This document shows positions 1 to 64,000 of a DNA stretch of 64,000 bases, in pieces. Source of the DNA: Caballeronia sordidicola (GTDB lineage: Bacteria > Pseudomonadota > Gammaproteobacteria > Burkholderiales > Burkholderiaceae); assembly GCF_002220365.1 (NCBI RefSeq), contig NZ_MTHB01000191.1, forward strand, positions 62,001-126,000, written 5' to 3'. Numbering within the stretch: the stretch's first letter is position 1; every line of letters begins with the position of its first letter. The notes under the pieces were generated by a model that was not told the origin of the DNA, did no database searches, and was given only the letters and a program-made list of their open reading frames with translations. A program made the translations under genes and the position numbers.

Positions 1-1
1 G

Positions 2-730
2 CTTCTTGCCGGCAGCGGCATCATTGCGGCGTCGCTCGGACGCAAGACGCAGGACCCCTTGAGCTTGCGGACCATTCCCCACGTGCACGGCGCGGCGCGC
101 GACGTGTTCGCCACGACGGCGGAAGTGGTGAATCGCGAACTGGCTTCGGTCACCGATAACCCCGTCGTCGCCGGCACGCTTGCGTCGCCGCGGGTGTTTT
201 CGCAGGCGCATGCGGTGGGCGCTTCCATCGGCCTGGCGATGGATAGCCTGGGCACTGCGGTGGCGGAGGTTGCAGCAATGGCCGAGCGGCGCATTGACCG
301 GCTGGTGAATCCGCTGGTCAGCGGCTTGCCCGCTTTTCTCGCCGATGGCGGCGGCACGTGTTCCGGTTTCATGATCGCGCAATACACGGCGGCATCACTG
401 GTTGCTCACAACCGCCGCCTTGCGATGCCGGCGAGCCTGGATGGGGGCATCACCTCCGGCTTGCAGGAGGACCATCTGTGTCACGCGACACCAGCTGCGT
501 TGAAGGCGCTGGAAATCATCGCCAATGCCGAGCGGATCTTTGCTATCGAACTGCTGGCGGCGACCCAGGCGTATGACCTGCAACCCGCCGACGTGTCGCG
601 CGCACCTAGAACCGACGCAATTTATCGAAGCGTCCGTGCTGTTATCTCCCGATACCGCGACGACCGGCCTTTGGCAGGCGATATCGCCGCCGCTTGGGCG
701 TTTGTCCACGAGGCAAGCCCCGAGTTCTAA
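2..730 (+). CDS. hutH: Histidine ammonia-lyase family protein (HutH), C-terminal part
   Basis: This is the last 242 residues of an aromatic amino-acid lyase; the N-terminus with the MIO cofactor triad lies before the window. The fragment opens within the family motif QDPLSLR followed by HVHG and contains a conserved QEDH core. HutH deaminates histidine to urocanate, and the next gene is hutU, which supports the assignment. Usual HutH proteins of the group read QEDHVSM at this motif, whereas this one reads QEDHLCH, and its neighbourhood is also unusual, so it is a divergent member or second copy. The stop is followed by a 277-bp gap with operators, so hutU probably also has its own promoter. 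Confidence 0.85.
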   Translation, partial: LLAGSGIIAASLGRKTQDPLSLRTIPHVHGAARDVFATTAEVVNRELASVTDNPVVAGTLASPRVFSQAHAVGASIGLAMDSLGTAVAEVAAMAERRIDRLVNPLVSGLPAFLADGGGTCSGFMIAQYTAASLVAHNRRLAMPASLDGGITSGLQEDHLCHATPAALKALEIIANAERIFAIELLAATQAYDLQPADVSRAPRTDAIYRSVRAVISRYRDDRPLAGDIAAAWAFVHEASPEF

Positions 731-740
731 TTCATCGGGT

Positions 741-753
741 CTTGTATAGACAG
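741..753. promoter_or_regulatory. Putative HutC operator 1
   Basis: CTTGTATAGACAG contains the GT-N-TA-N-AC core recognised by GntR/HutC-family repressors. It lies 10 bp after the hutH stop and 255 bp before hutU. It matches a second, better palindrome further downstream. HutC normally represses hut genes until urocanate binds it; no hutC gene is visible in the window, so the assignment rests on motif and context. Confidence 0.5.
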
Positions 754-904
754 ATCGAGCGCGCTCCATCGGCGCCGATTCCGCTTTTTTACGCGAAATC
801 GGCGTCTGCCGCCCAATTTATAACGGGCTATCTATTTCATTCAAGTAAACCCCTACCTGAATCGATCTGCGCACCGCTTGCGCTCTGATTTATTTTGATT
901 CAGA

Positions 905-917
905 CTTGTATATACAA
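905..917. promoter_or_regulatory. Putative HutC operator 2 in front of hutU
   Basis: CTTGTATATACAA includes a perfect 12-bp palindrome, TTGTATATACAA, at 906-917 and fits the GT-N-TA-N-AC core of HutC operators. It lies about 90 bp upstream of the hutU start, a plausible place for a repressor site over the hutU promoter. Confidence 0.6.
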
Positions 918-1007
918 CTTGCCGACTAACTTTCAACGCTGGGTGAAACCCAGTGAAATTGGCTGCAAGATACCGAATGTTGACCATCCCGTCCGAGGAG
1001 TGCTTTG

Positions 1008-2690
1008 ATGAAAAACCACAACCCGCGTCCCCTGCGCGCACCGCGCGGCACCGAGCTTACGTGCAAGAGCTGGCTCACCGAAGCACCCTATCGGATGCTG
1101 CTGAACAACCTGGATCCAGAGGTCGCCGAGAACCCGGACAAGCTGGTGGTCTATGGCGGTATAGGCCGCGCTGCCCGCAACTGGGAATGCCTCGATAAAA
1201 TTCTCGAAACGCTGCAACGTCTGGAAAGCGATGAGTCGCTGCTGGTTCAGTCCGGCAAGCCCGTCGGCGTGTTCAAGACGCACGCGGACGCGCCGCGCGT
1301 GTTGATCGCGAACTCCAACCTCGTGCCGAAATGGGCGACGTGGGAACACTTCAACGAACTCGACCGTAAAGGTCTCTTCATGTACGGCCAGATGACGGCC
1401 GGAAGCTGGATCTACATCGGCAGCCAGGGAATCGTGCAGGGTACGTACGAAACCTTCGTCGAAGCCGCGCGGCAGCACTTTAACGGCGACTGGAAGGGCC
1501 GCTGGATCCTGACCGCAGGTCTGGGCGGCATGGGCGGCGCGCAGCCGCTGGCAGCGACGCTGGCGGGTGCGGTATCGCTGAATATCGAGTGCGACCAGAC
1601 GCGTATTGATTTCCGTCTGCGTACGCGTTATGTCGACAAACAAGCGAAGGACATCGACCACGCGCTTGAACTGATCAAGCAGCACACGGCCGCCGGCGAC
1701 GCTGTGTCGATCGCGCTGCTGGGCAACGCCGCCGAAGTGCTGCCGGAACTGGTGCGCCGCGCCAAGGCGGGCGGGATCAAGCCGGATCTGGTCACCGATC
1801 AGACTTCGTCGCACGATCTGATCAACGGTTATCTGCCGGCTGGCTGGAGCCTCGAAAAGTGGCGCGCGGCATCGCAGGATGAGTCCCAGCACGTTGAACT
1901 GAAGGCCGCCGCACAACGTTCATGCGCGCAGCACGTTCAGGCAATGCTCGATTTCCACGCCATGGGCATTCACGCTGTCGATTACGGCAACAACCTGCGC
2001 CAGGTCGCTTTCGACGACGGCGTCAAGAATGCATTCGATTTTCCCGGCTTCGTTCCGGCGTACATTCGTCCGCTGTTTTGCGAAGGCAAGGGTCCGTTCC
2101 GCTGGGTCGCGTTGTCCGGCGATCCGGAAGATATCTACAAGACCGATGCCAAGCTGAAAGAACTGTTCCCGCACAACGCGGGCATGAACCGCTGGCTCGA
2201 CATGGCGCGTGATCGCATCGCGTTCCAGGGTTTGCCGGCGCGGATTTGCTGGCTGGGCCTGGGCGAGCGTCATGTCGCCGGTCTCGCATTCAATGAAATG
2301 GTCAAGAGTGGCGAGCTGAAAGCGCCGATCGTGATCGGTCGCGATCACCTGGATACGGGTTCGGTCGCCAGCCCGAATCGCGAGACGGAAAGCATGAAGG
2401 ACGGCACGGATGCCGTCTCGGACTGGCCGCTGCTCAACGCGTTGTTGAACACCGCGGGCGGCGCGACGTGGGTCAGCTTGCATCATGGCGGCGGCGTCGG
2501 CATGGGCTATTCGCAACACGCGGGCATGGTGATCGTTGCCGACGGCACCGACGCAGCGCAAAAGCGTCTTGCGCGCGTGCTGGTGAACGACTGCGCGTCG
2601 GGCGTGATGCGTCATGGCGATGCCGGTTACGAGCAAGCCATTGAATGCGCGAAGAACTTCGGCCTCGATCTGCCGTTCATCACGACCTGA
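1008..2690 (+). CDS. hutU: Urocanate hydratase
   Basis: This cytoplasmic NAD-dependent enzyme converts urocanate to imidazolone propionate, step two of histidine degradation. The 560-residue length is normal for the family. Glycine-rich NAD-binding segments ([10 protein letters not shown]) sit near residues 170-180. The signature around Cys414 ([14 protein letters not shown]) corresponds to the active-site region, and the conserved [18 protein letters not shown] follows. The start is the ATG at 1008, preceded by GAGGAG at 996-1001; a TTG three bases earlier is ignored. hutD begins two bases after the stop, so the genes are cotranscribed. Confidence 0.98.
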
Positions 2691-2692
2691 TC

Positions 2693-3274
2693 ATGGCGGC
2701 GGCCTTCAGCATTATTCGCGCGGCCGACTTGAAGGCCGTGCCGTGGAAGAATGGCGGCGGCGCGACACGCGAGATCGCCGCGTCGCCGCCAGGTGCTGCC
2801 TTTGACGCCTTCGACTGGCGCGTGAGCGTCGCGGATGTATCGGAGGCTGGGGCGTTCTCGGTGTTCGAGGGCATTGATCGCGTGCTGGCGTTGATCGAAG
2901 GCGCGCAGATGGTGCTCATCGATTCAGACGGCCCGCGGCATGTCCTCGCTCGCTGGGATTCGCTCGCGTTCGCGGGCGAAAAAAAGATAACGGCAGAGTT
3001 GCCGCACGGCCCGACGCGGGATTTCAACCTCATGTTGAGGCGCGATCGCGTGTCGGGAAATGTGACGGTTCGGCGTGATGCTCAAGCGTTGAGCGTGGAG
3101 CAGGGTAGCGTTGTGCTCGTCTGTGCGCTTGGCGAATTTGCGGTTGATGGCGAGCGTTTGTCTCAAGGCGATGCGCTTGTTTTTGAGGCCAGAGAACATG
3201 CTTCGTTAAACGTCGAACCGGTTTCAGAAGGCGCGGTTCTCATCGACGCCCGTATTGTTTCAAAGGATCGCTGA
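2693..3274 (+). CDS. hutD: HutD family protein
   Basis: The 193-residue HutD protein is a cupin-like factor found in many proteobacterial hut operons. It is thought to limit hut expression or the intermediate level, not to catalyse a step of the pathway. The N-terminus carries the family motif [14 protein letters not shown]. The start is the ATG at 2693, two bases after the hutU stop; in-frame upstream codons would run into hutU. The gene ends one base before the hutI start, consistent with a tight operon. Confidence 0.93.
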
Positions 3275-3275
3275 C

Positions 3276-4508
3276 ATGACCGAGACCGATAACAGCGCAC
3301 AAATCTGGCGCAATGCACGTCTTGCAGCGCGTGCCGATCCGGCAGATGTACTGGAAAACGCGGCGATTGTCGTGCGCGACGGGCGTATCGAATGGTTCGG
3401 CGCTGAAGCTGAAATACCTTCAGCATTTGCCGGAGCGGCAAGTCACGATCTGGAAGGGCGGATCGTGACGCCGGGTCTCGTCGATTGCCACACGCATCTC
3501 GTCTACGCGGGAAACCGTGCGGAAGAATTCGCGATGCGGCTCGAAGGGGCGAGTTATGAAGATATCGCGAAACGCGGCGGCGGTATTGTCTCGACGGTGC
3601 GCAACACGCGGGCCGCGAGCGAGGACGAATTGTTCACACAGTCGCTGCGCCGGCTGGATGCGTTGCTCGCCGAAGGCGTGACCGCGCTGGAAATCAAATC
3701 AGGTTACGGGCTGGACGTGGCGACCGAACGCAAGATGCTGCGCGTTGCGCGGCGGCTCGCGGCGGCCCGGCCGGTGACGATCGCCACGACGTTCCTTGGC
3801 GCGCACGCGTTGCCGCCGGAATACGCAGGCCGTGCCGATGACTACATCGCCCACGTTTGCAGCGAGATGTTGCCGGCGCTCGCAGCAGAAGGCCTGGTCG
3901 ATGCGGTCGATGTGTTCTGCGAGCGCATTGCGTTCACGCTCGAGCAAGCGGGGCGTGTGTTTGACGCGGCATCGAAACTGAATCTGCCGGTGAAAATGCA
4001 CGCCGAGCAGTTGTCGCTGATGGGCGGCGCGGCGCTTGCGGCGAAGCATCACGCGCTATCCGCCGATCACCTCGAATTCCTCGACGAAGCCGGTGCAATC
4101 GCGATGCGCGAAGCCGGCACTGTCGCCGTGTTGTTGCCGGGCGCGTTTTATTTCATCCGCGAAAAGCAGCTGCCGCCGATCGACCTGCTGCGTCGCCACG
4201 GCGTGCCAATAGCGCTTGCCACCGACAGCAATCCGGGCACATCGCCGAGTACGTCGCTGCTGCTGATGCTCAACATGGGCTGCACGTTGTTTCGTTTGTC
4301 CGTGGCGGAAGTGCTCGCCGGCGTGACGCGTCACGGCGCGAAAGCGCTGGGCCACACAGAGGTGAGCGGCGAGATCACCGTTGGCGCGAAGGCGGATTTT
4401 GTAGCGTGGGATATCGAAACGCTCGCGGAGTTGGCGTACTGGACCGGCCTTGATCGGTGCGCGCTGGTCGTGCGCCACGGCGCCGTCACCGTGGATAAAC
4501 GAAAATAA
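3276..4508 (+). CDS. hutI: Imidazolonepropionase
   Basis: This metal-dependent amidohydrolase hydrolyses imidazolone propionate to N-formimino-L-glutamate. Its 410 residues contain the metal-binding HTH motif at residues 72-74 ([10 protein letters not shown]), a second histidine near 242 in MHAEQ, and the late DSNPGT segment typical of the superfamily. The ATG at 3276 is preceded by AAGGAT. The gene lies one base after hutD and feeds the HutF step encoded next. Confidence 0.97.
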
Positions 4509-4530
4509 GCGGAATTAAGCGGAACACGCC

Positions 4531-5916
4531 ATGACACGAAATAGCTTGTATGCCGAACACGCGCGTTTGCAAGATGGCTGGCGTCGCGATGTGCTGCTGG
4601 AATGGAACGATGACGGTACCTTGGTCGCCGTCACGCCGGACAGCACGCAACCGGCTGGCGTGATTGAAGCCAAGGGTCCGGTGCTCGCCGGCATGCCGAA
4701 TCTTCACTCGCATGCGTTCCAGCGCGCGATGGCGGGGCTCACCGAATATCGCGCGAACCCTACTGATAGCTTCTGGAGCTGGCGCGACCTGATGTACCGG
4801 TTTGCCGCGCGCATTTCCCCGGAAAGCATTGGCGACATCGCGCGCTGGCTTTATATCGAAATGTTGAAGGCGGGTTACACGTCGGTCTGCGAGTTTCACT
4901 ACGTGCATCACGCGCCAGACGGCAAACCCTACGCGAATCCTGCTGAAATGGCCGCTCGTGTGGTCGATGCCGCAGCACAAACCGGCATCGGCATGACGAT
5001 GTTGCCCGTGCTTTATCAATACAGTGGTTTCGGCGAGCGCGAGCCCACGTCCGGTCAGGCGCGTTTTGTTCATACGCCGGAAAGCCTGCTCGATGCCCTC
5101 GTTTCATTGCGCTCGACGCATCCTGAAAACGGCAACCTGCGATACGGCGTGGCGCCGCATTCGCTGCGTGCTGTATCGAAGGAGTCGCTGGGCCGTTTGC
5201 TCAGCGGGCTCGACAGTGCTTTTCCGGGCGCGCCGGTGCATATCCACATAGCCGAGCAGACGGCGGAAGTCGATGCGTGTCTCGAGACGCTGAAGGCGCG
5301 GCCAGTGCGCTGGCTGCTCGATAACTTCGACGTGAACGAACGCTGGTGTCTCGTGCATGCCACGCATGTCGACGAAAACGAAGTCCGCGCAATGGCCGCA
5401 AGTGGCGCCGTTGCGGGTCTTTGCCTGACAACCGAAGCGAATCTCGGCGACGGCATTTTCCCCGCGCATGCCTATCTGAACGACGGCGGACGTTTCGGGC
5501 TTGGCTCGGACAGCCATATCGCGGTCGACTGGCGCTCCGAACTGCGCTTGCTGGAATACGGACAACGGTTGACGAGGCGACAGCGCAACGTGCTGGCGTC
5601 GAACGAACAGGTGCACGTCGCCGATCGTCTCTTCGATGTCGCGGGCCAAGGCGGTGCCAGCGCCACCGGCCGTGCAGTCGGCGTGCTGGAAGTGGGGCGC
5701 CGGGCGGATTTCATCGTGCTCGATCCCGATCATCCGGCTATTGCCGGGCATGCGCCGGACGCGTGGTTATCGGGTGTGGTGTTTTGCGAACACGGCGAGA
5801 CGCCCGTGCTGGATGTGAGCGTTGGCGGAAAGCTCGTGGTTGAGGCACGCCGGCATGGCAATGAAGAAGAGTCGTTCGGGCGGTATCGAAACACCCTGGC
5901 CGGATTGCTCAAATAA
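4531..5916 (+). CDS. hutF: Formimidoylglutamate deiminase
   Basis: HutF removes ammonia from N-formimino-L-glutamate to give N-formylglutamate. It is an amidohydrolase of 461 residues with the HSHAFQR metal motif in its first third, HIAEQ in the middle and the GSDSH motif near residue 330. Together with hutG it shows that this organism uses the two-step deiminase/deformylase ending and not the single-step formiminoglutamase. It follows hutI after 22 bases. Confidence 0.96.
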   Translation: MTRNSLYAEHARLQDGWRRDVLLEWNDDGTLVAVTPDSTQPAGVIEAKGPVLAGMPNLHSHAFQRAMAGLTEYRANPTDSFWSWRDLMYRFAARISPESIGDIARWLYIEMLKAGYTSVCEFHYVHHAPDGKPYANPAEMAARVVDAAAQTGIGMTMLPVLYQYSGFGEREPTSGQARFVHTPESLLDALVSLRSTHPENGNLRYGVAPHSLRAVSKESLGRLLSGLDSAFPGAPVHIHIAEQTAEVDACLETLKARPVRWLLDNFDVNERWCLVHATHVDENEVRAMAASGAVAGLCLTTEANLGDGIFPAHAYLNDGGRFGLGSDSHIAVDWRSELRLLEYGQRLTRRQRNVLASNEQVHVADRLFDVAGQGGASATGRAVGVLEVGRRADFIVLDPDHPAIAGHAPDAWLSGVVFCEHGETPVLDVSVGGKLVVEARRHGNEEESFGRYRNTLAGLLK

Positions 5917-5928
5917 AGGACGCAGCCT

Positions 5929-6729
5929 GTGACTGATCAAGTTTTTACGCTGAAGCGTGGCACTGCGCCGTTGCTGATTTCGATTCCCCATGCCGGCACG
6001 CAGATTCCCGCCGACATAGCCGCCTCAATGACGCCGATCGCCCGTGAAGTCGATGACACGGACTGGCATCTTGAACGTCTCTACGCGTTTGCATTGGAGA
6101 TGGGCGCGTCGATCCTCGTGCCCGCGAATTCGCGTTACGTGATTGACTTGAACCGTCCGCCGGATGGCGCGAATCTTTATCCAGGACGCGATACGACCGG
6201 CCTGTGTCCCGTCGATACCTTCAACAGCGATCCCTTGTATCCCGCAGGCGCTGCACCTTCAGAGGCGCAGATCGCCGAGCGTCGCGAGAAATATTGGCGG
6301 CCTTACCACGATGCGCTGGCGGAAGAACTGGCGCGTTTGAAAACCGCGCATGGCAAGGCATTGCTGTGGGAAGCGCATTCCATCCGTTCGCACGTGCCGC
6401 GTTTCTTCGATGGCAAGCTTTCCGACTTCAACTTCGGCACGGCGAGTGGGGAAAGCGCGGTTGCGGGTCTCGCGGAAAAGCTCGAAGCGATGGTGGTCGA
6501 GCAAGGCGCGTACACGGCTGTGGCTAACGGGCGCTTCAAGGGCGGCTACATCACGCGGCACTACGGCGCGCCGCAGGACGGTATTCACGCGGTGCAGCTC
6601 GAGTTGTCGCAAGTGACTTATATGGAAGAGACGCGGCCGTACGCCTATGACGAAGCCCGCGCCGCACGGGTCGCGCCGTTGATGCGGAATCTCGTGCGAT
6701 GCGCGCTGGATGCGGCACTGTTGGCGTGA
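5929..6729 (+). CDS. hutG: N-formylglutamate deformylase
   Basis: The last hut gene encodes a 266-residue enzyme that hydrolyses N-formylglutamate to glutamate and formate. Family features are SIPHAGTQIP near the N-terminus, the DTDWHLERLY segment, and the WEAHSIRS motif with its putative metal histidine. Translation probably starts at the GTG at 5929, placed after AAAGGACG. A strong terminator follows about 50 bases downstream. Confidence 0.95.
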   Translation: MTDQVFTLKRGTAPLLISIPHAGTQIPADIAASMTPIAREVDDTDWHLERLYAFALEMGASILVPANSRYVIDLNRPPDGANLYPGRDTTGLCPVDTFNSDPLYPAGAAPSEAQIAERREKYWRPYHDALAEELARLKTAHGKALLWEAHSIRSHVPRFFDGKLSDFNFGTASGESAVAGLAEKLEAMVVEQGAYTAVANGRFKGGYITRHYGAPQDGIHAVQLELSQVTYMEETRPYAYDEARAARVAPLMRNLVRCALDAALLA

Positions 6730-6779
6730 CCGGAAGGTCGGCCGATATAACTGCCGCCCATTGCTCCAAGGCAGAAACG

Positions 6780-6815
6780 AAAAAGCCATTCCAACTCGTG
6801 TTGGAATGGCTTTTT
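6780..6815. terminator. Bidirectional intrinsic terminator between hutG and nadB
   Basis: A perfect 16-bp stem (AAAAAGCCATTCCAAC paired with its complement) closes a 4-base loop. A-rich and T-rich ends on the two sides let it stop both the hut operon on the plus strand and nadB on the minus strand. Confidence 0.93.
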
Positions 6816-6885
6816 CGCTCTTAGCTAACGTAACGGGCTATTGCTGAATACACGCTATCGCCGCTTAATCCGCGATTCCCTTCGT

Positions 6886-8484
6886 TCAAATTTCCCTGCG
6901 TTTCGCGGCCGGTGGTGTCAATACGGTCGGCAGCGCCTTCGGCAACGTCTCCGGCCAGTCGCGGCTGAAATGCAAACCGCGGCTTTCGCGCCGTGAGCAT
7001 GCACTCTCCACAATCAGCGAAGCGACATCAACAAGATTACGCAATTCGAGCAGGTCGCGGCTCACCTTGAAGTTCGCGTAGTACTCGTGGATCTCGTCGC
7101 GAAGCAGCGCGATCCGATGCTCGGCGCGCGCGAGCCTTTTATCGGTACGCACAATGCCCACGTAATTCCACATCAGCCGCCGCAACTCGTCCCAGTTGTG
7201 CGCGACCACGACTTCCTCGTCTGGATCGGAAACGCGGCTTTCATCCCAGGCGGGCAGGGGTCCATGACCGCTTGCCGCGAAACCATCCTCTTCCATGGCT
7301 TGCGCCGCTGCACGCCCGACCACCAGGCACTCGAGCAGAGAGTTGCTTGCCAGCCGGTTCGCACCGTGCAGCCCCGTGCACGATGTTTCGCCCACGGCAT
7401 AAAGGCCCGCGCGATCCGTGCGGCCGGCAAGATCGGTGACCACGCCTCCGCACGTGTAATGCGCGGCAGGCACGACGGGAATAGGCTGTTTCGTGATATC
7501 GATACCGAACTCGCGGCAGCGCGCAAGGATGGTGGGGAAGTGCTCCTGGAGGAACGCTTCCGGCTGATGGCTGATATCGAGATACACGCAATCAATACCG
7601 CGCTTCTTGATCTCGAAGTCGATCGCCCGGGCGACGATATCGCGCGGTGCGAGTTCAGCGCGTTCGTCGTGGGCGGGCATGAACCGTGTGCCGTCGGGCA
7701 GGCGCAGGATGCCGCCTTCGCCGCGTACGGCTTCTGAAATCAGGAAGGACTTCGCGTACGGATGGAAGAGGCAAGTCGGATGGAACTGGATGAATTCCAT
7801 GTTCGATACCCGGCAGCCGGCGCGCCACGCCATTGCAATACCATCGCCGGTCGCCGTATCCGGATTGGTCGTGTACAGATACACCTTGCCGGCGCCGCCG
7901 GTCGCGAGCACGGTATGCGGCGCCTCGATGGTGACGGTGCGTCCGCTTGCAAGATCGAGCGCATAAAGCCCATGACAGCGATGCCCGGGCAACCCAAGGC
8001 GCTCGGACGTGATCAGGTCAATGGCGTGATGATCTTCCAGGACCGTGATGTTCGGATGATTGCGCACGCGCTCGTTGAGCGTAGTGACCACGGCGTGACC
8101 GGTTGCATCGGCGGCATGAATGATTCGCCGATGACTATGACCGCCTTCACGCGTCAGATGAAAGCCGAGCTCGGCGGAAAGATCCTTCGTGAACGGCACG
8201 CCTTCGTTGATCAGCCATTCGATGGCCGCACGCCCGTTTTCCACGATGAACCGTGTAGCCGCCTCGTCGCACAAGCCACCGCCGGCGATCAACGTGTCGC
8301 GAACGTGGTTGTCGATACTGTCGGCCGAGTCGAGCACGGCCGCGATACCACCCTGGGCCCAGTCGCTGGCGCCTTCGCTTACGCTGCGCTTGGCGAGGAT
8401 GGCAACGCGCCGCGTATCCGCCAGATTCAGCGCCACGCTCAAGCCCGCCAGCCCGCTACCGATGATTGCCACGTCGAAATTCAT
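6886..8484 (-). CDS. nadB: L-aspartate oxidase
   Basis: NadB oxidises L-aspartate to iminoaspartate with FAD, the first step of de novo NAD synthesis. The 532-residue protein starts with an FAD-binding Rossmann motif ([16 protein letters not shown]). It also has [16 protein letters not shown], the substrate-site HSHRRIIHA region, and [19 protein letters not shown] in the C-terminal half. nadA and nadC, often neighbours, are not in this window. The ATG at 8484 follows a GGAG in the minus-strand leader. Confidence 0.97.
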
Positions 8485-8718
8485 CCCGCCACGTCTCCGT
8501 CGATAGTTGTCCGCTGTGACTTTCGGGATTCATGCCGGTGGCATGGGAAAGCCTGGTCGGTAAGGATAACGCTTGGCACGCTACGCGCCCACTTGGCCGT
8601 TCGGCCAGTAGGGCGAACAGAGCGCGCAAGCGCGGACGGATGGAGCGCCGAGGGTTGCCAGAAGAGGGTGCCAGAAGCGGTTACCAGAACAGCGGCGCAA
8701 AAGATGGTATCGCCAAAG

Positions 8719-8748
8719 CAAAAAGCCTCGCGTGAGCGAGGCTTTTTG
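8719..8748 (-). terminator. Intrinsic terminator of the rpmB-rpmG operon
   Basis: A 13-bp stem, CAAAAAGCCTCGC and its complement, surrounds a GTGA loop and ends in a T run on the minus strand. It lies 27 bases past the rpmG stop. Confidence 0.9.
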
Positions 8749-8775
8749 TGATGCTGCAGCGAAAGAAACCGGATC

Positions 8776-8943
8776 TTATTTGATCTTGGTTTCTTTGTAT
8801 TCAACGTGCTTGCGGACAACGGGATCAAATTTCTTGATCGCCATCTTTTCCGGCATGTTGCGCTTGTTCTTCGTGGTCGTGTAGAAGTGACCCGTTCCTG
8901 CGGTCGATTCCAACTTGATCTTGTCGCGTGCGCCCTTGGCCAT
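8776..8943 (-). CDS. rpmG: 50S ribosomal protein L33
   Basis: L33 is a small protein of the large ribosomal subunit. The 55 residues begin [18 protein letters not shown] and include the conserved YTTTKNKRN and [11 protein letters not shown] segments. It has no cysteine, so it is the zinc-free form of L33. It sits 11 bases after rpmB, the usual rpmB-rpmG pair, and is followed by a terminator. Confidence 0.98.
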
Positions 8944-8954
8944 GTTCCTGCTCC

Positions 8955-9188
8955 TTAGACTTCGCCACGTGCGCGCAAATCTGCGAGCACGGAGTCGATG
9001 CCGTTTTTGTCGATCAGACGAAGGCCGGCGTTCGAGAGACGCAGACGAACCCAGCGGTTTTCGCTTTCAACGAAGAAGCGGCGGTTTTGCAGATTGGGCA
9101 GGAAACGACGCTTGGTGCGGTTGTTCGCATGGGAAACGTTGTTGCCGCTCATCGGCCCCTTCCCGGTTACTTGGCATACACGTGCCAT
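8955..9188 (-). CDS. rpmB: 50S ribosomal protein L28
   Basis: L28 is a 77-residue large-subunit protein. It starts [20 protein letters not shown] and continues with the family's [12 protein letters not shown] and [16 protein letters not shown] segments. The start is the ATG at 9188, preceded by AGGAG on the minus strand; the longer upstream reading frame has no support. It is the first gene of the rpmB-rpmG operon. Confidence 0.98.
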
Positions 9189-9518
9189 GAGAGCACTCCT
9201 AATACGCTTTAATTCTGAGTTCGAACGCCAGATACATTTTGGACCGCTTCGGGCTACCCGAGAGGTTTGCCCGAAATGATGACCGCGTACGCTCGGAACA
9301 GGTTGGTTGAAAGAAGCAAACCGAGATTCTACCCGCAAAAAACCAGCAAAATCAACTCTTTTTGGTACCGGACAAGGTATCCAGCTATCGGGGCCGGGGC
9401 AGATTTCATGCGCTTTTCCGCTTGCGAAGCCCCGTTGGAGCTTGGTTTTGCCGCCTTCTTAGCCCGGCTGGCCATCAAATCAGTGAAGTCAGCGTTGGTT
9501 GGTGACTTTGGCTGCAAC
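9189..9518. other. Gene-free stretch between radC and rpmB
   Basis: About 330 bases separate the end of radC from the start of rpmB, both on the minus strand. It must hold the rpmB promoter and any radC terminator, but I see no clear stem-loop with a T run. A 62-codon minus-strand reading frame here has no ribosome binding site and no recognisable domain. Confidence 0.4.
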
Positions 9519-10295
9519 TCATGCCGGAATCCATCCCTGTCGCGAAAAAGAGAAAACCTCGTTCGAGGTCACCACCAGATGATCCAGCAGCCGGACGTCG
9601 ATCAGCGCGAGCGAATCCTGCAGAACCCGCGTGAGCCTGCGGTCGTTTGCGCTCGGCTCGACGCCGCCCGAGGGGTGATTATGCGCGACGATCAGGCTGG
9701 CCGCATTTAGCGTGAGCGCCCGCCGTACGATTTCCCGAGGATAGACGGCAACACGGGAGATCGATCCCTTCGCCGATTCGTCCACGGTGATCAGGCAATG
9801 TTTGATATCGAGAAACAGGGTGACGAACACTTCATTGGGCCGCGTGCCGATCAGCCATTTCAGATAGTCTTCCACAGCCTGCGGGGCGTCCAGCAAGGGC
9901 CGGTCGCGGGTTTTCTCCGCCAGTGAACGCTGGCACAACTCCGAGACGGCGAGCAGCAGCGCCGCCTTGGCCGGGCCGATACCGCCAAACCTGCGTAATT
10001 CCGTCGCAGTCGTGCCCAGCACGCCCCTAATCGATTCGAACCGAACCAGAAGGTCGCGCGCCAAGTCGACGGATGTCATGCCCGGGCGTCCGGTATTCAG
10101 GAACAACGCCAGCAACTCGGCGTCAGATAAGGTCTGAGCACCCAGTTTTAACAAGCGTTCGCGCGGACGATCGCGTGCGGGCCAGTCGAGCATGCGCATG
10201 ACGGCAGGCTCGATCCGTGCGAGAGGCTCCGCGGCGAGCAGGGCGGCCGCAGAATAGCGCGCGTTGTTTTGCACCAATTCGAGCCGGGCGTTCAT
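9519..10295 (-). CDS. radC: RadC family JAMM-domain protein
   Basis: The 258-residue protein has the RadC/UPF0758 layout: an N-terminal [13 protein letters not shown] segment, a helix-hairpin-helix ([14 protein letters not shown]) and a C-terminal JAB1/MPN domain. The metal-binding signature HNHPSG is followed by an aspartate in SANDRR. Despite the name, a direct role in DNA repair is not established for the family. The chosen ATG at 10295 has GGGAG upstream on the minus strand. An internal ATG about 32 codons later would give the more usual family length and cannot be excluded. Confidence 0.93.
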
Positions 10296-10634
10296 TTCAC
10301 GCTCCCGCCCGCGTGCAATGGCGGGAAAGACGTTGGAACTGACGTGGAGACTAAGGTCGGAAGTGGCGACTGGCCGGCCCCTTCGTTATCACGCCGGGGC
10401 ATTGCTCGGAGCGAGGCGGGGCGGTCGCACTGTGGCTTACAATGGAGGTTTGGCGCCTCCCCGCGCGAGCGCTTGGCGCATTGCGCCGCGAGGCCGTTGG
10501 TCCCGGCGGTGCGGTACCCGGGTGCCAGCCAAGCTTTCGTCACGACTGCGTCCTGTCTGGACGCCCGGCCTTTTATCGGACGGCGGGACCGGCTGAGAAG
10601 GTAATTACGGCTCTTACGGCTATCACAATCAAAC
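10296..10634. other. Divergent promoter region of radC and fkpB
   Basis: These 339 bases separate the divergently transcribed radC and fkpB starts. A TACAAT hexamer at 10438-10443 lacks a good -35 partner, and no protein-like reading frame or stable terminator is evident. Confidence 0.4.
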
Positions 10635-11090
10635 ATGAGCATCATTGATATTTCCGAGGTGAGACCCGGTTCGCATGTCACGCTTCACTACCGGCTTGCG
10701 CTTGAGGATGGAGCGGACATTGTCAGCACGTTCGCCGACAAGCCCGCCACGCTGTTGTTAGGCGCCGGTCATCTTGCGCCGCCGCTCGAAGACATTCTGC
10801 TGGGTCTGAAGGTGGGTCACCACTCGACCTTTCGGCTGATGCCTGGCCAGGCGTTCGGTCCGCGCAATGCGGAAATGCTGCAATGGGTGTCGCTGGCCAC
10901 ATTGCGCGAGAACGCGATGATCGGCGAGAATTTTTCTCCCGGTGACCTGGTCGAATTCAATGCGCCGGGCGGCGGCCGTTACGCGGGCGTGCTCAAGGAG
11001 GTCGGCGAAACCTCCGCGCTGTTCGATTTCAATCATCCGCTTGCCGGCCAGGCGCTGGCGTTCGAAGTGAAAATCATCGGAATTCTGTAG
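10635..11090 (+). CDS. fkpB: FKBP-type peptidyl-prolyl isomerase (SlpA/FkpB)
   Basis: This 151-residue protein is an SlyD-like FKBP isomerase that helps fold cytoplasmic proteins. The core starts with [15 protein letters not shown], then the insert-in-flap region with [11 protein letters not shown], and ends VKIIGIL. It precedes ispH by two bases, the same pairing as fkpB-ispH in Escherichia coli. Confidence 0.93.
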
Positions 11091-11092
11091 CC

Positions 11093-12049
11093 ATGAGCTC
11101 CACTGACACCCTGCTCGATGTCGAAATTCTTCTCGCCCAGCCACGCGGCTTTTGCGCCGGCGTCGATCGCGCAATCGAAATCGTGGAGCGGGCCATCGCG
11201 CTGTTCGGCGCGCCTATCTATGTTCGCCACGAGATCGTGCACAACGCCTATGTGGTCGAGGATTTGCGCAAGAAAGGCGCGGTGTTCATAGAAGACCTGG
11301 CGGATGCGCCTGAAGGCAGCACGCTGATTTTCAGCGCGCACGGCGTGTCGAAAGCAGTGCGCTCGGAAGCGGAAACCCGCGGCTTGCGCGTGTTCGACGC
11401 CACCTGCCCGCTGGTGACCAAGGTGCATATGGAAGTCGCGAAGATGCGCCAGGAGGGCTTCGATATCGTGATGATCGGCCACAAAGGCCATCCCGAAGTG
11501 GAAGGCACGATGGGGCAGAGCGGCGAGGGCATGCATCTGGTGGAGGATATCGAGGACGTGGAAGCGCTCACGCTCGCCGATCCCGACCGAATTGCCTACG
11601 TGACGCAAACCACGCTGTCAGTCGACGACGCCTCCGCGATCATCGGTGCATTGAAGTTGAAATACCCGTCGGTGAAAGAGCCGAAGAAGCAGGATATTTG
11701 CTACGCCACGCAGAATCGTCAGGACGCGGTTAAGTTTCTTGCGCCTCAATGCGATGTCGTGATCGTAGTGGGAAGCCCTAACAGCTCGAATTCAAGCCGG
11801 CTGCGCGAAGTCGCTGAAAAGCGCGGCATCCCTGCTTATATGGTGGATTCGCCCACGCAGATCGACCCGAAATGGGTGGAGGGGAAAAAGCGCATCGGCG
11901 TGACGGCGGGCGCGTCGGCGCCGGAAGTGCTGGCACAGGCCGTGATCGCGCGCTTGCGGGAGCTGGGGGTGCGAAACGTGCGCCCGCTGGAAGGGATAGA
12001 GGAGACGGTTTCGTTTCCGCTGCCGCGTGGACTGACGCTGCCGGGGTGA
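11093..12049 (+). CDS. ispH: 4-hydroxy-3-methylbut-2-enyl diphosphate reductase
   Basis: IspH performs the last step of the MEP isoprenoid pathway, reducing HMBPP to isopentenyl and dimethylallyl diphosphate with a [4Fe-4S] cluster. The 318 residues show all three cluster cysteines in context: [21 protein letters not shown] and CYATQNRQ. The conserved histidines of HEIVHN and SAHGVS and the GHKGHPE motif are also present. Translation starts at the ATG two bases after fkpB. Confidence 0.98.
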
Positions 12050-12114
12050 CGCGCCATCCGAGAAACGTCGTTCTTCGTTTCTGAATGAGAGGCAACAGTC
12101 GAAAGTGTATTGAG

Positions 12115-12148
12115 AGGCCGCGCCAACTCGTGTTGGCGCGGCCTTTTT
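12115..12148 (+). terminator. Intrinsic terminator after ispH
   Basis: AGGCCGCGCCAAC and its complement form a 13-bp stem around a TCGT loop, followed by five T residues. It closes the fkpB-ispH operon. Confidence 0.93.
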
Positions 12149-12453
12149 ATTTGCGCGCAGCGAAAAATGTCGAGCTCAAACCTTGAGCCCAAACGTGCGG
12201 TGGCGAGCACATCCCGAGGGTCGCTACGCGAACGCCCGGATTGACCGGTTGATTTTGCACTCGCACCATGAAAGTGCGTTTCTGAGAATCCGCAGCGTCA
12301 CCGAGGCAATGCAGCGCATCGGTGTTTACCCACGATGCCAGCCAATGGTGCAACTTGCGCACCGAGGCAGGGCGCAACCGGGTTGCTCCAAGATCTCCAC
12401 CAGAGGCCGGATAGAGGGTTGCAATGGAGGAAAACCCCTGTCGCTGAACAATA
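12149..12453. other. Gene-free stretch before the binding-protein gene
   Basis: About 300 bases follow the ispH terminator before a clear promoter. I see no RNA gene or family-like reading frame here. Confidence 0.4.
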
Positions 12454-12481
12454 TTGCACGTCTCAAAAACCGAGTTACAAT
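12454..12481 (+). promoter_or_regulatory. Sigma-70 type promoter of the binding-protein gene
   Basis: A -35 hexamer TTGCAC (12454-12459) and a -10 hexamer TACAAT (12476-12481) are separated by 16 bp. They lie 63 bases before the ATG of the substrate-binding protein. Confidence 0.6.
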
Positions 12482-12544
12482 GCGCGCGTTCCAAGCCGGA
12501 TGGGCTGGAAACATCAGCTTTTCAAGGCGCCGGAGACCTATTGA

Positions 12545-13828
12545 ATGCGAATTAAGTTTGCCTATGCCGTGACCATCGCGGCTGCGGTTGCGATGGCAAC
12601 GGCGTGCAGCAAAAAGAGTGATAACGAGCCGGCTGCGGGAGCATCGGCGGTGCCGGAAGCCTCGGCAACAGCCTCGGCGAGTGTGGCAGGAAGTGCGCCG
12701 GCCGTGCCGGCATCGGCGGCCTCGGTGGCTGCGGCCTCCGCGCCCGTATCGGCCAGCAATGCGACCGTGGTCAAGATCGGCCATGTCGCGCCGCTTAGCG
12801 GACCGCTGGCCCATCTCGGGCTGGACAACGAAAACGGCGCACGGTTGGCCATCGAGGAAATCAGCGCGCAGGGATTGACTATCGACGGTCACGCGATTCA
12901 TCTCGAACTGGACACGCAGGACGACGCAGCCGATCCCAAGAGGGGTATTTCAGCGGCGCAGCTACTGGTGGCCGACCACGTGGTGGCGGTCGTCGGACAT
13001 TTGAATTCGGGGGTGTCGATTCCGGCATCGAAGATCTATAGCGACGCGGACGTGGCGCAGATCTCGGGAGCAACGACCAACCCTGCGTACACCCAGCAAG
13101 GGTACAAAACGACGTTTCGCGTAGTGCCGACGGATGCGCGCCAGGGGCCGGTGCTTGCAACCTACGCGCTCAAGACGCTGCACGCGCGGAAAATCGTGGT
13201 CGTCGATGACGCCACGCTCTACGGCCGGGGTCTCGCGAACGAGTTTGCCAAGGCCGTGGTCGCAGGCGGCGGCCACATCACGGGGCACGAAGTCACGAGC
13301 GAAAAAGCACGGGACTTCAAGGCAATACTGAACAAGATCAAGCGCGTCCAGCCTGACGCGGTGATGTTCGGCGGCATGGACGTGACCGGCGGACCGTTTG
13401 CCAAGCAGGCAGCGGCAATGGGCATCAAGGCAAAGATTCTTGGCGGTGATGGCATGTGTTCCGCCGACATGGCCGCGCTCGCGGCCAACGCAGCGTCGAA
13501 CGTGGTGTGCTCGGAACTCGGTGTGGACGTGTCGAAGCTGGACAAGGGCGGCGATTTCGCGCAGCGCTACGAAGCCCGTTTCCATCTGCCGCTCCAAAGC
13601 TACGCGCAGTTCACCTATGACGCCGTGTATGTGATTGTCGACGCCATGAAGCGGGCTAATTCGGTTGAAGCGCCAAAGGTGCTTGCCGCGATTGCATCGA
13701 CGGATTTCAATGGCCTGACAGGGCACATTGCCTTCGATGACAAAGGCGATTTGAAAGGCGGGGGCGCAATCACGCTAATCGATTTCAAGGATAACAAGAA
13801 GAACGTCATTGACGTCATAACGCCGTAA
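12545..13828 (+). CDS. Branched-chain amino-acid ABC transporter substrate-binding protein
   Basis: This periplasmic binding protein of the LivK type should deliver branched-chain or related amino acids to the LivHMGF complex encoded next. A signal segment ends in MATAC with Cys21, a probable lipoprotein site, though alanine at -3 is not ideal. Residues 22 to about 73 are almost only Ala, Ser, Val and Pro, an unusually long flexible tether. The binding domain starts VKIGHVAPLSGPLAHLG and contains the usual DTQDDAADPKRG and LYGRGLANEF segments. The 427-residue length exceeds the family norm because of the tether. GGAG precedes the ATG. Confidence 0.92.
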   Translation: MRIKFAYAVTIAAAVAMATACSKKSDNEPAAGASAVPEASATASASVAGSAPAVPASAASVAAASAPVSASNATVVKIGHVAPLSGPLAHLGLDNENGARLAIEEISAQGLTIDGHAIHLELDTQDDAADPKRGISAAQLLVADHVVAVVGHLNSGVSIPASKIYSDADVAQISGATTNPAYTQQGYKTTFRVVPTDARQGPVLATYALKTLHARKIVVVDDATLYGRGLANEFAKAVVAGGGHITGHEVTSEKARDFKAILNKIKRVQPDAVMFGGMDVTGGPFAKQAAAMGIKAKILGGDGMCSADMAALAANAASNVVCSELGVDVSKLDKGGDFAQRYEARFHLPLQSYAQFTYDAVYVIVDAMKRANSVEAPKVLAAIASTDFNGLTGHIAFDDKGDLKGGGAITLIDFKDNKKNVIDVITP

Positions 13829-14013
13829 CCCTCTGTTGCGGCGCCGCGCGGCGAATGCACATTCGGTTGAACAACCCCTCGATTCGTAGTCACTTTCGGA
13901 CGTTTTAGAGTTTTTTTTCAAGTACGCGCGGTGCGGTTGCGTTTTTTTCTTCCCTTCGGTTTATCGGCCAGCGATAAAGCGTAAATCTAGTCGCATGGGC
14001 TAAGGAGCCTTCA

Positions 14014-14964
14014 ATGGATATCTTCATCCAGCAGATTATCAACGGGCTGGTGCTTGGCAGCGTCTACGCCATCATCGCGTTGGGTTACACGATGGTGTAC
14101 GGGATTCTCGGCATCATCAACTTTGCACACGGGGACGTGCTGATGGTCGGCGCAATGGTCGCGTTGTCGGCCATTGGCGTCATGCAGAACCACTTCCCGG
14201 GCTTGCCGTTATCGTTGGTGCTGGTCATCGCGCTACTGGTGGCCGCCGTCGTCTGTGCGTTGGTCGGCTACACCATCGAACGCGTGGCTTACCGGCCGTT
14301 GCGTAAAGCGCCGCGTCTGGCTCCGCTGATTACGGCTATCGGCGTGTCGATTCTTCTCCAGACGCTGGCCATGATGATCTGGGGCCGCAATCCGCTGGCA
14401 TTCCCGCAACTGCTGCCGACCGATCCGATCAACGTGATCACGGCCACAGCCGATCGTCCGGGGGCCGTCATTTCGATGACGGAAATCGTGATCATCGTGG
14501 TGGCGTTCATTGTGATGGGTGGCCTGCTGCTGCTCGTGCACAAGACGAAACTCGGCCGCGCCATGCGCGCCATTGCCGAGAATCCGGGTGTCGCCAGCCT
14601 GATGGGGGTCAACCCTAATTTCGTGATCTCGGCGACCTTCATGATCGGCTCCGCGCTCGCGGCTCTCGCCGGCGTGATGATCGCTTCCGAATACGGCAAC
14701 GCGCACTTCTACATGGGCTTCATCCCCGGGTTGAAGGCGTTCACGGCGGCGGTGCTGGGGGGGATCGGCAACCTGGGCGGCGCGATGGTGGGCGGCGTGC
14801 TGCTCGGCCTGATCGAACAGCTTGGTGCCGGGTATATCGGCAATTTGACCGGCGGTGTGTTCGGCAGTAACTACCAGGACGTGTTCGCTTTCATCGTGCT
14901 GATCATCGTGCTGGTGTTCCGTCCGTCCGGCCTGCTCGGCGAACGTGTCGCAGATCGCGCTTAA
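14014..14964 (+). CDS. livH: Branched-chain amino-acid ABC transporter permease LivH
   Basis: This inner-membrane permease has 316 residues and about eight hydrophobic segments. It begins with the classic LivH start, QQIINGLVLGSVYAIIALG, followed by GIINFAHGD. A late GLKAFTAAVLGGIGNLGGA loop is the conserved ATPase-contact region of the LivH family. AAGGAG lies before the ATG. The gene heads the livHMGF set, with 15 bases to livM. Confidence 0.96.
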   Translation: MDIFIQQIINGLVLGSVYAIIALGYTMVYGILGIINFAHGDVLMVGAMVALSAIGVMQNHFPGLPLSLVLVIALLVAAVVCALVGYTIERVAYRPLRKAPRLAPLITAIGVSILLQTLAMMIWGRNPLAFPQLLPTDPINVITATADRPGAVISMTEIVIIVVAFIVMGGLLLLVHKTKLGRAMRAIAENPGVASLMGVNPNFVISATFMIGSALAALAGVMIASEYGNAHFYMGFIPGLKAFTAAVLGGIGNLGGAMVGGVLLGLIEQLGAGYIGNLTGGVFGSNYQDVFAFIVLIIVLVFRPSGLLGERVADRA

Positions 14965-14979
14965 AAGGGAGAGACAAGA

Positions 14980-16149
14980 ATGACTTCAATTCAACCGATC
15001 GAGCCGTCGACCACGCTCATCCCTGAAAGAAAGACCGCGAAGAACTACGCCGTCACGGTGCTGGTGACCGCGCTCGTGGTCCTCGCCCCCATGCTGATCG
15101 GCGCTGCCGGCGGCAACTACTGGGTGCGCGTGCTCGACTTCGCGATGCTGTACGTGATGTTGGCACTCGGTCTTAACGTGGTGGTGGGTTTTGCCGGCCT
15201 GCTGGACTTGGGCTACATCGCGTTCTACGCCGTGGGCGCTTACGTGGCCGCGTTGCTGTCCTCGCCGCAACTGACTTCGCAATTCGAATGGATCGCGCAT
15301 CTGTTCCCCGGCGGACTGCACGCGCCGATCTGGGTGATCGTGCCGTGTGCGATGGGGCTGGCTGCCACCTTCGGTGTGTTGCTCGGAGCACCGACGCTGC
15401 GTCTGCGCGGCGACTATCTCGCTATCGTGACCTTGGGGTTCGGGGAAATCGTCCGGATCTTCATGAACAACCTGGATCGTCCGGTCAACATCACGAACGG
15501 GCCGAAGGGGATTACCGGGGTTGATCCGGTGTCGCTGTTTGGTTTCGATTTATCGAAGACGCACTCGTTGTTCGGGTTCACCTTTCCCTCGGTCTACAAC
15601 TATTACTACCTGTTCGTGCTGTGTTCGCTGTTCGTGATCTTCGTGTGCATACGCTTGCAGCATTCGCGTATTGGCCGCGCGTGGGCCGCGATCCGCGAAG
15701 ACGAAATCGCCGCCAAGGCGATGGGCATCAACACCCGTAACGTGAAACTGCTGGCCTTCGCGATGGGTGCGTCGTTCGGTGGTTTGTCGGGCGCGATGTT
15801 CGGTACGTTCCAGGGATTCGTCTCGCCGGAATCGTTCACGTTCTGGGAATCCATCGTGGTGCTGGCATGCGTGGTGCTCGGCGGCATGGGCCACATTCCG
15901 GGCGTGATCCTGGGCGCGGTGCTGCTCGCCGTGTTCCCCGAATTCCTGCGCTCGACCATGGGTCCGCTGCAGAACTTCGTCTTCGGTCATCAGATCGTGG
16001 ACACCGAAGTCATCCGCCAGTTGCTCTACGGTCTCGCGATGGTGCTGATCATGCTGTACCGCTCGGAAGGCCTGTGGCCATCTCCGAAACACGAAGACAA
16101 GATCGCGAAGATCGCGAAGCGCGCTGGCAAGAAGCCGGTGCGCGCTTGA
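14980..16149 (+). CDS. livM: Branched-chain amino-acid ABC transporter permease LivM
   Basis: LivM is the second membrane subunit. The 389 residues carry a charged 20-residue N-terminus, many transmembrane helices, the motif LGLNVVVGFAGLLDLGYIAF and the conserved LRLRGDYLAIVTLGFGEI. The cytoplasmic ATPase-coupling loop is FVSPESFTFWESI. The tail is rich in lysine and arginine. AGGGAGAG precedes the ATG, 15 bases after livH. Confidence 0.96.
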   Translation: MTSIQPIEPSTTLIPERKTAKNYAVTVLVTALVVLAPMLIGAAGGNYWVRVLDFAMLYVMLALGLNVVVGFAGLLDLGYIAFYAVGAYVAALLSSPQLTSQFEWIAHLFPGGLHAPIWVIVPCAMGLAATFGVLLGAPTLRLRGDYLAIVTLGFGEIVRIFMNNLDRPVNITNGPKGITGVDPVSLFGFDLSKTHSLFGFTFPSVYNYYYLFVLCSLFVIFVCIRLQHSRIGRAWAAIREDEIAAKAMGINTRNVKLLAFAMGASFGGLSGAMFGTFQGFVSPESFTFWESIVVLACVVLGGMGHIPGVILGAVLLAVFPEFLRSTMGPLQNFVFGHQIVDTEVIRQLLYGLAMVLIMLYRSEGLWPSPKHEDKIAKIAKRAGKKPVRA

Positions 16150-16175
16150 GCCCCCGAGAGAGCGGAGAAAAAACA

Positions 16176-16952
16176 ATGAGCGATAAACCCATTCGACTGT
16201 CCGTGAAGGGCGTGAACAAGCGCTTCGGCGGCCTGCAGGCACTGGCTGAAGTTGGCCTGGAAATCAGGGAAGGCGAAATCTACGGCCTGATCGGCCCGAA
16301 CGGCGCAGGCAAGACCACGTTCTTCAACGTGATCACGGGCCTCTACACGCCGGACTCTGGTACGTTCGTGCTCGACGGTACGCCGTACACGCCGACCGCC
16401 GTGCATCAGGTGGCGAAGGCGGGCATTGCGCGTACCTTCCAGAACATTCGCCTGTTCGGCGGCATGACGGCGCTCGAGAACGTGATGGTCGGACGCCACG
16501 TGCGCACGAAGCACGGCCTGATCGGCGCGGTGTTGCAGACGCCGTCCGAGCGTCGCGAAGAGAAGGAAATCAAGGAGCGCGCGCTGGAACTGCTGGAGTA
16601 CGTGGGCGTGCTGCAATACGCGGACTACACGTCGCGCAACCTGTCGTACGGGCACCAGCGCCGCCTGGAAATTGCGCGTGCGCTTGCCACCGATCCGAAG
16701 TTGCTCGCGCTCGATGAACCCGCCGCCGGCATGAACGCGACGGAGAAGGTCGAACTCACGCGCCTGCTGGACAAGATTCGCGGCGACGGCCGTACGATCC
16801 TCTTGATCGAACACGATGTGAAACTGGTGATGGGATTGTGCAACCGGATGACGGTGCTCGATTACGGCAAGGTGATCGCCGAGGGTCTGCCGCAGGACGT
16901 GCAGAAGGATCCGAAGGTGATTGAGGCTTATCTCGGGGCAGGGGTTCACTGA
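16176..16952 (+). CDS. livG: Branched-chain amino-acid ABC transporter ATP-binding protein LivG
   Basis: This 258-residue ATPase powers the transporter. It contains Walker A GPNGAGKTT, the Q-loop in RTFQNIRLF, an ABC signature written NLSYGHQRRLEIARAL (the LivG variant SYGxQR), Walker B LLALDEPAAGMN and the H-loop IEHD. The start is the ATG at 16176 with CGGAGA upstream; earlier in-frame codons lie inside livM. Its TGA overlaps the livF ATG by one base. Confidence 0.96.
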   Translation: MSDKPIRLSVKGVNKRFGGLQALAEVGLEIREGEIYGLIGPNGAGKTTFFNVITGLYTPDSGTFVLDGTPYTPTAVHQVAKAGIARTFQNIRLFGGMTALENVMVGRHVRTKHGLIGAVLQTPSERREEKEIKERALELLEYVGVLQYADYTSRNLSYGHQRRLEIARALATDPKLLALDEPAAGMNATEKVELTRLLDKIRGDGRTILLIEHDVKLVMGLCNRMTVLDYGKVIAEGLPQDVQKDPKVIEAYLGAGVH

Positions 16953-17701
16953 TGGCTACGACGAATGGTGCGAACGCTAATGGCGCGAACGGCGCAATGT
17001 TGAAGATCAAGGGCCTGCAGGTCAGCTACGGCGGCATTCACGCCGTCAAGGGCGTGGACCTGGAAGTCGGCCAAGGCGAACTCGTGACGCTGATCGGTGC
17101 GAACGGCGCGGGCAAGACGACCACGATGAAAGCCATCACCGGTCTGAAGGCGTATTCGGCTGGCGATATTGAATACATGGGCCAGTCGATCAAGGGTGTG
17201 CCGTCGCATGAATTGCTCAAGCGCGGCCTCGCGATGGTGCCGGAAGGGCGGGGCATTTTTGCGCGCATGTCGATTCTGGAAAACATGCAGATGGGCGCGT
17301 ACTTGCGTAACGACAAGGACGAAATCGACAAGGACACCGACCGCATGTTCGGCTTCTTTCCGCGGCTGAAGGAGCGGGCGTCGCAGTATGCGGGCACGCT
17401 CTCGGGCGGTGAGCAGCAGATGCTGGCCATGGCGCGTGCGCTGTTGTCGCGCCCGAAGCTGTTGCTCCTCGACGAACCGTCGATGGGTCTCTCGCCGATC
17501 ATGGTCGAGAAGATCTTCGAGGTGGTGCGTGAGATTTCGGGCGAAGGGCTGACGGTGCTGCTGGTTGAGCAGAACGCGCGTCTGGCGTTGCAGGCGGCGA
17601 ATCGTGGTTACGTGATGGATTCGGGCTTGGTCACCATGTCGGGTGACGCGAAGACCATGCTGGATGATCCGAAGGTCCGGGCGGCCTATTTGGGCGAATA
17701 A
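16952..17701 (+). CDS. livF: Branched-chain amino-acid ABC transporter ATP-binding protein LivF
   Basis: LivF is the second ATPase subunit, 249 residues. An Asn/Gly/Ala-rich leader of about 13 residues precedes the domain. Walker A is GANGAGKTT, the signature is LSGGEQQMLAMARAL, Walker B is LLLLDEPSMGLSP and the H-loop equivalent is VEQN, as usual for LivF. The start codon overlaps the livG stop (TGATG), which indicates translational coupling. A terminator follows. Confidence 0.96.
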   Translation: MATTNGANANGANGAMLKIKGLQVSYGGIHAVKGVDLEVGQGELVTLIGANGAGKTTTMKAITGLKAYSAGDIEYMGQSIKGVPSHELLKRGLAMVPEGRGIFARMSILENMQMGAYLRNDKDEIDKDTDRMFGFFPRLKERASQYAGTLSGGEQQMLAMARALLSRPKLLLLDEPSMGLSPIMVEKIFEVVREISGEGLTVLLVEQNARLALQAANRGYVMDSGLVTMSGDAKTMLDDPKVRAAYLGE

Positions 17702-17722
17702 TCTTAGATTGATGAATGAACG

Positions 17723-17756
17723 AGCCGCATGCCTTTGAAGGGCATGCGGCTTTTTT
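17723..17756. terminator. Intrinsic terminator after livF
   Basis: An 11-bp stem, AGCCGCATGCC and its complement, with a 7-base loop is followed by six T residues. It lies between the convergent livF and GNAT genes. Confidence 0.9.
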
Positions 17757-17765
17757 AATGAGCTA

Positions 17766-18188
17766 TCAGAGCCGCTTGCCGAAGCTGACTACTTCATCCA
17801 TCTGATAACCGAGCTTCGCGTAAAACGCCTGCGTCTCAGGCTTGTTCGCCATGATCTGCAAATTGAGCTTCGGACATCCGATGGCAGCAAGCGCGCGTTC
17901 CGCGTGTTCGACCAGCGCGCGGGCATAACCGTTACCGCGTTCATCCTCGGCTACCGCGAGCGAATACATCCATCCGCGATGTCCGTCGTAACCCACCATC
18001 ACCGTTCCGATCAGACGCTCTTCCAGCAAGCCGACGAAGAAGAACTCCGGCTGCATGGCGAGCTTGTTTCGAATCGATAAACGCGGGTCGCGCTGCGGTT
18101 TGCCAGGCGTGGCGTATTCCGGAAACGCTTGTGCCCAGAGCGCGAGCACCGCCTGCGTGTCGCGCTCATCGAAGATCCGGATAATCAC
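17766..18188 (-). CDS. GNAT family N-acetyltransferase (YpeA-like)
   Basis: The 140-residue protein is a single GNAT domain and resembles E. coli YpeA, with GTVMVGYDGHRGWMYSLAV and the acetyl-CoA loop DERGNGYARALV. The C-terminal FYAKLGYQ segment is typical. Its substrate is unknown. The GTG start at 18188 overlaps the stop of the upstream aminotransferase gene (GTGA), so the two are translationally coupled and might act in one pathway. Confidence 0.85.
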   Translation of the reverse strand: MIIRIFDERDTQAVLALWAQAFPEYATPGKPQRDPRLSIRNKLAMQPEFFFVGLLEERLIGTVMVGYDGHRGWMYSLAVAEDERGNGYARALVEHAERALAAIGCPKLNLQIMANKPETQAFYAKLGYQMDEVVSFGKRL

Positions 18189-19369
18189 AGCGCGTCCAGC
18201 ACGGACCGCAGCATCGACATCATCTGGTCGATCTCATCCTTCGTCACGTTCAGCGCCGGCATGAAGCGCAGCAGGTTCGGCCGCGCTGCGTTCAGCAGCA
18301 AACCATCCGGTCCCATGTCGCGCGCCATTTCGACAATCTTCGGCCCGTTGTCGTTATTGAGCAGCAACGCGCGCAGCAAACCTTCGCCACGTTCGCCGTT
18401 AAAGCCGCGCTCTTCCGAAAGCTGCAGCAACTGCGCCTTCAGATACTCGCCACGCTCACGCACGCCTTCGAGGAAGCCCGGCGCCGTAAGCTGCGAAATC
18501 ACCGAAAAACCTGCTGCCGTCATCAGCGGATTGCCGTTGTACGTGCCGCCCTGGTCACCGGGTTCGAAGCACGCCACTTCCTTGGTCGAGAGCAGCGCGG
18601 CCAGCGGCACGCCGCCGCCAATGCCCTTGCCGAGCGTCATGATGTCCGGCTCCACGTCCGACAATTCATAAGCGAACAAGGTGCCGGCGCGGCCGCAACC
18701 GCTTTGCACTTCATCGACGATCATCAGCAAGTTGTGTTTCTTCGTCAGCGCGCGCAACGCCTGCATGAACTCGCGTGTGGCCGGAATCACGCCGCCTTCG
18801 CCCTGGATAGGCTCGAGCATCACGCCGACGGTTTTATCGGTGATGAGTTTTTCCACCGTTGCGATGTCGTTCAGCTCAGCCTTCGGAAAGCCCGGTACTT
18901 GCGGTGCATAGATGGTGTCCCAGCCGGGCTTGCCGCTGGCCGACATGGTTGCCAGGGTCCGGCCGTGGAAGCTGTGGTCGAACGTGATGATCTCGTACGC
19001 GCCGCCCTTGAACTTCTTGCCCCACTTGCGGGCGAGCTTGATCGCGCCTTCGTTCGCTTCCGCGCCGCTGTTGGCAAAGAACACTTTGTCGAAGCAGCTA
19101 TTGGCGCTCAGCAAACCGGCGAGCTGCGCCATCGGCGCGTTGTAGAACGCCGGCGACGGGTTAATCAGCGTGCGAGCCTGTTTGTCCATGGCTTCGATCA
19201 TGCCGTCGTTGCAATGACCCAGACTATTCACCGCCCAGCCCTGGATGAAGTCGAGGTATCGCTTCTCGTTGTTGTCGTAGAGCCAGGAACCCTTGCCGTG
19301 GGTGAACACGATCTCAGGACGGTTCGTGATGAACATCAGCGATTCGACGGGGTACTCTTGGAAATTCAT
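18185..19369 (-). CDS. argD: Acetylornithine/succinylornithine-type aminotransferase
   Basis: This class III PLP-dependent aminotransferase has 394 residues. Family features are the phosphate-binding NSGAEANEGAIKLARK, the FDHSFHGRT motif, DEVQSGCGRAGTLFA around the PLP aspartate, and the Schiff-base lysine in TLGKGIGGG. ArgD transfers an amino group between glutamate and N-acetylglutamate semialdehyde in arginine synthesis, but paralogs serve arginine or ornithine catabolism. The start is the ATG at 19369 (MNFQEYPVES); the upstream extension is hydrophobic noise from the leader. A terminator-like hairpin precedes the gene. Confidence 0.88.
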   Translation of the reverse strand: MNFQEYPVESLMFITNRPEIVFTHGKGSWLYDNNEKRYLDFIQGWAVNSLGHCNDGMIEAMDKQARTLINPSPAFYNAPMAQLAGLLSANSCFDKVFFANSGAEANEGAIKLARKWGKKFKGGAYEIITFDHSFHGRTLATMSASGKPGWDTIYAPQVPGFPKAELNDIATVEKLITDKTVGVMLEPIQGEGGVIPATREFMQALRALTKKHNLLMIVDEVQSGCGRAGTLFAYELSDVEPDIMTLGKGIGGGVPLAALLSTKEVACFEPGDQGGTYNGNPLMTAAGFSVISQLTAPGFLEGVRERGEYLKAQLLQLSEERGFNGERGEGLLRALLLNNDNGPKIVEMARDMGPDGLLLNAARPNLLRFMPALNVTKDEIDQMMSMLRSVLDAL

Positions 19370-19435
19370 GACGGCGGGCTCCACAAAAACAGCAAATAAA
19401 AAAAGTGGCGAGATAAAAAACCGAATCCACAATGC

Positions 19436-19460
19436 AAAAAGCCACGGAATTCCGTGGCTT
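19436..19460 (-). terminator. Terminator-like hairpin upstream of argD
   Basis: A perfect palindrome at 19439-19460 (AAGCCACGG and its complement around AATT) is followed on the minus strand by a run of T residues. It probably ends the upstream ferredoxin-reductase gene, but with only 66 bases left before the argD ATG it could also be a leader attenuator. Confidence 0.8.
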
Positions 19461-19666
19461 CATAGTGGCGAAGTGTGCGCCGGTTCGAAAACTCAAGCGC
19501 CAATCCGTGACGAGCCAGCGGCATCCCTAGGGGAGCGGCGAGCGGCGACGTCGAAGAGTGGCGTAAATTTTGAGCATTCGCGAAGAATACGATATGAAGT
19601 TCCTGCGTGTAAACCATGGCGGCCCGATTTTTTGTCGAGCCGCCACGCTTGCCAGCTAAAGTGCGC

Positions 19667-20698
19667 TTAAACCGGATTGGCGAGATCCGCCGCGCTGGTG
19701 AACGAATCGGCGTAGAACTCGTCTTCCGGCAAGCGGTGGTGACTCGTGAAATCGCGCTGCGCGGATTCCACCATCACCGGTGCGCCACAGGCGTACACCT
19801 GATAGGCGCTCAAGTCTGGCAGATCTTCGATGACAGCACGATGAACAAAGCCCGTACGGCCAGTCCAGGCGTCGCTCGCATCGGGTTCTGACAGTACCGG
19901 CACGAACGAGAAGTTAGGCACGTCCTTCGCCCATTGTTCAGCCATGTCCATCATGTACAGGTCTTGCTTGCGGCGGCCGCCCCAATAGAGCGTCATGGGC
20001 CGGTTCAGGTTCTTGAACACAGCATGTTCAATGATCGCCTTGATAGGCGCGAAGCCCGTGCCGGAAGCGAGCAGCACGATGGGCTTCTCTGAATCTTCAC
20101 GCAGGAAGAACGTGCCGAGCGGGCCTTCGAAGCGCAGGATGTCGCGCTCTTTCATGGCGCCGAAGACATGGTCCGTGAAGGTGCCGCCAGGCATGTGGCG
20201 AACGTGCAACTCGATCGGGCCTTCGTGGTGCGGCGGGCTCGCCATTGAGTAGCTGCGGCGCTTGCCGTCTTTCAGGATGAATTCGATGTACTGGCCAGCG
20301 AGGTATTGCAGCCGTTCGTTGGCCGGCAATTGCAGCTTCAGTTCAATGACGTCGGCCGCTTTGCGCGCAAGCGCGTTCACGCGGCAGGGCAGTTTCTTGA
20401 CCTGGATGTCGCCTACACCCGCCACTTCGCGTATGTCGACCGTCAGGTCGCCCTTGGCCGTCGCGCAGCAGAACAGGGCCATGCCGCGGGTTTTTTCGTC
20501 GTTGGACAAAGCCGACGATGAATGCGGCGCCTGCTCGACTTCGCCAGAGACGACCGTGCCCTTGCATGAACCACAGGCTCCGTTCTTGCAGCCGTAGGGA
20601 AGCCCTATGCCCTGGCGCAAGGCGGCGAGCAGCACCGCTTCGTCGGGTTCTACCTGAAACTGCCGGCCGCTTTGCCGGAGCGTAACGTTGAAAGCCAT
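19667..20698 (-). CDS. 2Fe-2S ferredoxin / flavin reductase (CDP-6-deoxy-delta-3,4-glucoseen reductase-like)
   Basis: The 343-residue protein joins an N-terminal plant-type ferredoxin domain to an FAD/NAD(P)-binding reductase domain. The cluster cysteines are seen in CKNGACGSCKG and in LFCCAT. FAD binding is indicated by RSYSMASPPH, and NAD(P) binding by LLASGTGFAPIKAIIEH and YACGAPVMVE. Such proteins pass electrons from NAD(P)H to an oxygenase or dehydratase. The family name comes from ascarylose synthesis, but in this group the real partner is unknown and none is encoded next to it. The ATG at 20698 begins MAFNVTLRQSG. Confidence 0.85.
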   Translation of the reverse strand: MAFNVTLRQSGRQFQVEPDEAVLLAALRQGIGLPYGCKNGACGSCKGTVVSGEVEQAPHSSSALSNDEKTRGMALFCCATAKGDLTVDIREVAGVGDIQVKKLPCRVNALARKAADVIELKLQLPANERLQYLAGQYIEFILKDGKRRSYSMASPPHHEGPIELHVRHMPGGTFTDHVFGAMKERDILRFEGPLGTFFLREDSEKPIVLLASGTGFAPIKAIIEHAVFKNLNRPMTLYWGGRRKQDLYMMDMAEQWAKDVPNFSFVPVLSEPDASDAWTGRTGFVHRAVIEDLPDLSAYQVYACGAPVMVESAQRDFTSHHRLPEDEFYADSFTSAADLANPV

Positions 20699-20757
20699 AG
20701 ATCCTGGATGAGTTGGATGAAACAAATGCAAAAGCCGTCGCGGCTACAATCGACAGC

Positions 20758-21894
20758 ATGATCGCCACTCGAAAACTACGCCGCGCGCGTGTGCTGATTG
20801 CCGGTTGCGGCGATGTCGGCCTGCGTTGCGTGCCGCTTCTCGCCCAGCGCGCCGCCGCGCCTCACGTGATCGCACTCTCAACTCAACCCGCGCGCGCGGC
20901 CGAACTGCGCGCAGCCGGCACAACACCGTTGATTGCTAACCTGGACGAGCGTCACAGCCTGCGACGGCTGGCCGGTCTTGCATCCACGGTGCTGCATCTC
21001 GCGCCGCCCCAGAAAACTGGCGACGACGACAGCAGGACCCGCGCGCTGATTGCCGCTTTGAGTGCGCCGCGACTGTCCGTTGCGCGCGCCGCGACCAGCG
21101 CCGTGGCCCGTCAGCGAGCGTGGCGCGGATGGTTTCGTGCGACCTTCAAAAGCGGCATGCCAGCGGCCGTCAGAATGGGCGTCGGGATCAGCGTCAGCAA
21201 GCACGCCAAAGCCATAAAAAGAGCGTCTATTGTACCCGACCGGGTCTTGAGCGCCGCCGTGAGCCGGGCACGGATCCGCCTGATTTATGCGAGTACGTCC
21301 GGGGTTTACGGCGATTGCGGCGGGGCGTGGATCGATGAGACGCGTCCGGTCAGGCCGGACAACGCGCGCGCGAAACGACGCGTTTCGGCGGAAACGCAAT
21401 TGCGGCGCGCCACGCGCAGCGGCGTGCTGAGTGCATCGATTGTGCGGATTCCCGGGATCTATGCCGGAAACCGCCTGCCGCTCGCTCGCCTGCACAAGGG
21501 GACGCCGGCGCTCGCGCCGGCCGACGACGTCTACACCAATCATATCCACGCGGACGATCTCGCTGCCATTCTCGTGCTCGCGATCCGGCGGGCGCGGCCG
21601 CAGCGCGTGGTGCATGCATCGGACGACAGCGACTTGCGCATGGGGGATTATTTCGACCTGATAGCCGATGCGTTCGGTTTGCCGCGCGCTCCCCGTGTTT
21701 CGCGCGAGCAAGCCGAGGCGCAACTCGAGCCGATGATGCTCTCGTTCATGCGCGAATCGCGACGTCTGCAGAATTCCCGGCTGCGAGACGAAATGCGCTA
21801 CGCGTTACGTTATCCGAGCATCGACGACTTCTTGCGCCAGGCGAGCGTTCATCCGGCCGTCACATCAGTACCGGTAGCGTCTCCAGCAGAATGA
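20758..21894 (+). CDS. NAD-dependent epimerase/dehydratase family protein (YeeZ-like)
   Basis: This 378-residue extended SDR protein starts with a Rossmann motif (VLIAGCGDVGLRC) and has the active-site region YASTSGVYGDCGG followed by TNHIHADDLA. It resembles YeeZ proteins, whose substrate is unknown. Between about residues 103 and 170 there is a basic, low-complexity insertion that is absent from YeeZ of enteric bacteria. The chosen ATG at 20758 lies only 7 bases after a TACAAT -10-like element, so the mRNA may be leaderless; a TTG at 20713 is an alternative. The 3' end overlaps a convergent small gene by 35 bases. Confidence 0.8.
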   Translation: MIATRKLRRARVLIAGCGDVGLRCVPLLAQRAAAPHVIALSTQPARAAELRAAGTTPLIANLDERHSLRRLAGLASTVLHLAPPQKTGDDDSRTRALIAALSAPRLSVARAATSAVARQRAWRGWFRATFKSGMPAAVRMGVGISVSKHAKAIKRASIVPDRVLSAAVSRARIRLIYASTSGVYGDCGGAWIDETRPVRPDNARAKRRVSAETQLRRATRSGVLSASIVRIPGIYAGNRLPLARLHKGTPALAPADDVYTNHIHADDLAAILVLAIRRARPQRVVHASDDSDLRMGDYFDLIADAFGLPRAPRVSREQAEAQLEPMMLSFMRESRRLQNSRLRDEMRYALRYPSIDDFLRQASVHPAVTSVPVASPAE

Positions 21895-22036
21895 AGCACA
21901 GCAAGGCCCCGATCAGCGCGCCGATCAGGTTGGGTTGATAGCGATGGCGCAGATGCATCGTCACCAGCAATCCGACGATAAACAACACGCTGATCGCCAC
22001 GAACGCAATCATTGCAATGGTCATGTGAGCGGCCAT
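21860..22036 (-). CDS. Small membrane protein, 58 residues
   Basis: The predicted protein has two hydrophobic segments: TIAMIAFVAISVLFIVGLLV near the N-terminus and a second one ending GALLCFILLETLPVLM. A short basic loop, HLRHRYQPN, lies between them. The ATG at 22036 is preceded by a perfect AGGAGG, spaced five bases away, which makes expression likely and decides against a longer upstream start. I do not recognise the family. It overlaps the convergent dehydratase gene by 35 bases. Confidence 0.7.
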   Translation of the reverse strand: MAAHMTIAMIAFVAISVLFIVGLLVTMHLRHRYQPNLIGALIGALLCFILLETLPVLM

Positions 22037-22158
22037 GGTGGCCCTCCTGCTTCTTTTAATAGTCGTGTAAGGAGTATAGATTTCCGTCGTAAGAAAGGCA
22101 TGCTGCAGTGCGGCGCCAGCGTGCTGTGTTAACACCTATTGAATTGCCTCGGCGCCGG

Positions 22159-23037
22159 TCACGTTCCGCTTGAACGCGAGTCGATGAAAGCCGCTACATC
22201 GGCGAGCACGGTCGAGCGTCCCCGCAACGGCAACGCGAGCGCCGAAACAATGCGGATATGGCTGAAGCCATCGTAATGTCTGACTTCCACCGAGTCGCCA
22301 TGTTTGCGCAGCATGGCCGCCAGACGGTCCGTGTTGCCGGGATCGACGACGGTGTCGTCGGTGCCGGCTGCGAGGAACATGGGCGGCTCGTGGCCGGTGA
22401 CGTAGTTGATCGGCTGGCTTTCGGCGCGCGTGGCCGCCGGAAAGACGTCGAGCAGCGTGCGGTCCACGATCGGCAGGAAATCGTAAGGTCCGGCGAGGCC
22501 GATTACCCCGCGCAAGTCGGCTTTCGACATCGATTGCGAAGCGAGATAACGCGGATCGGTCGCGATCAGCGCGGCCAGGTGAGCGCCTGCTGAATGGCCC
22601 ATTACAAAAAGCCGGGACGGATCGCCGCCGAATTCATGCGCATGATCGCGGGTCCAGCGCGTGGCGGCCGCCGCGTCATTGACAAAACCAGGAAACGCCG
22701 TTTCCGGATACGTGCGGTAGTCCGGCAGCACAGCCACGTAGCCACGCGACGTCAACGCTTGCGCGACAAACAGATAATTGCCGCGATCGCCGTTCTGCCA
22801 GCTTCCGCCGTAGAAAAAGACGACTACCGGGCGCGGCTCAGGGCTGGCGGCGGCGGGCACGTAGACATCGAGTACCTGCCGCCGATCGCTTCCGTACGCG
22901 ATATCCGACGTTTTCCTGTAACCACTCGAGGGGATGGCGGCGTTCAAAAGTTTGACGGGACTACAGGCGGCGAGCGCTGCAGCGCCAAGACTGGCAAGAC
23001 CGAATGTCACGATGCGGCGTTTTTTGTGTGTGGGCAT
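22159..23037 (-). CDS. Alpha/beta hydrolase, putative lipoprotein (carboxylesterase type)
   Basis: This 292-residue hydrolase has a signal peptide with lipobox LAAC near residue 25, so it should be anchored in the cell envelope. The fold is of the hormone-sensitive lipase/esterase kind: oxyanion segment FFYGGSWQNGD, nucleophile elbow GHSAGAHLAAL, an aspartate in GTDDTVVDPGN and the histidine in DGFSHI. The substrate is unknown. The start is the ATG at 23037 (MPTHKKRR); earlier in-frame codons would spoil the signal peptide. Confidence 0.85.
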   Translation of the reverse strand: MPTHKKRRIVTFGLASLGAAALAACSPVKLLNAAIPSSGYRKTSDIAYGSDRRQVLDVYVPAAASPEPRPVVVFFYGGSWQNGDRGNYLFVAQALTSRGYVAVLPDYRTYPETAFPGFVNDAAAATRWTRDHAHEFGGDPSRLFVMGHSAGAHLAALIATDPRYLASQSMSKADLRGVIGLAGPYDFLPIVDRTLLDVFPAATRAESQPINYVTGHEPPMFLAAGTDDTVVDPGNTDRLAAMLRKHGDSVEVRHYDGFSHIRIVSALALPLRGRSTVLADVAAFIDSRSSGT

Positions 23038-23181
23038 AAATGTCGAACAGCAGGGAGATGCCACTTCTACGCTTGAAGCACCCGGATGGATGCAGCGCGC
23101 CGGGTTGGCCTGATGGAGACGTTAAACCCGCCGCGATGTTGACTCAGCGTGCTGTCGCACGAATATGACACACGAAGCGCG

Positions 23182-23895
23182 TCAGCTTTTCCGGAGCATG
23201 GCGAGGTCTGCATCGTCGAGCCACCGCCATTGGCCTTCGGCCAGCTCATCGGGTAGAGCAAATCCGCCAATACGCTCCCGATGCAACTTCTCCACGCGGT
23301 TCCCCGCCGCTGCGACCATCCGCTTCACCTGGTGATACTTGCCTTCGAGCACCGACAGTTCGAGCTGCCGCTCGTCGCGCTGTTCGGCGCTAACGGCTGC
23401 AACGGGCTGCGATTCGCCATGCAGCAAGACGCCGTCGCGAAGTGCCGAGAGTTGAGCATCGTCCAGTGGATGGCGCGTGGTTGCCAGATACCGCTTTGGT
23501 ACCTTGCGTTTCGGCGATGTGAATGCATGCACGAACGCGCCGTCGTCAGAGAGCAGCAGAAGGCCGGTCGTGTCCTGATCCAAACGCCCCACGCATTGCA
23601 CTCCGCGCTCCGCCAACTGCGGCGGCAACAGGTGAAAGACGCTCAGGTGGTGCTGCGGATCACGTGAGCACTCGTAGCCCGGTGGCTTGTTCAGCGCCAG
23701 ATACGCTTTTTCCCGGTACCGCCATGTCATGCCATCGACTTGAAACTCGAACGAAGCGAGCGTGTCGGACGCGATGTCGATTGCGGCATTGGTCCATGGT
23801 GATCCCGCAATGGATACGCGGCCATCGGCTATAAGCGCGCGGCATTGTCGGCGCGAGCCGAAACCCTGTGTGAAGAGAATGCGTTCGAGATCCAT
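23182..23895 (-). CDS. rsuA: 16S rRNA pseudouridine synthase, RsuA family
   Basis: RsuA-type enzymes isomerise uridine 516 of 16S rRNA. The 237-residue protein has an N-terminal S4-like RNA-binding segment (GFGSRRQCRALIADGRV). The catalytic motif GRLDQDTTGLLLL carries the active-site aspartate, and the late EGKYHQVKRMVAAAGNRV segment is diagnostic. The next identifiable gene on this strand is 145 bases downstream. Confidence 0.92.
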   Translation of the reverse strand: MDLERILFTQGFGSRRQCRALIADGRVSIAGSPWTNAAIDIASDTLASFEFQVDGMTWRYREKAYLALNKPPGYECSRDPQHHLSVFHLLPPQLAERGVQCVGRLDQDTTGLLLLSDDGAFVHAFTSPKRKVPKRYLATTRHPLDDAQLSALRDGVLLHGESQPVAAVSAEQRDERQLELSVLEGKYHQVKRMVAAAGNRVEKLHRERIGGFALPDELAEGQWRWLDDADLAMLRKS

Positions 23896-24209
23896 CAGGG
23901 CGGTTCTTGGCTCAGGCAGGAAGAAGGGACGGACATTCTAGCAACCGGCGTGCTTCGATCCCTTGCGACGACTGCCTGAACGAGCGCGGCGCGGGTTCCT
24001 TGCACCCTCACTCGACCACCGCCTGCATAGGTCGTCGGCCATTCGTAAAGCAGCTCGATTAAGGTCTTTTCATAATTGATTCCCCGCATCACGTTTATGC
24101 TTTTCGTTTTGAGCCTGTTTGAGCTGTTTCACGCGTACGACGAAAGGATGCTGACAAGCCGGCATCCGATCGACCACTCCGATCCCTCTTTTCACCCAAG
24201 GAGCAGGAC
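23896..24209. other. Divergent promoter region of rsuA and poxB
   Basis: The 314-base gap contains a -10-like CATAAT at 24071-24076 in an AT-richer patch and the poxB ribosome binding site AAGGAG at 24198-24203. PoxB of E. coli is sigma-S dependent; this candidate -10 would suit such control, but no convincing -35 is seen. Nothing else is recognised. Confidence 0.35.
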
Positions 24210-25931
24210 ATGGCAAGAAACACGGTTGCGGAATTTTTGGCCAGGACGCTGGCGGCAGCAGGCGTCCAACGCATCTGGGGCGTGACTGGCGACAGCCTGA
24301 ACGGGCTTGCCTACAGCCTCGAGCAGCTCGGCTCCATTCGATGGATGCACACACGCCACGAGGAAGTAGCCGCGTTCGCGGCAGGCGCCGACGCTGCATC
24401 GACGGGCAAGCTTGCCGTGTGCGCCGGCAGTTGCGGCCCGGGCAACCTGCACTTGATCAATGGCTTGTATGACTGCCACCGTAACCAGCAGCCGGTGCTG
24501 GCTATTGCCGCGCATATTCCGTCCACGGAGATCGGGCTGGGCTACTTCCAGGAGACCCATCCGACCGCGCTGTTCAAGGAATGCAGCCATTACGTGGAGC
24601 TCGTGTCGAGCGCCGCGCAATTTCCCCGTGTGCTCGCCCGCGCGATGCGCACAGCGATCGAAGAGCGCGGCGTCGCGGTGATCGTGCTACCCGGTGATGT
24701 CGCGTTGAGCGACGCGCCCGCGGAAAAGCCGGGCTGGTCGGCGACGGGGCCGTCGACCATCCTGCCGTCGGACATCGATATCGACCGGCTCGCGGCCTTG
24801 CTGAACGACTCGGACGCGGTGACACTGATGTGCGGCAGCGGCACCGCGGGCGCGCACGACGAAGTGGTCGCGCTCGCGGACATGCTGGGCGCACCGGTCG
24901 TCCACGCGATGCGCGGCAAGCAGTTCATTGAATGGGACAACCCGTATGACGTCGGGATGACGGGGCTGATCGGTTTCAGCTCCGGCTATCACGCAATGAT
25001 GTCGTGCGACACGCTGCTGCTGCTCGGTTGCGATTTCCCCTACCGGCCGTTCTATCCCACCGACGCCAAGATCATCCAGGTCGACTGGCGCGGCTCGAAG
25101 CTCGGGGCTCGCGCGCCGCTCGCACTTGGGCTGGTCGGCACGGTCAAGGAGACGGTCGCGGCGGTCCTGCCAAAGCTTACGCGCAAGCCTGAGCGCAAGT
25201 TCATCGATACCGCCCGCCAGCACTATGCAACGGCCAGAAAGGGGCTCGACGAACTCGCCACGCCGTCAGGCCCAGGCAAGGCGATTCATCCGCAATATCT
25301 GACCAAGCTCATTAACGAAGCCGCCGCAGAAGACGCCATTTTTACCGCCGATGTCGGCACGCCGACCGTCTGGGCTGCGCGTTATCTCACGATGAACGGC
25401 AAACGCCAGCTTCACGGCTCGTTCAACCACGGCTCCATGGCAAACGCGATGCCCCAGGCGCTCGGCGCGCAGGGCGCAAATCCGGGGCGGCAGGTGATTT
25501 CGCTCTCGGGCGATGGCGGTTTATCAATGCTGCTCGGCGACTTGCTCAGCGCCCGTCAACTTAATCTGCCGATCAAAGTGGTGGTTTATAACAACAGTCT
25601 GCTCGGCTTCGTTTCAATGGAGCTCAAGGCCGCTGGTTACCTCGATACCAACGTCGATCTGGCCAAAACGGACTTCGCGGCCATTGCCCAGGGTGCAGGC
25701 ATTTTCAGCATCCGGGTGGAGGAGTCCGAAGATATCGCAGAGGCGCTGCAGAAGGCTTTCGCTTATCCCGGGCCGGCGCTCGTGGACGTGGTGACCTCGA
25801 AGCACGAACTGGCGATGCCGCCGAAAGTGGAATTGGCGCAGGCGAAAGGCTTCAGCCTCTACATGCTGCGGGCAATCCTGAATGGTCGCGGCGACGAGAT
25901 CGTGGAGCTCGCCAAGACCAATTTTCGCTAG
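24210..25931 (+). CDS. poxB: Pyruvate dehydrogenase (quinone) / pyruvate oxidase
   Basis: PoxB is a thiamine-diphosphate and FAD enzyme that oxidatively decarboxylates pyruvate to acetate and CO2 and passes electrons to membrane quinone. The 573 residues begin with the N-terminal ThDP glutamate region ([14 protein letters not shown]). The centre carries the FAD/regulatory domain. The C-terminal ThDP motif is [15 protein letters not shown] followed by [16 protein letters not shown] precedes the ATG. Confidence 0.93.
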
Positions 25932-26017
25932 GAATATTCTGAATTCGTTGAAATTCCATGCATTTCGAACAACAATGCGGTGCTGCAATCGATTCACAAC
26001 TCCAGGGAGATTTAGCA

Positions 26018-26311
26018 ATGACGAAGTTCTCGCAAATTGCAATGGTTGGTGCGCTCGCATTCGCGTTCGCAGGCGCGGCAATGGCACAGGGTGCCGGCGG
26101 CGGTGGTGGTTCCAAAACGGACGAAAGCAAGCCCGCGGTTAGCCCGAAGGAACCCAAGCCGCATTTGCCGCACTTCAAGCATAAGAAAGCAGCATCCGGT
26201 GTGGGCGGTACGACGTTGCATCAGCAAGACAAGGCATCGCACCTGAAGGGCGCATCGGCTGCTGCAGCTGCTTCGGCCATGGGTACCAACGACAAGGGCC
26301 AACCGCAGTAA
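26018..26311 (+). CDS. Small secreted hypothetical protein
   Basis: The 97-residue product has a clear Sec signal peptide (IAMVGALAFAFAGAAMA, cleavage expected before QG). The mature part is low-complexity and polar: a poly-glycine patch, a Lys/Pro/His-rich segment (PKPHLPHFKHKK) and an alanine stretch. AGGGAGA lies before the ATG at 26018. I do not recognise a family. It follows poxB by 86 bases and has its own terminator. Confidence 0.7.
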   Translation: MTKFSQIAMVGALAFAFAGAAMAQGAGGGGGSKTDESKPAVSPKEPKPHLPHFKHKKAASGVGGTTLHQQDKASHLKGASAAAAASAMGTNDKGQPQ

Positions 26312-26362
26312 GCGGCAAGGCCTGGAACAAGGCGCTCGGGACAGTTTGTCTCACGCGCTACA

Positions 26363-26400
26363 TACGGCGGCACGCGTAAGCTTGCCGCCGTATTGTTTTT
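26363..26400 (+). terminator. Intrinsic terminator after the small secreted protein gene
   Basis: TACGGCGGCA and its complement form a 10-bp stem with a 10-base loop, followed by TTGTTTTT. Confidence 0.88.
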
Positions 26401-26528
26401 GAGGTGGCGCGAACAACGCCGGTAATTTCATACCATTTGACCGCGCACGCATTGCCGCACGCAGTCCACCAAGCCGTGAGCCGCGCTGGCGCTGTTTGCT
26501 TACACGCGTTGAATCGATAGCCGCGCCT

Positions 26529-27428
26529 TTATTCCGGGCGCTGTCCGAACCCTTTGACGATTACATCGACAAACGCTTCCGTCACGGGTGGCAGCGTGCG
26601 TCCGCGCTTCTTCACGAGTGCAATGGGCCGCACGAAACCCGGTTCATCAATAACCCGCGCCACCAGTGCCGGTTCCGCGCGCACTTCGCGCGCTGAGCGG
26701 GGCAGGATGGTCACGCCGAGCCCGGCGCGAACCATGGCCACGGCCGTCATCATGTAGATCGGCTCGCAGGTGGGCACGGGTGCGCAGCCGGCGCGCTCGA
26801 ACGCGGCGTCCACCACTGCCCGCACGCTCGTTCCCGCAGCCGTCAATACCAGCGGATAGCGGACGATCTCCTCCAGCCCGATCCGCTTGCCAGCCATCAA
26901 CGGATGCCCGTCCGGGCACACCACGCACAGCCGGTCCTCACCCGCGTGCAGCACTTCCAGCGAGGCATCGGTGATGTCGCCGCCGGTCAGGCCCACATCC
27001 ACATCCTCGTTACGCACCAACGTATTGACGACGCTCGCGACCACATCGCGGATTTGAAACGACACGTGCGGCAACTCGCGTCTGAAATCCTGGATCAGGT
27101 CAGGCAGCAAGCTCGCGGCGAATGACGGCAGGCACGCGAGCCGCACCGTACCGGCGGAACCGTCGCTGAGCGCGCGGGCGTCGTGGAGAACCTGCTCCAT
27201 GTCGCCAAGCGATTTTTGCAGGACCGGCAGCAAATCCCGACCGACCGGCGTCAACGCAACGCTGCGGCTATTGCGGTCGAACAGCCGCGCGCCGAGCGTT
27301 TCTTCGAGGCGCCGGATCTGCACGGTCAACGCGGGCTGCGACAGATGCAGCCGCACGGCGGCGCGCGTGAAATTGCCCGCCTGGGCCACGGCGATGAACG
27401 CGCGGATATCGCGGAGATTCAGGTCCAT
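26529..27428 (-). CDS. LysR family transcriptional regulator
   Basis: This 299-residue LysR protein has an N-terminal winged helix (FTRAAVRLHLSQPALTVQIR) and a C-terminal effector domain with the GLGVTILP segment. It is transcribed away from a CitMHS transporter operon, and a 10-bp inverted repeat lies in the gap between them. It most likely controls that operon in response to its substrate, which is not known. Confidence 0.92.
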   Translation of the reverse strand: MDLNLRDIRAFIAVAQAGNFTRAAVRLHLSQPALTVQIRRLEETLGARLFDRNSRSVALTPVGRDLLPVLQKSLGDMEQVLHDARALSDGSAGTVRLACLPSFAASLLPDLIQDFRRELPHVSFQIRDVVASVVNTLVRNEDVDVGLTGGDITDASLEVLHAGEDRLCVVCPDGHPLMAGKRIGLEEIVRYPLVLTAAGTSVRAVVDAAFERAGCAPVPTCEPIYMMTAVAMVRAGLGVTILPRSAREVRAEPALVARVIDEPGFVRPIALVKKRGRTLPPVTEAFVDVIVKGFGQRPE

Positions 27429-27475
27429 GGTTCCTGTCTATTACGAAACGTGATTGCTGCCATCAAATCATTTCA

Positions 27476-27525
27476 ATTGTTTTATCGACGTTCCGAAACT
27501 ACGCTTGGTTGACACATAAAACAAT
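27476..27525. promoter_or_regulatory. Inverted repeat in the LysR-CitMHS divergent promoter
   Basis: ATTGTTTTAT (27476-27485) and its exact complement ATAAAACAAT (27516-27525) are 40 bp apart centre to centre, about four helical turns. A -35-like TTGACA at 27509-27514 lies beside the right arm. This fits a LysR activator binding site in front of the transporter gene. Confidence 0.55.
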
Positions 27526-27550
27526 CGATTAAAAAGATCGGAGACAAACC

Positions 27551-28867
27551 TTGCTGCCTTTACTTGGCCTCGCCACTATCGTCGTCCTGCTCGCGGCGAT
27601 CCTTTCAAAACGGATGTCGCCGCTGGTGGCGCTGATCATCGTGCCGATAGCGGCATCGCTGATCGGCGGCTTCGGCTTGCAGACCAGCAAGTTTGTCATC
27701 GACGGCCTGAAGAGCCTTGCGCCCGTCGTCGGCATGTTCGTCTTCGCGATCCTGTACTTCGGCACGATCACAGACGCCGGCACGCTCGATCCGATCATCG
27801 ACCGCATCTTGCGTACGGTAGGCACGCGGCCGACGCGCATTGTGATGGGCACGACGCTGCTCGCGCTGCTGATCCACCTCGATGGCTCGGGCGCCGTGTG
27901 TTTTCTCGTGACCATTCCCGCGATGCTGCCGCTCTACGACCGTCTCAAGATGGATCGGCGCGTGCTGGCTGCGGCAGCGTCGATGGCGGCAGGGATCAAT
28001 TTCCTGCCATGGACCGGGCCGATGATCCGCGCGTCGGCGTCGCTGCATCTGCCTATATCGGCGTTATTTAATCCTTTGATTCCGGTGCAGATCGTGGGCC
28101 TTGTATTTGTATTCGGCATGGCGTGGTGGCTCGGTCGGCGCGAAGAGAAACGGCTGGGATACACGGCTGCCGATGGCGCGATCCCCATGCCGGGACACGT
28201 GCCAGCGCGCGAACTCACCGACGAACAGAGGGCGCTGCGTCGACCAGGAAATTTTTGGTTCAACATCTTGCTGACGCTGGTGGTGCTCGGCACGATGGTG
28301 GTGATGGGCGAGAAGATTCCGCCGGCGATCATGTTCATGCTCGGGCTGTGCGTCGCGTTGCTCGTCAACTATCCGAACGTGGATATGCAGCGCCAGCGCA
28401 TTGATGCTCACGCACGCGCCGCGCTGATGATGGCAGGCATCCTGCTCGCAGCCGGCGTGTTCACGGGCGTGATGCAAGGCAGCGGCATGCTCAAGGCGAT
28501 GGCGCAAGCCGCCGTCGGTTTTGTGCCGCCTTCGATGGCAACGCACATCCCGGTCGCACTCGGTTTCTTGTCGATGCCGCTCAGCATGCTCTTCGATCCC
28601 GACTCGTTCTACTTCGGCGTGTTGCCTGTGATCGCGGAAGTCGCGGGGCAGCTTGGCGTGCCTGCGGTGCATGTCGGCCAGGCAGCATTGCTTGGCCAGA
28701 TGACCACGGGGTTCCCGGTGAGCCCGCTCACGCCCGCGACGTTCCTGGTCGTCGGGCTGACCGGTATCGATCTCGCCGATCATCAGAAATTCACGTTTCC
28801 GCTGTTGTTCGGCGCATCGATCGTGATGACGATCGCGTGTGTCGTGCTGGGTATTTTTCCTCTTTGA
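27551..28867 (+). CDS. CitMHS family transporter
   Basis: This 438-residue inner-membrane protein has about 11-12 hydrophobic helices and belongs to the CitMHS group, which imports metal-citrate complexes with protons. Family features include the HLDGSGAVCFLVTIPAMLPL segment, the WTGPMIRASASL motif and a late PLSMLFDPDSFYFGVLP. The true substrate may be another tricarboxylate or a related acid. A TTG start at 27551 is used after GGAGAC. It heads an operon with an AtuA-like protein and DUF4387. Confidence 0.9.
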   Translation: MLPLLGLATIVVLLAAILSKRMSPLVALIIVPIAASLIGGFGLQTSKFVIDGLKSLAPVVGMFVFAILYFGTITDAGTLDPIIDRILRTVGTRPTRIVMGTTLLALLIHLDGSGAVCFLVTIPAMLPLYDRLKMDRRVLAAAASMAAGINFLPWTGPMIRASASLHLPISALFNPLIPVQIVGLVFVFGMAWWLGRREEKRLGYTAADGAIPMPGHVPARELTDEQRALRRPGNFWFNILLTLVVLGTMVVMGEKIPPAIMFMLGLCVALLVNYPNVDMQRQRIDAHARAALMMAGILLAAGVFTGVMQGSGMLKAMAQAAVGFVPPSMATHIPVALGFLSMPLSMLFDPDSFYFGVLPVIAEVAGQLGVPAVHVGQAALLGQMTTGFPVSPLTPATFLVVGLTGIDLADHQKFTFPLLFGASIVMTIACVVLGIFPL

Positions 28868-28895
28868 GCGCGTTCTTTTAACGTAAGGAATGGGT

Positions 28896-30266
28896 ATGAC
28901 TGCTGCACTCAATGCTGTGACCCAAGCTTCCCGCGTGCGGATCGGCGCGGGCGCGGGTTACTCGGGCGATCGCATCGAGCCCGCGGTCGAACTGGCCGAA
29001 CAAGGAGCGCTCGACTATCTCGTGTTCGAGTGCCTGGCAGAGCGAACCATCGCACTTGCACAACAAACGCGGCGAGCGAATCCGGAGCTGGGTTACGACC
29101 CGTTGCTCGAAGCCAGGATGCGCGCCGTGTTGCCGGCCGCCGTGCGTAACGGTGTGAGGATCATCTCGAACATGGGCGCAGCGAATCCGCTGGCGGCGGC
29201 GCGCAAGACGGCATCGGTTGCGCGCGAGCTCGGTTTGCGCGGGCTGAAAATCGCGGCCGTCAGTGGCGACGATGTACTCGATGTCGTGAGGCAAGGGACG
29301 TATCGATTCGAGGAGTCGGGTGACAGTGTCGCCGACTACGAAAGCAGGCTCGTTTCGGCGAACGCGTATCTGGGTGCGGAGCCGATTGTCGATGCGTTGC
29401 AGACCGGCGCCGATATCGTGCTCACTGGCCGCGCGGCCGATCCGTCGTTGTTCACGGCACCGCTGATCCATGCGTTCGGCTGGGCGATGGACGATTGGGA
29501 CACGCTCGGACAGGCGACGGTGGTAGGGCATCTGCTCGAATGCGCTGGGCAGATCACGGGGGGGTATTTTGCCGATCCCGGTTTCAAGGACGTACCGATG
29601 CTCGCGCGCCTCGGTTTTCCGATAGGCGAGGTCGACGCCGATGGCGCCGTCACGATCACCAAGGTCGCGCACGCTGGCGGCCGTGTGACGGAGGCCACGT
29701 GCAAGGAGCAACTGTTGTACGAGATCCACGATCCTTGCCGATATCTGCAGCCCGATGTAGTCGCCGACTTCACGCAGGTTCGCGTGGTGGAAGAGGCGCC
29801 GGATCGGGTACGGGTGAGCGGCGGCCGTGGGACATCGCGGACCGGGACGTTGAAGGTGACCGTGGCTTACGTGGATGGGTTTATCGGCGAGGGGCAGATT
29901 TCGTATGGCGGTCCGGGCGCGCTCGCGCGGGCGAAACTGGCGCTTGAGATTGTGCGTGAACGGCTCGAGATAACCGGCGTTGCGACGAGCGAACTGCGCT
30001 TCGATCTGATCGGTATCGATTCATTGCATGGCGCGACGCTGGGTGAACGTAACGCGCAACCGTATGAGGTTCGTGTGCGTGTCGCTGGCCGTACTGATTC
30101 GATGGAGCAGGCGGTCCGTGTCGGCAATGAAGTCGAGACGCTTTATACAAATGGTCCTGCGGGCGGCGGCGGGGTGACGAAGACTGCTCGTGAAGTGATC
30201 GCGGTGCAGTCGGTTTTGCTGCCGCGAGAACTCGTGCGGCCATCGTTTGAAATGGTGGAGGCTTGA
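28896..30266 (+). CDS. AtuA family protein (DUF1446)
   Basis: The 456-residue cytoplasmic protein belongs to DUF1446, named after AtuA of acyclic terpene utilisation in Pseudomonas. The N-terminal GAGAGYSGDRIEPAVELAE motif, NMGAANPLAAA and DIVLTGRAADPSLF are family hallmarks. The biochemical activity is not established. The start is the second ATG (28896), because AAGGA ends directly at the first ATG and is correctly spaced only for the second. Its partner DUF4387 gene follows after one base; the two domains are also known as single fused proteins. Confidence 0.88.
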   Translation: MTAALNAVTQASRVRIGAGAGYSGDRIEPAVELAEQGALDYLVFECLAERTIALAQQTRRANPELGYDPLLEARMRAVLPAAVRNGVRIISNMGAANPLAAARKTASVARELGLRGLKIAAVSGDDVLDVVRQGTYRFEESGDSVADYESRLVSANAYLGAEPIVDALQTGADIVLTGRAADPSLFTAPLIHAFGWAMDDWDTLGQATVVGHLLECAGQITGGYFADPGFKDVPMLARLGFPIGEVDADGAVTITKVAHAGGRVTEATCKEQLLYEIHDPCRYLQPDVVADFTQVRVVEEAPDRVRVSGGRGTSRTGTLKVTVAYVDGFIGEGQISYGGPGALARAKLALEIVRERLEITGVATSELRFDLIGIDSLHGATLGERNAQPYEVRVRVAGRTDSMEQAVRVGNEVETLYTNGPAGGGGVTKTAREVIAVQSVLLPRELVRPSFEMVEA

Positions 30267-30267
30267 G

Positions 30268-30576
30268 ATGAAACTACGTCTGCTTGCTCATTCCCGAACT
30301 GGCGATAAAGGCAATACGCTGAATGTATCGGTGATCTGTTATGACGCGCGCCATTACGATCATTTGCTCGCGCATGTGACGCCGGAGCGGGTGAAGGCGC
30401 ACTTAAGCGATGTCGTGAAAGGCGATGTGACACGCTTCGAATTGCCGGGGATATTGGCGATGAATTTTGTGCTCGGACGCGCGCTCGGTGGCGGCGTGAC
30501 GCGATCACTCGCGCTCGATGCGCACGGGAAATCGCTGAGCTCGGCGCTGATGGATCTGGAGATTCCCGAGCCTTGA
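30268..30576 (+). CDS. DUF4387 domain protein (AtuA partner)
   Basis: This 102-residue protein consists of one DUF4387 domain, recognised by HSRTGDKGNTLNVSVI and the mid-protein ELPGILAMNFVLGRALGGG. It is nearly always encoded next to or fused to DUF1446 proteins and probably forms a complex with the gene before it. The start is the ATG at 30268, with GGTGGAGG upstream overlapping the end of the AtuA gene. Function unknown. Confidence 0.85.
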   Translation: MKLRLLAHSRTGDKGNTLNVSVICYDARHYDHLLAHVTPERVKAHLSDVVKGDVTRFELPGILAMNFVLGRALGGGVTRSLALDAHGKSLSSALMDLEIPEP

Positions 30577-30761
30577 GGCGTGGAGTCGTTAAGTTGAGCG
30601 CGGAGTCGAATGAGACCGGCTGTAGCGAGCCGAAGGCTCTATGTCGTGTCTCAACACCCTGGCTGTCACCAGGGCGTTCCGGTCATTTAACCGCAAGCAA
30701 TTTCCGACAAACCGGCATCGCCATGACCACCACGTCACGGCGATGCCCCGTCTTCAACCGT

Positions 30762-32402
30762 TCACTCTTCGCTCGTTGCGGCCGCTGTTTTTCGAGGACG
30801 CCGGCTGCCGGGAGCCGTTTTACGCGGCGTCTTTTTCGCTGCGGTTTTCTTGGCCGCGGGCTTGTCCGTGCTCTCGACAGAGTTGGCTGCAGCGGCGCTC
30901 TCAATTGGCGCTTCCGGCTGCGTCTTTGCCACGACTTTCTTCGCCGCTGCTTGACGTCCACGTCGCGCCACGCCGGGCTTAGGTGACGGCGCTTCATTTA
31001 CTTCGCTAGGTTGCACAGGTGTTTCTTCCGTGCGTTCCACGAACACGAATTCTTCCTTAGCCTTGATCGGTAGCGTGAAGAATGGTCGCTCGTCGGCGGC
31101 TTGCGCGTGCATTTGCGCACGAGCTTCGGGTGGCTGTTCCTGTGCTGTATCGAACAGCGGTTCGTGAACCTGCGGCCTTGGGTTCCGATTGTTTCGACGA
31201 TTGCGGTCGCGGCCCTGTCTCGGTCGCGCTTCCACTTGCGCCTCAGGTTGCTGCGTGGTTTGCGGTTCGTCGAAGAGCGGTTCCGCAACCTGCGATCGTG
31301 GGTTCGGTCCGTCTCTGCGATCATGCTCGTCACGCGATTCGGAGTGAGCGTCTGAAGGCGTTGCCGGTTGCGCGTCGCGCTGTTCATCGAAGAGCGGTTC
31401 GGAAACCTGCGGGCGCGGGTTGCGGCCTTTCCTCCGATTCCGGTCGTTACCCGAGCCACTCGAGCCACCCGCATTCCCCGCTTGCCGATTTTCCTTCGGC
31501 ACGGCGGGCGGCTCGATGTCCCTTACGGGCTCCGTCGCGGCCACTGACTGTGTGCGAAAAACAAATGAACCCGACTTTTCGTCCCGTCCCACCTCGAGCA
31601 GACCGCGCGCCTGCGCTTCCTCCAGCAGATTGCCGAACGCGCGAAAGCCGTAGTACGACTCGTTGAAATCGGGCTTGCGCCGCTTGATCGCGCTCTTGAG
31701 AACCGAGGCCCATATCTTGCCGCTCTCGCCGCGCTCGGAGGCGAGGTCATCGAACGTTTCCACCGCAATCGCAATGGCCTTGGCCTTGCGTGCTTCAATT
31801 TCCTGCTTCGGCTGGCGCTCGTCATCCGGTGAGCGCTTCGCCGACGATGCGGCAGCGCTCGCATCCCGTGCGTCGCGTGCTTCACGGGCCTCGCGCGCTT
31901 CACGTTTCGCGATGCTGCGTTGCTGCTCGCGCACGAGGTCATCGTAGAAAATAAATTCATCGCAATTCGCGACGAGCAGGTCGGACGTCGAGTTCTTGAC
32001 GCCTACGCCGATCACTTTCTTCGCGTTCTCGCGCAACTTCGACACGAGCGGCGAGAAGTCCGAGTCACCGCTGATGATGACGAACGTATCGACGTGAGAT
32101 TTCGTGTAGCAGAGATCGAGCGCGTCGACGACGAGCCGGATGTCCGCTGAATTCTTGCCCGACTGACGCACGTGCGGAATTTCGATCAGCTCGAAACTCG
32201 CTTCGTGCATGGCGGCTTTAAAACCTTTGTAGCGATCCCAGTCGCAATAGGCCTTCTTGACGACGATGCTGCCTTTGAGCAGCAGCCGTTCGAGCACCGG
32301 CATGATGTCAAACTTCTCGTACTTCGCGTCGCGCACGCCGAGAGCGACGTTTTCGAAGTCGCAAAACAACGCCATGCTGACGCTATCAGGGGATGAGGCC
32401 AT
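30762..32402 (-). CDS. NYN-LOTUS domain putative ribonuclease with repetitive basic tail
   Basis: The 546-residue protein starts with a NYN/LabA-type PIN-like nuclease domain (about residues 8-157), with acidic residues Asp15 (LFCDFEN), Asp87 (SADIRLVVDAL) and Asp113/Asp115 (SGDSDFS) in catalytic positions. An E/A/R-rich helical linker (158-203) leads to an OST-HTH/LOTUS domain (about 204-283), a likely RNA-binding module. Residues 328-339, 367-378 and 407-418 repeat the motif NPRPQVxEPLFD with basic flanks. The last 65 residues are Lys/Ala/Pro-rich like histone H1. The start at 32402 has GGAG upstream; in-frame codons further 5' have no site. Confidence 0.88.
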   Translation of the reverse strand: MASSPDSVSMALFCDFENVALGVRDAKYEKFDIMPVLERLLLKGSIVVKKAYCDWDRYKGFKAAMHEASFELIEIPHVRQSGKNSADIRLVVDALDLCYTKSHVDTFVIISGDSDFSPLVSKLRENAKKVIGVGVKNSTSDLLVANCDEFIFYDDLVREQQRSIAKREAREAREARDARDASAAASSAKRSPDDERQPKQEIEARKAKAIAIAVETFDDLASERGESGKIWASVLKSAIKRRKPDFNESYYGFRAFGNLLEEAQARGLLEVGRDEKSGSFVFRTQSVAATEPVRDIEPPAVPKENRQAGNAGGSSGSGNDRNRRKGRNPRPQVSEPLFDEQRDAQPATPSDAHSESRDEHDRRDGPNPRSQVAEPLFDEPQTTQQPEAQVEARPRQGRDRNRRNNRNPRPQVHEPLFDTAQEQPPEARAQMHAQAADERPFFTLPIKAKEEFVFVERTEETPVQPSEVNEAPSPKPGVARRGRQAAAKKVVAKTQPEAPIESAAAANSVESTDKPAAKKTAAKKTPRKTAPGSRRPRKTAAATSEE

Positions 32403-32734
32403 AGAAACTCCAGCAGGAATGCCGGGTGTGCACGGCAGTATTAACGAGCGCACATGATATCTGTTTGTGCGGTGGGGTTTGAGAGAGAGAAATAATCGTG
32501 GCGGGAAGAGTCCAGTCAGAGCCTTGAGGTCGCAAGCCGTGCCACGAGCATATCGAGGAATAGACATGGTCTGATCAACGGAATGTCCGGGTTGGCGGCG
32601 CCTGGTTTCTTCGTCACCGACCAGCTTAATTGGATGCTGTCGACCTGCGCCGGCGAACCCTCGCCAGGGGAATCCGGGTTCTCACGTCTGTCCGCGGCCT
32701 TCTCCGGTCGTTGATCCATCGCGGCCCAAATGCG
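32403..32734. other. Gene-free stretch between the NYN gene and tRNA-Leu
   Basis: About 330 bases carry the NYN gene leader and the tail beyond the tRNA terminator. No conserved reading frame or RNA fold is apparent. Confidence 0.4.
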
Positions 32735-32769
32735 AAAAAGCCGTCTCTGCATACGCAGAAACGGCTTTT
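32735..32769 (-). terminator. Intrinsic terminator of tRNA-Leu
   Basis: On the minus strand AAAAGCCGTTTCTGC pairs with GCAGAGACGGCTTTT around a GTAT loop and ends in a T run. It lies just downstream of the tRNA. Confidence 0.88.
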
Positions 32770-32775
32770 CGGAAA

Positions 32776-32860
32776 TGGTGCCCGGGGCCGGAATCGAACC
32801 GGCACGCCTTGCGGCGGGGGATTTTGAGTCCCCTGCGTCTACCAATTTCACCACCCGGGC
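32776..32860 (-). tRNA. tRNA-Leu (anticodon CAA)
   Basis: An 85-base class II tRNA with a long variable arm is encoded with its CCA end. The acceptor arm starts GCCCGGG. The anticodon stem GGGGA/TCCCC encloses the loop CTCAAAA, which gives anticodon CAA, reading UUG. The T arm contains GGTTCGATTCC. A terminator follows. Confidence 0.97.
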
Positions 32861-32996
32861 AAACAGCATTTGAACCAGCCGACTTGGAGACGGAAGAAAT
32901 CCGACACCAACCGGCAAGTCAGCGATTATGCCGAAAATCGTTTCCGCGGGCAAGCCCTTGAGCACGCATGACAGACAACCGCGCTCGCTGATCCAT

Positions 32997-34157
32997 TCAC
33001 TGGCTCAAATATGTGAACTGGCCATTCTTGATGATGCCCATCACGCTTGCCCGCTGATCCAACCCGACGTGATCGGTGGCGCTGGTGTTGACCACGCCGT
33101 TAGGCACAACCAGTTCATGCGCGTGCTCCAGCTCCGAGCGCAATGCCACCCGAAATGCCACCGTGCCAGGCTGCCCGGCCTTCAACGCGCGGCCGACGGC
33201 ATCCTCCAACCGCGGATAGACCCCCGCCGCATCGCCGGCAAACTGCGTGACCGAACCCTTGCCGTATTTCGCCTCGTAAGCATCGACGAAAGCCAGCGCC
33301 GCTTTCTTCGACGGATGGTCAGAGGGCAATGTCCGCGCGACCACCACCGGCTGGGTCGGGAACAACGTGCCTTCCACGTCCTTGCCGCCGAGCTTGATGA
33401 ACTCCGGCGTCGCAATGCCGTGCGTCTGATAAATCGCACCTTTATAACCGCGCTCGATCAGTGTGCGTTCCGGCAACACCGTCGGCGTGCCCGCGCCGGC
33501 AATCAGCACCGCATCGGGTTTCGCGGACATCAGCTTAAGGATCTGCCCGGTCACGCTCGCGTCGGTGCGATTGAAGCGTTCGCTTGCGACCACCTTGATA
33601 TGCCGCAACTCGGCGAACTTCGAAAACTCGTTGAACCAGCTATCGCCGTAACTATCGGCGAAACCGATGAAACCGACCGTCTTCACGTTCCGGTTGACCA
33701 TCGTGCGGGTCATCACGTCGGCCATTGCACGGTCGGTCTGGGCCATCTTGAACGCCCACACCTTCTTGCCCTCCTGGGGCTCGACCACCGATGCCGAGCC
33801 GATCAGCGTGATCATTGGCGTCTGGTATTCGGCCACCGGATCGAGCGCCGCGAGCGCCGCCGGCGTGATGTTCGGTCCGACGATCACATCGACCTTGTCT
33901 TCTGTAATCAGCTTGCGGATATTGCGCACGGCCGCGCCCGGATCGGAGCCATCGTCGAGGATGATGTATTCCGCTTGTTGACCCGCAATCGTCTTCGGCC
34001 ACATCAGCATGGCGTTCTTGCTGGTGATGCCGATGGCGGCCGCCGGACCCGTGCTCGACAAATCGATACCGACTTTCAGTTGCGCGCTAGCCGCTGCACT
34101 GAAAAACGCGAGCGCGCTGAACATCAGCGCCGGGCGCATGAACTTCGACAACTTCAT
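32997..34157 (-). CDS. Periplasmic ligand-binding protein, branched-chain amino-acid type
   Basis: The 386-residue protein has a Sec signal peptide (FMRPALMFSALAFFSAAASA) and a LivK/Leu-Ile-Val-BP fold that begins LKVGIDLSSTGPAAAIG. Internal segments VDVIVGPNITPAALA and GFADSYGDSWFNEF are typical. Unlike the protein at 12.5 kb it has no lipobox or long tether. No permease or ATPase genes flank it, so it may serve a distant transporter or act as a sensor. The ATG at 34157 follows GGAG. Confidence 0.9.
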   Translation of the reverse strand: MKLSKFMRPALMFSALAFFSAAASAQLKVGIDLSSTGPAAAIGITSKNAMLMWPKTIAGQQAEYIILDDGSDPGAAVRNIRKLITEDKVDVIVGPNITPAALAALDPVAEYQTPMITLIGSASVVEPQEGKKVWAFKMAQTDRAMADVMTRTMVNRNVKTVGFIGFADSYGDSWFNEFSKFAELRHIKVVASERFNRTDASVTGQILKLMSAKPDAVLIAGAGTPTVLPERTLIERGYKGAIYQTHGIATPEFIKLGGKDVEGTLFPTQPVVVARTLPSDHPSKKAALAFVDAYEAKYGKGSVTQFAGDAAGVYPRLEDAVGRALKAGQPGTVAFRVALRSELEHAHELVVPNGVVNTSATDHVGLDQRASVMGIIKNGQFTYLSQ

Positions 34158-34289
34158 TTGGATGGTCTCCGCGAAGAGGTGTGGTTTGAAAATGCTGAAG
34201 TGTGGGGCTGACAAAAATCTCGCGGCACGAGTTTCGACGCGATCATCGGCCGCGTCGTACGTCGTTCGTAGGTACTCGAACCCGGTTAA

Positions 34290-35231
34290 TCAAAGCTCGT
34301 AGGTTTCGTGCTCGCCCGACAGCGCCTGCTCGATCAGCTTGCGGTTCATGGAAGGTGAGAGCAGTTCGACCAGCGTGTACACATAACTGCGTAAATACGC
34401 GCCTTGTTTCAAAGCAAGCCGCGTGACGTTCGTGCCGAACAGATGGCCAACAGGCATCGCGCGAAGATGTTTGTCGCGTTCGGGGTTGAACGCGATATCC
34501 GCGAGAATGCCCACGCCCAGACCCAGCTCGACGTAAGTCTTGATCACGTCGGCGTCGATGGCTTCCAGCACGATATCGGGCGTCAGGTGGCGCAGCGCGA
34601 ACGCCTGATTTATTTTCGAGCGGCCGGCGAACGCGTTGTCGTAGGTGATGATCGGGTATTGCGCCAGGTCGTCGAGGGTCAGCAGCTTGCGCTCGAGCAG
34701 CGGATGATCCGGCTGCACCACGGCCACGTGGTGCCACTGAAAGCAGGGCAGCGACACCAGTTCCTTATAGTTGGCAATCGCTTCCGTCGCGATGGCGATA
34801 TCCGCCTGATCGTGTATGACCATTTCGGCGACCTGCGTCGGGCTGCCTTGCAGAATCGAAAGGTGTACCTTCGGAAAACGCTTCTTGAACTCTGCGATGG
34901 CATTCGGCAGCGAATAACGCGCCTGCGTATGCGTGGCGGCGATCACGAGATTGCCCTGATCCTGCGCCGCGTAATCTTTACCAACACGCTTCAGGCTCTC
35001 CACCTCCTGCAAGATTTTTTCCACCGATGCCAGGATAATTCGCCCCGGCTCCGTCAGCGAACGAACCCGCTTGCCGTGACGCGTGAAGATCTCGACCCCG
35101 AGTTCATCCTCCAGTTCGATGATCGCTTTCGATACCCCCGGCTGCGACGTGAACAGCGCTTTCGCGGCTTCGGTGAGGTTGTAGTTCTGGCGGACGGCCT
35201 CGCGCACGAAGCGGAACTGGTGCAGATTCAT
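34290..35231 (-). CDS. cysB: CysB family LysR-type regulator
   Basis: CysB activates sulfate assimilation genes in response to sulfur limitation through N-acetylserine. The 313-residue protein begins MNLHQFRFVREAVRQNYNLT, the CysB/Cbl signature, with the HTH LTEAAKALFTSQPGVSKAI. The effector domain contains TTHTQARY-like THTQARYSLP, the sulfate/acetylserine loop. It is divergent from the cysI operon, which it most likely controls. Paralogs such as SsuR/Cbl are similar, so the symbol rests partly on context. Confidence 0.9.
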   Translation of the reverse strand: MNLHQFRFVREAVRQNYNLTEAAKALFTSQPGVSKAIIELEDELGVEIFTRHGKRVRSLTEPGRIILASVEKILQEVESLKRVGKDYAAQDQGNLVIAATHTQARYSLPNAIAEFKKRFPKVHLSILQGSPTQVAEMVIHDQADIAIATEAIANYKELVSLPCFQWHHVAVVQPDHPLLERKLLTLDDLAQYPIITYDNAFAGRSKINQAFALRHLTPDIVLEAIDADVIKTYVELGLGVGILADIAFNPERDKHLRAMPVGHLFGTNVTRLALKQGAYLRSYVYTLVELLSPSMNRKLIEQALSGEHETYEL

Positions 35232-35450
35232 ATATAACCCACCGGCATATCAAAGTAATTTATCAGTCGTTTGCAATATATAGGAAGTTTATTACTATCG
35301 AGCCAATTTTTCCAATATCGATATCTGTATTTGTCATAAGCAAATGAACGCTTTGTCCGAACGGCGTTCCAGGCAACGACTCTACTGATAGCGACGTGCG
35401 GCGTGGCTAGGACGCCGTACTGACGGAACTACTAAAACTGGGGCCCCCGA
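35232..35450. promoter_or_regulatory. cysB-cysI divergent control region
   Basis: The 219-base gap is strikingly AT-rich between about 35245 and 35350 compared with the flanking genes, as expected for CysB binding sites and the promoters they overlap. CysB sites are poorly conserved, so I do not define one. Confidence 0.5.
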
Positions 35451-37130
35451 ATGTATCAATACGATCAGATCGACCAGAAAATCGTCGACGAACGCGTCGC
35501 TCAATACAGCGACCAAGTGCGCCGTCGTTTGTCGGACGAGTTGAGCGAAGAAGAATTCCGGCCGCTGCGCCTGCAGAACGGTCTGTATTTGCAGCGCCAC
35601 GCTTACATGCACCGCATCGCGATTCCGTATGGCAACTTGCGCAGCGACCAGATGCGCATGCTCGGCACCATCGCGCGTGAGCACGACCGCGGCTACGGCC
35701 ACTTTTCTACGCGTACCAACATCCAGTTCAACTGGATCCAACTCGAAGAAACGCCGGAGATTTTGCGCAAGCTGGCATCGGTGCAAATGCATGGCATTCA
35801 AACATCAGGCAATTGCATCCGCAATATCACCGCCGATCAATTCGCCGGCGTGGCGCCCGATGAAATCGTCGACCCGCGTCCGTGGGCCGAAATCCTGCGG
35901 CAATGGTCGACTTTTCACCCCGAGTTCGCGTGGCTGCCGCGCAAGTTCAAGATCGCGGTGAACGGTTCGGTGGAAGATCGCGCAGCCGTGCAAGTGCACG
36001 ATCTGGGCGTGTATCTGAAGAAGAACGCTGCCGGTGAAGTGGTCGCGAGCATTCTCGCGGGCGGCGGCCTGGGTCGTACGCCGATCGTCGGCGCGATCAT
36101 CAAGGAAGATCTGCCCTGGCAGCATCTGTTGACGTACTGCGAAGCCGTGTTGCGTGTCTATAACCGCTACGGCCGTCGCGACAATATGTATAAGGCGCGG
36201 ATCAAGATTCTCGTGAAGGCGCTGAGCCCCGCGAAGTTCGCGCAGCAAGTGGAAGAGGAGTGGGCGCATTTGAAGGACGGTCCTTCCACGCTCACGCAGG
36301 AAGAGCTCGAGCGCGTGTCGCAGTTCTTCGCACCGCCCGCGTATGAAAAGTTGCCGGATACAGATGCATCGTATGAAAAACATCTCATCGACAGCAAGCC
36401 GTTCGCGCGCTGGATCGAACGCAACGTGCGTCCGCACAAGGTGCCGGGTTATGCATCGGTGACGTTGTCGCTGAAGCCAACCGGCATTGCGCCGGGCGAT
36501 GCAACGGACACACAGATGGAAGCAGTAGCCGATCTCGCCGATGAATTCTCGTTCGGTGAAATCCGCGTCTCGCACGAGCAGAACCTGATCCTCGCGAACG
36601 TGAAGAAGCGCGATCTGTTCACGGTGTGGGAACGCGCGAAGGCGCTGGGTTTCGCGACATCGAATATTGGTTTGCTGACTGACATCATTGCTTGCCCGGG
36701 CGGCGATTTCTGTTCGCTCGCGAATGCGAAGTCGATCCCGATTGCGCAAGCTATTCAAGAGCGTTTCAGCGATCTCGATTATGTGTACGACCTTGGCGAC
36801 CTGACGCTCAACATCTCGGGTTGTATCAACGCGTGCGGTCATCATCACATCGGCAACATCGGTGTGCTGGGTGTCGATAAAGACGGCTCGGAGTGGTATC
36901 AGGTCACGCTTGGCGGCGAGCAAAGCTCGGGCGCAACGGGCGCGCATCTTGGCCGCGTGATCGGCCCGTCGTTCTCGGCGGAAGAGATGCCCGACGTGGT
37001 GTCGCAAGTGATCGATACGTTCGTCGAGAACCGCATTGAAGGCGAGCGTTTCATCGAGACGTATGGCCGTATCGGCATCGCACCGTTCAAGGAACGCGTG
37101 TATGCGTCGCGCCAGCCGGCGCATGCCTGA
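35451..37130 (+). CDS. cysI: Sulfite reductase, hemoprotein subunit
   Basis: CysI reduces sulfite to sulfide with six electrons, using siroheme bridged to a [4Fe-4S] cluster. The 559 residues contain the N-terminal ferredoxin-like half-domains (STRTNIQFNWIQL). The cluster/siroheme cysteines are in ACPGGDFC and GCINACGHHH. No flavoprotein cysJ is present, so the electron donor is probably a ferredoxin or another reductase. It begins the cysI-DUF934-cysH-cysD-cysN-cobA operon. Confidence 0.96.
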   Translation: MYQYDQIDQKIVDERVAQYSDQVRRRLSDELSEEEFRPLRLQNGLYLQRHAYMHRIAIPYGNLRSDQMRMLGTIAREHDRGYGHFSTRTNIQFNWIQLEETPEILRKLASVQMHGIQTSGNCIRNITADQFAGVAPDEIVDPRPWAEILRQWSTFHPEFAWLPRKFKIAVNGSVEDRAAVQVHDLGVYLKKNAAGEVVASILAGGGLGRTPIVGAIIKEDLPWQHLLTYCEAVLRVYNRYGRRDNMYKARIKILVKALSPAKFAQQVEEEWAHLKDGPSTLTQEELERVSQFFAPPAYEKLPDTDASYEKHLIDSKPFARWIERNVRPHKVPGYASVTLSLKPTGIAPGDATDTQMEAVADLADEFSFGEIRVSHEQNLILANVKKRDLFTVWERAKALGFATSNIGLLTDIIACPGGDFCSLANAKSIPIAQAIQERFSDLDYVYDLGDLTLNISGCINACGHHHIGNIGVLGVDKDGSEWYQVTLGGEQSSGATGAHLGRVIGPSFSAEEMPDVVSQVIDTFVENRIEGERFIETYGRIGIAPFKERVYASRQPAHA

Positions 37131-37162
37131 TCTGCTACGTTGAGTCGCTAAGGAATAAGCAC

Positions 37163-37702
37163 ATGGCTTTGATAATCAAGAATCGCGAAGTTGTTGAAGA
37201 CGACTGGACCGTGGTGCGTGCCGGTGAAGACGGCACGCTGCCCGCAGTCGATGCATTGTTGCCAGGGAAGGTGATCGTGCCGTTCACGTGGTGGAAAGAG
37301 CACAAGAGCGCGCTGAGCGCGGCGCACCAGAAAGAACCAATCGGCATCTGGCTCGCCCCGGACGATGAACCTGCGGAATTGGTCGAAGACTTCGACAAGA
37401 TCGCGCTGATCGCCGTCGATTTCCCGAAGTTCAGCGATGGCCGTGGTTTCAGCATCGGCCGTTTGCTGCGCGAGCGGTATCACTGGACCGGTGAGTTGCG
37501 GGCTATCGGCGACGTGCTGCGCGATCAGTTGCGCTTTCACGCACGTTGCGGCTTTGACGCGTTCGCCGTACGCGCCGATAAAGACATTCACGACGCACTG
37601 AATGCGTTCGGTGAGTTGAGCATCCCGTACCAGGGCGCTGTGGACAATCCGGAACCGCTGTTCCGCCGTCGTGGCGCAGCCGCTGCCGGAGCGTCTGCAT
37701 GA
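37163..37702 (+). CDS. DUF934 family protein
   Basis: This 179-residue soluble protein belongs to DUF934, seen mainly between cysI and cysH in proteobacteria. It contains IAVDFPKFSDGRGFSIGRLL and LRDQLRFHARCGFDAF, the conserved core. Its function is unknown; the location suggests it helps sulfite reductase, for example in electron delivery or assembly. The 3' end overlaps the cysH start (ATGA), so the two are translationally coupled. Confidence 0.9.
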   Translation: MALIIKNREVVEDDWTVVRAGEDGTLPAVDALLPGKVIVPFTWWKEHKSALSAAHQKEPIGIWLAPDDEPAELVEDFDKIALIAVDFPKFSDGRGFSIGRLLRERYHWTGELRAIGDVLRDQLRFHARCGFDAFAVRADKDIHDALNAFGELSIPYQGAVDNPEPLFRRRGAAAAGASA

Positions 37703-38430
37703 ATGCCGAACTGCAAGCCAAAGTCGATCGCCTTGATGCGCTGCTCGATTCCATCGCGCAACGCCATGCGAACGTCAAGCTAGCCAGCAGCCTCGCCGCC
37801 GAAGATATGTTGCTCACGCACGCCATTCTTTCGCGCGGTGTAAAGATCGGCATTTTCTCGCTGAACACCGGTCGTCTGCATGCTGAAACACTGGGCATGA
37901 TTGATCGCGTGAAAGAGCGCTATGGCTTCGACATCGAACAGTTTCATCCGCAGCCGCAGGCGGTTGAGGAGTATGTTCAGGATCATGGTCTGAACGCGTT
38001 CTACGAGAGTGTCGATCTGCGTAAAAGCTGTTGCGGCATTCGTAAGGTCGAACCGCTGAATCGCGCGCTGAAGGACGTCAGCGCGTGGGTCACGGGACAG
38101 CGCCGCGAGCAATCGGTAACACGCGCGGAGTTGCATGAAGAAGAGCACGACGCGCCGCGTGGCATCGCGAAGTTCAATCCGCTCGCGGACTGGACTGAAG
38201 CCGATGTCTGGGCTTATTTGAATGCCTTCGATGTCCCCGTCAACCCGCTGCATGCGCGCGGTTATCCAAGCATTGGTTGTGAGCCTTGCACGCGCGCCAT
38301 CCGTGCGGGCGAAGATAGCCGGGCAGGACGCTGGTGGTGGGAATCGCGGGATACGAAGGAATGCGGTTTGCACATCACGAACATCAAGATTGTGGAAGAC
38401 CGCAGCGCAGCGCCCAGCTCGGCGCTCTGA
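37699..38430 (+). CDS. cysH: Phosphoadenylyl/adenylyl-sulfate reductase (APS-type)
   Basis: CysH reduces activated sulfate to sulfite with thioredoxin. The 243 residues have the PAPS-reductase-like fold (LASSLAAEDMLLTHA), the C-terminal catalytic cysteine in KECGLH, and the cysteine pairs KSCCGIRK and GCEPCTRA that bind a [4Fe-4S] cluster. That cluster is the hallmark of enzymes that use APS directly. This matches the absence of an APS kinase gene (cysC) in the operon. Confidence 0.95.
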   Translation: MNAELQAKVDRLDALLDSIAQRHANVKLASSLAAEDMLLTHAILSRGVKIGIFSLNTGRLHAETLGMIDRVKERYGFDIEQFHPQPQAVEEYVQDHGLNAFYESVDLRKSCCGIRKVEPLNRALKDVSAWVTGQRREQSVTRAELHEEEHDAPRGIAKFNPLADWTEADVWAYLNAFDVPVNPLHARGYPSIGCEPCTRAIRAGEDSRAGRWWWESRDTKECGLHITNIKIVEDRSAAPSSAL

Positions 38431-38497
38431 ACGCATTGATATTGACGCATGACGCCACAAGCTGGGTGTCATGCAAAGCAACCAAGGAACGACGCAT

Positions 38498-39460
38498 ATG
38501 AGCAGCACGCTCGATTCAACAGTCAACGCTCCCATCGGGAATCACGGGATCCGGATGGACCACCTCGACTGGCTCGAAGCCGAGTCGATTCATATCCTGC
38601 GCGAACTTGTGGCCGAGTGCAGCAAGCCCGCGTTGCTGTTCTCCGGCGGCAAGGATTCTGTCGTCGTGCTGCATCTTGCGTTGAAGGCATTTGGCCTGGG
38701 CTCGGGTCGCAAGACCGTGCTGCCGTTCCCGCTGGTTCATATCGATACGGGTCATAACTTTAGCGAAGTGATCGACTTCCGCGATCGTCGTGCCGCTGAA
38801 ATTGGTGCGCAACTCGTGGTCGGTCATGTCGAAGATTCGATCAAGAAAGGCACCGTGCGTCTGCGTCGCGAAACGGATTCGCGTAACGCTGCGCAGGCTG
38901 TGACGTTGCTCGAAACCATCGAGGAATACGGTTATACGGCGTTGATCGGTGGCGCGCGCCGCGATGAAGAAAAGGCTCGCGCGAAAGAGCGCATCTTTTC
39001 TTTCCGCGATGAATTCGGCCAGTGGGACCCGAAAGCGCAACGCCCGGAATTGTGGAGCATCTATAACGCGCGTCTGCATAACGGCGAACACTTGCGCGTG
39101 TTCCCGATTTCGAACTGGACCGAACTGGATATCTGGCAATACATCGGGCGCGAGAAGCTTGAATTGCCGTCCATCTACTATGCGCACGATCGCGAAATTA
39201 TTCGCCGCAATGGCTTGCTCGTGCCGCTGACGCCGATCACACCGCTGCAGGAAGGCGAGGTGTCCGAAGTCGCGCAAGTGCGTTTTCGGACCGTCGGTGA
39301 CATCAGCTGCACGTGCCCCGTCGCCAGCGATGCCGACGACGTCGAGAAGATCATCGCGGAAACGGCCGTGACGGAAATCACGGAACGCGGCGCCACGCGC
39401 ATGGACGATCAAGCCTCCGAAGCTGCGATGGAAACCCGCAAGAAACAAGGTTATTTCTAA
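38498..39460 (+). CDS. cysD: Sulfate adenylyltransferase subunit 2
   Basis: CysD, together with the GTPase CysN, makes adenylyl sulfate from ATP and sulfate. The 320 residues include the PP-loop SGGKDSVVVLHLA, the VGHVEDSIKKG segment, GGARRDEEKARAKERIFSFR and the C-terminal RKKQGYF. The ATG at 38498 has AAGGAACG upstream; an in-frame ATG nine codons earlier has no site. cysN follows after 34 bases. Confidence 0.96.
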   Translation: MSSTLDSTVNAPIGNHGIRMDHLDWLEAESIHILRELVAECSKPALLFSGGKDSVVVLHLALKAFGLGSGRKTVLPFPLVHIDTGHNFSEVIDFRDRRAAEIGAQLVVGHVEDSIKKGTVRLRRETDSRNAAQAVTLLETIEEYGYTALIGGARRDEEKARAKERIFSFRDEFGQWDPKAQRPELWSIYNARLHNGEHLRVFPISNWTELDIWQYIGREKLELPSIYYAHDREIIRRNGLLVPLTPITPLQEGEVSEVAQVRFRTVGDISCTCPVASDADDVEKIIAETAVTEITERGATRMDDQASEAAMETRKKQGYF

Positions 39461-39494
39461 GCATCACGCCGCAAACAAGGAACAGGGAAACATC

Positions 39495-40817
39495 ATGAGC
39501 ATTCATCAACCCGAAGACCTCGGCGTGTTGCGTTTCATCACGGCAGGCAGTGTCGACGACGGCAAAAGCACGCTGATCGGCCGCCTGCTGTTCGATAGCA
39601 AGGCGGTGTTGTCGGATCAGTTGTCGGCGTTGTCGCGGGCGAAGAACAAGCGCACCGTTGGGGATGAAATCGATTTGTCGCTGCTGACCGATGGCCTTGA
39701 AGCCGAGCGCGAGCAGGGCATCACGATCGACGTGGCATACCGTTATTTTGCAACGGCGAAGCGCAAGTTCATCATCGCCGATACCCCCGGCCACGAGCAG
39801 TACACACGCAACATGGTGACGGGCGCTTCGACGGCGCATGCCGCGATCATTCTCGTCGACGCCACGCGTGTGACGTTGCAGGATGGCGTTGCGCAATTGC
39901 TGCCGCAGACCGTGCGCCATAGCGCGATCGTGAAGTTGCTTGGGCTGCAGCACGTGATTGTCGCGATCAACAAGATGGATTTGATTGAGTTCAGCGAGAC
40001 GCGCTTCAACGAGATCCGCGACGCGTACGTTGAACTCGCGCGCCGGCTTGGAATTGCCGATGTGCGCTTCGTGCCGGTGTCGGCGCTCAAGGGCGACAAC
40101 ATCGTGAGCGCGAGCGAGCGCATGCCCTGGTATGCCGGCGAACCGTTGCTCGATCTGCTTGAAGCGCTGCCGGTTGCGCAGCCTGTTGATCAGGCGCTGC
40201 GTTTCCCAGTGCAATGGGTTGCGCGTCAGGACGGCAGTCAGGCCGACGATTTCCGCGGCTACATGGGCCGGGTGGAATCGGGTGAAGTGAAACTGGGCGA
40301 CACGATCACCGTGCTGCCGGCCAATCGCGATGCAACCGTTGCCGAGATCATCGCGCCGGTTCCTGGCGGCGTGGCGCAGGTGGATCGCGCGTTCGCGGGC
40401 CAGACGGTGACCATTCGCCTGGCGGAAGATGTCGACGTCTCGCGTGGCGATACGTTCGTGCCGCGCAACACAAGCGGCGTCAAGATCGAGCCGGCGAAGA
40501 AGCTGGACGCGGACCTGTGCTGGTTCGATGAAGAGCCGCTCTCGCCGCAGCGCAAGTACTTGCTCAAGCAGACCACTAACACGGTGTTCGCGCGGATCGG
40601 CGCGATCAAGGAAGTGCTCGACGTACATACGTTGCTGCACTCGGTGGACCGCCATAACCTGGCGATGAACGACATCGGCCGCGTGGCACTGACGCTGCAA
40701 AAGCCGATCGTCTGCGATGCGTACGATACGCATCAGGGCACGGGCGCGTTTGTTCTTATCGATGAAGCGACGCATCACACGGTCGCGGCCGGGATGATCC
40801 GCGCGTATTCAGCCTGA
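39495..40817 (+). CDS. cysN: Sulfate adenylyltransferase subunit 1
   Basis: CysN is a translation-factor-like GTPase that drives APS synthesis by CysD. The GTP motifs are GSVDDGKST (G1), DTPGHEQY (G3) and NKMD (G4). Its 440 residues cover the GTPase and two beta-barrel domains, with no APS-kinase (CysC) domain fused at the end. It lies between cysD and cobA in the operon. Confidence 0.96.
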   Translation: MSIHQPEDLGVLRFITAGSVDDGKSTLIGRLLFDSKAVLSDQLSALSRAKNKRTVGDEIDLSLLTDGLEAEREQGITIDVAYRYFATAKRKFIIADTPGHEQYTRNMVTGASTAHAAIILVDATRVTLQDGVAQLLPQTVRHSAIVKLLGLQHVIVAINKMDLIEFSETRFNEIRDAYVELARRLGIADVRFVPVSALKGDNIVSASERMPWYAGEPLLDLLEALPVAQPVDQALRFPVQWVARQDGSQADDFRGYMGRVESGEVKLGDTITVLPANRDATVAEIIAPVPGGVAQVDRAFAGQTVTIRLAEDVDVSRGDTFVPRNTSGVKIEPAKKLDADLCWFDEEPLSPQRKYLLKQTTNTVFARIGAIKEVLDVHTLLHSVDRHNLAMNDIGRVALTLQKPIVCDAYDTHQGTGAFVLIDEATHHTVAAGMIRAYSA

Positions 40818-40826
40818 GTATTGATT

Positions 40827-41585
40827 ATGGGTAAGGTGTATTTGATCGGCGCGGGGCCGGGTGCTGCGGACCTGATCACGGTTCGCGGCGCGAAGTTGTT
40901 GAGCCAGGCACAGGTCGTTCTGCATGACGCGCTGATCGAGCCGGCCATGCTGGACTACGCGCTGGACGCGCGCAAGATCGCGGTGGGCAAGCGCTGTGGA
41001 CAACGTTCGACGGCCCAGCATTTCATCAACAAGCAGATCGTCGATGCCGCTCGTGAACATGACGTCGTCGTGCGTCTGAAGGGCGGCGACCCCATGCTGT
41101 TCGGCCGCGCCGACGAAGAAATGCGCGCACTGGAAGCGGCGGGTATTGAATACGAAGTGGTGCCGGGGATCACGGCCGCGCTGGCAAGCGCCGCGACGTT
41201 GAAGCGCTCGCTGACCTTGCGCGGGGTATCGCGCAGTGTTGCACTGGCGACGTATAGCCGTGCCCCTGACAGCGATGAAATCCGCGAGCAGGCAAGCGCG
41301 GACTCGCTCGTGTTCTACATGGGTCGCGACAGCGCGCCGGAGATTGCGCAGCAACTGATCGATGCCGGGCGGCTAGCGTCGACGCCGGTTGCTATCGTCG
41401 AGGCTTGCAGTACACCGCGTGAACGTTCGCTGACGCTGACGCTGGGCGAAATGGCGATTGGTGATGCGCAGGATTGGCTCGATGCGTCGCAGCCGAGTTT
41501 GCTGATGATCGGTGAGGCGTTTGCGGAGCGGCGGTTGTCGGAATCGGTCCGGAGCGTGGAAGCGGCGTTGCAGGTCGCAGCCTGA
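40827..41585 (+). CDS. cobA: Uroporphyrinogen-III C-methyltransferase
   Basis: This SAM-dependent enzyme methylates uroporphyrinogen III twice to precorrin-2, the precursor of siroheme needed by CysI and of cobalamin. The 252 residues show the SUMT signatures YLIGAGPGAADLITVRGA, RLKGGDPMLFGR and VPGITAALA. It is a stand-alone methyltransferase, without the oxidase/chelatase half of CysG. The ATG at 40827 is preferred over a TTG two codons earlier. Placing it last in the cys operon ties cofactor supply to sulfite reduction. Confidence 0.95.
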   Translation: MGKVYLIGAGPGAADLITVRGAKLLSQAQVVLHDALIEPAMLDYALDARKIAVGKRCGQRSTAQHFINKQIVDAAREHDVVVRLKGGDPMLFGRADEEMRALEAAGIEYEVVPGITAALASAATLKRSLTLRGVSRSVALATYSRAPDSDEIREQASADSLVFYMGRDSAPEIAQQLIDAGRLASTPVAIVEACSTPRERSLTLTLGEMAIGDAQDWLDASQPSLLMIGEAFAERRLSESVRSVEAALQVAA

Positions 41586-41667
41586 TTGAGGCCGAAGGCG
41601 ACGCGGCGAAATCGCGCCGCCTGCGCGCGAGTTCTTCGGCTCGACGCCGCTCGTGATTTGTCGTTTG

Positions 41668-41704
41668 AAAAGCCCCGTAGGTCATTGACCCACGGGGCTT
41701 TTTT
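41668..41704 (+). terminator. Intrinsic terminator of the cys operon
   Basis: AAAAGCCCCGT and its complement form the lower stem, with a GGTC/GACC-type upper stem across one mismatch, followed by six T residues. It lies between cobA and the convergent hipA-like gene. Confidence 0.88.
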
Positions 41705-41775
41705 ACACCCGTGCCGATTTCCCGATGCCTGCGCAATGACATTCTCCAATGCCTTGTTCGGCAAGCGTTGAAGAT

Positions 41776-43080
41776 CTAGGCTTTTTCCACTTCACGCAAA
41801 CCAATGGTCTGCGGCTTGCGGAACGCAGAGCAGATCTTGTCGCACTCGGTCTTGGGAACGCCAAACTCCTCGAAGTAAGTTCGCCACTCCCTCACAACAG
41901 CCGACAGATGCTGGATGATTTCAACGGCTGCGTGTTTGAGCAGACCGAATCGGCCCGCCGCGGAGAGGGCATTGTCGAGCGTCGCCAGCCGGCCCATTGC
42001 TGGACCTACTCCCAGTACGAGGAAGCGCTCGGAGCCGACCTGCGGCTTCGGCACGACGTCGTAAAGGTCGCTCAGGCGCCAGCCCTTGTTTGCTCCGTCC
42101 CACACGAACGCATGATTGCGAAGATGGTCATCGTCGTTGGTCACGAGGATGTTGAAGACCATTCGCTTGAACAACTCGACCTTGTCCGCCGCAACAAAGC
42201 CCGTGGCGCCACGTTCACCGATCAGGTCCGCCAGGTCCGTGTAATTGGCCGACGCGGTATCGCTTTCGTGCATCTTGAGCATGGTCAGCGCGCTCACGAC
42301 GTGGCGTTTGCCGAATACACCCCCGGGCAACGGCACGCGGTCAAATCGTTCGATCAGCATCACATCCCGCCCGTCGGCCAAGTGAATGGGCTTGGTTGCA
42401 GGAACCCGCATACCGCATTCGCGGGCGAGTTCAAGCGTTGCGCGCTCCACGACAGGAACGTTAAAACCGTCCCGGGCGACGGGAAATTTGGCGACCCATT
42501 GCCGTCCATCGTCCAGCAGCACGGCTTTGGGCCGCGCGCCGCCGAAAGTTGCGCCAACGCTAAAGAGTAATTGCAGCTTTTTCGGTACCGGCTTGCCGTC
42601 CTGGATCATGGCTGCTGCGTCGAGCAGATAGGATAACTCTCTTGCATCTGGCAACTTGCCGGGTTCTGCAGGTGCGGTGAGGGAGTCCCTGAAATCCAGC
42701 GCGCCAGTCCGGTGCGGGCCGGCATGAGCCAGATACTCAGTCTCGGGCAAACCGTCGGGCGCCGCCCTCAACATATTCTCAATCACGCGCCGTCCCCAGG
42801 AATCCGGGGCCGCATCACGAATTGCGCCAAACAGCGCCAGCCCCGCAGGCGGCTGAAATACGGTTTCTTTGGACTTCTTCGCCTCGTCCAGAGGCATGCT
42901 GACCGGGTCCACGGCGGCGGAGTTTGCACGCTGCAGGTACTTGTTGCCGTAGACGAAGGTCGACCCGACGGGCTTGATACCTTCTTCGAGTAGTTCGAGC
43001 TTACCGGCAGGGACCGCCTCGGCTGCGCCTTCGAGGGCGATGAAGACGTATTTGCTCCATGTGGTTGTATTAAAAATCAT
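41776..43080 (-). CDS. HipA family kinase (toxin-like)
   Basis: HipA proteins are Ser/Thr kinases; E. coli HipA inactivates glutamyl-tRNA synthetase and causes persistence. This 434-residue member has the N-terminal subdomain 1 (KLELLEEG), a Gly-rich loop GATFGGARPK (176-185), an ATP-site lysine in WVAKFP and the catalytic motif DDHLRNH (Asp317, His319, Asn322). The metal-site YDVVP with Asp341 is also present, so it looks catalytically intact. It overlaps the helix-turn-helix gene before it by 11 bases, the layout of a hipBA pair. Its targets are unknown. Confidence 0.9.
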   Translation of the reverse strand: MIFNTTTWSKYVFIALEGAAEAVPAGKLELLEEGIKPVGSTFVYGNKYLQRANSAAVDPVSMPLDEAKKSKETVFQPPAGLALFGAIRDAAPDSWGRRVIENMLRAAPDGLPETEYLAHAGPHRTGALDFRDSLTAPAEPGKLPDARELSYLLDAAAMIQDGKPVPKKLQLLFSVGATFGGARPKAVLLDDGRQWVAKFPVARDGFNVPVVERATLELARECGMRVPATKPIHLADGRDVMLIERFDRVPLPGGVFGKRHVVSALTMLKMHESDTASANYTDLADLIGERGATGFVAADKVELFKRMVFNILVTNDDDHLRNHAFVWDGANKGWRLSDLYDVVPKPQVGSERFLVLGVGPAMGRLATLDNALSAAGRFGLLKHAAVEIIQHLSAVVREWRTYFEEFGVPKTECDKICSAFRKPQTIGLREVEKA

Positions 43081-43411
43081 ACTCGCCAGTCTTCGAAGCG
43101 GTTTTGCGTGGACGCACACGAGAATCCGTCTTGCGCCGCGCTTCGCCGATCACGTCGTTTTGCGGATTCGCGAGCGGCTGGAGCAATCCGAGGAGGCCGG
43201 CACGTTCGAACGCGTGCAGCCACGACGAGAAACTGACCGAAACGTCGCCATTTTCTATGCGTATCAGGGTGCTCGGGCTAATGTTGGCTCGTTCGGAAAA
43301 ATCCTTTCGGGTCATGTTGCGTGCGATCCGGGCGGCTGCGACCGCGCGTCCCAGCCCCGTGGCCTGAAGCTTAAGTTCTGGGGAAGAAAAATCCTTGTTG
43401 TTGCGCTTCAT
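43070..43411 (-). CDS. HipB-like XRE family regulator (antitoxin)
   Basis: The 113-residue protein carries an XRE helix-turn-helix (MTRKDFSERANISPSTLIRIENGD) in its middle, followed by a C-terminal extension rich in Arg and Lys. Such proteins neutralise HipA and repress their own operon. The ATG at 43411 is chosen because the upstream GTG would place a probable operator inside the gene. A copy of GTCRTATCTGA lies directly in front of this start and two more lie further upstream, which fits autoregulation. Confidence 0.82.
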   Translation of the reverse strand: MKRNNKDFSSPELKLQATGLGRAVAAARIARNMTRKDFSERANISPSTLIRIENGDVSVSFSSWLHAFERAGLLGLLQPLANPQNDVIGEARRKTDSRVRPRKTASKTGEYDF

Positions 43412-43414
43412 TTT

Positions 43415-43540
43415 GTCGTATCTGACATATAAACCCACTTAATTGGTCAGTATAGACAAAATATGGAGATCATCAATATTTTGTTTTGACTAGATTGGTC
43501 ATATCTGAACAAATAAGTGGCTTAATTAATCAGATATGAC
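43415..43540. promoter_or_regulatory. Three putative operators of the hipBA-like module
   Basis: The 11-bp word GTCGTATCTGA occurs at 43415-43425, GTCATATCTGA at 43498-43508, and its exact inverse TCAGATATGAC at 43530-43540. The last two face each other with centres 32 bp apart, three helical turns. The region is much more AT-rich than its surroundings. These are good candidates for sites bound by the HipB-like protein. Confidence 0.6.
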
Positions 43541-43666
43541 TATTTTTGATTGATCGGAAGGCGTTTGATTGATGATCTGTCCGCAAAAGCCGTTTGCCAA
43601 AGCTCACCCCGGCGGCCATCTTCGGCGCGCAGGCGCAGTGGCGTCGGCCAAGAAAATCCTTCAGAG
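43541..43666. other. Intergenic stretch upstream of the hipBA promoter
   Basis: Part of a gap of over 300 bases between the hipB-like start and cbiX. It joins the AT-rich module to GC-rich chromosome sequence; the junction is near 43560-43600. No gene is recognised. Confidence 0.35.
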
Positions 43667-43705
43667 AAAACAATGCCCCGGAAGTCCATGACTCGCGGGG
43701 CATTG
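43667..43705 (-). terminator. Candidate terminator after cbiX
   Basis: CAATGCCCCG (43671-43680) pairs with CGGGGCATTG (43696-43705) around a 15-base loop, and on the minus strand a TTTT run follows. It would end the lptF-lptG-cbiX transcript. Confidence 0.7.
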
Positions 43706-43753
43706 TGGAAAACGGTCGTGCTTTCGTCAGCACGTTGGCGAGAGGCTATAAAC

Positions 43754-44122
43754 CTACTCAATCTGCCGAACGCAATATTGCGCGACCGCATCCAGCACTG
43801 AGTCGTCTTCACCAACCGCTGTTGCGCATTGGATGGTCAGCGATGGAAACATCAGGCGGCATCGATCAAGCAACTCAGGCAAGTCGCGCCGTATATGGCC
43901 ACCCTGACCGAAGAACACGGGCACGACAGTGAGCGCATCACACCCATCTGCCGCCAGGCGTTCGATAGCCGTGGGTAAATCGGGGGTCATCAGTTCAAGA
44001 AACGCAAGCGATACGGGGGCGCTGCGCATTGCGCGCAGCTTGGTGGCGAGCCGTTCAAAAGGCTCAGCCCAGCGTGGATCGCGTGCGCCGTGGCCGAACA
44101 AGATCATGCCGTGCTTGCTCAT
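43754..44122 (-). CDS. cbiX: Sirohydrochlorin chelatase, CbiX/SirB type
   Basis: This 122-residue single-domain chelatase inserts metal into sirohydrochlorin, iron for siroheme or cobalt for the anaerobic corrin route. It has the GHGARDPRW start, containing the metal histidine, and the FFGQGGHIRRDLP motif. Given the sulfite reductase operon close by, siroheme synthesis is the more likely role. It follows lptG by 53 bases on the same strand and probably shares its transcript. Confidence 0.88.
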   Translation of the reverse strand: MSKHGMILFGHGARDPRWAEPFERLATKLRAMRSAPVSLAFLELMTPDLPTAIERLAADGCDALTVVPVFFGQGGHIRRDLPELLDRCRLMFPSLTIQCATAVGEDDSVLDAVAQYCVRQIE

Positions 44123-44175
44123 CGCGTTCTCCGCTGTTTTAAAGCCCAGATACTCAAAGGCCGATACTCAAAGCC

Positions 44176-45324
44176 CTAATGCCGGTCCACCCACCGCAAC
44201 CCGATCAAGCCGACGATCAGGTACGCCAGCGCCGGCGCTGCCGCCGTCAATGGCGCGGGCCAAGTGTTCAGCGTACCAATGTGTGAAAACAGCGTGTTGA
44301 CCAGCTGGAAGCTCATGCCGATCATGATGCCGCCGAACACCTTCACACCGACCACGCCGGCGCGCGTATGCAGGTACGCGAACGGCAGCGACAGCACCAG
44401 CATCACGAGCACCGCGAGCGGATACAGGATCTTGCGCCAGAACGCGATCTGATACCGCTGCGTGTCCTGATGATTTTCTGTCAAATGCTGGATGTAGCTG
44501 AACAGGTTGAACATCGACATCCGGTCCGGCGACACCAGCAGCACCGACAAAATCTGCGGCGTGAGTTCAGAGCGCAGCGAATACTCGGGCAGGGTGATCT
44601 GTTTCGCGCGATACACGGGATTCAGCGCGTCTCCGGGATTCACGGTTTGCGGCGGCGCGTCGATCAGTTCAGTGTCCGTTACGTCGGTAAGCTTCCAGTG
44701 GCCCGGAGGCTGGAACACGCCACTTTTAGCGATCCGCACGTTCGTCAACCGGAACAGCGAATCGAATTCGTAGATGCGCACGTTCGCAATGGTCGTATCC
44801 GGATTCAGCGTGCCCACGTTCACAAAGCGCGTGACCTGTTCGCCATCCGCGCGCGCGGTCAGCGTGTCTTTCACCCAGACGCCTGATTCGAAGTTCATGG
44901 ACACCGACGACCCCAGCGCCTCGAGCCGCACTTTCTCGGAGAGCTGGTCGGAGTAGGGGCCGACCACTTCGCCGATTACATACGTGAGCAACACCATGGG
45001 TATGCCGATCTTGAGCAGCGAGCGCAGCGCCTTGCCGGTGGACAATCCTGACACGCGGAAAATGGTGAACTCGGAGGCGGCGGCCATTTGTGCGAACACG
45101 TAGATGGCCGCGATCAGCGCGGCAACCGGGATGATTTCGTAGAAGCGCGAGGGCGTCTGCAAGGCCACGCGCAGCACGGCGAGCCCGAACTTGTAGTTGC
45201 CATGCCCGACGGTGTTCAGCTCATTGATCAGGTCAAAGAAGAAGAACAGGCCCGAGAACGCAAACAAGATGAAGATGAACGCGAGATAGATCTGACGCGC
45301 GAAATACCGTTCGTAAATGCGCAT
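44176..45324 (-). CDS. lptG: LPS export ABC transporter permease LptG
   Basis: LptG is one of two inner-membrane subunits that extract lipopolysaccharide and pass it to the LptC-LptA bridge. The 382 residues open MRIYERYFARQIYLAF, with six transmembrane helices split three and three around a large periplasmic beta-jellyroll domain (about residues 130-270). The gene follows lptF by four bases, the conserved pair order. Confidence 0.94.
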   Translation of the reverse strand: MRIYERYFARQIYLAFIFILFAFSGLFFFFDLINELNTVGHGNYKFGLAVLRVALQTPSRFYEIIPVAALIAAIYVFAQMAAASEFTIFRVSGLSTGKALRSLLKIGIPMVLLTYVIGEVVGPYSDQLSEKVRLEALGSSVSMNFESGVWVKDTLTARADGEQVTRFVNVGTLNPDTTIANVRIYEFDSLFRLTNVRIAKSGVFQPPGHWKLTDVTDTELIDAPPQTVNPGDALNPVYRAKQITLPEYSLRSELTPQILSVLLVSPDRMSMFNLFSYIQHLTENHQDTQRYQIAFWRKILYPLAVLVMLVLSLPFAYLHTRAGVVGVKVFGGIMIGMSFQLVNTLFSHIGTLNTWPAPLTAAAPALAYLIVGLIGLRWVDRH

Positions 45325-45328
45325 TGCG

Positions 45329-46426
45329 TCAGGCCCCTTTCGAGCGGGTGAGCGCCGACAGCTTGAACAGCGGGCGATTGCGTATGCGCATCCAGAAGAT
45401 GAACGCGACCATGACCGAAACGATTATGTGCAGCCCCACCAGCCCGACAACAAACGACACCCGGCCTTGCTCGATCCACGACTGAACCACGTTCAGCAGG
45501 TTGGAATACGTCAGATAGATCAGCACTGCCATCACGAGATTGATTGTGCGACTGCGTCGCGGGTTCTGGTAAGAGAGCGGAATGGCAAGCAGCATCAGGT
45601 TGATCGCGATCAGCGGCAGACCCGCGCGCCACGCGATTTCGGCAAGGTTGTCGCGCGTGGGATTGGCCAGCAATTCATTCGTGTACATGCCGGTCGTAGT
45701 CGGCGTGTTCACGAATTGCTGACTTTGAATTTTCACGCCGTAGCGCTCGAATTCCATGATCCGAAAGTTCGGCTGGCCTGGAATGCCGTCATAGCGCCTG
45801 CCGTTTTCCAGCACCACGAAACGGTCCCCATTGGCATGCGTTTCAGTATGGCCGTTCTTCGATACCACCACGTTGACCTTGCCGCCCTCCGTGCTCGTCA
45901 CGAACACGTTCTGCACGTGTCCCTGATCCGGCGACATTTTCTCGATAAAAAACACGCGGTGGCTGGTTTGCGATTCACGGAACTGGCCAGGTGCGAGCAG
46001 CGAGACTTCGTCGCGTTGCTGGAATCGAGCCTTGATGAGCTTGCTCTGCAAATTCGACCAGGGCCAGACGACGAACGCAAAAAATACGATGGCGATGATG
46101 ATGGGCGTAGAGAAGAGCGCGACCGGTTTGATCAGCGCCGTCTGGCTGACGCCTGATGCGAGCCACACCACCATCTCCGAGTCGCGATACCAGCGCGTCA
46201 GCACGAAGAGGATGGACACGAACAGGGTCACGATCATGATCACGGCGAGATAGCCGATCACGGTAAGGCCGATCAGCACGACGACGTCGCGCGGATCGAC
46301 TTGCCCCGATGCTGCAAAGCCGACGATGCGGATCATCATCGTGGTGAGCATGATCGTGAGCAGAACCATGAATACGGCACCGGCCGTATACGCGAGTTCA
46401 CGCTGAAGGGAGCGTTCGAAGATCAT
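45329..46426 (-). CDS. lptF: LPS export ABC transporter permease LptF
   Basis: LptF is the partner permease of LptG, 365 residues, beginning MIFERSLQRELAYTAGAVF. Three helices precede a periplasmic domain (VFFIEKMSPDQGHVQNVFV) and three follow it. It is divergent from pepA, as in other proteobacteria, and short tandem repeats lie in the shared promoter region. Confidence 0.94.
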   Translation of the reverse strand: MIFERSLQRELAYTAGAVFMVLLTIMLTTMMIRIVGFAASGQVDPRDVVVLIGLTVIGYLAVIMIVTLFVSILFVLTRWYRDSEMVVWLASGVSQTALIKPVALFSTPIIIAIVFFAFVVWPWSNLQSKLIKARFQQRDEVSLLAPGQFRESQTSHRVFFIEKMSPDQGHVQNVFVTSTEGGKVNVVVSKNGHTETHANGDRFVVLENGRRYDGIPGQPNFRIMEFERYGVKIQSQQFVNTPTTTGMYTNELLANPTRDNLAEIAWRAGLPLIAINLMLLAIPLSYQNPRRSRTINLVMAVLIYLTYSNLLNVVQSWIEQGRVSFVVGLVGLHIIVSVMVAFIFWMRIRNRPLFKLSALTRSKGA

Positions 46427-46477
46427 TGATTGTCAGGTGGAAACCGGCGACGACAAGGCGGTTGGATTATGTGCGGT

Positions 46478-46513
46478 CCGCGTTTGGATCCGCGTTTGGA
46501 TCCGAGTTTGGAC
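46478..46513. repeat. Three tandem 12-bp repeats in the lptF-pepA promoter region
   Basis: CCGCGTTTGGAT is present twice without a break (46478-46489, 46490-46501), followed by the variant CCGAGTTTGGAC (46502-46513). They lie about 50 bases upstream of the lptF start. Confidence 0.9.
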
Positions 46514-46539
46514 CACACGCCATGACAAACGTGCCGATT

Positions 46540-46566
46540 GAACGAGTCGAACGAGTCGAACGAGTC
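46540..46566. repeat. Three tandem 9-bp repeats in the lptF-pepA promoter region
   Basis: GAACGAGTC is repeated exactly three times head to tail, with a further partial copy (GCGAGTC) shortly after. The array is about 110 bases upstream of pepA. Confidence 0.9.
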
Positions 46567-46677
46567 ATGAGCGAGTCATTCAATCCGGGTATCGCAGCTC
46601 GCGACCGCCTCGGAAAAAAATAGCGGATAATTGCGGCTTTCATCCTTCAGCCCAGATTTTATCCGAGGATAAGCGCG

Positions 46678-48189
46678 ATGGACTTTAGCATAAAAGCCTG
46701 TGATTGGAGCAAAGGCTCGGCAAATGGTTTCCTTAACGGGAAGGCCGATGTAGTGGTGCTCGGAGTGTTCGAAGCGCAGACGTTGACGGGCGCAGCCCGC
46801 GAGATGGATTTGGTGACCAAGGGACTGCTCACGCGCACGGTGAAAGCCGGCGACATGAGCGGCAAAGCCGGTTCCACGCTGATGCTGACCGAAGTGACGG
46901 GGATTGGCGCGTCACGGATTTTGCTGGTCGGCCTCGGCAAGCAGGACGCTTTCAATCAGAAGGCTTACACAGAAGCCGCACGCGCCGCATGGCGTGCGCT
47001 GCTTGCCACGAAGATCGCGAACGTGGCGTTCACGCTCGCTCAGCTGCCGGTGCCCGAGCGCACCAGCGACTGGGGCGTGCGCTCTGCCATTCTTGCGCTG
47101 CGCGAGTTGACCTACAAGTTCACGCAGATGAAAAGCAAGCCGGAAAACGGCGATCGCGCGCTGAAGAAAGTGGTGTTCAGCATCGAAGCCGCCGACGAAA
47201 AAGCCGCGAAGCTTGCGGTCAAACACGCCACGGCGCTCGCCAACGGCATGGACCTGACGCGCGACCTCGGCAACTTGCCGCCGAACGTCTGCACGCCCAC
47301 GTATCTTGGCCATACCGCGAAAAAGCTGGGCAAGGAATTCAAGCTGAAGGTGGAAGTACTCGGCCAGAAGCAGATCGAAGCGCTGGGCATGGGTTCGTTC
47401 CTGTCGGTCGCGAAAGGCTCGATCGAACCGCCTGCGTTCATCGTGATGCATCACCAAGGCGCGGGCGCGAAGGCCGCTCCCGTCGTGCTGGTTGGCAAGG
47501 GCATCACGTTCGACACCGGCGGCATTTCCATCAAGCCGGGCGAAGGCATGGACGAGATGAAGTACGACATGCTCGGGGCCGGTTCCGTGTTCGGCACAAT
47601 GCGCGCCATCGCGGAAATGGGGTTGAAGCTCAACGTGATCGGTGTGGTTCCGACCTGCGAGAACATGCCGGCCGGTAACGCGGTGAAGCCGGGTGACATT
47701 GTGACGTCGATGTCCGGCACGACTATTGAAGTGTTGAACACGGACGCGGAAGGCCGCCTGATTCTCTGCGACGCGCTGACCTACGTGGAACGCTTCAAAC
47801 CCGCTGCAGTCATCGATATCGCCACGCTCACGGGTGCATGCGTGGTGGCGCTTGGCCATCACAACACAGCTTTGTTCTCGAAGGACGATGCGCTGGCGGG
47901 CGAGTTGCTGGATGCATCGAAGGAAGCCATCGATCCGACCTGGCGCATGCCGCTCGACGACGAGTACCAGGACCTGCTGAAGTCGAATTTCGCCGATGTC
48001 GCGAATATTGGCGGCCGGCCGGGCGGCGCGATTACCGCGGCGTGTTTTCTGTCACGGTTCGCGCAGAACTACCCGTGGGCTCACCTCGACATCGCGGGTA
48101 CGGCGTGGAAAAGCGGCGCGGCAAAGGGCGCAACCGGTCGTCCGGTGCCTTTGCTCACGCAGTTCCTGGTCGATCGCGCGGGCCAATGA
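46678..48189 (+). CDS. pepA: Leucyl aminopeptidase
   Basis: PepA is a two-metal M17 aminopeptidase that trims N-terminal residues of peptides; in E. coli it also binds DNA in site-specific recombination. The 503 residues hold the catalytic C-terminal domain with [15 protein letters not shown], the metal motif [10 protein letters not shown] and the late [16 protein letters not shown] precedes the ATG. It is followed by holC, the conserved pepA-holC order. Confidence 0.97.
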
Positions 48190-48226
48190 GCGTGATTGAA
48201 CGAAGCGCAAGCGGGGAGGCGCGGGT

Positions 48227-48652
48227 ATGACGCGTATCGATTTCCATTCGAATGTGGGGGATTCGATCGCGTACGCCTGCCGCCTTGCGCGCAAGGCTTA
48301 CCTGAGCGGCCAGCCGTTGATCGTGCTGGCCGAACCCGAGCGGTTGAAACGGTTCGACGAGCAATTGTGGACGTTCAAGCCGCTCGAGTTCGTGCCGCAT
48401 TGCATGGCGGACAGCGCGCTGGCGGCTGACACGCCGGTGTTGCTGACGGCGTCGCTGGAATCGCTGTTGCAGGATCAGCGGCATCAGATCCTGCTGAACC
48501 TCGGCGCAACAGTGCCGCCGCAGTTCGCGCGGTTTGAACGCCTGCTGGAAGTGGTCGGCAACGAGGAGCAGGAACTCGTGGCTGGGCGCGACCGGTATCG
48601 TTTCTATCGCGATCGGGGCTATGTGCTCAACAACTACAAGCAGGGCGACTGA
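48227..48652 (+). CDS. holC: DNA polymerase III subunit chi
   Basis: HolC links the clamp loader to single-stranded-DNA-binding protein during replication. The 141-residue protein starts with the family pattern IDFHSNVGDSIAYACRLARKAY and has the RLKRFDEQLWTF and ALAADTPVLLT segments. It begins 37 bases after pepA and is probably cotranscribed with it. Confidence 0.94.
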   Translation: MTRIDFHSNVGDSIAYACRLARKAYLSGQPLIVLAEPERLKRFDEQLWTFKPLEFVPHCMADSALAADTPVLLTASLESLLQDQRHQILLNLGATVPPQFARFERLLEVVGNEEQELVAGRDRYRFYRDRGYVLNNYKQGD

Positions 48653-48792
48653 GCGCACCGCTCAGTCGCAGTGTGCGGCGGCCACGCGGTATGATCGCAA
48701 AAACGCCCGCCGTTAGCCCGCAGTCGGCCCGCCCATCGGGTCGCCATCAGGTTGCCAACAGCCTGCCATCAAGAAAGAGACGGAGTCCACTC

Positions 48793-49206
48793 GTGCCCAT
48801 CACCACCGCGCCCGATATGGCTGAAACACCCGAAAACTTCGATTCCTCCATTCCCGTGCTGACCGATGTCATCGCACCGGGCCGGCCGGAGCGCGCCCGT
48901 GTTGCGCCGCGTGCGCCGGAGCCGGTGTTGTCGCCGGCGGCTGTGCCATCGCACGAAGAGCTTGCGCACGGCGCAGATCGCGACGCCGATGTGATCGCAG
49001 ACAGGCTGCGCGGGCGCTTCACTCACTTTTTGACGGGCGATGGCCGGGAGTTGATCGAGGAACGCTGCAGGGAGTCGTTGCAGGAGCATTCAACCTGGCT
49101 GGTCAGCCAGATTACGCGGGAGGTTGCGTTGGCGCTGGAAACCGAACTGACGCAATGGGTGCGCGAGGCGGTAGCGGACGAACTGGAACGGCGAGGGCGC
49201 CAGTAA
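48793..49206 (+). CDS. DUF2486 family protein
   Basis: The 137-residue protein belongs to a family I know only from Burkholderiales. A disordered Pro/Ala/Glu-rich N-terminal half contains the motif DSSIPVLTDVI. A helical C-terminal half (LIEERCRESLQEHSTWLVSQ) could form a coiled coil. Function unknown. The GTG start at 48793 is supported by GGAG seven bases upstream; in-frame codons before it have no site. It follows holC. Confidence 0.8.
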   Translation: MPITTAPDMAETPENFDSSIPVLTDVIAPGRPERARVAPRAPEPVLSPAAVPSHEELAHGADRDADVIADRLRGRFTHFLTGDGRELIEERCRESLQEHSTWLVSQITREVALALETELTQWVREAVADELERRGRQ

Positions 49207-49283
49207 AAAGGGTTTTCGGGGCAATTCCAGCGGCCGGAGCCGAGCCCGATCGGGCGCAGCGGCAAACCGGCACTAATCCAGCA

Positions 49284-49313
49284 TTTAATCGGGCATTATT
49301 TAATCGGGCATTA
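49284..49313. repeat. Tandem 15-bp duplication downstream of ilvD
   Basis: TTTAATCGGGCATTA occurs twice head to tail (49284-49298 and 49299-49313) in the gap between two convergent genes. It is AT-rich in a GC-rich setting. Confidence 0.9.
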
Positions 49314-49318
49314 AATCC

Positions 49319-49334
49319 CTGCCGGCGCCGGCAG
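49319..49334 (-). terminator. Candidate weak terminator stem after ilvD
   Basis: CTGCCGGCGCCGGCAG is a perfect 16-bp palindrome that can form a short GC-rich hairpin. On the minus strand it is followed by ATTTAAT, not by a clean T run, so function as a terminator is uncertain. Confidence 0.35.
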
Positions 49335-49377
49335 AACCTGAAACGGTCCACCGGCGCGCGTGAAGAACAGCTGGCAA

Positions 49378-51051
49378 TTAACCGGTTACCGCGCCTTTGT
49401 TGGCCGGCAACGCGAGCGCAGCATACTTGGCCAGCACGCCACGCGTATAACGCGGCGCGGGCTGCGTCCACTCCCCGCGACGGCGCTCGATCTCGGCGTC
49501 ATCCACGTTCAGTTGCAACAGCAACTTGTGGGCGTCGATGGTGATCGAATCCCCTTCCTTGATGAGCGCGATCGTGCCGCCCATATAGGCTTCCGGGGCA
49601 ACGTGACCCACCACCATGCCCCACGTGCCGCCGGAAAAGCGGCCATCGGTAATCAGGCCCACCGATTCACCCAGCCCCTGGCCGATGATTGCGGAAGTGG
49701 GCGCCAGCATTTCCGGCATGCCCGGACCGCCCTTCGGGCCGAGATAGCGCAACACCACGATATCGCCCGCCTTGATCTGCCCCGCGACAATCGCGGTCAT
49801 CGCGCTTTGCTCGTCTTCGAACACGCGTGCCGGGCCGGTAATGACCGGGTTCTTCAGGCCGGTGATCTTCGCGACCGCGCCGTCCGGCGCCAGGTTGCCC
49901 TTCAGGATGGCAAGGTGGCCTTCGTCGTAGAGCGCCTTGTTGATCGGGAAAATCACGTCCTGATCTGCGCGCGGCTTCGACGGCACGTCCTTCAGTTCTT
50001 CGGCAATGGTCTTGCCCGTGATCGTGATGCAATCGCCGTGCAACATGCCTGCGTCGAGCAAGATCTTCAGCACTTGCGGAATACCGCCGGCCTTGTGCAG
50101 ATCGGTCGCCACGTACTGGCCCGACGGCTTCAGGTTGCAGATCACCGGCACTTTCTTGCGCATGCGCTCGAAGTCGTCGATGCTCCATTCCACTTCCGCT
50201 GCATGGGCGATAGCCAGGTAGTGCAGCACGGCATTGGTTGAGCCGCCGGTCGCCATGATCAGCGCAACCGCATTTTCGATCGATTTCTTCGTGATGATGT
50301 CGCGCGGCTTGAGACCGGCCTTGACCGCTTCGACCAGCACACGCGCCGATTCCGCCGCGGAGGTGACCTTTTCTTCGTCGGGGTTTGCCATGGTCGATGA
50401 ATACATCAGCGACATGCCGAGCGCCTCGAACGACGAGCTCATGGTGTTGGCCGTGTACATGCCGCCGCACGAACCGCTCGACGGGCAGGCGTTTTTCTCG
50501 ATGCCGTCGAAATCTTCCTTCGACATCCGCCCAGCCGAGAATTCCCCCACGGCTTCGAACGACGACACGATGGTCAGGTCCACGCCCTTCCAGTTGCCCG
50601 GACGGATCGTGCCGCCGTACACGTAGATGCCCGGCACGTTCATGCGCGCGAGGCCGATCATGCCGCCCGGCATGTTCTTGTCGCAGCCGCCGATCACGAC
50701 CACGCCGTCCATCCACTGGCCTTGCACGGCCGTTTCGATACAGTCGGCGATCACTTCGCGCGACACGAGCGAGTACTTCATGCCTTCGGTGCCCATCGAC
50801 ATGCCGTCCGAGATGGTCGGCGTGCCGAAGGTTTGCGGATTTGCATCCGATTTACGAATCGATTCGACGGCTGCGTCCGCCAGCTTTTGCAGGCCGGAAT
50901 TGCACGGCGTGATGGTGGAATGAGCGTTGGCGATGCCGATCATCGGCTTGTCGAAGTCTTCTTCCTTGTAGCCAAGGGCGTAATACATCGAGCGATTCGG
51001 GGAACGCGCGATGCCTTGCGTGATGTTTTTCGAGCGGCGATTGAAGGCCAT
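49378..51051 (-). CDS. ilvD: Dihydroxy-acid dehydratase
   Basis: IlvD dehydrates dihydroxy acids to the keto acids of valine, isoleucine and leucine synthesis with an iron-sulfur cluster. The 557 residues show its cysteine motifs: [16 protein letters not shown] and [16 protein letters not shown]. The C-terminal [11 protein letters not shown] loop is also present. It is divergent from a LysR gene across 106 bases, so that regulator may control it. Confidence 0.97.
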
Positions 51052-51099
51052 GTGGGGGCTCCTTGAGGATTTTTTTGTCTGGTCGCGAAAGGATGAAGC

Positions 51100-51127
51100 T
51101 TGTGCGAACGCGTGTCCAATATATTAT
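51100..51127 (+). promoter_or_regulatory. Candidate promoter of the LysR gene next to ilvD
   Basis: TTGTGC (51100-51105) and TATTAT (51122-51127) are separated by 16 bp, about 30 bases before the GTG start. The site lies in the divergent gap with ilvD. Confidence 0.45.
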
Positions 51128-51157
51128 TCAGGGTCTACTAAGTCGCGGAACATATCA

Positions 51158-52105
51158 GTGGAAACGCGGAACATCGAACTCAGATTGTTGCGGTATTTTG
51201 TGACGGTTGCGGAAGAAATGCACTTCGGACGGGCCGCAGGGCGGCTCGCAATGACGCAGCCGCCTTTGTCGCAGGCCATCCGGGCGCTGGAAGACATGCT
51301 TGGCGTGGCGCTGTTCGTGCGGACGAAGCGTTCTGTGGAGTTGACGCCGGTGGGGAAGGATCTGCTGCCGGAAGTGCGGCGCCTGCTCGCCGGCGCAGAT
51401 GCGTTAAGACCGCTCGCCCAGTCGCTTGCGCGGGGCGAGGCGGGTGTTCTGTCCCTTGCGTTCGTTTCCACCGCCGATTACGGCCTCCTGCCGCTGCTGC
51501 TGCGTGATTTTGGCGCCCGCTACCCGGGCGTCCGCCTGCAGCTCGTGGAAGCGACCAGTGACGTCCAGGTGGAAGAACTGGTGGCCGGCCGCATAGATGC
51601 CGGTCTCGTCATTCCCCCGCTGCTGCCGCGCCACGCCGTCGCGTTGTCGTATTTGCCAATCGCACGCGAGCCGTTGGTCATCGCCATGTCGAGTGATGCC
51701 GCGGCTGAGCTCGGGCAGGGCGCGCAAGAGTGGTCGCAGACGCCTGTCAGCCTTCACCAACTCGCCGATGCCCCGCTCGTCGTCTTTCCGCGGCGTCTCG
51801 CGCCCGGTTTCTATGACATCATCATGGGTTGCTACGGCGCGGCTGGCCTGATGCCGCGGGTCGGGCAAGAGGCCATTCAGATGCAAACCATTGTCAGCCT
51901 GGTATCGGCTGGAATGGGTGTCGCGCTCGTGCCGCAGTCGCTGCGTCATCTGCGCAGGACCGGAGTGGTGTATCGTCCGTTGCTCGAATCCGGACCGGTG
52001 GTTGAGACCGGGCTCGTGTGGCGCGCGGCGGAGGTCAGCCCGGTGCTCGCCGGTTTTATCGATATAGTGCGCACTCATGCGGCTACCGTGCCAGCGTTGC
52101 CGTGA
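51158..52105 (+). CDS. LysR family transcriptional regulator
   Basis: This 315-residue regulator begins with the LysR winged helix (RLLRYFVTVAEEMHFGRAA, MTQPPLSQAIRALE) of the CatR/BenM-like subgroup, and the effector-binding domain ends with the GMGVALVP segment. A GTG start at 51158 gives the usual N-terminus; the upstream open frame is only promoter DNA. It is transcribed away from ilvD. Its effector and targets are unknown. Confidence 0.9.
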   Translation: METRNIELRLLRYFVTVAEEMHFGRAAGRLAMTQPPLSQAIRALEDMLGVALFVRTKRSVELTPVGKDLLPEVRRLLAGADALRPLAQSLARGEAGVLSLAFVSTADYGLLPLLLRDFGARYPGVRLQLVEATSDVQVEELVAGRIDAGLVIPPLLPRHAVALSYLPIAREPLVIAMSSDAAAELGQGAQEWSQTPVSLHQLADAPLVVFPRRLAPGFYDIIMGCYGAAGLMPRVGQEAIQMQTIVSLVSAGMGVALVPQSLRHLRRTGVVYRPLLESGPVVETGLVWRAAEVSPVLAGFIDIVRTHAATVPALP

Positions 52106-52126
52106 CCCCAACACGTAAATAGAAAC

Positions 52127-53032
52127 ATGCTCATTCACCCCAATTTCGATCCCATCGCGCTTCATCTCGGTCCGCTCGCTGTGCGCTGGTATGGCCTCAT
52201 GTACCTGCTGGCGTTTATCCAGTGCATCGTCATCGGCCGTTTGCGGCTGCGCTTACCGTACGTCGCAGCGCAAGGGTGGACCACGAAGGATATCGACGAC
52301 ATCCTGTTCTACGGTGTGCTCGGCACCATCCTGGGCGGCCGGCTTGGCTATGTGGTGTTCTACAAGTCGAGTTTCTACTTCGCGAATCCGCTCGATATCT
52401 TCAAGGTCTGGGAAGGTGGCATGTCCTTCCATGGCGGCATGATCGGCGTGACGATCGCGATGGTGGTGTTCGCGTGGCAAAGAAAGCGGACCTGGCTGCA
52501 AGTCACCGATTTCGTCGCGCCGCTGGTCCCGCTCGGGCTTGCGGCCGGCCGATTCGGCAACTTCATCAATGGCGAGTTGTGGGGCCGCGTGACCAATCCG
52601 AACGCGCCATGGGCCATGCTGTTCCAGAACGCATCACCCGATGACGCCATCTGGCTGCGCGCCCATCCGCAGCAAGCCGCACGGTGGCATTTGAACGAGA
52701 TCTTCGAGCAATACCAGATGCTGCCGCGTCATCCGTCGCAGTTGTACGAGATCGCTCTTGAAGGGTTCGCGCTGTTTATCGTGATGTGGCTGATGTCGCG
52801 CAAGCAGAGGCCGGTGGGCGCCATTTCGGCAGTGTTTCTGATTGGTTATGGCCTTGCGCGCTTCACGGTCGAGTTCGCGCGTGAACCCGATGATTATCTG
52901 GGTCTGCTGGCGATGAACCTGTCGATGGGTCAGTGGCTTTCGCTGCCCATGATCATTGGCGGAATTGGCCTGCTGATCTGGACGTATCGACGTGGGCGCG
53001 CAGTGCCTTCAGAGTCCGCGAAGCTCTCCTGA
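52127..53032 (+). CDS. lgt: Prolipoprotein diacylglyceryl transferase
   Basis: Lgt attaches diacylglycerol to the lipobox cysteine of prolipoproteins in the inner membrane. The 301 residues contain about seven transmembrane helices, the essential HGGMIG motif, the Lgt signature [14 protein letters not shown] and the late RHPSQLYE segment. It is a single gene, followed by a terminator. Confidence 0.96.
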
Positions 53033-53061
53033 ACGAGAGATCAGTCTTTGCAAATGTCATG

Positions 53062-53091
53062 AAAAAGCCTCGCACGCAGCGAGGCTTTTTT
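53062..53091. terminator. Intrinsic terminator between lgt and the SIMPL gene
   Basis: AAAAAGCCTCGC pairs with GCGAGGCTTTTT around a 5-base loop, with T-rich ends on both strands, so it can stop both convergent genes. Confidence 0.92.
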
Positions 53092-53120
53092 GTATCGCGG
53101 GACTTGAACCGAATGAAGGC

Positions 53121-53846
53121 CTAGCGGTTCATCTGTACCGAACCCGACACATTCACGGTCACCGTCGAGGTGCCCCCTTCCAGCGCCATGGGTGCCGACA
53201 TCTTTGCATCCGCGCTCATGTTGCGCGCGGCCATCATCATGACCGGGCGCGGCGACGACCCGTTATGGCCGATGTTCACCTCGCGGATCGCATAACCGCT
53301 ATAGCCGAATGCCTGGGCCGAACTCTGTGCCTGCTGCTTGAACGAAGCAATAGCCTGCGTCGACAGTTTCTGTTCGGCCGCGCGCTGCGCTTCCGGCGAG
53401 AGCGAGAACGTCACGCTGCCCACTTGCATTGAATCGCTCATCTTGCCTGCCAGCTTGGACGCAGCGGCGAAGTCCTTGGACTCCAGCACGACTTCCGTGC
53501 GGCCGCGCCATGCGGAGATGCGGCCATCACGATCCGTGGACGGATAGACGGTGAACGAACCACTGTGCGCGGTGACGTTATCGACACCCTTCGCCTGGCG
53601 CAGCGCGGCATCCGCGCGTTGATTGAGCACCGACGTCAACGAGGCTGGGTCTTGCGCTTCCTGCTCATAGAACAGCGTGATGTCGACCACGTCCTGCGGC
53701 ACGTCCGCGCTGGCCTGTGCCGCGAGCGACAACACGCCGGACGGCTGGGCCTGAACGACGCTTTGCGCAAAAGCGCCTTGTGCCATGGCAGCGCCTGCAA
53801 GCAGCACAACGGCTACCAGTGCGGAAGTGGTGTTTTTCTTTGTCAT
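53121..53846 (-). CDS. SIMPL domain (DUF541) periplasmic protein
   Basis: The 241-residue protein has a signal peptide (ALVAVVLLAGAAMAQGAFA) and a SIMPL/DUF541 domain, recognised by VLSLAAQASADVPQDVVDI, the TVYPSTDRDGRISAWRG segment and a C-terminal beta strand ending VTVNVSGSVQM. Relatives include YggE, which is linked to oxidative stress, and BP26. Its molecular role is unknown. Confidence 0.88.
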   Translation of the reverse strand: MTKKNTTSALVAVVLLAGAAMAQGAFAQSVVQAQPSGVLSLAAQASADVPQDVVDITLFYEQEAQDPASLTSVLNQRADAALRQAKGVDNVTAHSGSFTVYPSTDRDGRISAWRGRTEVVLESKDFAAASKLAGKMSDSMQVGSVTFSLSPEAQRAAEQKLSTQAIASFKQQAQSSAQAFGYSGYAIREVNIGHNGSSPRPVMMMAARNMSADAKMSAPMALEGGTSTVTVNVSGSVQMNR

Positions 53847-53930
53847 CGTCTAACTCCGTAAGCATGAGTGCGCGTCATGTGACGCGAAGCTTAGGCGCTT
53901 CTCGGGCACGCGAAGTTCCCTTCAACGAGG

Positions 53931-54389
53931 TTACAAGAGGTGTTCGGTGATAAAGCGCCATTGCGCTTGCGTGACCGGCGTGATTGAAAGCCGATTGCCT
54001 CTTGCAAGCACTTGCATGTCGGCAAGCTCGGCATGATCGCGAAGCGTGGCGAGGGGAATGAGCGGGGTCTTCTTCACGAGTTGGACATCGACAAGCAACC
54101 AGCGCGGCTTTTCCGGCGATGACTTGGGATCGTAGTAGTGGCTCGTGGAATCGAATTGAGTGGGATCGGGATAAGCGGCCGACGACACCTTCGCAATACC
54201 TGCGATGCCTGGCTGCGGACAACTCGAGTGATAGAACAGCACGCCGTCGCCAACCTGCATGCCGTCGCGCATGAAGTTGCGTGCCTGGTAATTACGCACG
54301 CCGGTCCAGGGCAAGGTTTTTTTAGGAGCGTGAGCGAGATGGTCGATGCTTGCTTCGTTCGGTTCCGACTTCATCAGCCAGTAGTGCAT
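53931..54389 (-). CDS. EVE domain protein
   Basis: This 152-residue protein is a single EVE domain of the PUA-like superfamily, starting MHYWLMKSEPNEASIDHL, with TGVRNYQARNFMRDGM and GVLFYHSSC as core motifs. EVE proteins are thought to bind modified bases in nucleic acids. Its place next to the 6S RNA gene and zapA is conserved in this bacterial group. Confidence 0.9.
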   Translation of the reverse strand: MHYWLMKSEPNEASIDHLAHAPKKTLPWTGVRNYQARNFMRDGMQVGDGVLFYHSSCPQPGIAGIAKVSSAAYPDPTQFDSTSHYYDPKSSPEKPRWLLVDVQLVKKTPLIPLATLRDHAELADMQVLARGNRLSITPVTQAQWRFITEHLL

Positions 54390-54452
54390 GAATGTCTTCC
54401 ATGGAGAAAGGTGCCGTGCAAAGAAGCATGCACGATGCAGGATTCACAATGC

Positions 54453-54488
54453 AAAAGAAAACGGCGCCGGAGAAGCTCCAGCGCCGTT
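54453..54488 (-). terminator. Intrinsic terminator of 6S RNA
   Basis: On the minus strand AACGGCGCTGGAG pairs with CTCCGGCGCCGTT around a 3-base loop, followed by TTCTTTT. It lies shortly after the 3' end of the predicted 6S RNA. Confidence 0.85.
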
Positions 54489-54504
54489 AGTCCATTCAGT
54501 CAGC

Positions 54505-54697
54505 TCAACCGCTTGCCAACATGCGTAAAACAACAATACGCATGCTGTTGGAAAGGGTCCCCGCCCAAGCCGCTAGGCCGGCATCCTGAACCTGGGTTCA
54601 AGATTGGTCGCAGTAAGCAGCACCTTGGGCTCATCAGACAGAGTGACGCGCTCGCCAGTGCTACAAGGTCCCACAACCGTGCACAATGGCATTGGTT
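54505..54697 (-). ncRNA. ssrS: 6S RNA
   Basis: 6S RNA mimics an open promoter and sequesters sigma-70 RNA polymerase in stationary phase. The minus strand here contains the conserved core CTTGAACCCAGGTTCAGGA and then GCGGCTTGGGCGGGGACC, close to the 3' half of proteobacterial 6S. A closing stem is suggested by AACC/TGCCA near the 5' end pairing with TGGCA/GGTT near the 3' end. A -10-like TATATT sits at 54703-54708. The position between zapA and the EVE gene is typical. The ends are estimates, and a hairpin CATGCGTA...TACGCATG decorates the 3' arm. Confidence 0.85.
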
Positions 54698-54938
54698 CAA
54701 GGAATATATGACCTTGGCAAACCAGGCAGGGAGCAATCACTTTACACCAATCGACGAGACGATGCAGCAATGATCCAGGAAAACTTTATGGCGACCGATG
54801 ATTTTGTTAAATGCTGCAAAACATGACATGAAAACGCAGAATCGTGTCAACACTCCGGCAACAAAATAACATCTCGACATTAGCTTGCGCGTCAAGCATT
54901 TAAAGCAAATTCCAGCCACGGCACAGACTTACCAGCGC

Positions 54939-54974
54939 GGCAACTACTTTGGCAACTACTGTGGCAACTACAGT
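54939..54974. repeat. Three tandem 12-bp repeats across the zapA stop
   Basis: GGCAACTACTTT, GGCAACTACTGT and GGCAACTACAGT lie head to tail. The third copy contains the zapA stop codon (TAG on the minus strand at 54968-54970), so the array begins inside the last codons of zapA. Confidence 0.88.
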
Positions 54975-55282
54975 GCTTCATATTGTGAAATGACGACACC
55001 CAGTTGCTCGTTCATTTGATGCATGGTGCGACGAATTTCTTCGGCCGGAAACGCTTCGCCGTGACGCACGCTGTTTTGCAGCTTCAGCAATTCCGACGCG
55101 AGCGACAATGCCGCCATCACCGCGATCCGATCCGTGCCGCGCACGCTGCTTGCGCTTCGCACTTTCGACATTTCCGCATCTACGCGCGCTACCGCTTCGC
55201 GCAGAGCGCCTTCGGTTTCAGGCGAGCACGCGAGCCGGTACGGCGCACCGAGAATGGATACCTCGATCTGTTTCGTCGTCAT
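54968..55282 (-). CDS. zapA: Cell division protein ZapA
   Basis: ZapA crosslinks FtsZ filaments at the division ring. The 104 residues have the N-terminal beta domain (QIEVSILGAPYRLACSPE) and a C-terminal coiled coil, with RIAVMAALSLASELLKL as the conserved core. Its start overlaps the stop of the coiled-coil gene before it (ATGA), and 6S RNA lies downstream on the same strand. Confidence 0.94.
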   Translation of the reverse strand: MTTKQIEVSILGAPYRLACSPETEGALREAVARVDAEMSKVRSASSVRGTDRIAVMAALSLASELLKLQNSVRHGEAFPAEEIRRTMHQMNEQLGVVISQYEAL

Positions 55283-55662
55283 GCCTTTTCTCCGTGATGG
55301 TGTGATTCTTCATGCAACGCACCGTGCGCCGAGTCGGCGGTATCCGGTTCGATGCCGCCATCAGGTGGCAAGAGGGCAAGCTGGTTATCCGGCTCCGGTG
55401 CAGCTTTCGCACGCGGCAATTTTTCGAGAATCGCGTTGAGGCGAATCTGCGCGTCGTCGATCTTGGCCGACAGCGAGTCGCGCTCCGCCACCAGTGCGTC
55501 GCGTTCTTCGCGCATGGCCGCAAGTTCGCCTTGCGTGTTGGCATAGTCGGCGCGCAACTGTTCGAGTTGCTGGGCCAACGCATTGTGAGCTTGATGATGG
55601 CGTTCGCTGATCTTGATCAGCCGGCCGATATTCTGTGACAGTGATTCGAGTTCGTTGAGCAT
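55279..55662 (-). CDS. ZapB-like coiled-coil protein
   Basis: The 127-residue protein is mostly a single coiled coil (about residues 1-80, with heptad-rich QQLEQLRADYANTQGELAAM), then a flexible acidic tail with a His-rich end. It overlaps zapA by four bases and resembles the DUF904/ZapB-type genes found at this place in Burkholderiales. A role in the FtsZ ring next to ZapA is inferred. The start at 55662 follows AGAGGA. Confidence 0.75.
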   Translation of the reverse strand: MLNELESLSQNIGRLIKISERHHQAHNALAQQLEQLRADYANTQGELAAMREERDALVAERDSLSAKIDDAQIRLNAILEKLPRAKAAPEPDNQLALLPPDGGIEPDTADSAHGALHEESHHHGEKA

Positions 55663-55974
55663 GTGCTGCGTCCTCTTAAGACCTCGCATTTTAGCGCGCT
55701 TCTCCGGCGCTTCAGAAATTTGGTTCGTTTCCAGACGTAACAGCAGTCGGTCTTCAAAGCATGGGCGCGGCCCTTCATTTGTAGGGGGAAACGTTTTATA
55801 GGGATTCATTCACCCATTCATTCAGGCGTGCGAGCGTTTGTCCGAATATCGCGCGGGAGCCTTTAAAACAGGGGTAAAACGAATGACAGAACCACAGCAA
55901 AGGCAATCTGTACGCCTGCATTGTCCTGCTTTCTTGACGGGTCATTGCGCCGCTCTTAAACTGCCGCCACCTCG
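55663..55974. other. Gene-free stretch between the zap operon and the cobalamin leader
   Basis: About 310 bases contain the divergent promoters of the zapB-like gene and the cobalamin leader. I see no convincing reading frame. Confidence 0.4.
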
Positions 55975-56240
55975 GCGCTCACGCGTGCCTGCCAGCGCGG
56001 AGTCTGATGGCAAGCCGCAAGCGAAGTCAGCCTGGATGGGCCAACCAGCGCTGCCCCGCAACGGTAAGCGACTACATCGCAAGTTGCAAGTCGGGCCTGG
56101 GGTGCATTGCCAGCGCAGTGTCCGGCAGATTTCACCACTCGAAAAACGCGTCCTGCAGCAAGTGTTGGCCGTTGCGCGTCCTCGCGCGGGAAGGCGGGCC
56201 GATGCGTCGCCAGCCCGGTGCTTGTGCGGATCGTCGAGGC
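55975..56240 (+). ncRNA. Cobalamin riboswitch (AdoCbl type), divergent
   Basis: The core CTGCCCCGCAACGGTAAG at 56051-56068 is the highly conserved centre of cobalamin riboswitches. A GGGAAGGCG segment at 56188-56196 and a B12-box-like CAGCCCGG at 56211-56218 follow in the right order. The 5' GGGAA-CCGGTG element and the second half of the B12 box are poorly conserved. The switch should turn the cobalamin uptake and assembly operon off when the vitamin is abundant. Its ends are approximate. Confidence 0.75.
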
Positions 56241-56289
56241 AAGGGTGAAATCGGCGGGATGTGGTGCAGCGCAATGCTCGCACCGGTCG

Positions 56290-56517
56290 CTCGATCATAT
56301 AGAAGCGGTTAACGGCAATGTGTCCGTGCTGTATGAATTGAATGCCGTTGGCGCTCTTGTGCAGGTCTTCACCAGGAACGGCGGCGATCATCCGCCGTGC
56401 TTCAACCTTCGACGATCTGTACTATCCGTTCAGCGGCGATTCGTCGATCGCCCCATGCGCTGCCATTCCCCGGAGCGGCACGCTTATCGGTAACCTCGCC
56501 CCCTCTTCAAAGGACTA
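56290..56517 (+). pseudogene. btuB: Remnant of btuB, TonB-dependent cobalamin receptor
   Basis: Two fragments in different frames match known BtuB landmarks. Frame one from 56293 reads DHIEAVNGNVSVLYELNAVG and then ALVQVFTRNGGD, the plug-domain pattern RIE-V-G-S-LY-A-G-VQIFTR-G. Frame two from 56390 reads RASTFDDLYYPFSGDSSIAP, matching the receptor barrel segment FRAP-TF-DLYYP with the NPNLKPE-like region behind it. Several hundred codons that should lie before, between and after are missing. The remnant sits between the riboswitch and btuC, where btuB would be expected. Confidence 0.75.
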
Positions 56518-56583
56518 GCAGCTTGTGCACCTGTACAACACGCCGCGTCGCGGTGCCTCTGACGCGCTCAACTGAGCGCAGCA

Positions 56584-57591
56584 GTGAACGTTAAGCGCAT
56601 GAACGCCCAGCGCGCTTTCATGGTCTGGACCGTGCTTGGCCTGGCCGCGCTCGCGGTGTTCGTGGCGTCGCTGGCGCTCGGGAGTATCGCCGTCTCGCCG
56701 CTGCGGGTGATGCAAGCGCTCGCGTCCCGGTCAACTGATGTGATCGATGAAATCGTGCTCAGCCTGCGCTTGCCGCGCGCGCTCGGCGGCTTTGCGGCGG
56801 GTGCCTTGCTTGGCATGGCCGGCGCGCTGCTGCAGGTTTTGCTGCGCAATCCGCTGGCCGAACCGTATGTGCTTGGCGTATCCGGCGGCGCGGCCGCGTT
56901 CGCGCTCGCCGCGATGTTGTTCTCCCTGTCGTGGTGGAGCGTCGACGTTGCCGCGTTCGCGGGCGCATTCTTATCGATACTCCTTGTGCTCGGCTTGGCC
57001 CGGCGCGAGTTGTGGCGTGGGGAACCGCAGGACACATCGCCGAGATTGCTGCTCACCGGCGCGGTGATCGCGGCGGGGTGGGGCGCGTTGATCACGCTCA
57101 TGCTCGCTGTCGCGCCTGAGAGTCGCCTGCGCGGCATGGTGTTCTGGCTGACCGGCGACCTGAACGGCGTCTCGATGCCATGGACCGCCTTGATCGCGCT
57201 GGTGATCGCGTTGATCGCTATCGTACCGGCCGCGCCCCAGCTCAACATACTGCTGCGTGGCGACGTAGCGGCCGAGGCGCTCGGCGTGCGCGTCGTGCAG
57301 TTGAGAGTGCGCGTGTATCTCGTCGCGTCGCTGGCGGCCGCCGCTGCCGTGACGACGGCCGGGACCATTGGTTTTATCGGGCTCGTGGTGCCGCATGTAT
57401 TGCGGCTCGCGTTCGGCAACGATCAGCGCATGCTGCTGCCTGCATCGGCGCTGGCTGGCGGGCTGGCTGTGATGGGAGCGGACCTGATCGCGCGTACGGT
57501 GATCGCGCCGGCGCAGTTGCCGGTGGGCGTGATCACCGCGCTGATCGGCGTGCCGGTGTTCTTGTGGATGCTCCTCAGGCGCGCACCATGA
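56584..57591 (+). CDS. btuC: Cobalamin ABC transporter permease (BtuC-like)
   Basis: This 335-residue FecCD/BtuC-type permease should move cobalamin or its precursors across the inner membrane. About ten helices, the LRLPRALGGFAAGALLGMAGALLQ-type entry (seen as RLPRALGGFAAGALLGMAGA), NPLAEPYVLGVSGGAA and GTIGFIGLVVPHVLRL are diagnostic. The GTG at 56584 is used; an ATG five codons later is possible. The stop overlaps the btuD start (ATGA). Confidence 0.92.
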   Translation: MNVKRMNAQRAFMVWTVLGLAALAVFVASLALGSIAVSPLRVMQALASRSTDVIDEIVLSLRLPRALGGFAAGALLGMAGALLQVLLRNPLAEPYVLGVSGGAAAFALAAMLFSLSWWSVDVAAFAGAFLSILLVLGLARRELWRGEPQDTSPRLLLTGAVIAAGWGALITLMLAVAPESRLRGMVFWLTGDLNGVSMPWTALIALVIALIAIVPAAPQLNILLRGDVAAEALGVRVVQLRVRVYLVASLAAAAAVTTAGTIGFIGLVVPHVLRLAFGNDQRMLLPASALAGGLAVMGADLIARTVIAPAQLPVGVITALIGVPVFLWMLLRRAP

Positions 57592-58385
57592 TCGGACTTC
57601 AGATCACTCAACTCACGTTGCGCGCGGGAACTCGTGCAGCAACGCGCGTGTTGGTCGCGGATCTCACGCAGAGCTTCGCGCCCGGCGAAATGTGGTGCGT
57701 CGCCGGGCCGAACGGTGCAGGCAAGACGACGCTGATTGCGGCGATGGCGGGGGTATCGAAGACGGCATCGAATGCGATTTCACTCGATGGAAGAGCGTTG
57801 AGCGCCTGGGGCGCCAGCGAACTTGCCCGCCGCCGCGCGTTGATGCCGCAAGCTACGCACGATGCATTCAGCGCCACCGTACTGGACACCGTCATGCTCA
57901 ATCGCTTTCCGCATCTCACCGGCTGGGGCTGGGAAAGCAACGCGGACCGCGCGGCTGCACACGCGGCGCTGGATATGCTCGGTCTCGCTGAATTCGCTTC
58001 ACGCGATGTCCTGTCGTTATCAGGTGGCGAACGTCAACGCGTGGCGCTGGCCGCGACCTTGTGCCAGAACGCACCGCTATTGCTGCTTGATGAACCGCTC
58101 GCGCATCTCGACGTGCATCATCAGATCGATTGCCTTGAAGCGTTGCGCGGATGGGTTGGATCGAAACAACGCAGCGTGATTTTCTCGTGTCACGATCTGA
58201 ACCTTGCCCGGCGTTTCGCCACACACGCTTTACTGCTCGATGGCGCGGGCCACACGCATGCAGGCCCCGTCCGCGATGTCCTCACGCCCGAGCGTGCCGG
58301 CGCCGCGTTCGGATATCCGCTTACCTTGATCCAGCAGGATGGTCACGAGGCGCTCGTGCCCGTGATGCGTTCAACCTCACCGTGA
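57588..58385 (+). CDS. btuD: Cobalamin ABC transporter ATP-binding protein (BtuD-like)
   Basis: The 265-residue ATPase pairs with BtuC. It has Walker A GPNGAGKTT, the Q-loop in LMPQATHD, the signature LSLSGGERQRVALAA, Walker B LLLLDEPLAHLDVHHQ and the H-loop FSCHD. It starts inside the btuC stop and is probably coupled to it. The binding protein of the set, btuF, lies 2.4 kb downstream on the other strand. Confidence 0.93.
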   Translation: MIGLQITQLTLRAGTRAATRVLVADLTQSFAPGEMWCVAGPNGAGKTTLIAAMAGVSKTASNAISLDGRALSAWGASELARRRALMPQATHDAFSATVLDTVMLNRFPHLTGWGWESNADRAAAHAALDMLGLAEFASRDVLSLSGGERQRVALAATLCQNAPLLLLDEPLAHLDVHHQIDCLEALRGWVGSKQRSVIFSCHDLNLARRFATHALLLDGAGHTHAGPVRDVLTPERAGAAFGYPLTLIQQDGHEALVPVMRSTSP

Positions 58386-58393
58386 ACAACACT

Positions 58394-59443
58394 ATGAACG
58401 ACATACTTCCCCGTCCTGAACCGCTCGATCGATCGATGGCGGCCGAGCTGCAACAGGTGATCGATACGAAGACAAAACCGCCCGGCAGTCTCGGGCGGCT
58501 CGAATCGCTGGGGCTTCAAATCGGGCTGATTCAACGGACTTTGCGGCCACGTATCGAGCGGCCGGCGATCCTTGTTTTTGCCGGCGATCACGGCATCGCG
58601 GCCGAAGGCGTGAGTCCGTTCCCGCAGGAAGTCACCGTGCAGATGGTCGCGAATTTCATCGCGGGCGGGGCAGCGATCAATGCGTTGTCGAAGGCGGCGG
58701 GCATGACGCTCGAAGTGGTGGACGCGGGTGTGGCGAGTGCGTCGCCGGGAGCGGCTGGGTTCGTCGATGCAGCGATCCGGCGCGGCGGTACGCGCAACTT
58801 TGCGCACGAACCGGCGATGACGCGCGACGAAGTATTGCAAGCGATCGAGCGTGGGGCTGCACGCGTGCGTTTTCACGCGGCGCTCGGGACCAACGTGATC
58901 GGCTTCGGCGAGATGGGGATCGCGAACACATCGGCGGCGGCGTGCCTGATGAGCCGGATTTGCTGCGTTGAAATTGATGCGTGCGTCGGACGTGGCACGG
59001 GTCTCGACGACGCCGGCTTGAACCACAAGCGCGGTGTGCTTGCCGCGGCGTTGGCGAAACACGCGGCATCCACCGATCCAATCGAGACGCTGGCCACTTT
59101 CGGCGGCTTTGAGATCGCGATGATCGTAGGCGCTTTCCTTGCGGCGGCGGAAGCCCGGATGACGATTCTCGTCGACGGTTTTATCGTTACGTCGGCATTG
59201 CTTGTGGCTCACGCGCTTAACCCGGCGGTCCTTGACTACTGCGTGTTCGCTCATGCATCGGATGAAACGGGGCATCGGCGCATGCTGGAGCATCTCAACG
59301 CGGCGCCGTTGCTGCAACTTGGATTGCGTCTCGGCGAAGGCACTGGTGCCGCGCTCGCTTTGCCGTTGTTGCGCGCGGCCGTGGCGTTCATCAATGAAAT
59401 GGCGAGCTTCGAATCCGCCGGTGTGTCCGACAAGGCGGTGTGA
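58394..59443 (+). CDS. cobT: Nicotinate-nucleotide-dimethylbenzimidazole phosphoribosyltransferase
   Basis: CobT activates the lower ligand base as alpha-ribazole phosphate for cobalamin assembly. The 349 residues show DTKTKPPGSLGRLE near the start, FAGDHGIAAEGVSPFPQEVT, GEMGIANTSAAA and the VGRGTGLDDAGL segment. The late EGTGAALALPLL is also typical. The ATG at 58394 is used; a GTG at 58382 overlapping the btuD stop would add four residues. Confidence 0.96.
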   Translation: MNDILPRPEPLDRSMAAELQQVIDTKTKPPGSLGRLESLGLQIGLIQRTLRPRIERPAILVFAGDHGIAAEGVSPFPQEVTVQMVANFIAGGAAINALSKAAGMTLEVVDAGVASASPGAAGFVDAAIRRGGTRNFAHEPAMTRDEVLQAIERGAARVRFHAALGTNVIGFGEMGIANTSAAACLMSRICCVEIDACVGRGTGLDDAGLNHKRGVLAAALAKHAASTDPIETLATFGGFEIAMIVGAFLAAAEARMTILVDGFIVTSALLVAHALNPAVLDYCVFAHASDETGHRRMLEHLNAAPLLQLGLRLGEGTGAALALPLLRAAVAFINEMASFESAGVSDKAV

Positions 59444-59450
59444 TCCTGTC

Positions 59451-60212
59451 ATGAACCGGCCCTCGCAGGAACTGCGTTACTTCTTCACCGCGCTCGGGTA
59501 CTTCACCCGCGTGCCGGTGCCGCGTTGGGTCGGTTTCGAAGCGCATTATCTGAATGCGGCAGCGCGCTATTTTCCGTTGATCGGCGCGCTGGTCGGCGGG
59601 CTCGGCGCGGTTGTCTATCTCGCCGCGCTGCAGGTGTTTCCGTCGGGGGTGGCCGTGTTGTTGTCGATGGCGGCAACCTTGCTTGTCACCGGTGCGTTCC
59701 ACGAAGATGGCCTCGCCGATTGCGCCGATGCCTTCGGCGGCGCATACAACCGCGAGGACGTGTTGCGCATCATGCACGACTCGCGGATCGGCGCATTCGG
59801 GGCTATTGCGCTGATCGTCGTGCTTGCGCTGAAGTGGCAGACTCTTGCCACGATGCTGCCGTTGCGCACCGCATGGATGATCGTCGCGGCGCATGCGGCA
59901 AGCCGCACGTTCGCTATCAGCTACCTCTGCACGCTCGACTATGTACGGGCTGTTGGCAAGGCAAAACCGGTCGCGCAGAAGATGAGCGCGGGTGCGTTCG
60001 GTTTAGCCGCGCTGTTCGGATTGCCCTGGCTTTTCTGGCCCGACTGGCGGCTGGGATGCGTGATGGTCGTGGCCCTCGGCGTATTGCGTTTTGCGATGGG
60101 GCGCTACTTCGTCAAGCGTATCGGCGGTTATACCGGCGATTGCCTTGGCTTCGCGCAGCAAATTTTTGAACTTGCTATCTACCTGATTGGACTCGGATGG
60201 ATCTCGTCCTGA
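59451..60212 (+). CDS. cobS: Cobalamin synthase (adenosylcobinamide-GDP ribazoletransferase)
   Basis: CobS joins adenosylcobinamide-GDP with alpha-ribazole (phosphate) in the inner membrane. The 253-residue hydrophobic protein has the N-terminal LGYFTRVPVP motif, the metal-binding segment HEDGLADCADAFGG and RIMHDSRIGAFGA. It starts 7 bases after cobT and overlaps cobC by 16 bases. Confidence 0.95.
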   Translation: MNRPSQELRYFFTALGYFTRVPVPRWVGFEAHYLNAAARYFPLIGALVGGLGAVVYLAALQVFPSGVAVLLSMAATLLVTGAFHEDGLADCADAFGGAYNREDVLRIMHDSRIGAFGAIALIVVLALKWQTLATMLPLRTAWMIVAAHAASRTFAISYLCTLDYVRAVGKAKPVAQKMSAGAFGLAALFGLPWLFWPDWRLGCVMVVALGVLRFAMGRYFVKRIGGYTGDCLGFAQQIFELAIYLIGLGWISS

Positions 60213-60769
60213 TTCGCCATCCGGCTGTTGGTATCGACACCGGGATTTGCTATGGCCGCACTGATGTCCCGCTTCTAGGCGATGCGGCCGATTCGGCGCG
60301 TGTGCTGGAGGAGCGTTTGCGGCTGCTGAAGGTGCCGGCGTTTGACGGTGTCTGGCACACGAGTCCGTTAAGCCGATGCCGTTTGCTAGCCGAAGCACTG
60401 GGCACCGTTCAGGCCGATCCACGATTGCAGGAACTCGATTTCGGCGCGTGGGAAGGGCAGCGATGGGATGGCCTTGATCGCGTGATGCTCGATGCCTGGG
60501 CAAAGAATCTTGAACACGCACGCGAGCACGGCGGCGAGAGTGTCGCGCAGTTCGCCGAGCGAGTGGTGGGTTGGACCGATTCCATGCGTATCGCCACTGC
60601 CACCGGCCCGATTCATGCCGTGACGCACGCCGGCGTCATACGTGTATTGACGGCTCATTTACTTGGCGTTTCGCGCGCGAACGCGATTCAATGGCCGCTG
60701 GATTTCGGCGCGATCGTCTGGTTGAAACGTGTGCGCGATGAGTGGCTTCTGGTGCGCTGGAACGCCTGA
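60197..60769 (+). CDS. cobC: Alpha-ribazole phosphatase (histidine phosphatase family)
   Basis: CobC removes the 5'-phosphate of alpha-ribazole phosphate or adenosylcobalamin phosphate. The 190-residue protein starts with the catalytic motif LIRHPAV (RHG is more usual), followed by GICYGRTDVPL, the ELDFGAWEGQRWD segment and the second histidine in VTHAGVIR. It ends only four bases from the convergent btuF stop. Confidence 0.92.
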   Translation: MDLVLIRHPAVGIDTGICYGRTDVPLLGDAADSARVLEERLRLLKVPAFDGVWHTSPLSRCRLLAEALGTVQADPRLQELDFGAWEGQRWDGLDRVMLDAWAKNLEHAREHGGESVAQFAERVVGWTDSMRIATATGPIHAVTHAGVIRVLTAHLLGVSRANAIQWPLDFGAIVWLKRVRDEWLLVRWNA

Positions 60770-60773
60770 AGCT

Positions 60774-61685
60774 TTACTTCGGACGTCGTGTTCTCGCTAC
60801 TTCAAGGTTTTCACACAACGTAGCCGCCCCGAGTGCAAGACGCGGTGTTGGCCGGTTGATCAGATCACCGTCGATACCGAACAGATTGCCGCGCGCGACG
60901 GCTTTGATCGTTGGCCATTTGCGCCACGCATCCAGCGAGGGCAACGCATGCTCCGAACTCGTCGCGCCGGGCGTGGCCGTCACGATCGCTTCGGGATCGG
61001 CGGCGAGTACCGCTTCAGTCGAGATGGTGGGCACCAGCGGTTTCAGGTCGGTGAAGACGTTGTGGCCGCCGCATAGATCGATCACTTCGCTGATGATGTG
61101 CGTCCCGTTGAGCGTCATCAGCGGGTCGTCCCAGACTTGATAAAACACGCTCACCGGCGGCTGGCTCGAATAACGCGTCCGCAAGCCGGCGATGTCATGA
61201 CGGAATGCGTCCGACGCCTTATTCGCCTGAGCTGATGTCCCGAGCAGAACGCCGAGTTTATCGATGGTGACAGGGATATCGTCCAACCTGTGCGGCTCGC
61301 TGAAAAACAGCGGCACATGCAGTTCGCGCAGCCTGTCGATCTGACGCATCGCGTTGCCATGCCGCCAGACGACGATCAGGTCGGGTTTCATCGCGACGAT
61401 GCGTTCAAGGTCCAGCGATTTGTTATCGCCAACACGCGGGATGGCTTTGGCTTGCGGCGGGTAGTCGCTATAGCTGACCGCACCGACAACGCGCGCACCG
61501 CCGCCCGCCGCGAACAGCAGTTCGGTGACGTGCGGCGCAAGGCTGACGATGCGCTGTGCGGGGGCGGCGAGGGTGACGGTGGCGCCGGTGTCGTCGGTGA
61601 CGGTGAGGGCATCGGCCCGGGCTTTGACCGATGCAAAAATCGCAGCAGCGATAAACGTCAGCGTGAGGAAGCGGCGCAAAATCAT
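60774..61685 (-). CDS. btuF: Cobalamin-binding periplasmic protein (BtuF-like)
   Basis: The 303-residue protein has a signal peptide (FLTLTFIAAAIFASVKARA) and a class III periplasmic binding domain that begins LTVTDDTGATVTLAAPAQRI. The BtuF-like core includes SLAPHVTELLFAAGGG and SYSDYPPQAKAIPRVG. It probably captures cobalamin for BtuCD. The ATG at 61685 fits the signal peptide; in-frame codons 5' of it have no ribosome binding site. It is the last gene of the minus-strand cob operon. Confidence 0.9.
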   Translation of the reverse strand: MILRRFLTLTFIAAAIFASVKARADALTVTDDTGATVTLAAPAQRIVSLAPHVTELLFAAGGGARVVGAVSYSDYPPQAKAIPRVGDNKSLDLERIVAMKPDLIVVWRHGNAMRQIDRLRELHVPLFFSEPHRLDDIPVTIDKLGVLLGTSAQANKASDAFRHDIAGLRTRYSSQPPVSVFYQVWDDPLMTLNGTHIISEVIDLCGGHNVFTDLKPLVPTISTEAVLAADPEAIVTATPGATSSEHALPSLDAWRKWPTIKAVARGNLFGIDGDLINRPTPRLALGAATLCENLEVARTRRPK

Positions 61686-61803
61686 GAGGTGTGTTGGTTC
61701 GGGTGCGTCATGCATGGCGAGCGCTGTATAGGAAGCGCGTTTTGTGATCGAAGTTGTTTGGAAACGCGGTGGATAAACCGCCTTGAGAGAAGCGAGTAAT
61801 CGT

Positions 61804-62811
61804 TCAGCGGACCGCATTCACGGCGGCGTTAAACGCTTCGTCAAAGCGCGCCCATTCCTCTTCCGATCCCGTTAAACCAATCCGCAAACTTGGCAACTCG
61901 CCGTGTTCGAAGAGCCGTGTCCAGATTCCGCGCGTGGCCAAGGCATGCTGCAGCGCCACCGCTTTGTCCGTCTCGAACCATACAAAAAGCGGCGTTGCAT
62001 GGGGATCGAAACCTTGACTGCGGATCAACGCTGCCAGCCTTGCGCTGTCACGAGCCAGCGTGGCGCGAGTGTCGGCTTGCCACGAAAGATCATTGAACGC
62101 GGCCTGCACCGCGTGTCGCGCTGGACCGCTTACGGTCCATGCTCCGAGCGTTTGCGAAAGCTCATCGAGCAGGGGCTCCGACGCGAGCACAAACCCCGCG
62201 CGAATCCCAGCCAGCCCATAAAACTTGCCGACCGAGCGCAGCACGACCAACCCTTTCCGTCCACTTTCCGATGCCAACGAGATGGCCGAATCACCGTAGG
62301 CATCGGCGAAGGCTTCATCGACGATCAACGTGCCGCCGCGAGCGGCCAATTGCTCATGCCACCGCAGCAGGACATCACGCGTGATACGTTCGGTCGTCGG
62401 ATTATTAGGATTCGCAACGATCACATGATCGATGTCATCCTTCAAATCGGCCGATGCAACATCGAGGCCGACTATCCGATGCCCCGCCCGTTCAAACGCC
62501 GGTCCGTACTCACCGTAGGTCAACGGCGCAATAGCCGCAACGCCGCGCTTCAACAAGCCCGGTAACGCGCGAATCGCCGCTTGGCTGCCCGCGACAGGCA
62601 GCGCCCCCGGCGCGTCATAGTGACGCGCTGCAAGCTCAGCCAGGCCATCGGCGTCTTCGGGCAAGCGGCGCCAGGCGTCCACTGGCACGGGCGGGACCGG
62701 ATACGCTCGCGGACTGATCCCCGTCGATAAATCCAGCCATTCGCCCAGCGCAATTCCGTATTGACGCGCGGCTTCCCGCAGATTCCCGCCATGCCGGATG
62801 GGATCAGCCAT
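61804..62811 (-). CDS. cobD: Threonine-phosphate decarboxylase (CobD type)
   Basis: This PLP enzyme makes (R)-1-aminopropan-2-ol O-phosphate, the linker of the lower cobalamin ligand. The 335 residues have GGNLREAARQYG at the start, LDLSTGISP, VANPNNPTTE, DEAFADAYGD and the PLP lysine in RSVGKFYGLAGIRAGF. It overlaps cbiB by eight bases. The name CobC is used for the same protein in the aerobic pathway nomenclature. Confidence 0.93.
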   Translation of the reverse strand: MADPIRHGGNLREAARQYGIALGEWLDLSTGISPRAYPVPPVPVDAWRRLPEDADGLAELAARHYDAPGALPVAGSQAAIRALPGLLKRGVAAIAPLTYGEYGPAFERAGHRIVGLDVASADLKDDIDHVIVANPNNPTTERITRDVLLRWHEQLAARGGTLIVDEAFADAYGDSAISLASESGRKGLVVLRSVGKFYGLAGIRAGFVLASEPLLDELSQTLGAWTVSGPARHAVQAAFNDLSWQADTRATLARDSARLAALIRSQGFDPHATPLFVWFETDKAVALQHALATRGIWTRLFEHGELPSLRIGLTGSEEEWARFDEAFNAAVNAVR

Positions 62812-63745
62812 GGAACCCCACGCCCGTGAACGCCAGAACAAGCAGCACCGCGAGCCAGAGCATCGTCGTGCGTTCGACCAGCCGGAGCGCTGCCACCACG
62901 TGCCGAGGCGAGGCGGTCATTCCAAATCCGAGCACGGGCCGCGTTTCCAGCGCGCCGTTATAGATCGCCGGGCCGCCGAGCAAGACGTTCAGGCTTCCGG
63001 CGCCCGACGCCATCACCGGCCCCGCATTCGGACTGTCCCACAGCGGTGCCTGCGTGCGCCAGCAGCGCCACGCCGTCCGGGTGTCGCCCATCAGGGCGTA
63101 GCTTGCGGCCGTGAGCCGGGCGGGCACGAAGTTCAGGACATCGTCTAAACGGGCGGCGGCCCAGCCGAAACGAAGGTAACGCGGCGTCCGGTAACCCCAC
63201 ATCGCATCGAGCGTGTTGGCAAGGCGGAACATCAGCGCACCCGGGCCGCCCGCGATGACGAACCAGAACAAAGCACCGAAAATAGCGTCGTTGCCGTTCT
63301 CCAGCGCGGATTCCACTGCCGCGCGGGACAGCGCGGCTTCATCGGCGTGGGTGGTGTCGCGCGATACGATCCGCGCCGTCAGTTTTCGTGCCGCGGGCAG
63401 ATCGCCGAGCCCGAGCGCGCGGGCGATCGGCGCGATGTGATCGCGCAGGCTTTTGGCGCCGAGCGAGAACCACAGCAACGCGACATGCACGGCGCACGCG
63501 GCGGCGAACGGCAGCACGCTCACGAGAATCCAGCTCACTGCCACCGGCGGCACAACGGCCAGCAGCCACGCGAGAATGCCCGCCGGCCGCGCCCGGAAAC
63601 CCGTATTCATTTTTGCTTCGATACGTGTGGCGAGGCGCCCGAACGCGACCAGCGGATGCCGCGTGGCCGGTTCGCCGAAGATCCGGTCGATCACGACGCC
63701 GGCAATGGCGAGCATCGCCGTGACGTAGAAGGAGAGCAGCAGCAT
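62804..63745 (-). CDS. cbiB: Adenosylcobinamide-phosphate synthase
   Basis: CbiB attaches the aminopropanol (phosphate) linker to adenosylcobyric acid in the membrane. The 313-residue protein has several hydrophobic helices and the family segments DRIFGEPATRHPLVAFGR, SRAAVESALENGNDAIFG and FVPARLTAASYAL. It starts one base after the cobU stop and overlaps cobD at its 3' end. Confidence 0.95.
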   Translation of the reverse strand: MLLLSFYVTAMLAIAGVVIDRIFGEPATRHPLVAFGRLATRIEAKMNTGFRARPAGILAWLLAVVPPVAVSWILVSVLPFAAACAVHVALLWFSLGAKSLRDHIAPIARALGLGDLPAARKLTARIVSRDTTHADEAALSRAAVESALENGNDAIFGALFWFVIAGGPGALMFRLANTLDAMWGYRTPRYLRFGWAAARLDDVLNFVPARLTAASYALMGDTRTAWRCWRTQAPLWDSPNAGPVMASGAGSLNVLLGGPAIYNGALETRPVLGFGMTASPRHVVAALRLVERTTMLWLAVLLVLAFTGVGFHG

Positions 63746-63746
63746 G

Positions 63747-64000
63747 TCAGCCTTTGAGTGCGAGCGGCAGGCCGGCGACCATCATGGTCACATGCGTGCT
63801 CGCGGCGGCGACGCGCTGGTTGAGCCGGCCGAGTTCATCGACGTAAAGGCGCGTCACCGATCCCATTGGCACCACGCCCAGGCCGATCTCGTTGCTCACC
63901 ACGATCACCTTGCCGCGCACGGTTGAAAGCGCGGCGTCGAAGTCGCCGAAGGCTTGCAGCGGCGGGCCGTCGGGTGGGCCGTTAGACCCGTAGCCATCGG
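63747..64000 (-). CDS. cobU: Adenosylcobinamide kinase/guanylyltransferase, C-terminal part
   Basis: Only the last 84 residues of this bifunctional enzyme are in the window. They include VSNEIGLGVVPMGSVTRLYV and DELGRLNQRVAA, typical of the CobU C-terminus. CobU phosphorylates adenosylcobinamide and adds GMP. It is the first seen gene of the minus-strand cobU-cbiB-cobD-btuF set and separates from cbiB by one base. The N-terminal P-loop lies beyond the edge. Confidence 0.93.
   Translation of the reverse strand, partial: DGYGSNGPPDGPPLQAFGDFDAALSTVRGKVIVVSNEIGLGVVPMGSVTRLYVDELGRLNQRVAAASTHVTMMVAGLPLALKG

Follow-up and report, generated by a model that had tools for sequence, protein, structure and literature searches.

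The locus between the zapB-like gene and btuC

The window analysed here is a stretch of 64,000 nucleotides from Caballeronia sordidicola (G000:C3:62001-126000, G000 being the label of the window's own genome). It contains a set of B12 genes in which btuC, btuD, cobT and cobS run in the same direction and btuF lies on the opposite strand (Table 1). The slot in front of btuC is bordered on its left side by a gene that we take to be zapB-like, and contains a promoter-like site, a truncated cobalamin riboswitch aptamer and three pieces of a btuB gene. The top NCBIfam model for btuC is BtuC (PRK03784, 1.9e-68), with a score under the model cut-off.

Table 1. Features of the btuB slot and of the adjoining B12 genes, in window coordinates.
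Feature	Position	Strand	Evidence and remarks
zapB-like gene	55279..55809	-	left edge of the btuB slot
Sigma-70-like promoter, TTGACG-17-TAAACT	55934..55962	+	sole promoter-like site in 55700-56650; shuffles expect 0.2
Truncated cobalamin riboswitch aptamer	55956..56218	+	core 56035-56095; left end read off the alignment
btuB remnant 1, plug region, residues 102-176	56200..56412	+	blastn to G046, 75% identity, E 9.7e-40; tblastn 3.4e-18
btuB remnant 2, barrel region, residues 422-451	56395..56480	+	blastn to G046, 82% identity, E 5.0e-18; frame differs from remnant 1
btuB remnant 3, C-terminal residues ~597-620, continuing into btuC	56510..56583	+	blastn of 56510-56684 to G046, 87% identity, E 2.8e-59
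btuC, B12 ABC permease, open frame	56584..57591	+	Pfam FecCD 7.9e-81
btuD, ABC ATPase, open frame	57588..58385	+	Pfam ABC_tran 1.6e-27
cobT	58382..59443	+	Pfam DBI_PRT 1.6e-131
cobS	59451..60212	+	Pfam CobS 7.6e-53
btuF, periplasmic B12-binding protein, open frame	60774..61817	-	top NCBIfam BtuF PRK03379, 7.4e-57, under cut-off

The promoter-like site is likely to be the old promoter of the btuB operon. Its alignment columns have a mismatch of 0.069 (71 of 10000 block resamples are as low), compared with 0.214 in the btuB remnant. Compared with plasmids, the locus gave no match in a near search and 221 records in a distant one; the best 8 of these 221 match the ABC permease, the ATPase and the cob genes where features are named.

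Two small RNAs were also observed in the window. A 6S RNA (RF00013, 53.9 bits) lies at 54554-54735 on the minus strand, close to the zapA/zapB-like pair, and this neighbourhood recurs in several loci of other genera. A match to the Burkholderia sRNA BcKCsr7 (RF02884, 88.2 bits) is found at 19435-19590, also on the minus strand.

The btuB remnant

The three btuB pieces are collinear with a 620-residue BtuB and together comprise about 370 bases between the old riboswitch and btuC. The preliminary description had proposed that btuB was deleted in place, leaving two peptides in different frames. Both peptides are indeed present, SVLYELNAVGALVQVFTR in the plus-strand ORF 56107-56493 and RASTFDDLYYPF in the plus-strand ORF 56342-56518, and the deletion in place is borne out by the sister genomes G021 and G046, whose corresponding slot contains a gene for a 620-residue protein. 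With the intact BtuB of G046 as the query, tblastn finds the barrel piece at 6e-4 in addition to the much stronger plug piece (Table 1), and a blastn comparison of the two loci yields four collinear blocks, of which the one spanning the upstream region and the aptamer is 81.5% identical.

In a dinucleotide-shuffle test the plug, barrel and C-terminal pieces score 78.6, 36.2 and 29.3 bits, respectively, while the best of 1000 shuffles reaches 29.3 bits. The C-terminal piece merely equals the best shuffle at the protein level, and its support is therefore the DNA match to the sister (56510-56684), most of the aligned length of which is btuC. The longest plus-strand frame in the slot has 148 codons and is not of receptor length. 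The mismatch to G046 at codon positions 1, 2 and 3 is flat in the remnant (0.19, 0.22 and 0.18), compared with 0.01, 0.01 and 0.12 in the intact btuB of G021 and 0.039, 0.042 and 0.237 in btuC of G000. Codon constraint is thus relaxed, and the remnant has diverged at about the third-position rate, which suggests an early death of this native gene (btuB1) in the lineage.

A Pfam search of the three fragment ORFs gave nothing at E values up to 10, as would be expected if the pieces were chance likenesses or belonged to a small functional gene. We give this explanation practically no credence: none of the 1000 shuffles attains the score of the best piece, the DNA homology to the sisters is collinear, the codon positions are flat and the frame changes between pieces. 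An intact btuB homologous to the pieces occupies the matching position in close relatives; this, together with the lack of a receptor-length frame and of codon constraint, confirms at the level of sequence comparison that 56200-56583 are the remains of btuB.

Other origins were considered and rejected. Chance similarity is ruled out by the shuffles. The G000 assembly has 9.49% contamination, but an artefact of assembly or contamination is rejected as G033, with an assembly of five contigs and 1% contamination, also has the remnant along with an intact copy of the second receptor described below. For a mobile element in the slot, the alignment showed no long insert.

Deletions shared with relatives

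Each of the 58 genus genomes has a match to part of the locus. Forty-one slots were fetched, and the spacing between the left anchor and btuC was measured in them. Eight slots are short: G000 (944 bases), G042 (945), G033 (1160), G055 (1051), G050 (1051), G035 (807), G032 (719) and G029 (703). Another 30 slots measure 2297-2629 bases, with 2532 in G021 and 2529 in G046, which have open frames of 745 and 744 codons, respectively. The remaining three are G044 (1078 bases) and G003 (1810 bases), small genomes with weak or fragmentary btuB1 matches of their own, and G045, from which no distance was obtained.

All eight short slots lack 755-756 bases between residues 176 and 422 (756 bases in the window, where this deletion separates remnants 1 and 2), and all have a C-terminal deletion of 402-406 bases. 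The 5' deletions vary among the eight, except that G000 and G042 have the same 423-base deletion. Judged by eye, the larger internal deletion ends in a short shared GCTTC.

As the two internal deletions are common to the eight genomes, btuB1 probably died once, and this pattern is probably explained by one ancestral inactivation followed by separate erosion in each lineage. A branch of the BtuC tree separates the eight from the other rows with a support of 87, and is not one of the starred branches. The preliminary description would have been contradicted by sister genomes with the same gap in place of btuB. Such a gap does occur, but only in the seven genomes that share the deletions with G000, and the next sisters, G021 and G046, keep the gene.

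A second BtuB-like receptor

The preliminary description also suggested that the strain may rely on another receptor. A PF00593 search finds ten TonB-dependent receptors in G000, and one of them is a second BtuB-like protein with its own riboswitch, a predicted B12 receptor that we call BtuB2. Its gene (G000:C29:32221-34149, minus strand) is unlinked to the window locus and adjoins cobF (TIGR02434, above cut-off). BtuB2 is 30-32% identical to BtuB1. Its best NCBIfam match is the BtuB model TIGR01779 (3.7e-99), with 332.9 bits against a curated cut-off of 599.7; native BtuB1 likewise stays below this cut-off at 407.6 bits. A cobalamin riboswitch (RF01482, 52-61 bits, over the cut-off; 57.1 bits in G000) is found upstream of all six intact copies in the genus. 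With this riboswitch and the adjacent cobF, BtuB2 sits in a B12 gene neighbourhood and is a candidate for B12 uptake.

BtuB2 is present in eight of the 58 genus genomes, and these are exactly the eight in which btuB1 is dead. It is intact in G000, G033, G029, G035, G042 and G055, interrupted in G050 and reduced to a C-terminal piece in G032. Matches of the BtuB2 query in the other genus genomes (E up to 1e-20) are 30-44% identical. Change among the intact copies is third-position biased (for example 0.039, 0.023 and 0.204 relative to G033) and, judged by this bias, BtuB2 is under selection. In other genera RF00174 is found at 111-118 bits upstream of BtuB2 in five of the six loci given. The sixth of these loci is that of G313, whose BtuB2 is the most similar in identity to those of the genus, and no riboswitch is listed for it at E values up to 1. 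In G076 BtuB2 adjoins a LysR regulator gene and metE.

The two genomes with a damaged BtuB2 deserve mention. Both receptors are lost in G032 (8.5 Mb, 100% complete), which retains the btuB1 remnant and the last ~91 residues of BtuB2 (G032:C49 9215-9487) next to an open cobF. G050 (3.9 Mb) has a broken BtuB2 (G050:C178 5900-7803), a dead btuB1 and one cobalamin riboswitch match.

Two receptor types across the family

In a sample of 398 genomes of the family, with up to three candidates scored per genome and limits of E up to 1e-70 for BtuB1 and 1e-90 for BtuB2, BtuB1 is found in 251 genomes, BtuB2 in 81, neither in 66 and both in none. The two types are thus mutually exclusive in this sample; as the genomes are related to one another, the zero overlap is not to be read as a chance probability. 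G009, G015 and G045 (2.8-5.1 Mb), which belong to the same genus as G000, match neither type at these limits.

Thirty loci of other genera, picked to show both types, were compared. BtuB1 lies upstream of btuC in all seven type-1 genomes. The zapB-like gene is found within the fetched 1.5 kb beside btuC in all 23 type-2 loci, and btuB1 fragments (E up to 1e-3) occur in three of these (G076, G392 and G158). Both types are found within each of five other genera examined (g20, g11, g13, g25 and g16). On the BtuC tree (55 rows) the type label requires ten changes, at least eight of which are forced by starred branches; because the choice of genomes aimed at having both types, the ten changes are not a rate.

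Origin of BtuB2 in this clade

This distribution would also be seen if both receptors had been present in the ancestor of the family and each lineage had kept one, with no recent transfer into the present clade. In its favour, five other genera contain both types, the BtuB2 proteins cluster largely by genus, and repeated differential loss would yield mutual exclusion just as well as replacement. Several observations nevertheless make an ancestral pair improbable. BtuB2 of G000 and that of G313, a member of the Paraburkholderia group (g20), are 88% identical, compared with about 75-78% for BtuC of the same pair and 70% for native BtuB1 between genera (G046-G388). When 41 BtuB2 proteins are placed in a tree, the six copies from the genus group with six g20 copies and one g16 copy (SH-aLRT 96), nested within g20, and a single clade of g20 BtuB2 is rejected (p-AU 0.034), although this tree is of a quick kind without bootstrap and the AU test is just significant. 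Finally, none of the other 50 genus genomes keeps a BtuB2 (E up to 1e-20, more than 44% identity).

These comparisons argue with moderate strength that BtuB2 differs in descent from its host lineage. Transfer of BtuB2 into the clade is a better reading than differential loss, with a donor that was probably Paraburkholderia-like. A small mobile carrier was considered and rejected, the three matches in the plasmid collection being Burkholderia replicons of 2.4-3.5 Mb. A search for an empty BtuB2 site in the sister G021 found none, as the matching flanks sit on different contigs. G031 contains a cobF that is 85% identical beside a metE-like gene, without BtuB2 (G031:C8 6864-10037), and this locus is perhaps a relative of the donor locus.

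Fate of the old riboswitch

At the Rfam gathering score no cobalamin riboswitch is detected at the window locus. With relaxed filters RF00174 scores 14.7 bits, against a gathering score of 31.5, and the match covers model positions 51-163 only. The aptamers of the sisters are complete (50.6 bits in G046 and 49.0 bits in G021, over model positions 1-189). In the alignment to G046 the aptamer extends over reference positions 317-597, and the match of the window stops at 571 as the deletion junction has removed the 3' closing strands (572-597). In addition, the conserved GCCCCCGC stretch has lost one C. Among the other short-slot genomes the aptamer scores 28.2 bits in G035, 23.7 in G042 and 21.3 in G033, while G055, G050, G032 and G029 have no cobalamin match at this locus at E values up to 10.

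The aptamer core (reference 401-460) has a mismatch of 0.061, compared with 0.214 in the btuB remnant, and only two of 10000 block resamples are as low. Conservation of the other parts is less clear than that of the core: 0.075 for 481-500 (475 of 10000), 0.134 for 541-580 (1070) and 0.213 for 361-400 (5209). The aptamer's 5' core (window 56040-56100) is conserved far beyond the btuB remnant, also in four genomes that lack the 3' half.

In the preliminary description the riboswitch was still thought to govern btuCD and the cob genes. The low mismatch of the core would fit a working element, and so would the situation in other genera without btuB1. Of the 23 type-2 loci 17 are given: five have retained a riboswitch in front of btuC (49-71 bits), two have a weak one, and in ten none is listed at E values up to 1; the joint between riboswitch and btuC is therefore viable as such. 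The window aptamer itself fails to support continued regulation of btuCD-cobTS, which we regard as having only a small chance of being correct. It has lost its 3' closing strands and the C in the conserved stretch, none of the eight short-slot genomes reaches the gathering score and four show no match at all, and the leader is no more stable than its own shuffles (z = 1.35). Because the 3' closing strands are gone and the score is 14.7 bits compared with 49-51 bits in the sisters, B12 control through this aptamer appears unlikely. As far as can be read from the sequences, the riboswitch-btuC joint exists in other genera but is without recognisable working order in the window. Given the unusually conserved core, some residual RNA function may persist. 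Most simply, the riboswitch would have outlived its gene and then failed in one lineage after another.

Proposed history

We consider it very probable that the dead btuB1 is explained by xenologous replacement, after which the old gene decayed in place. In this history, the ancestor of the eight genomes would have had a normal riboswitch-btuB1-btuCD-cobTS operon and would then have gained, probably from a Paraburkholderia-like donor, an unlinked btuB2 next to cobF that has a riboswitch of its own. Now dispensable, btuB1 would have been inactivated by the two shared internal deletions, and its remains would have eroded further, with each lineage following its own path. Both the promoter of the operon and its ABC transporter have been retained. 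The riboswitch would have survived the gene for some time before its 3' part was lost separately in several lineages and, with this part lost, btuCD-cobTS are now probably transcribed from the old leader free of B12 repression.

In the eight genomes the death of one gene can be followed in stages, beside a promoter and a transporter that were kept; a candidate for its replacement is at hand, and the two intact sisters serve as the reference. This series orders events, placing gene loss before riboswitch loss, and is a natural experiment on how a riboswitch behaves without its gene. That no genome of the family sample combines the two B12 receptor types raises a testable question of why only one is kept.

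A wider and more tentative idea, which we hold to be rather doubtful, is that two mutually exclusive BtuB lineages repeatedly replace each other in the Burkholderiaceae, possibly as holding both is costly, and that the orphan riboswitch is either re-used for btuC or decays through a half-aptamer stage with its core under selection. The replacement count behind this idea is the minimum of eight forced changes among 55 chosen genomes. The cost of both receptors possibly lies in a double target for phages or bacteriocins or in competition for TonB. Re-use of the orphan riboswitch for btuC is seen in several g11 genomes and one g25 genome, and the clade of the window would represent the half-aptamer stage.

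Comparison with known systems

No report of btuB replacement in this family was found in the open-access literature by titles and abstract openings. No paper on recurrent either-or use of BtuB types or on the late death of an orphaned riboswitch was found there either, which leaves absence unproven; these parts might be new to a specialist.

The closest known arrangement is the btuB-btuCD-cob operon under RF00174 in the sisters G021 and G046. The window resembles it in the slot, the promoter-like site, the position of btuC as the next gene and the recognisable btuB pieces, and differs from it in that btuB is cut down to a remnant and the aptamer is truncated.

Displacement of a gene by a xenologous (non-orthologous) one, with later decay of the old copy as a pseudogene, is a known kind of event. 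The present case is like it in that the native gene is dead in just those genomes that have a gene of other descent with apparently the same role. It is unlike it in that both types occur within five other genera and that no genome of the family sample matches both.

A further related case is that of Bacteroides genomes with several BtuB receptors, often encoded together (PMC10404256). The likeness lies in the use of diverged BtuB types for B12 uptake, and the difference in that several receptors often occur together in Bacteroides, whereas 0/398 genomes here match both types.
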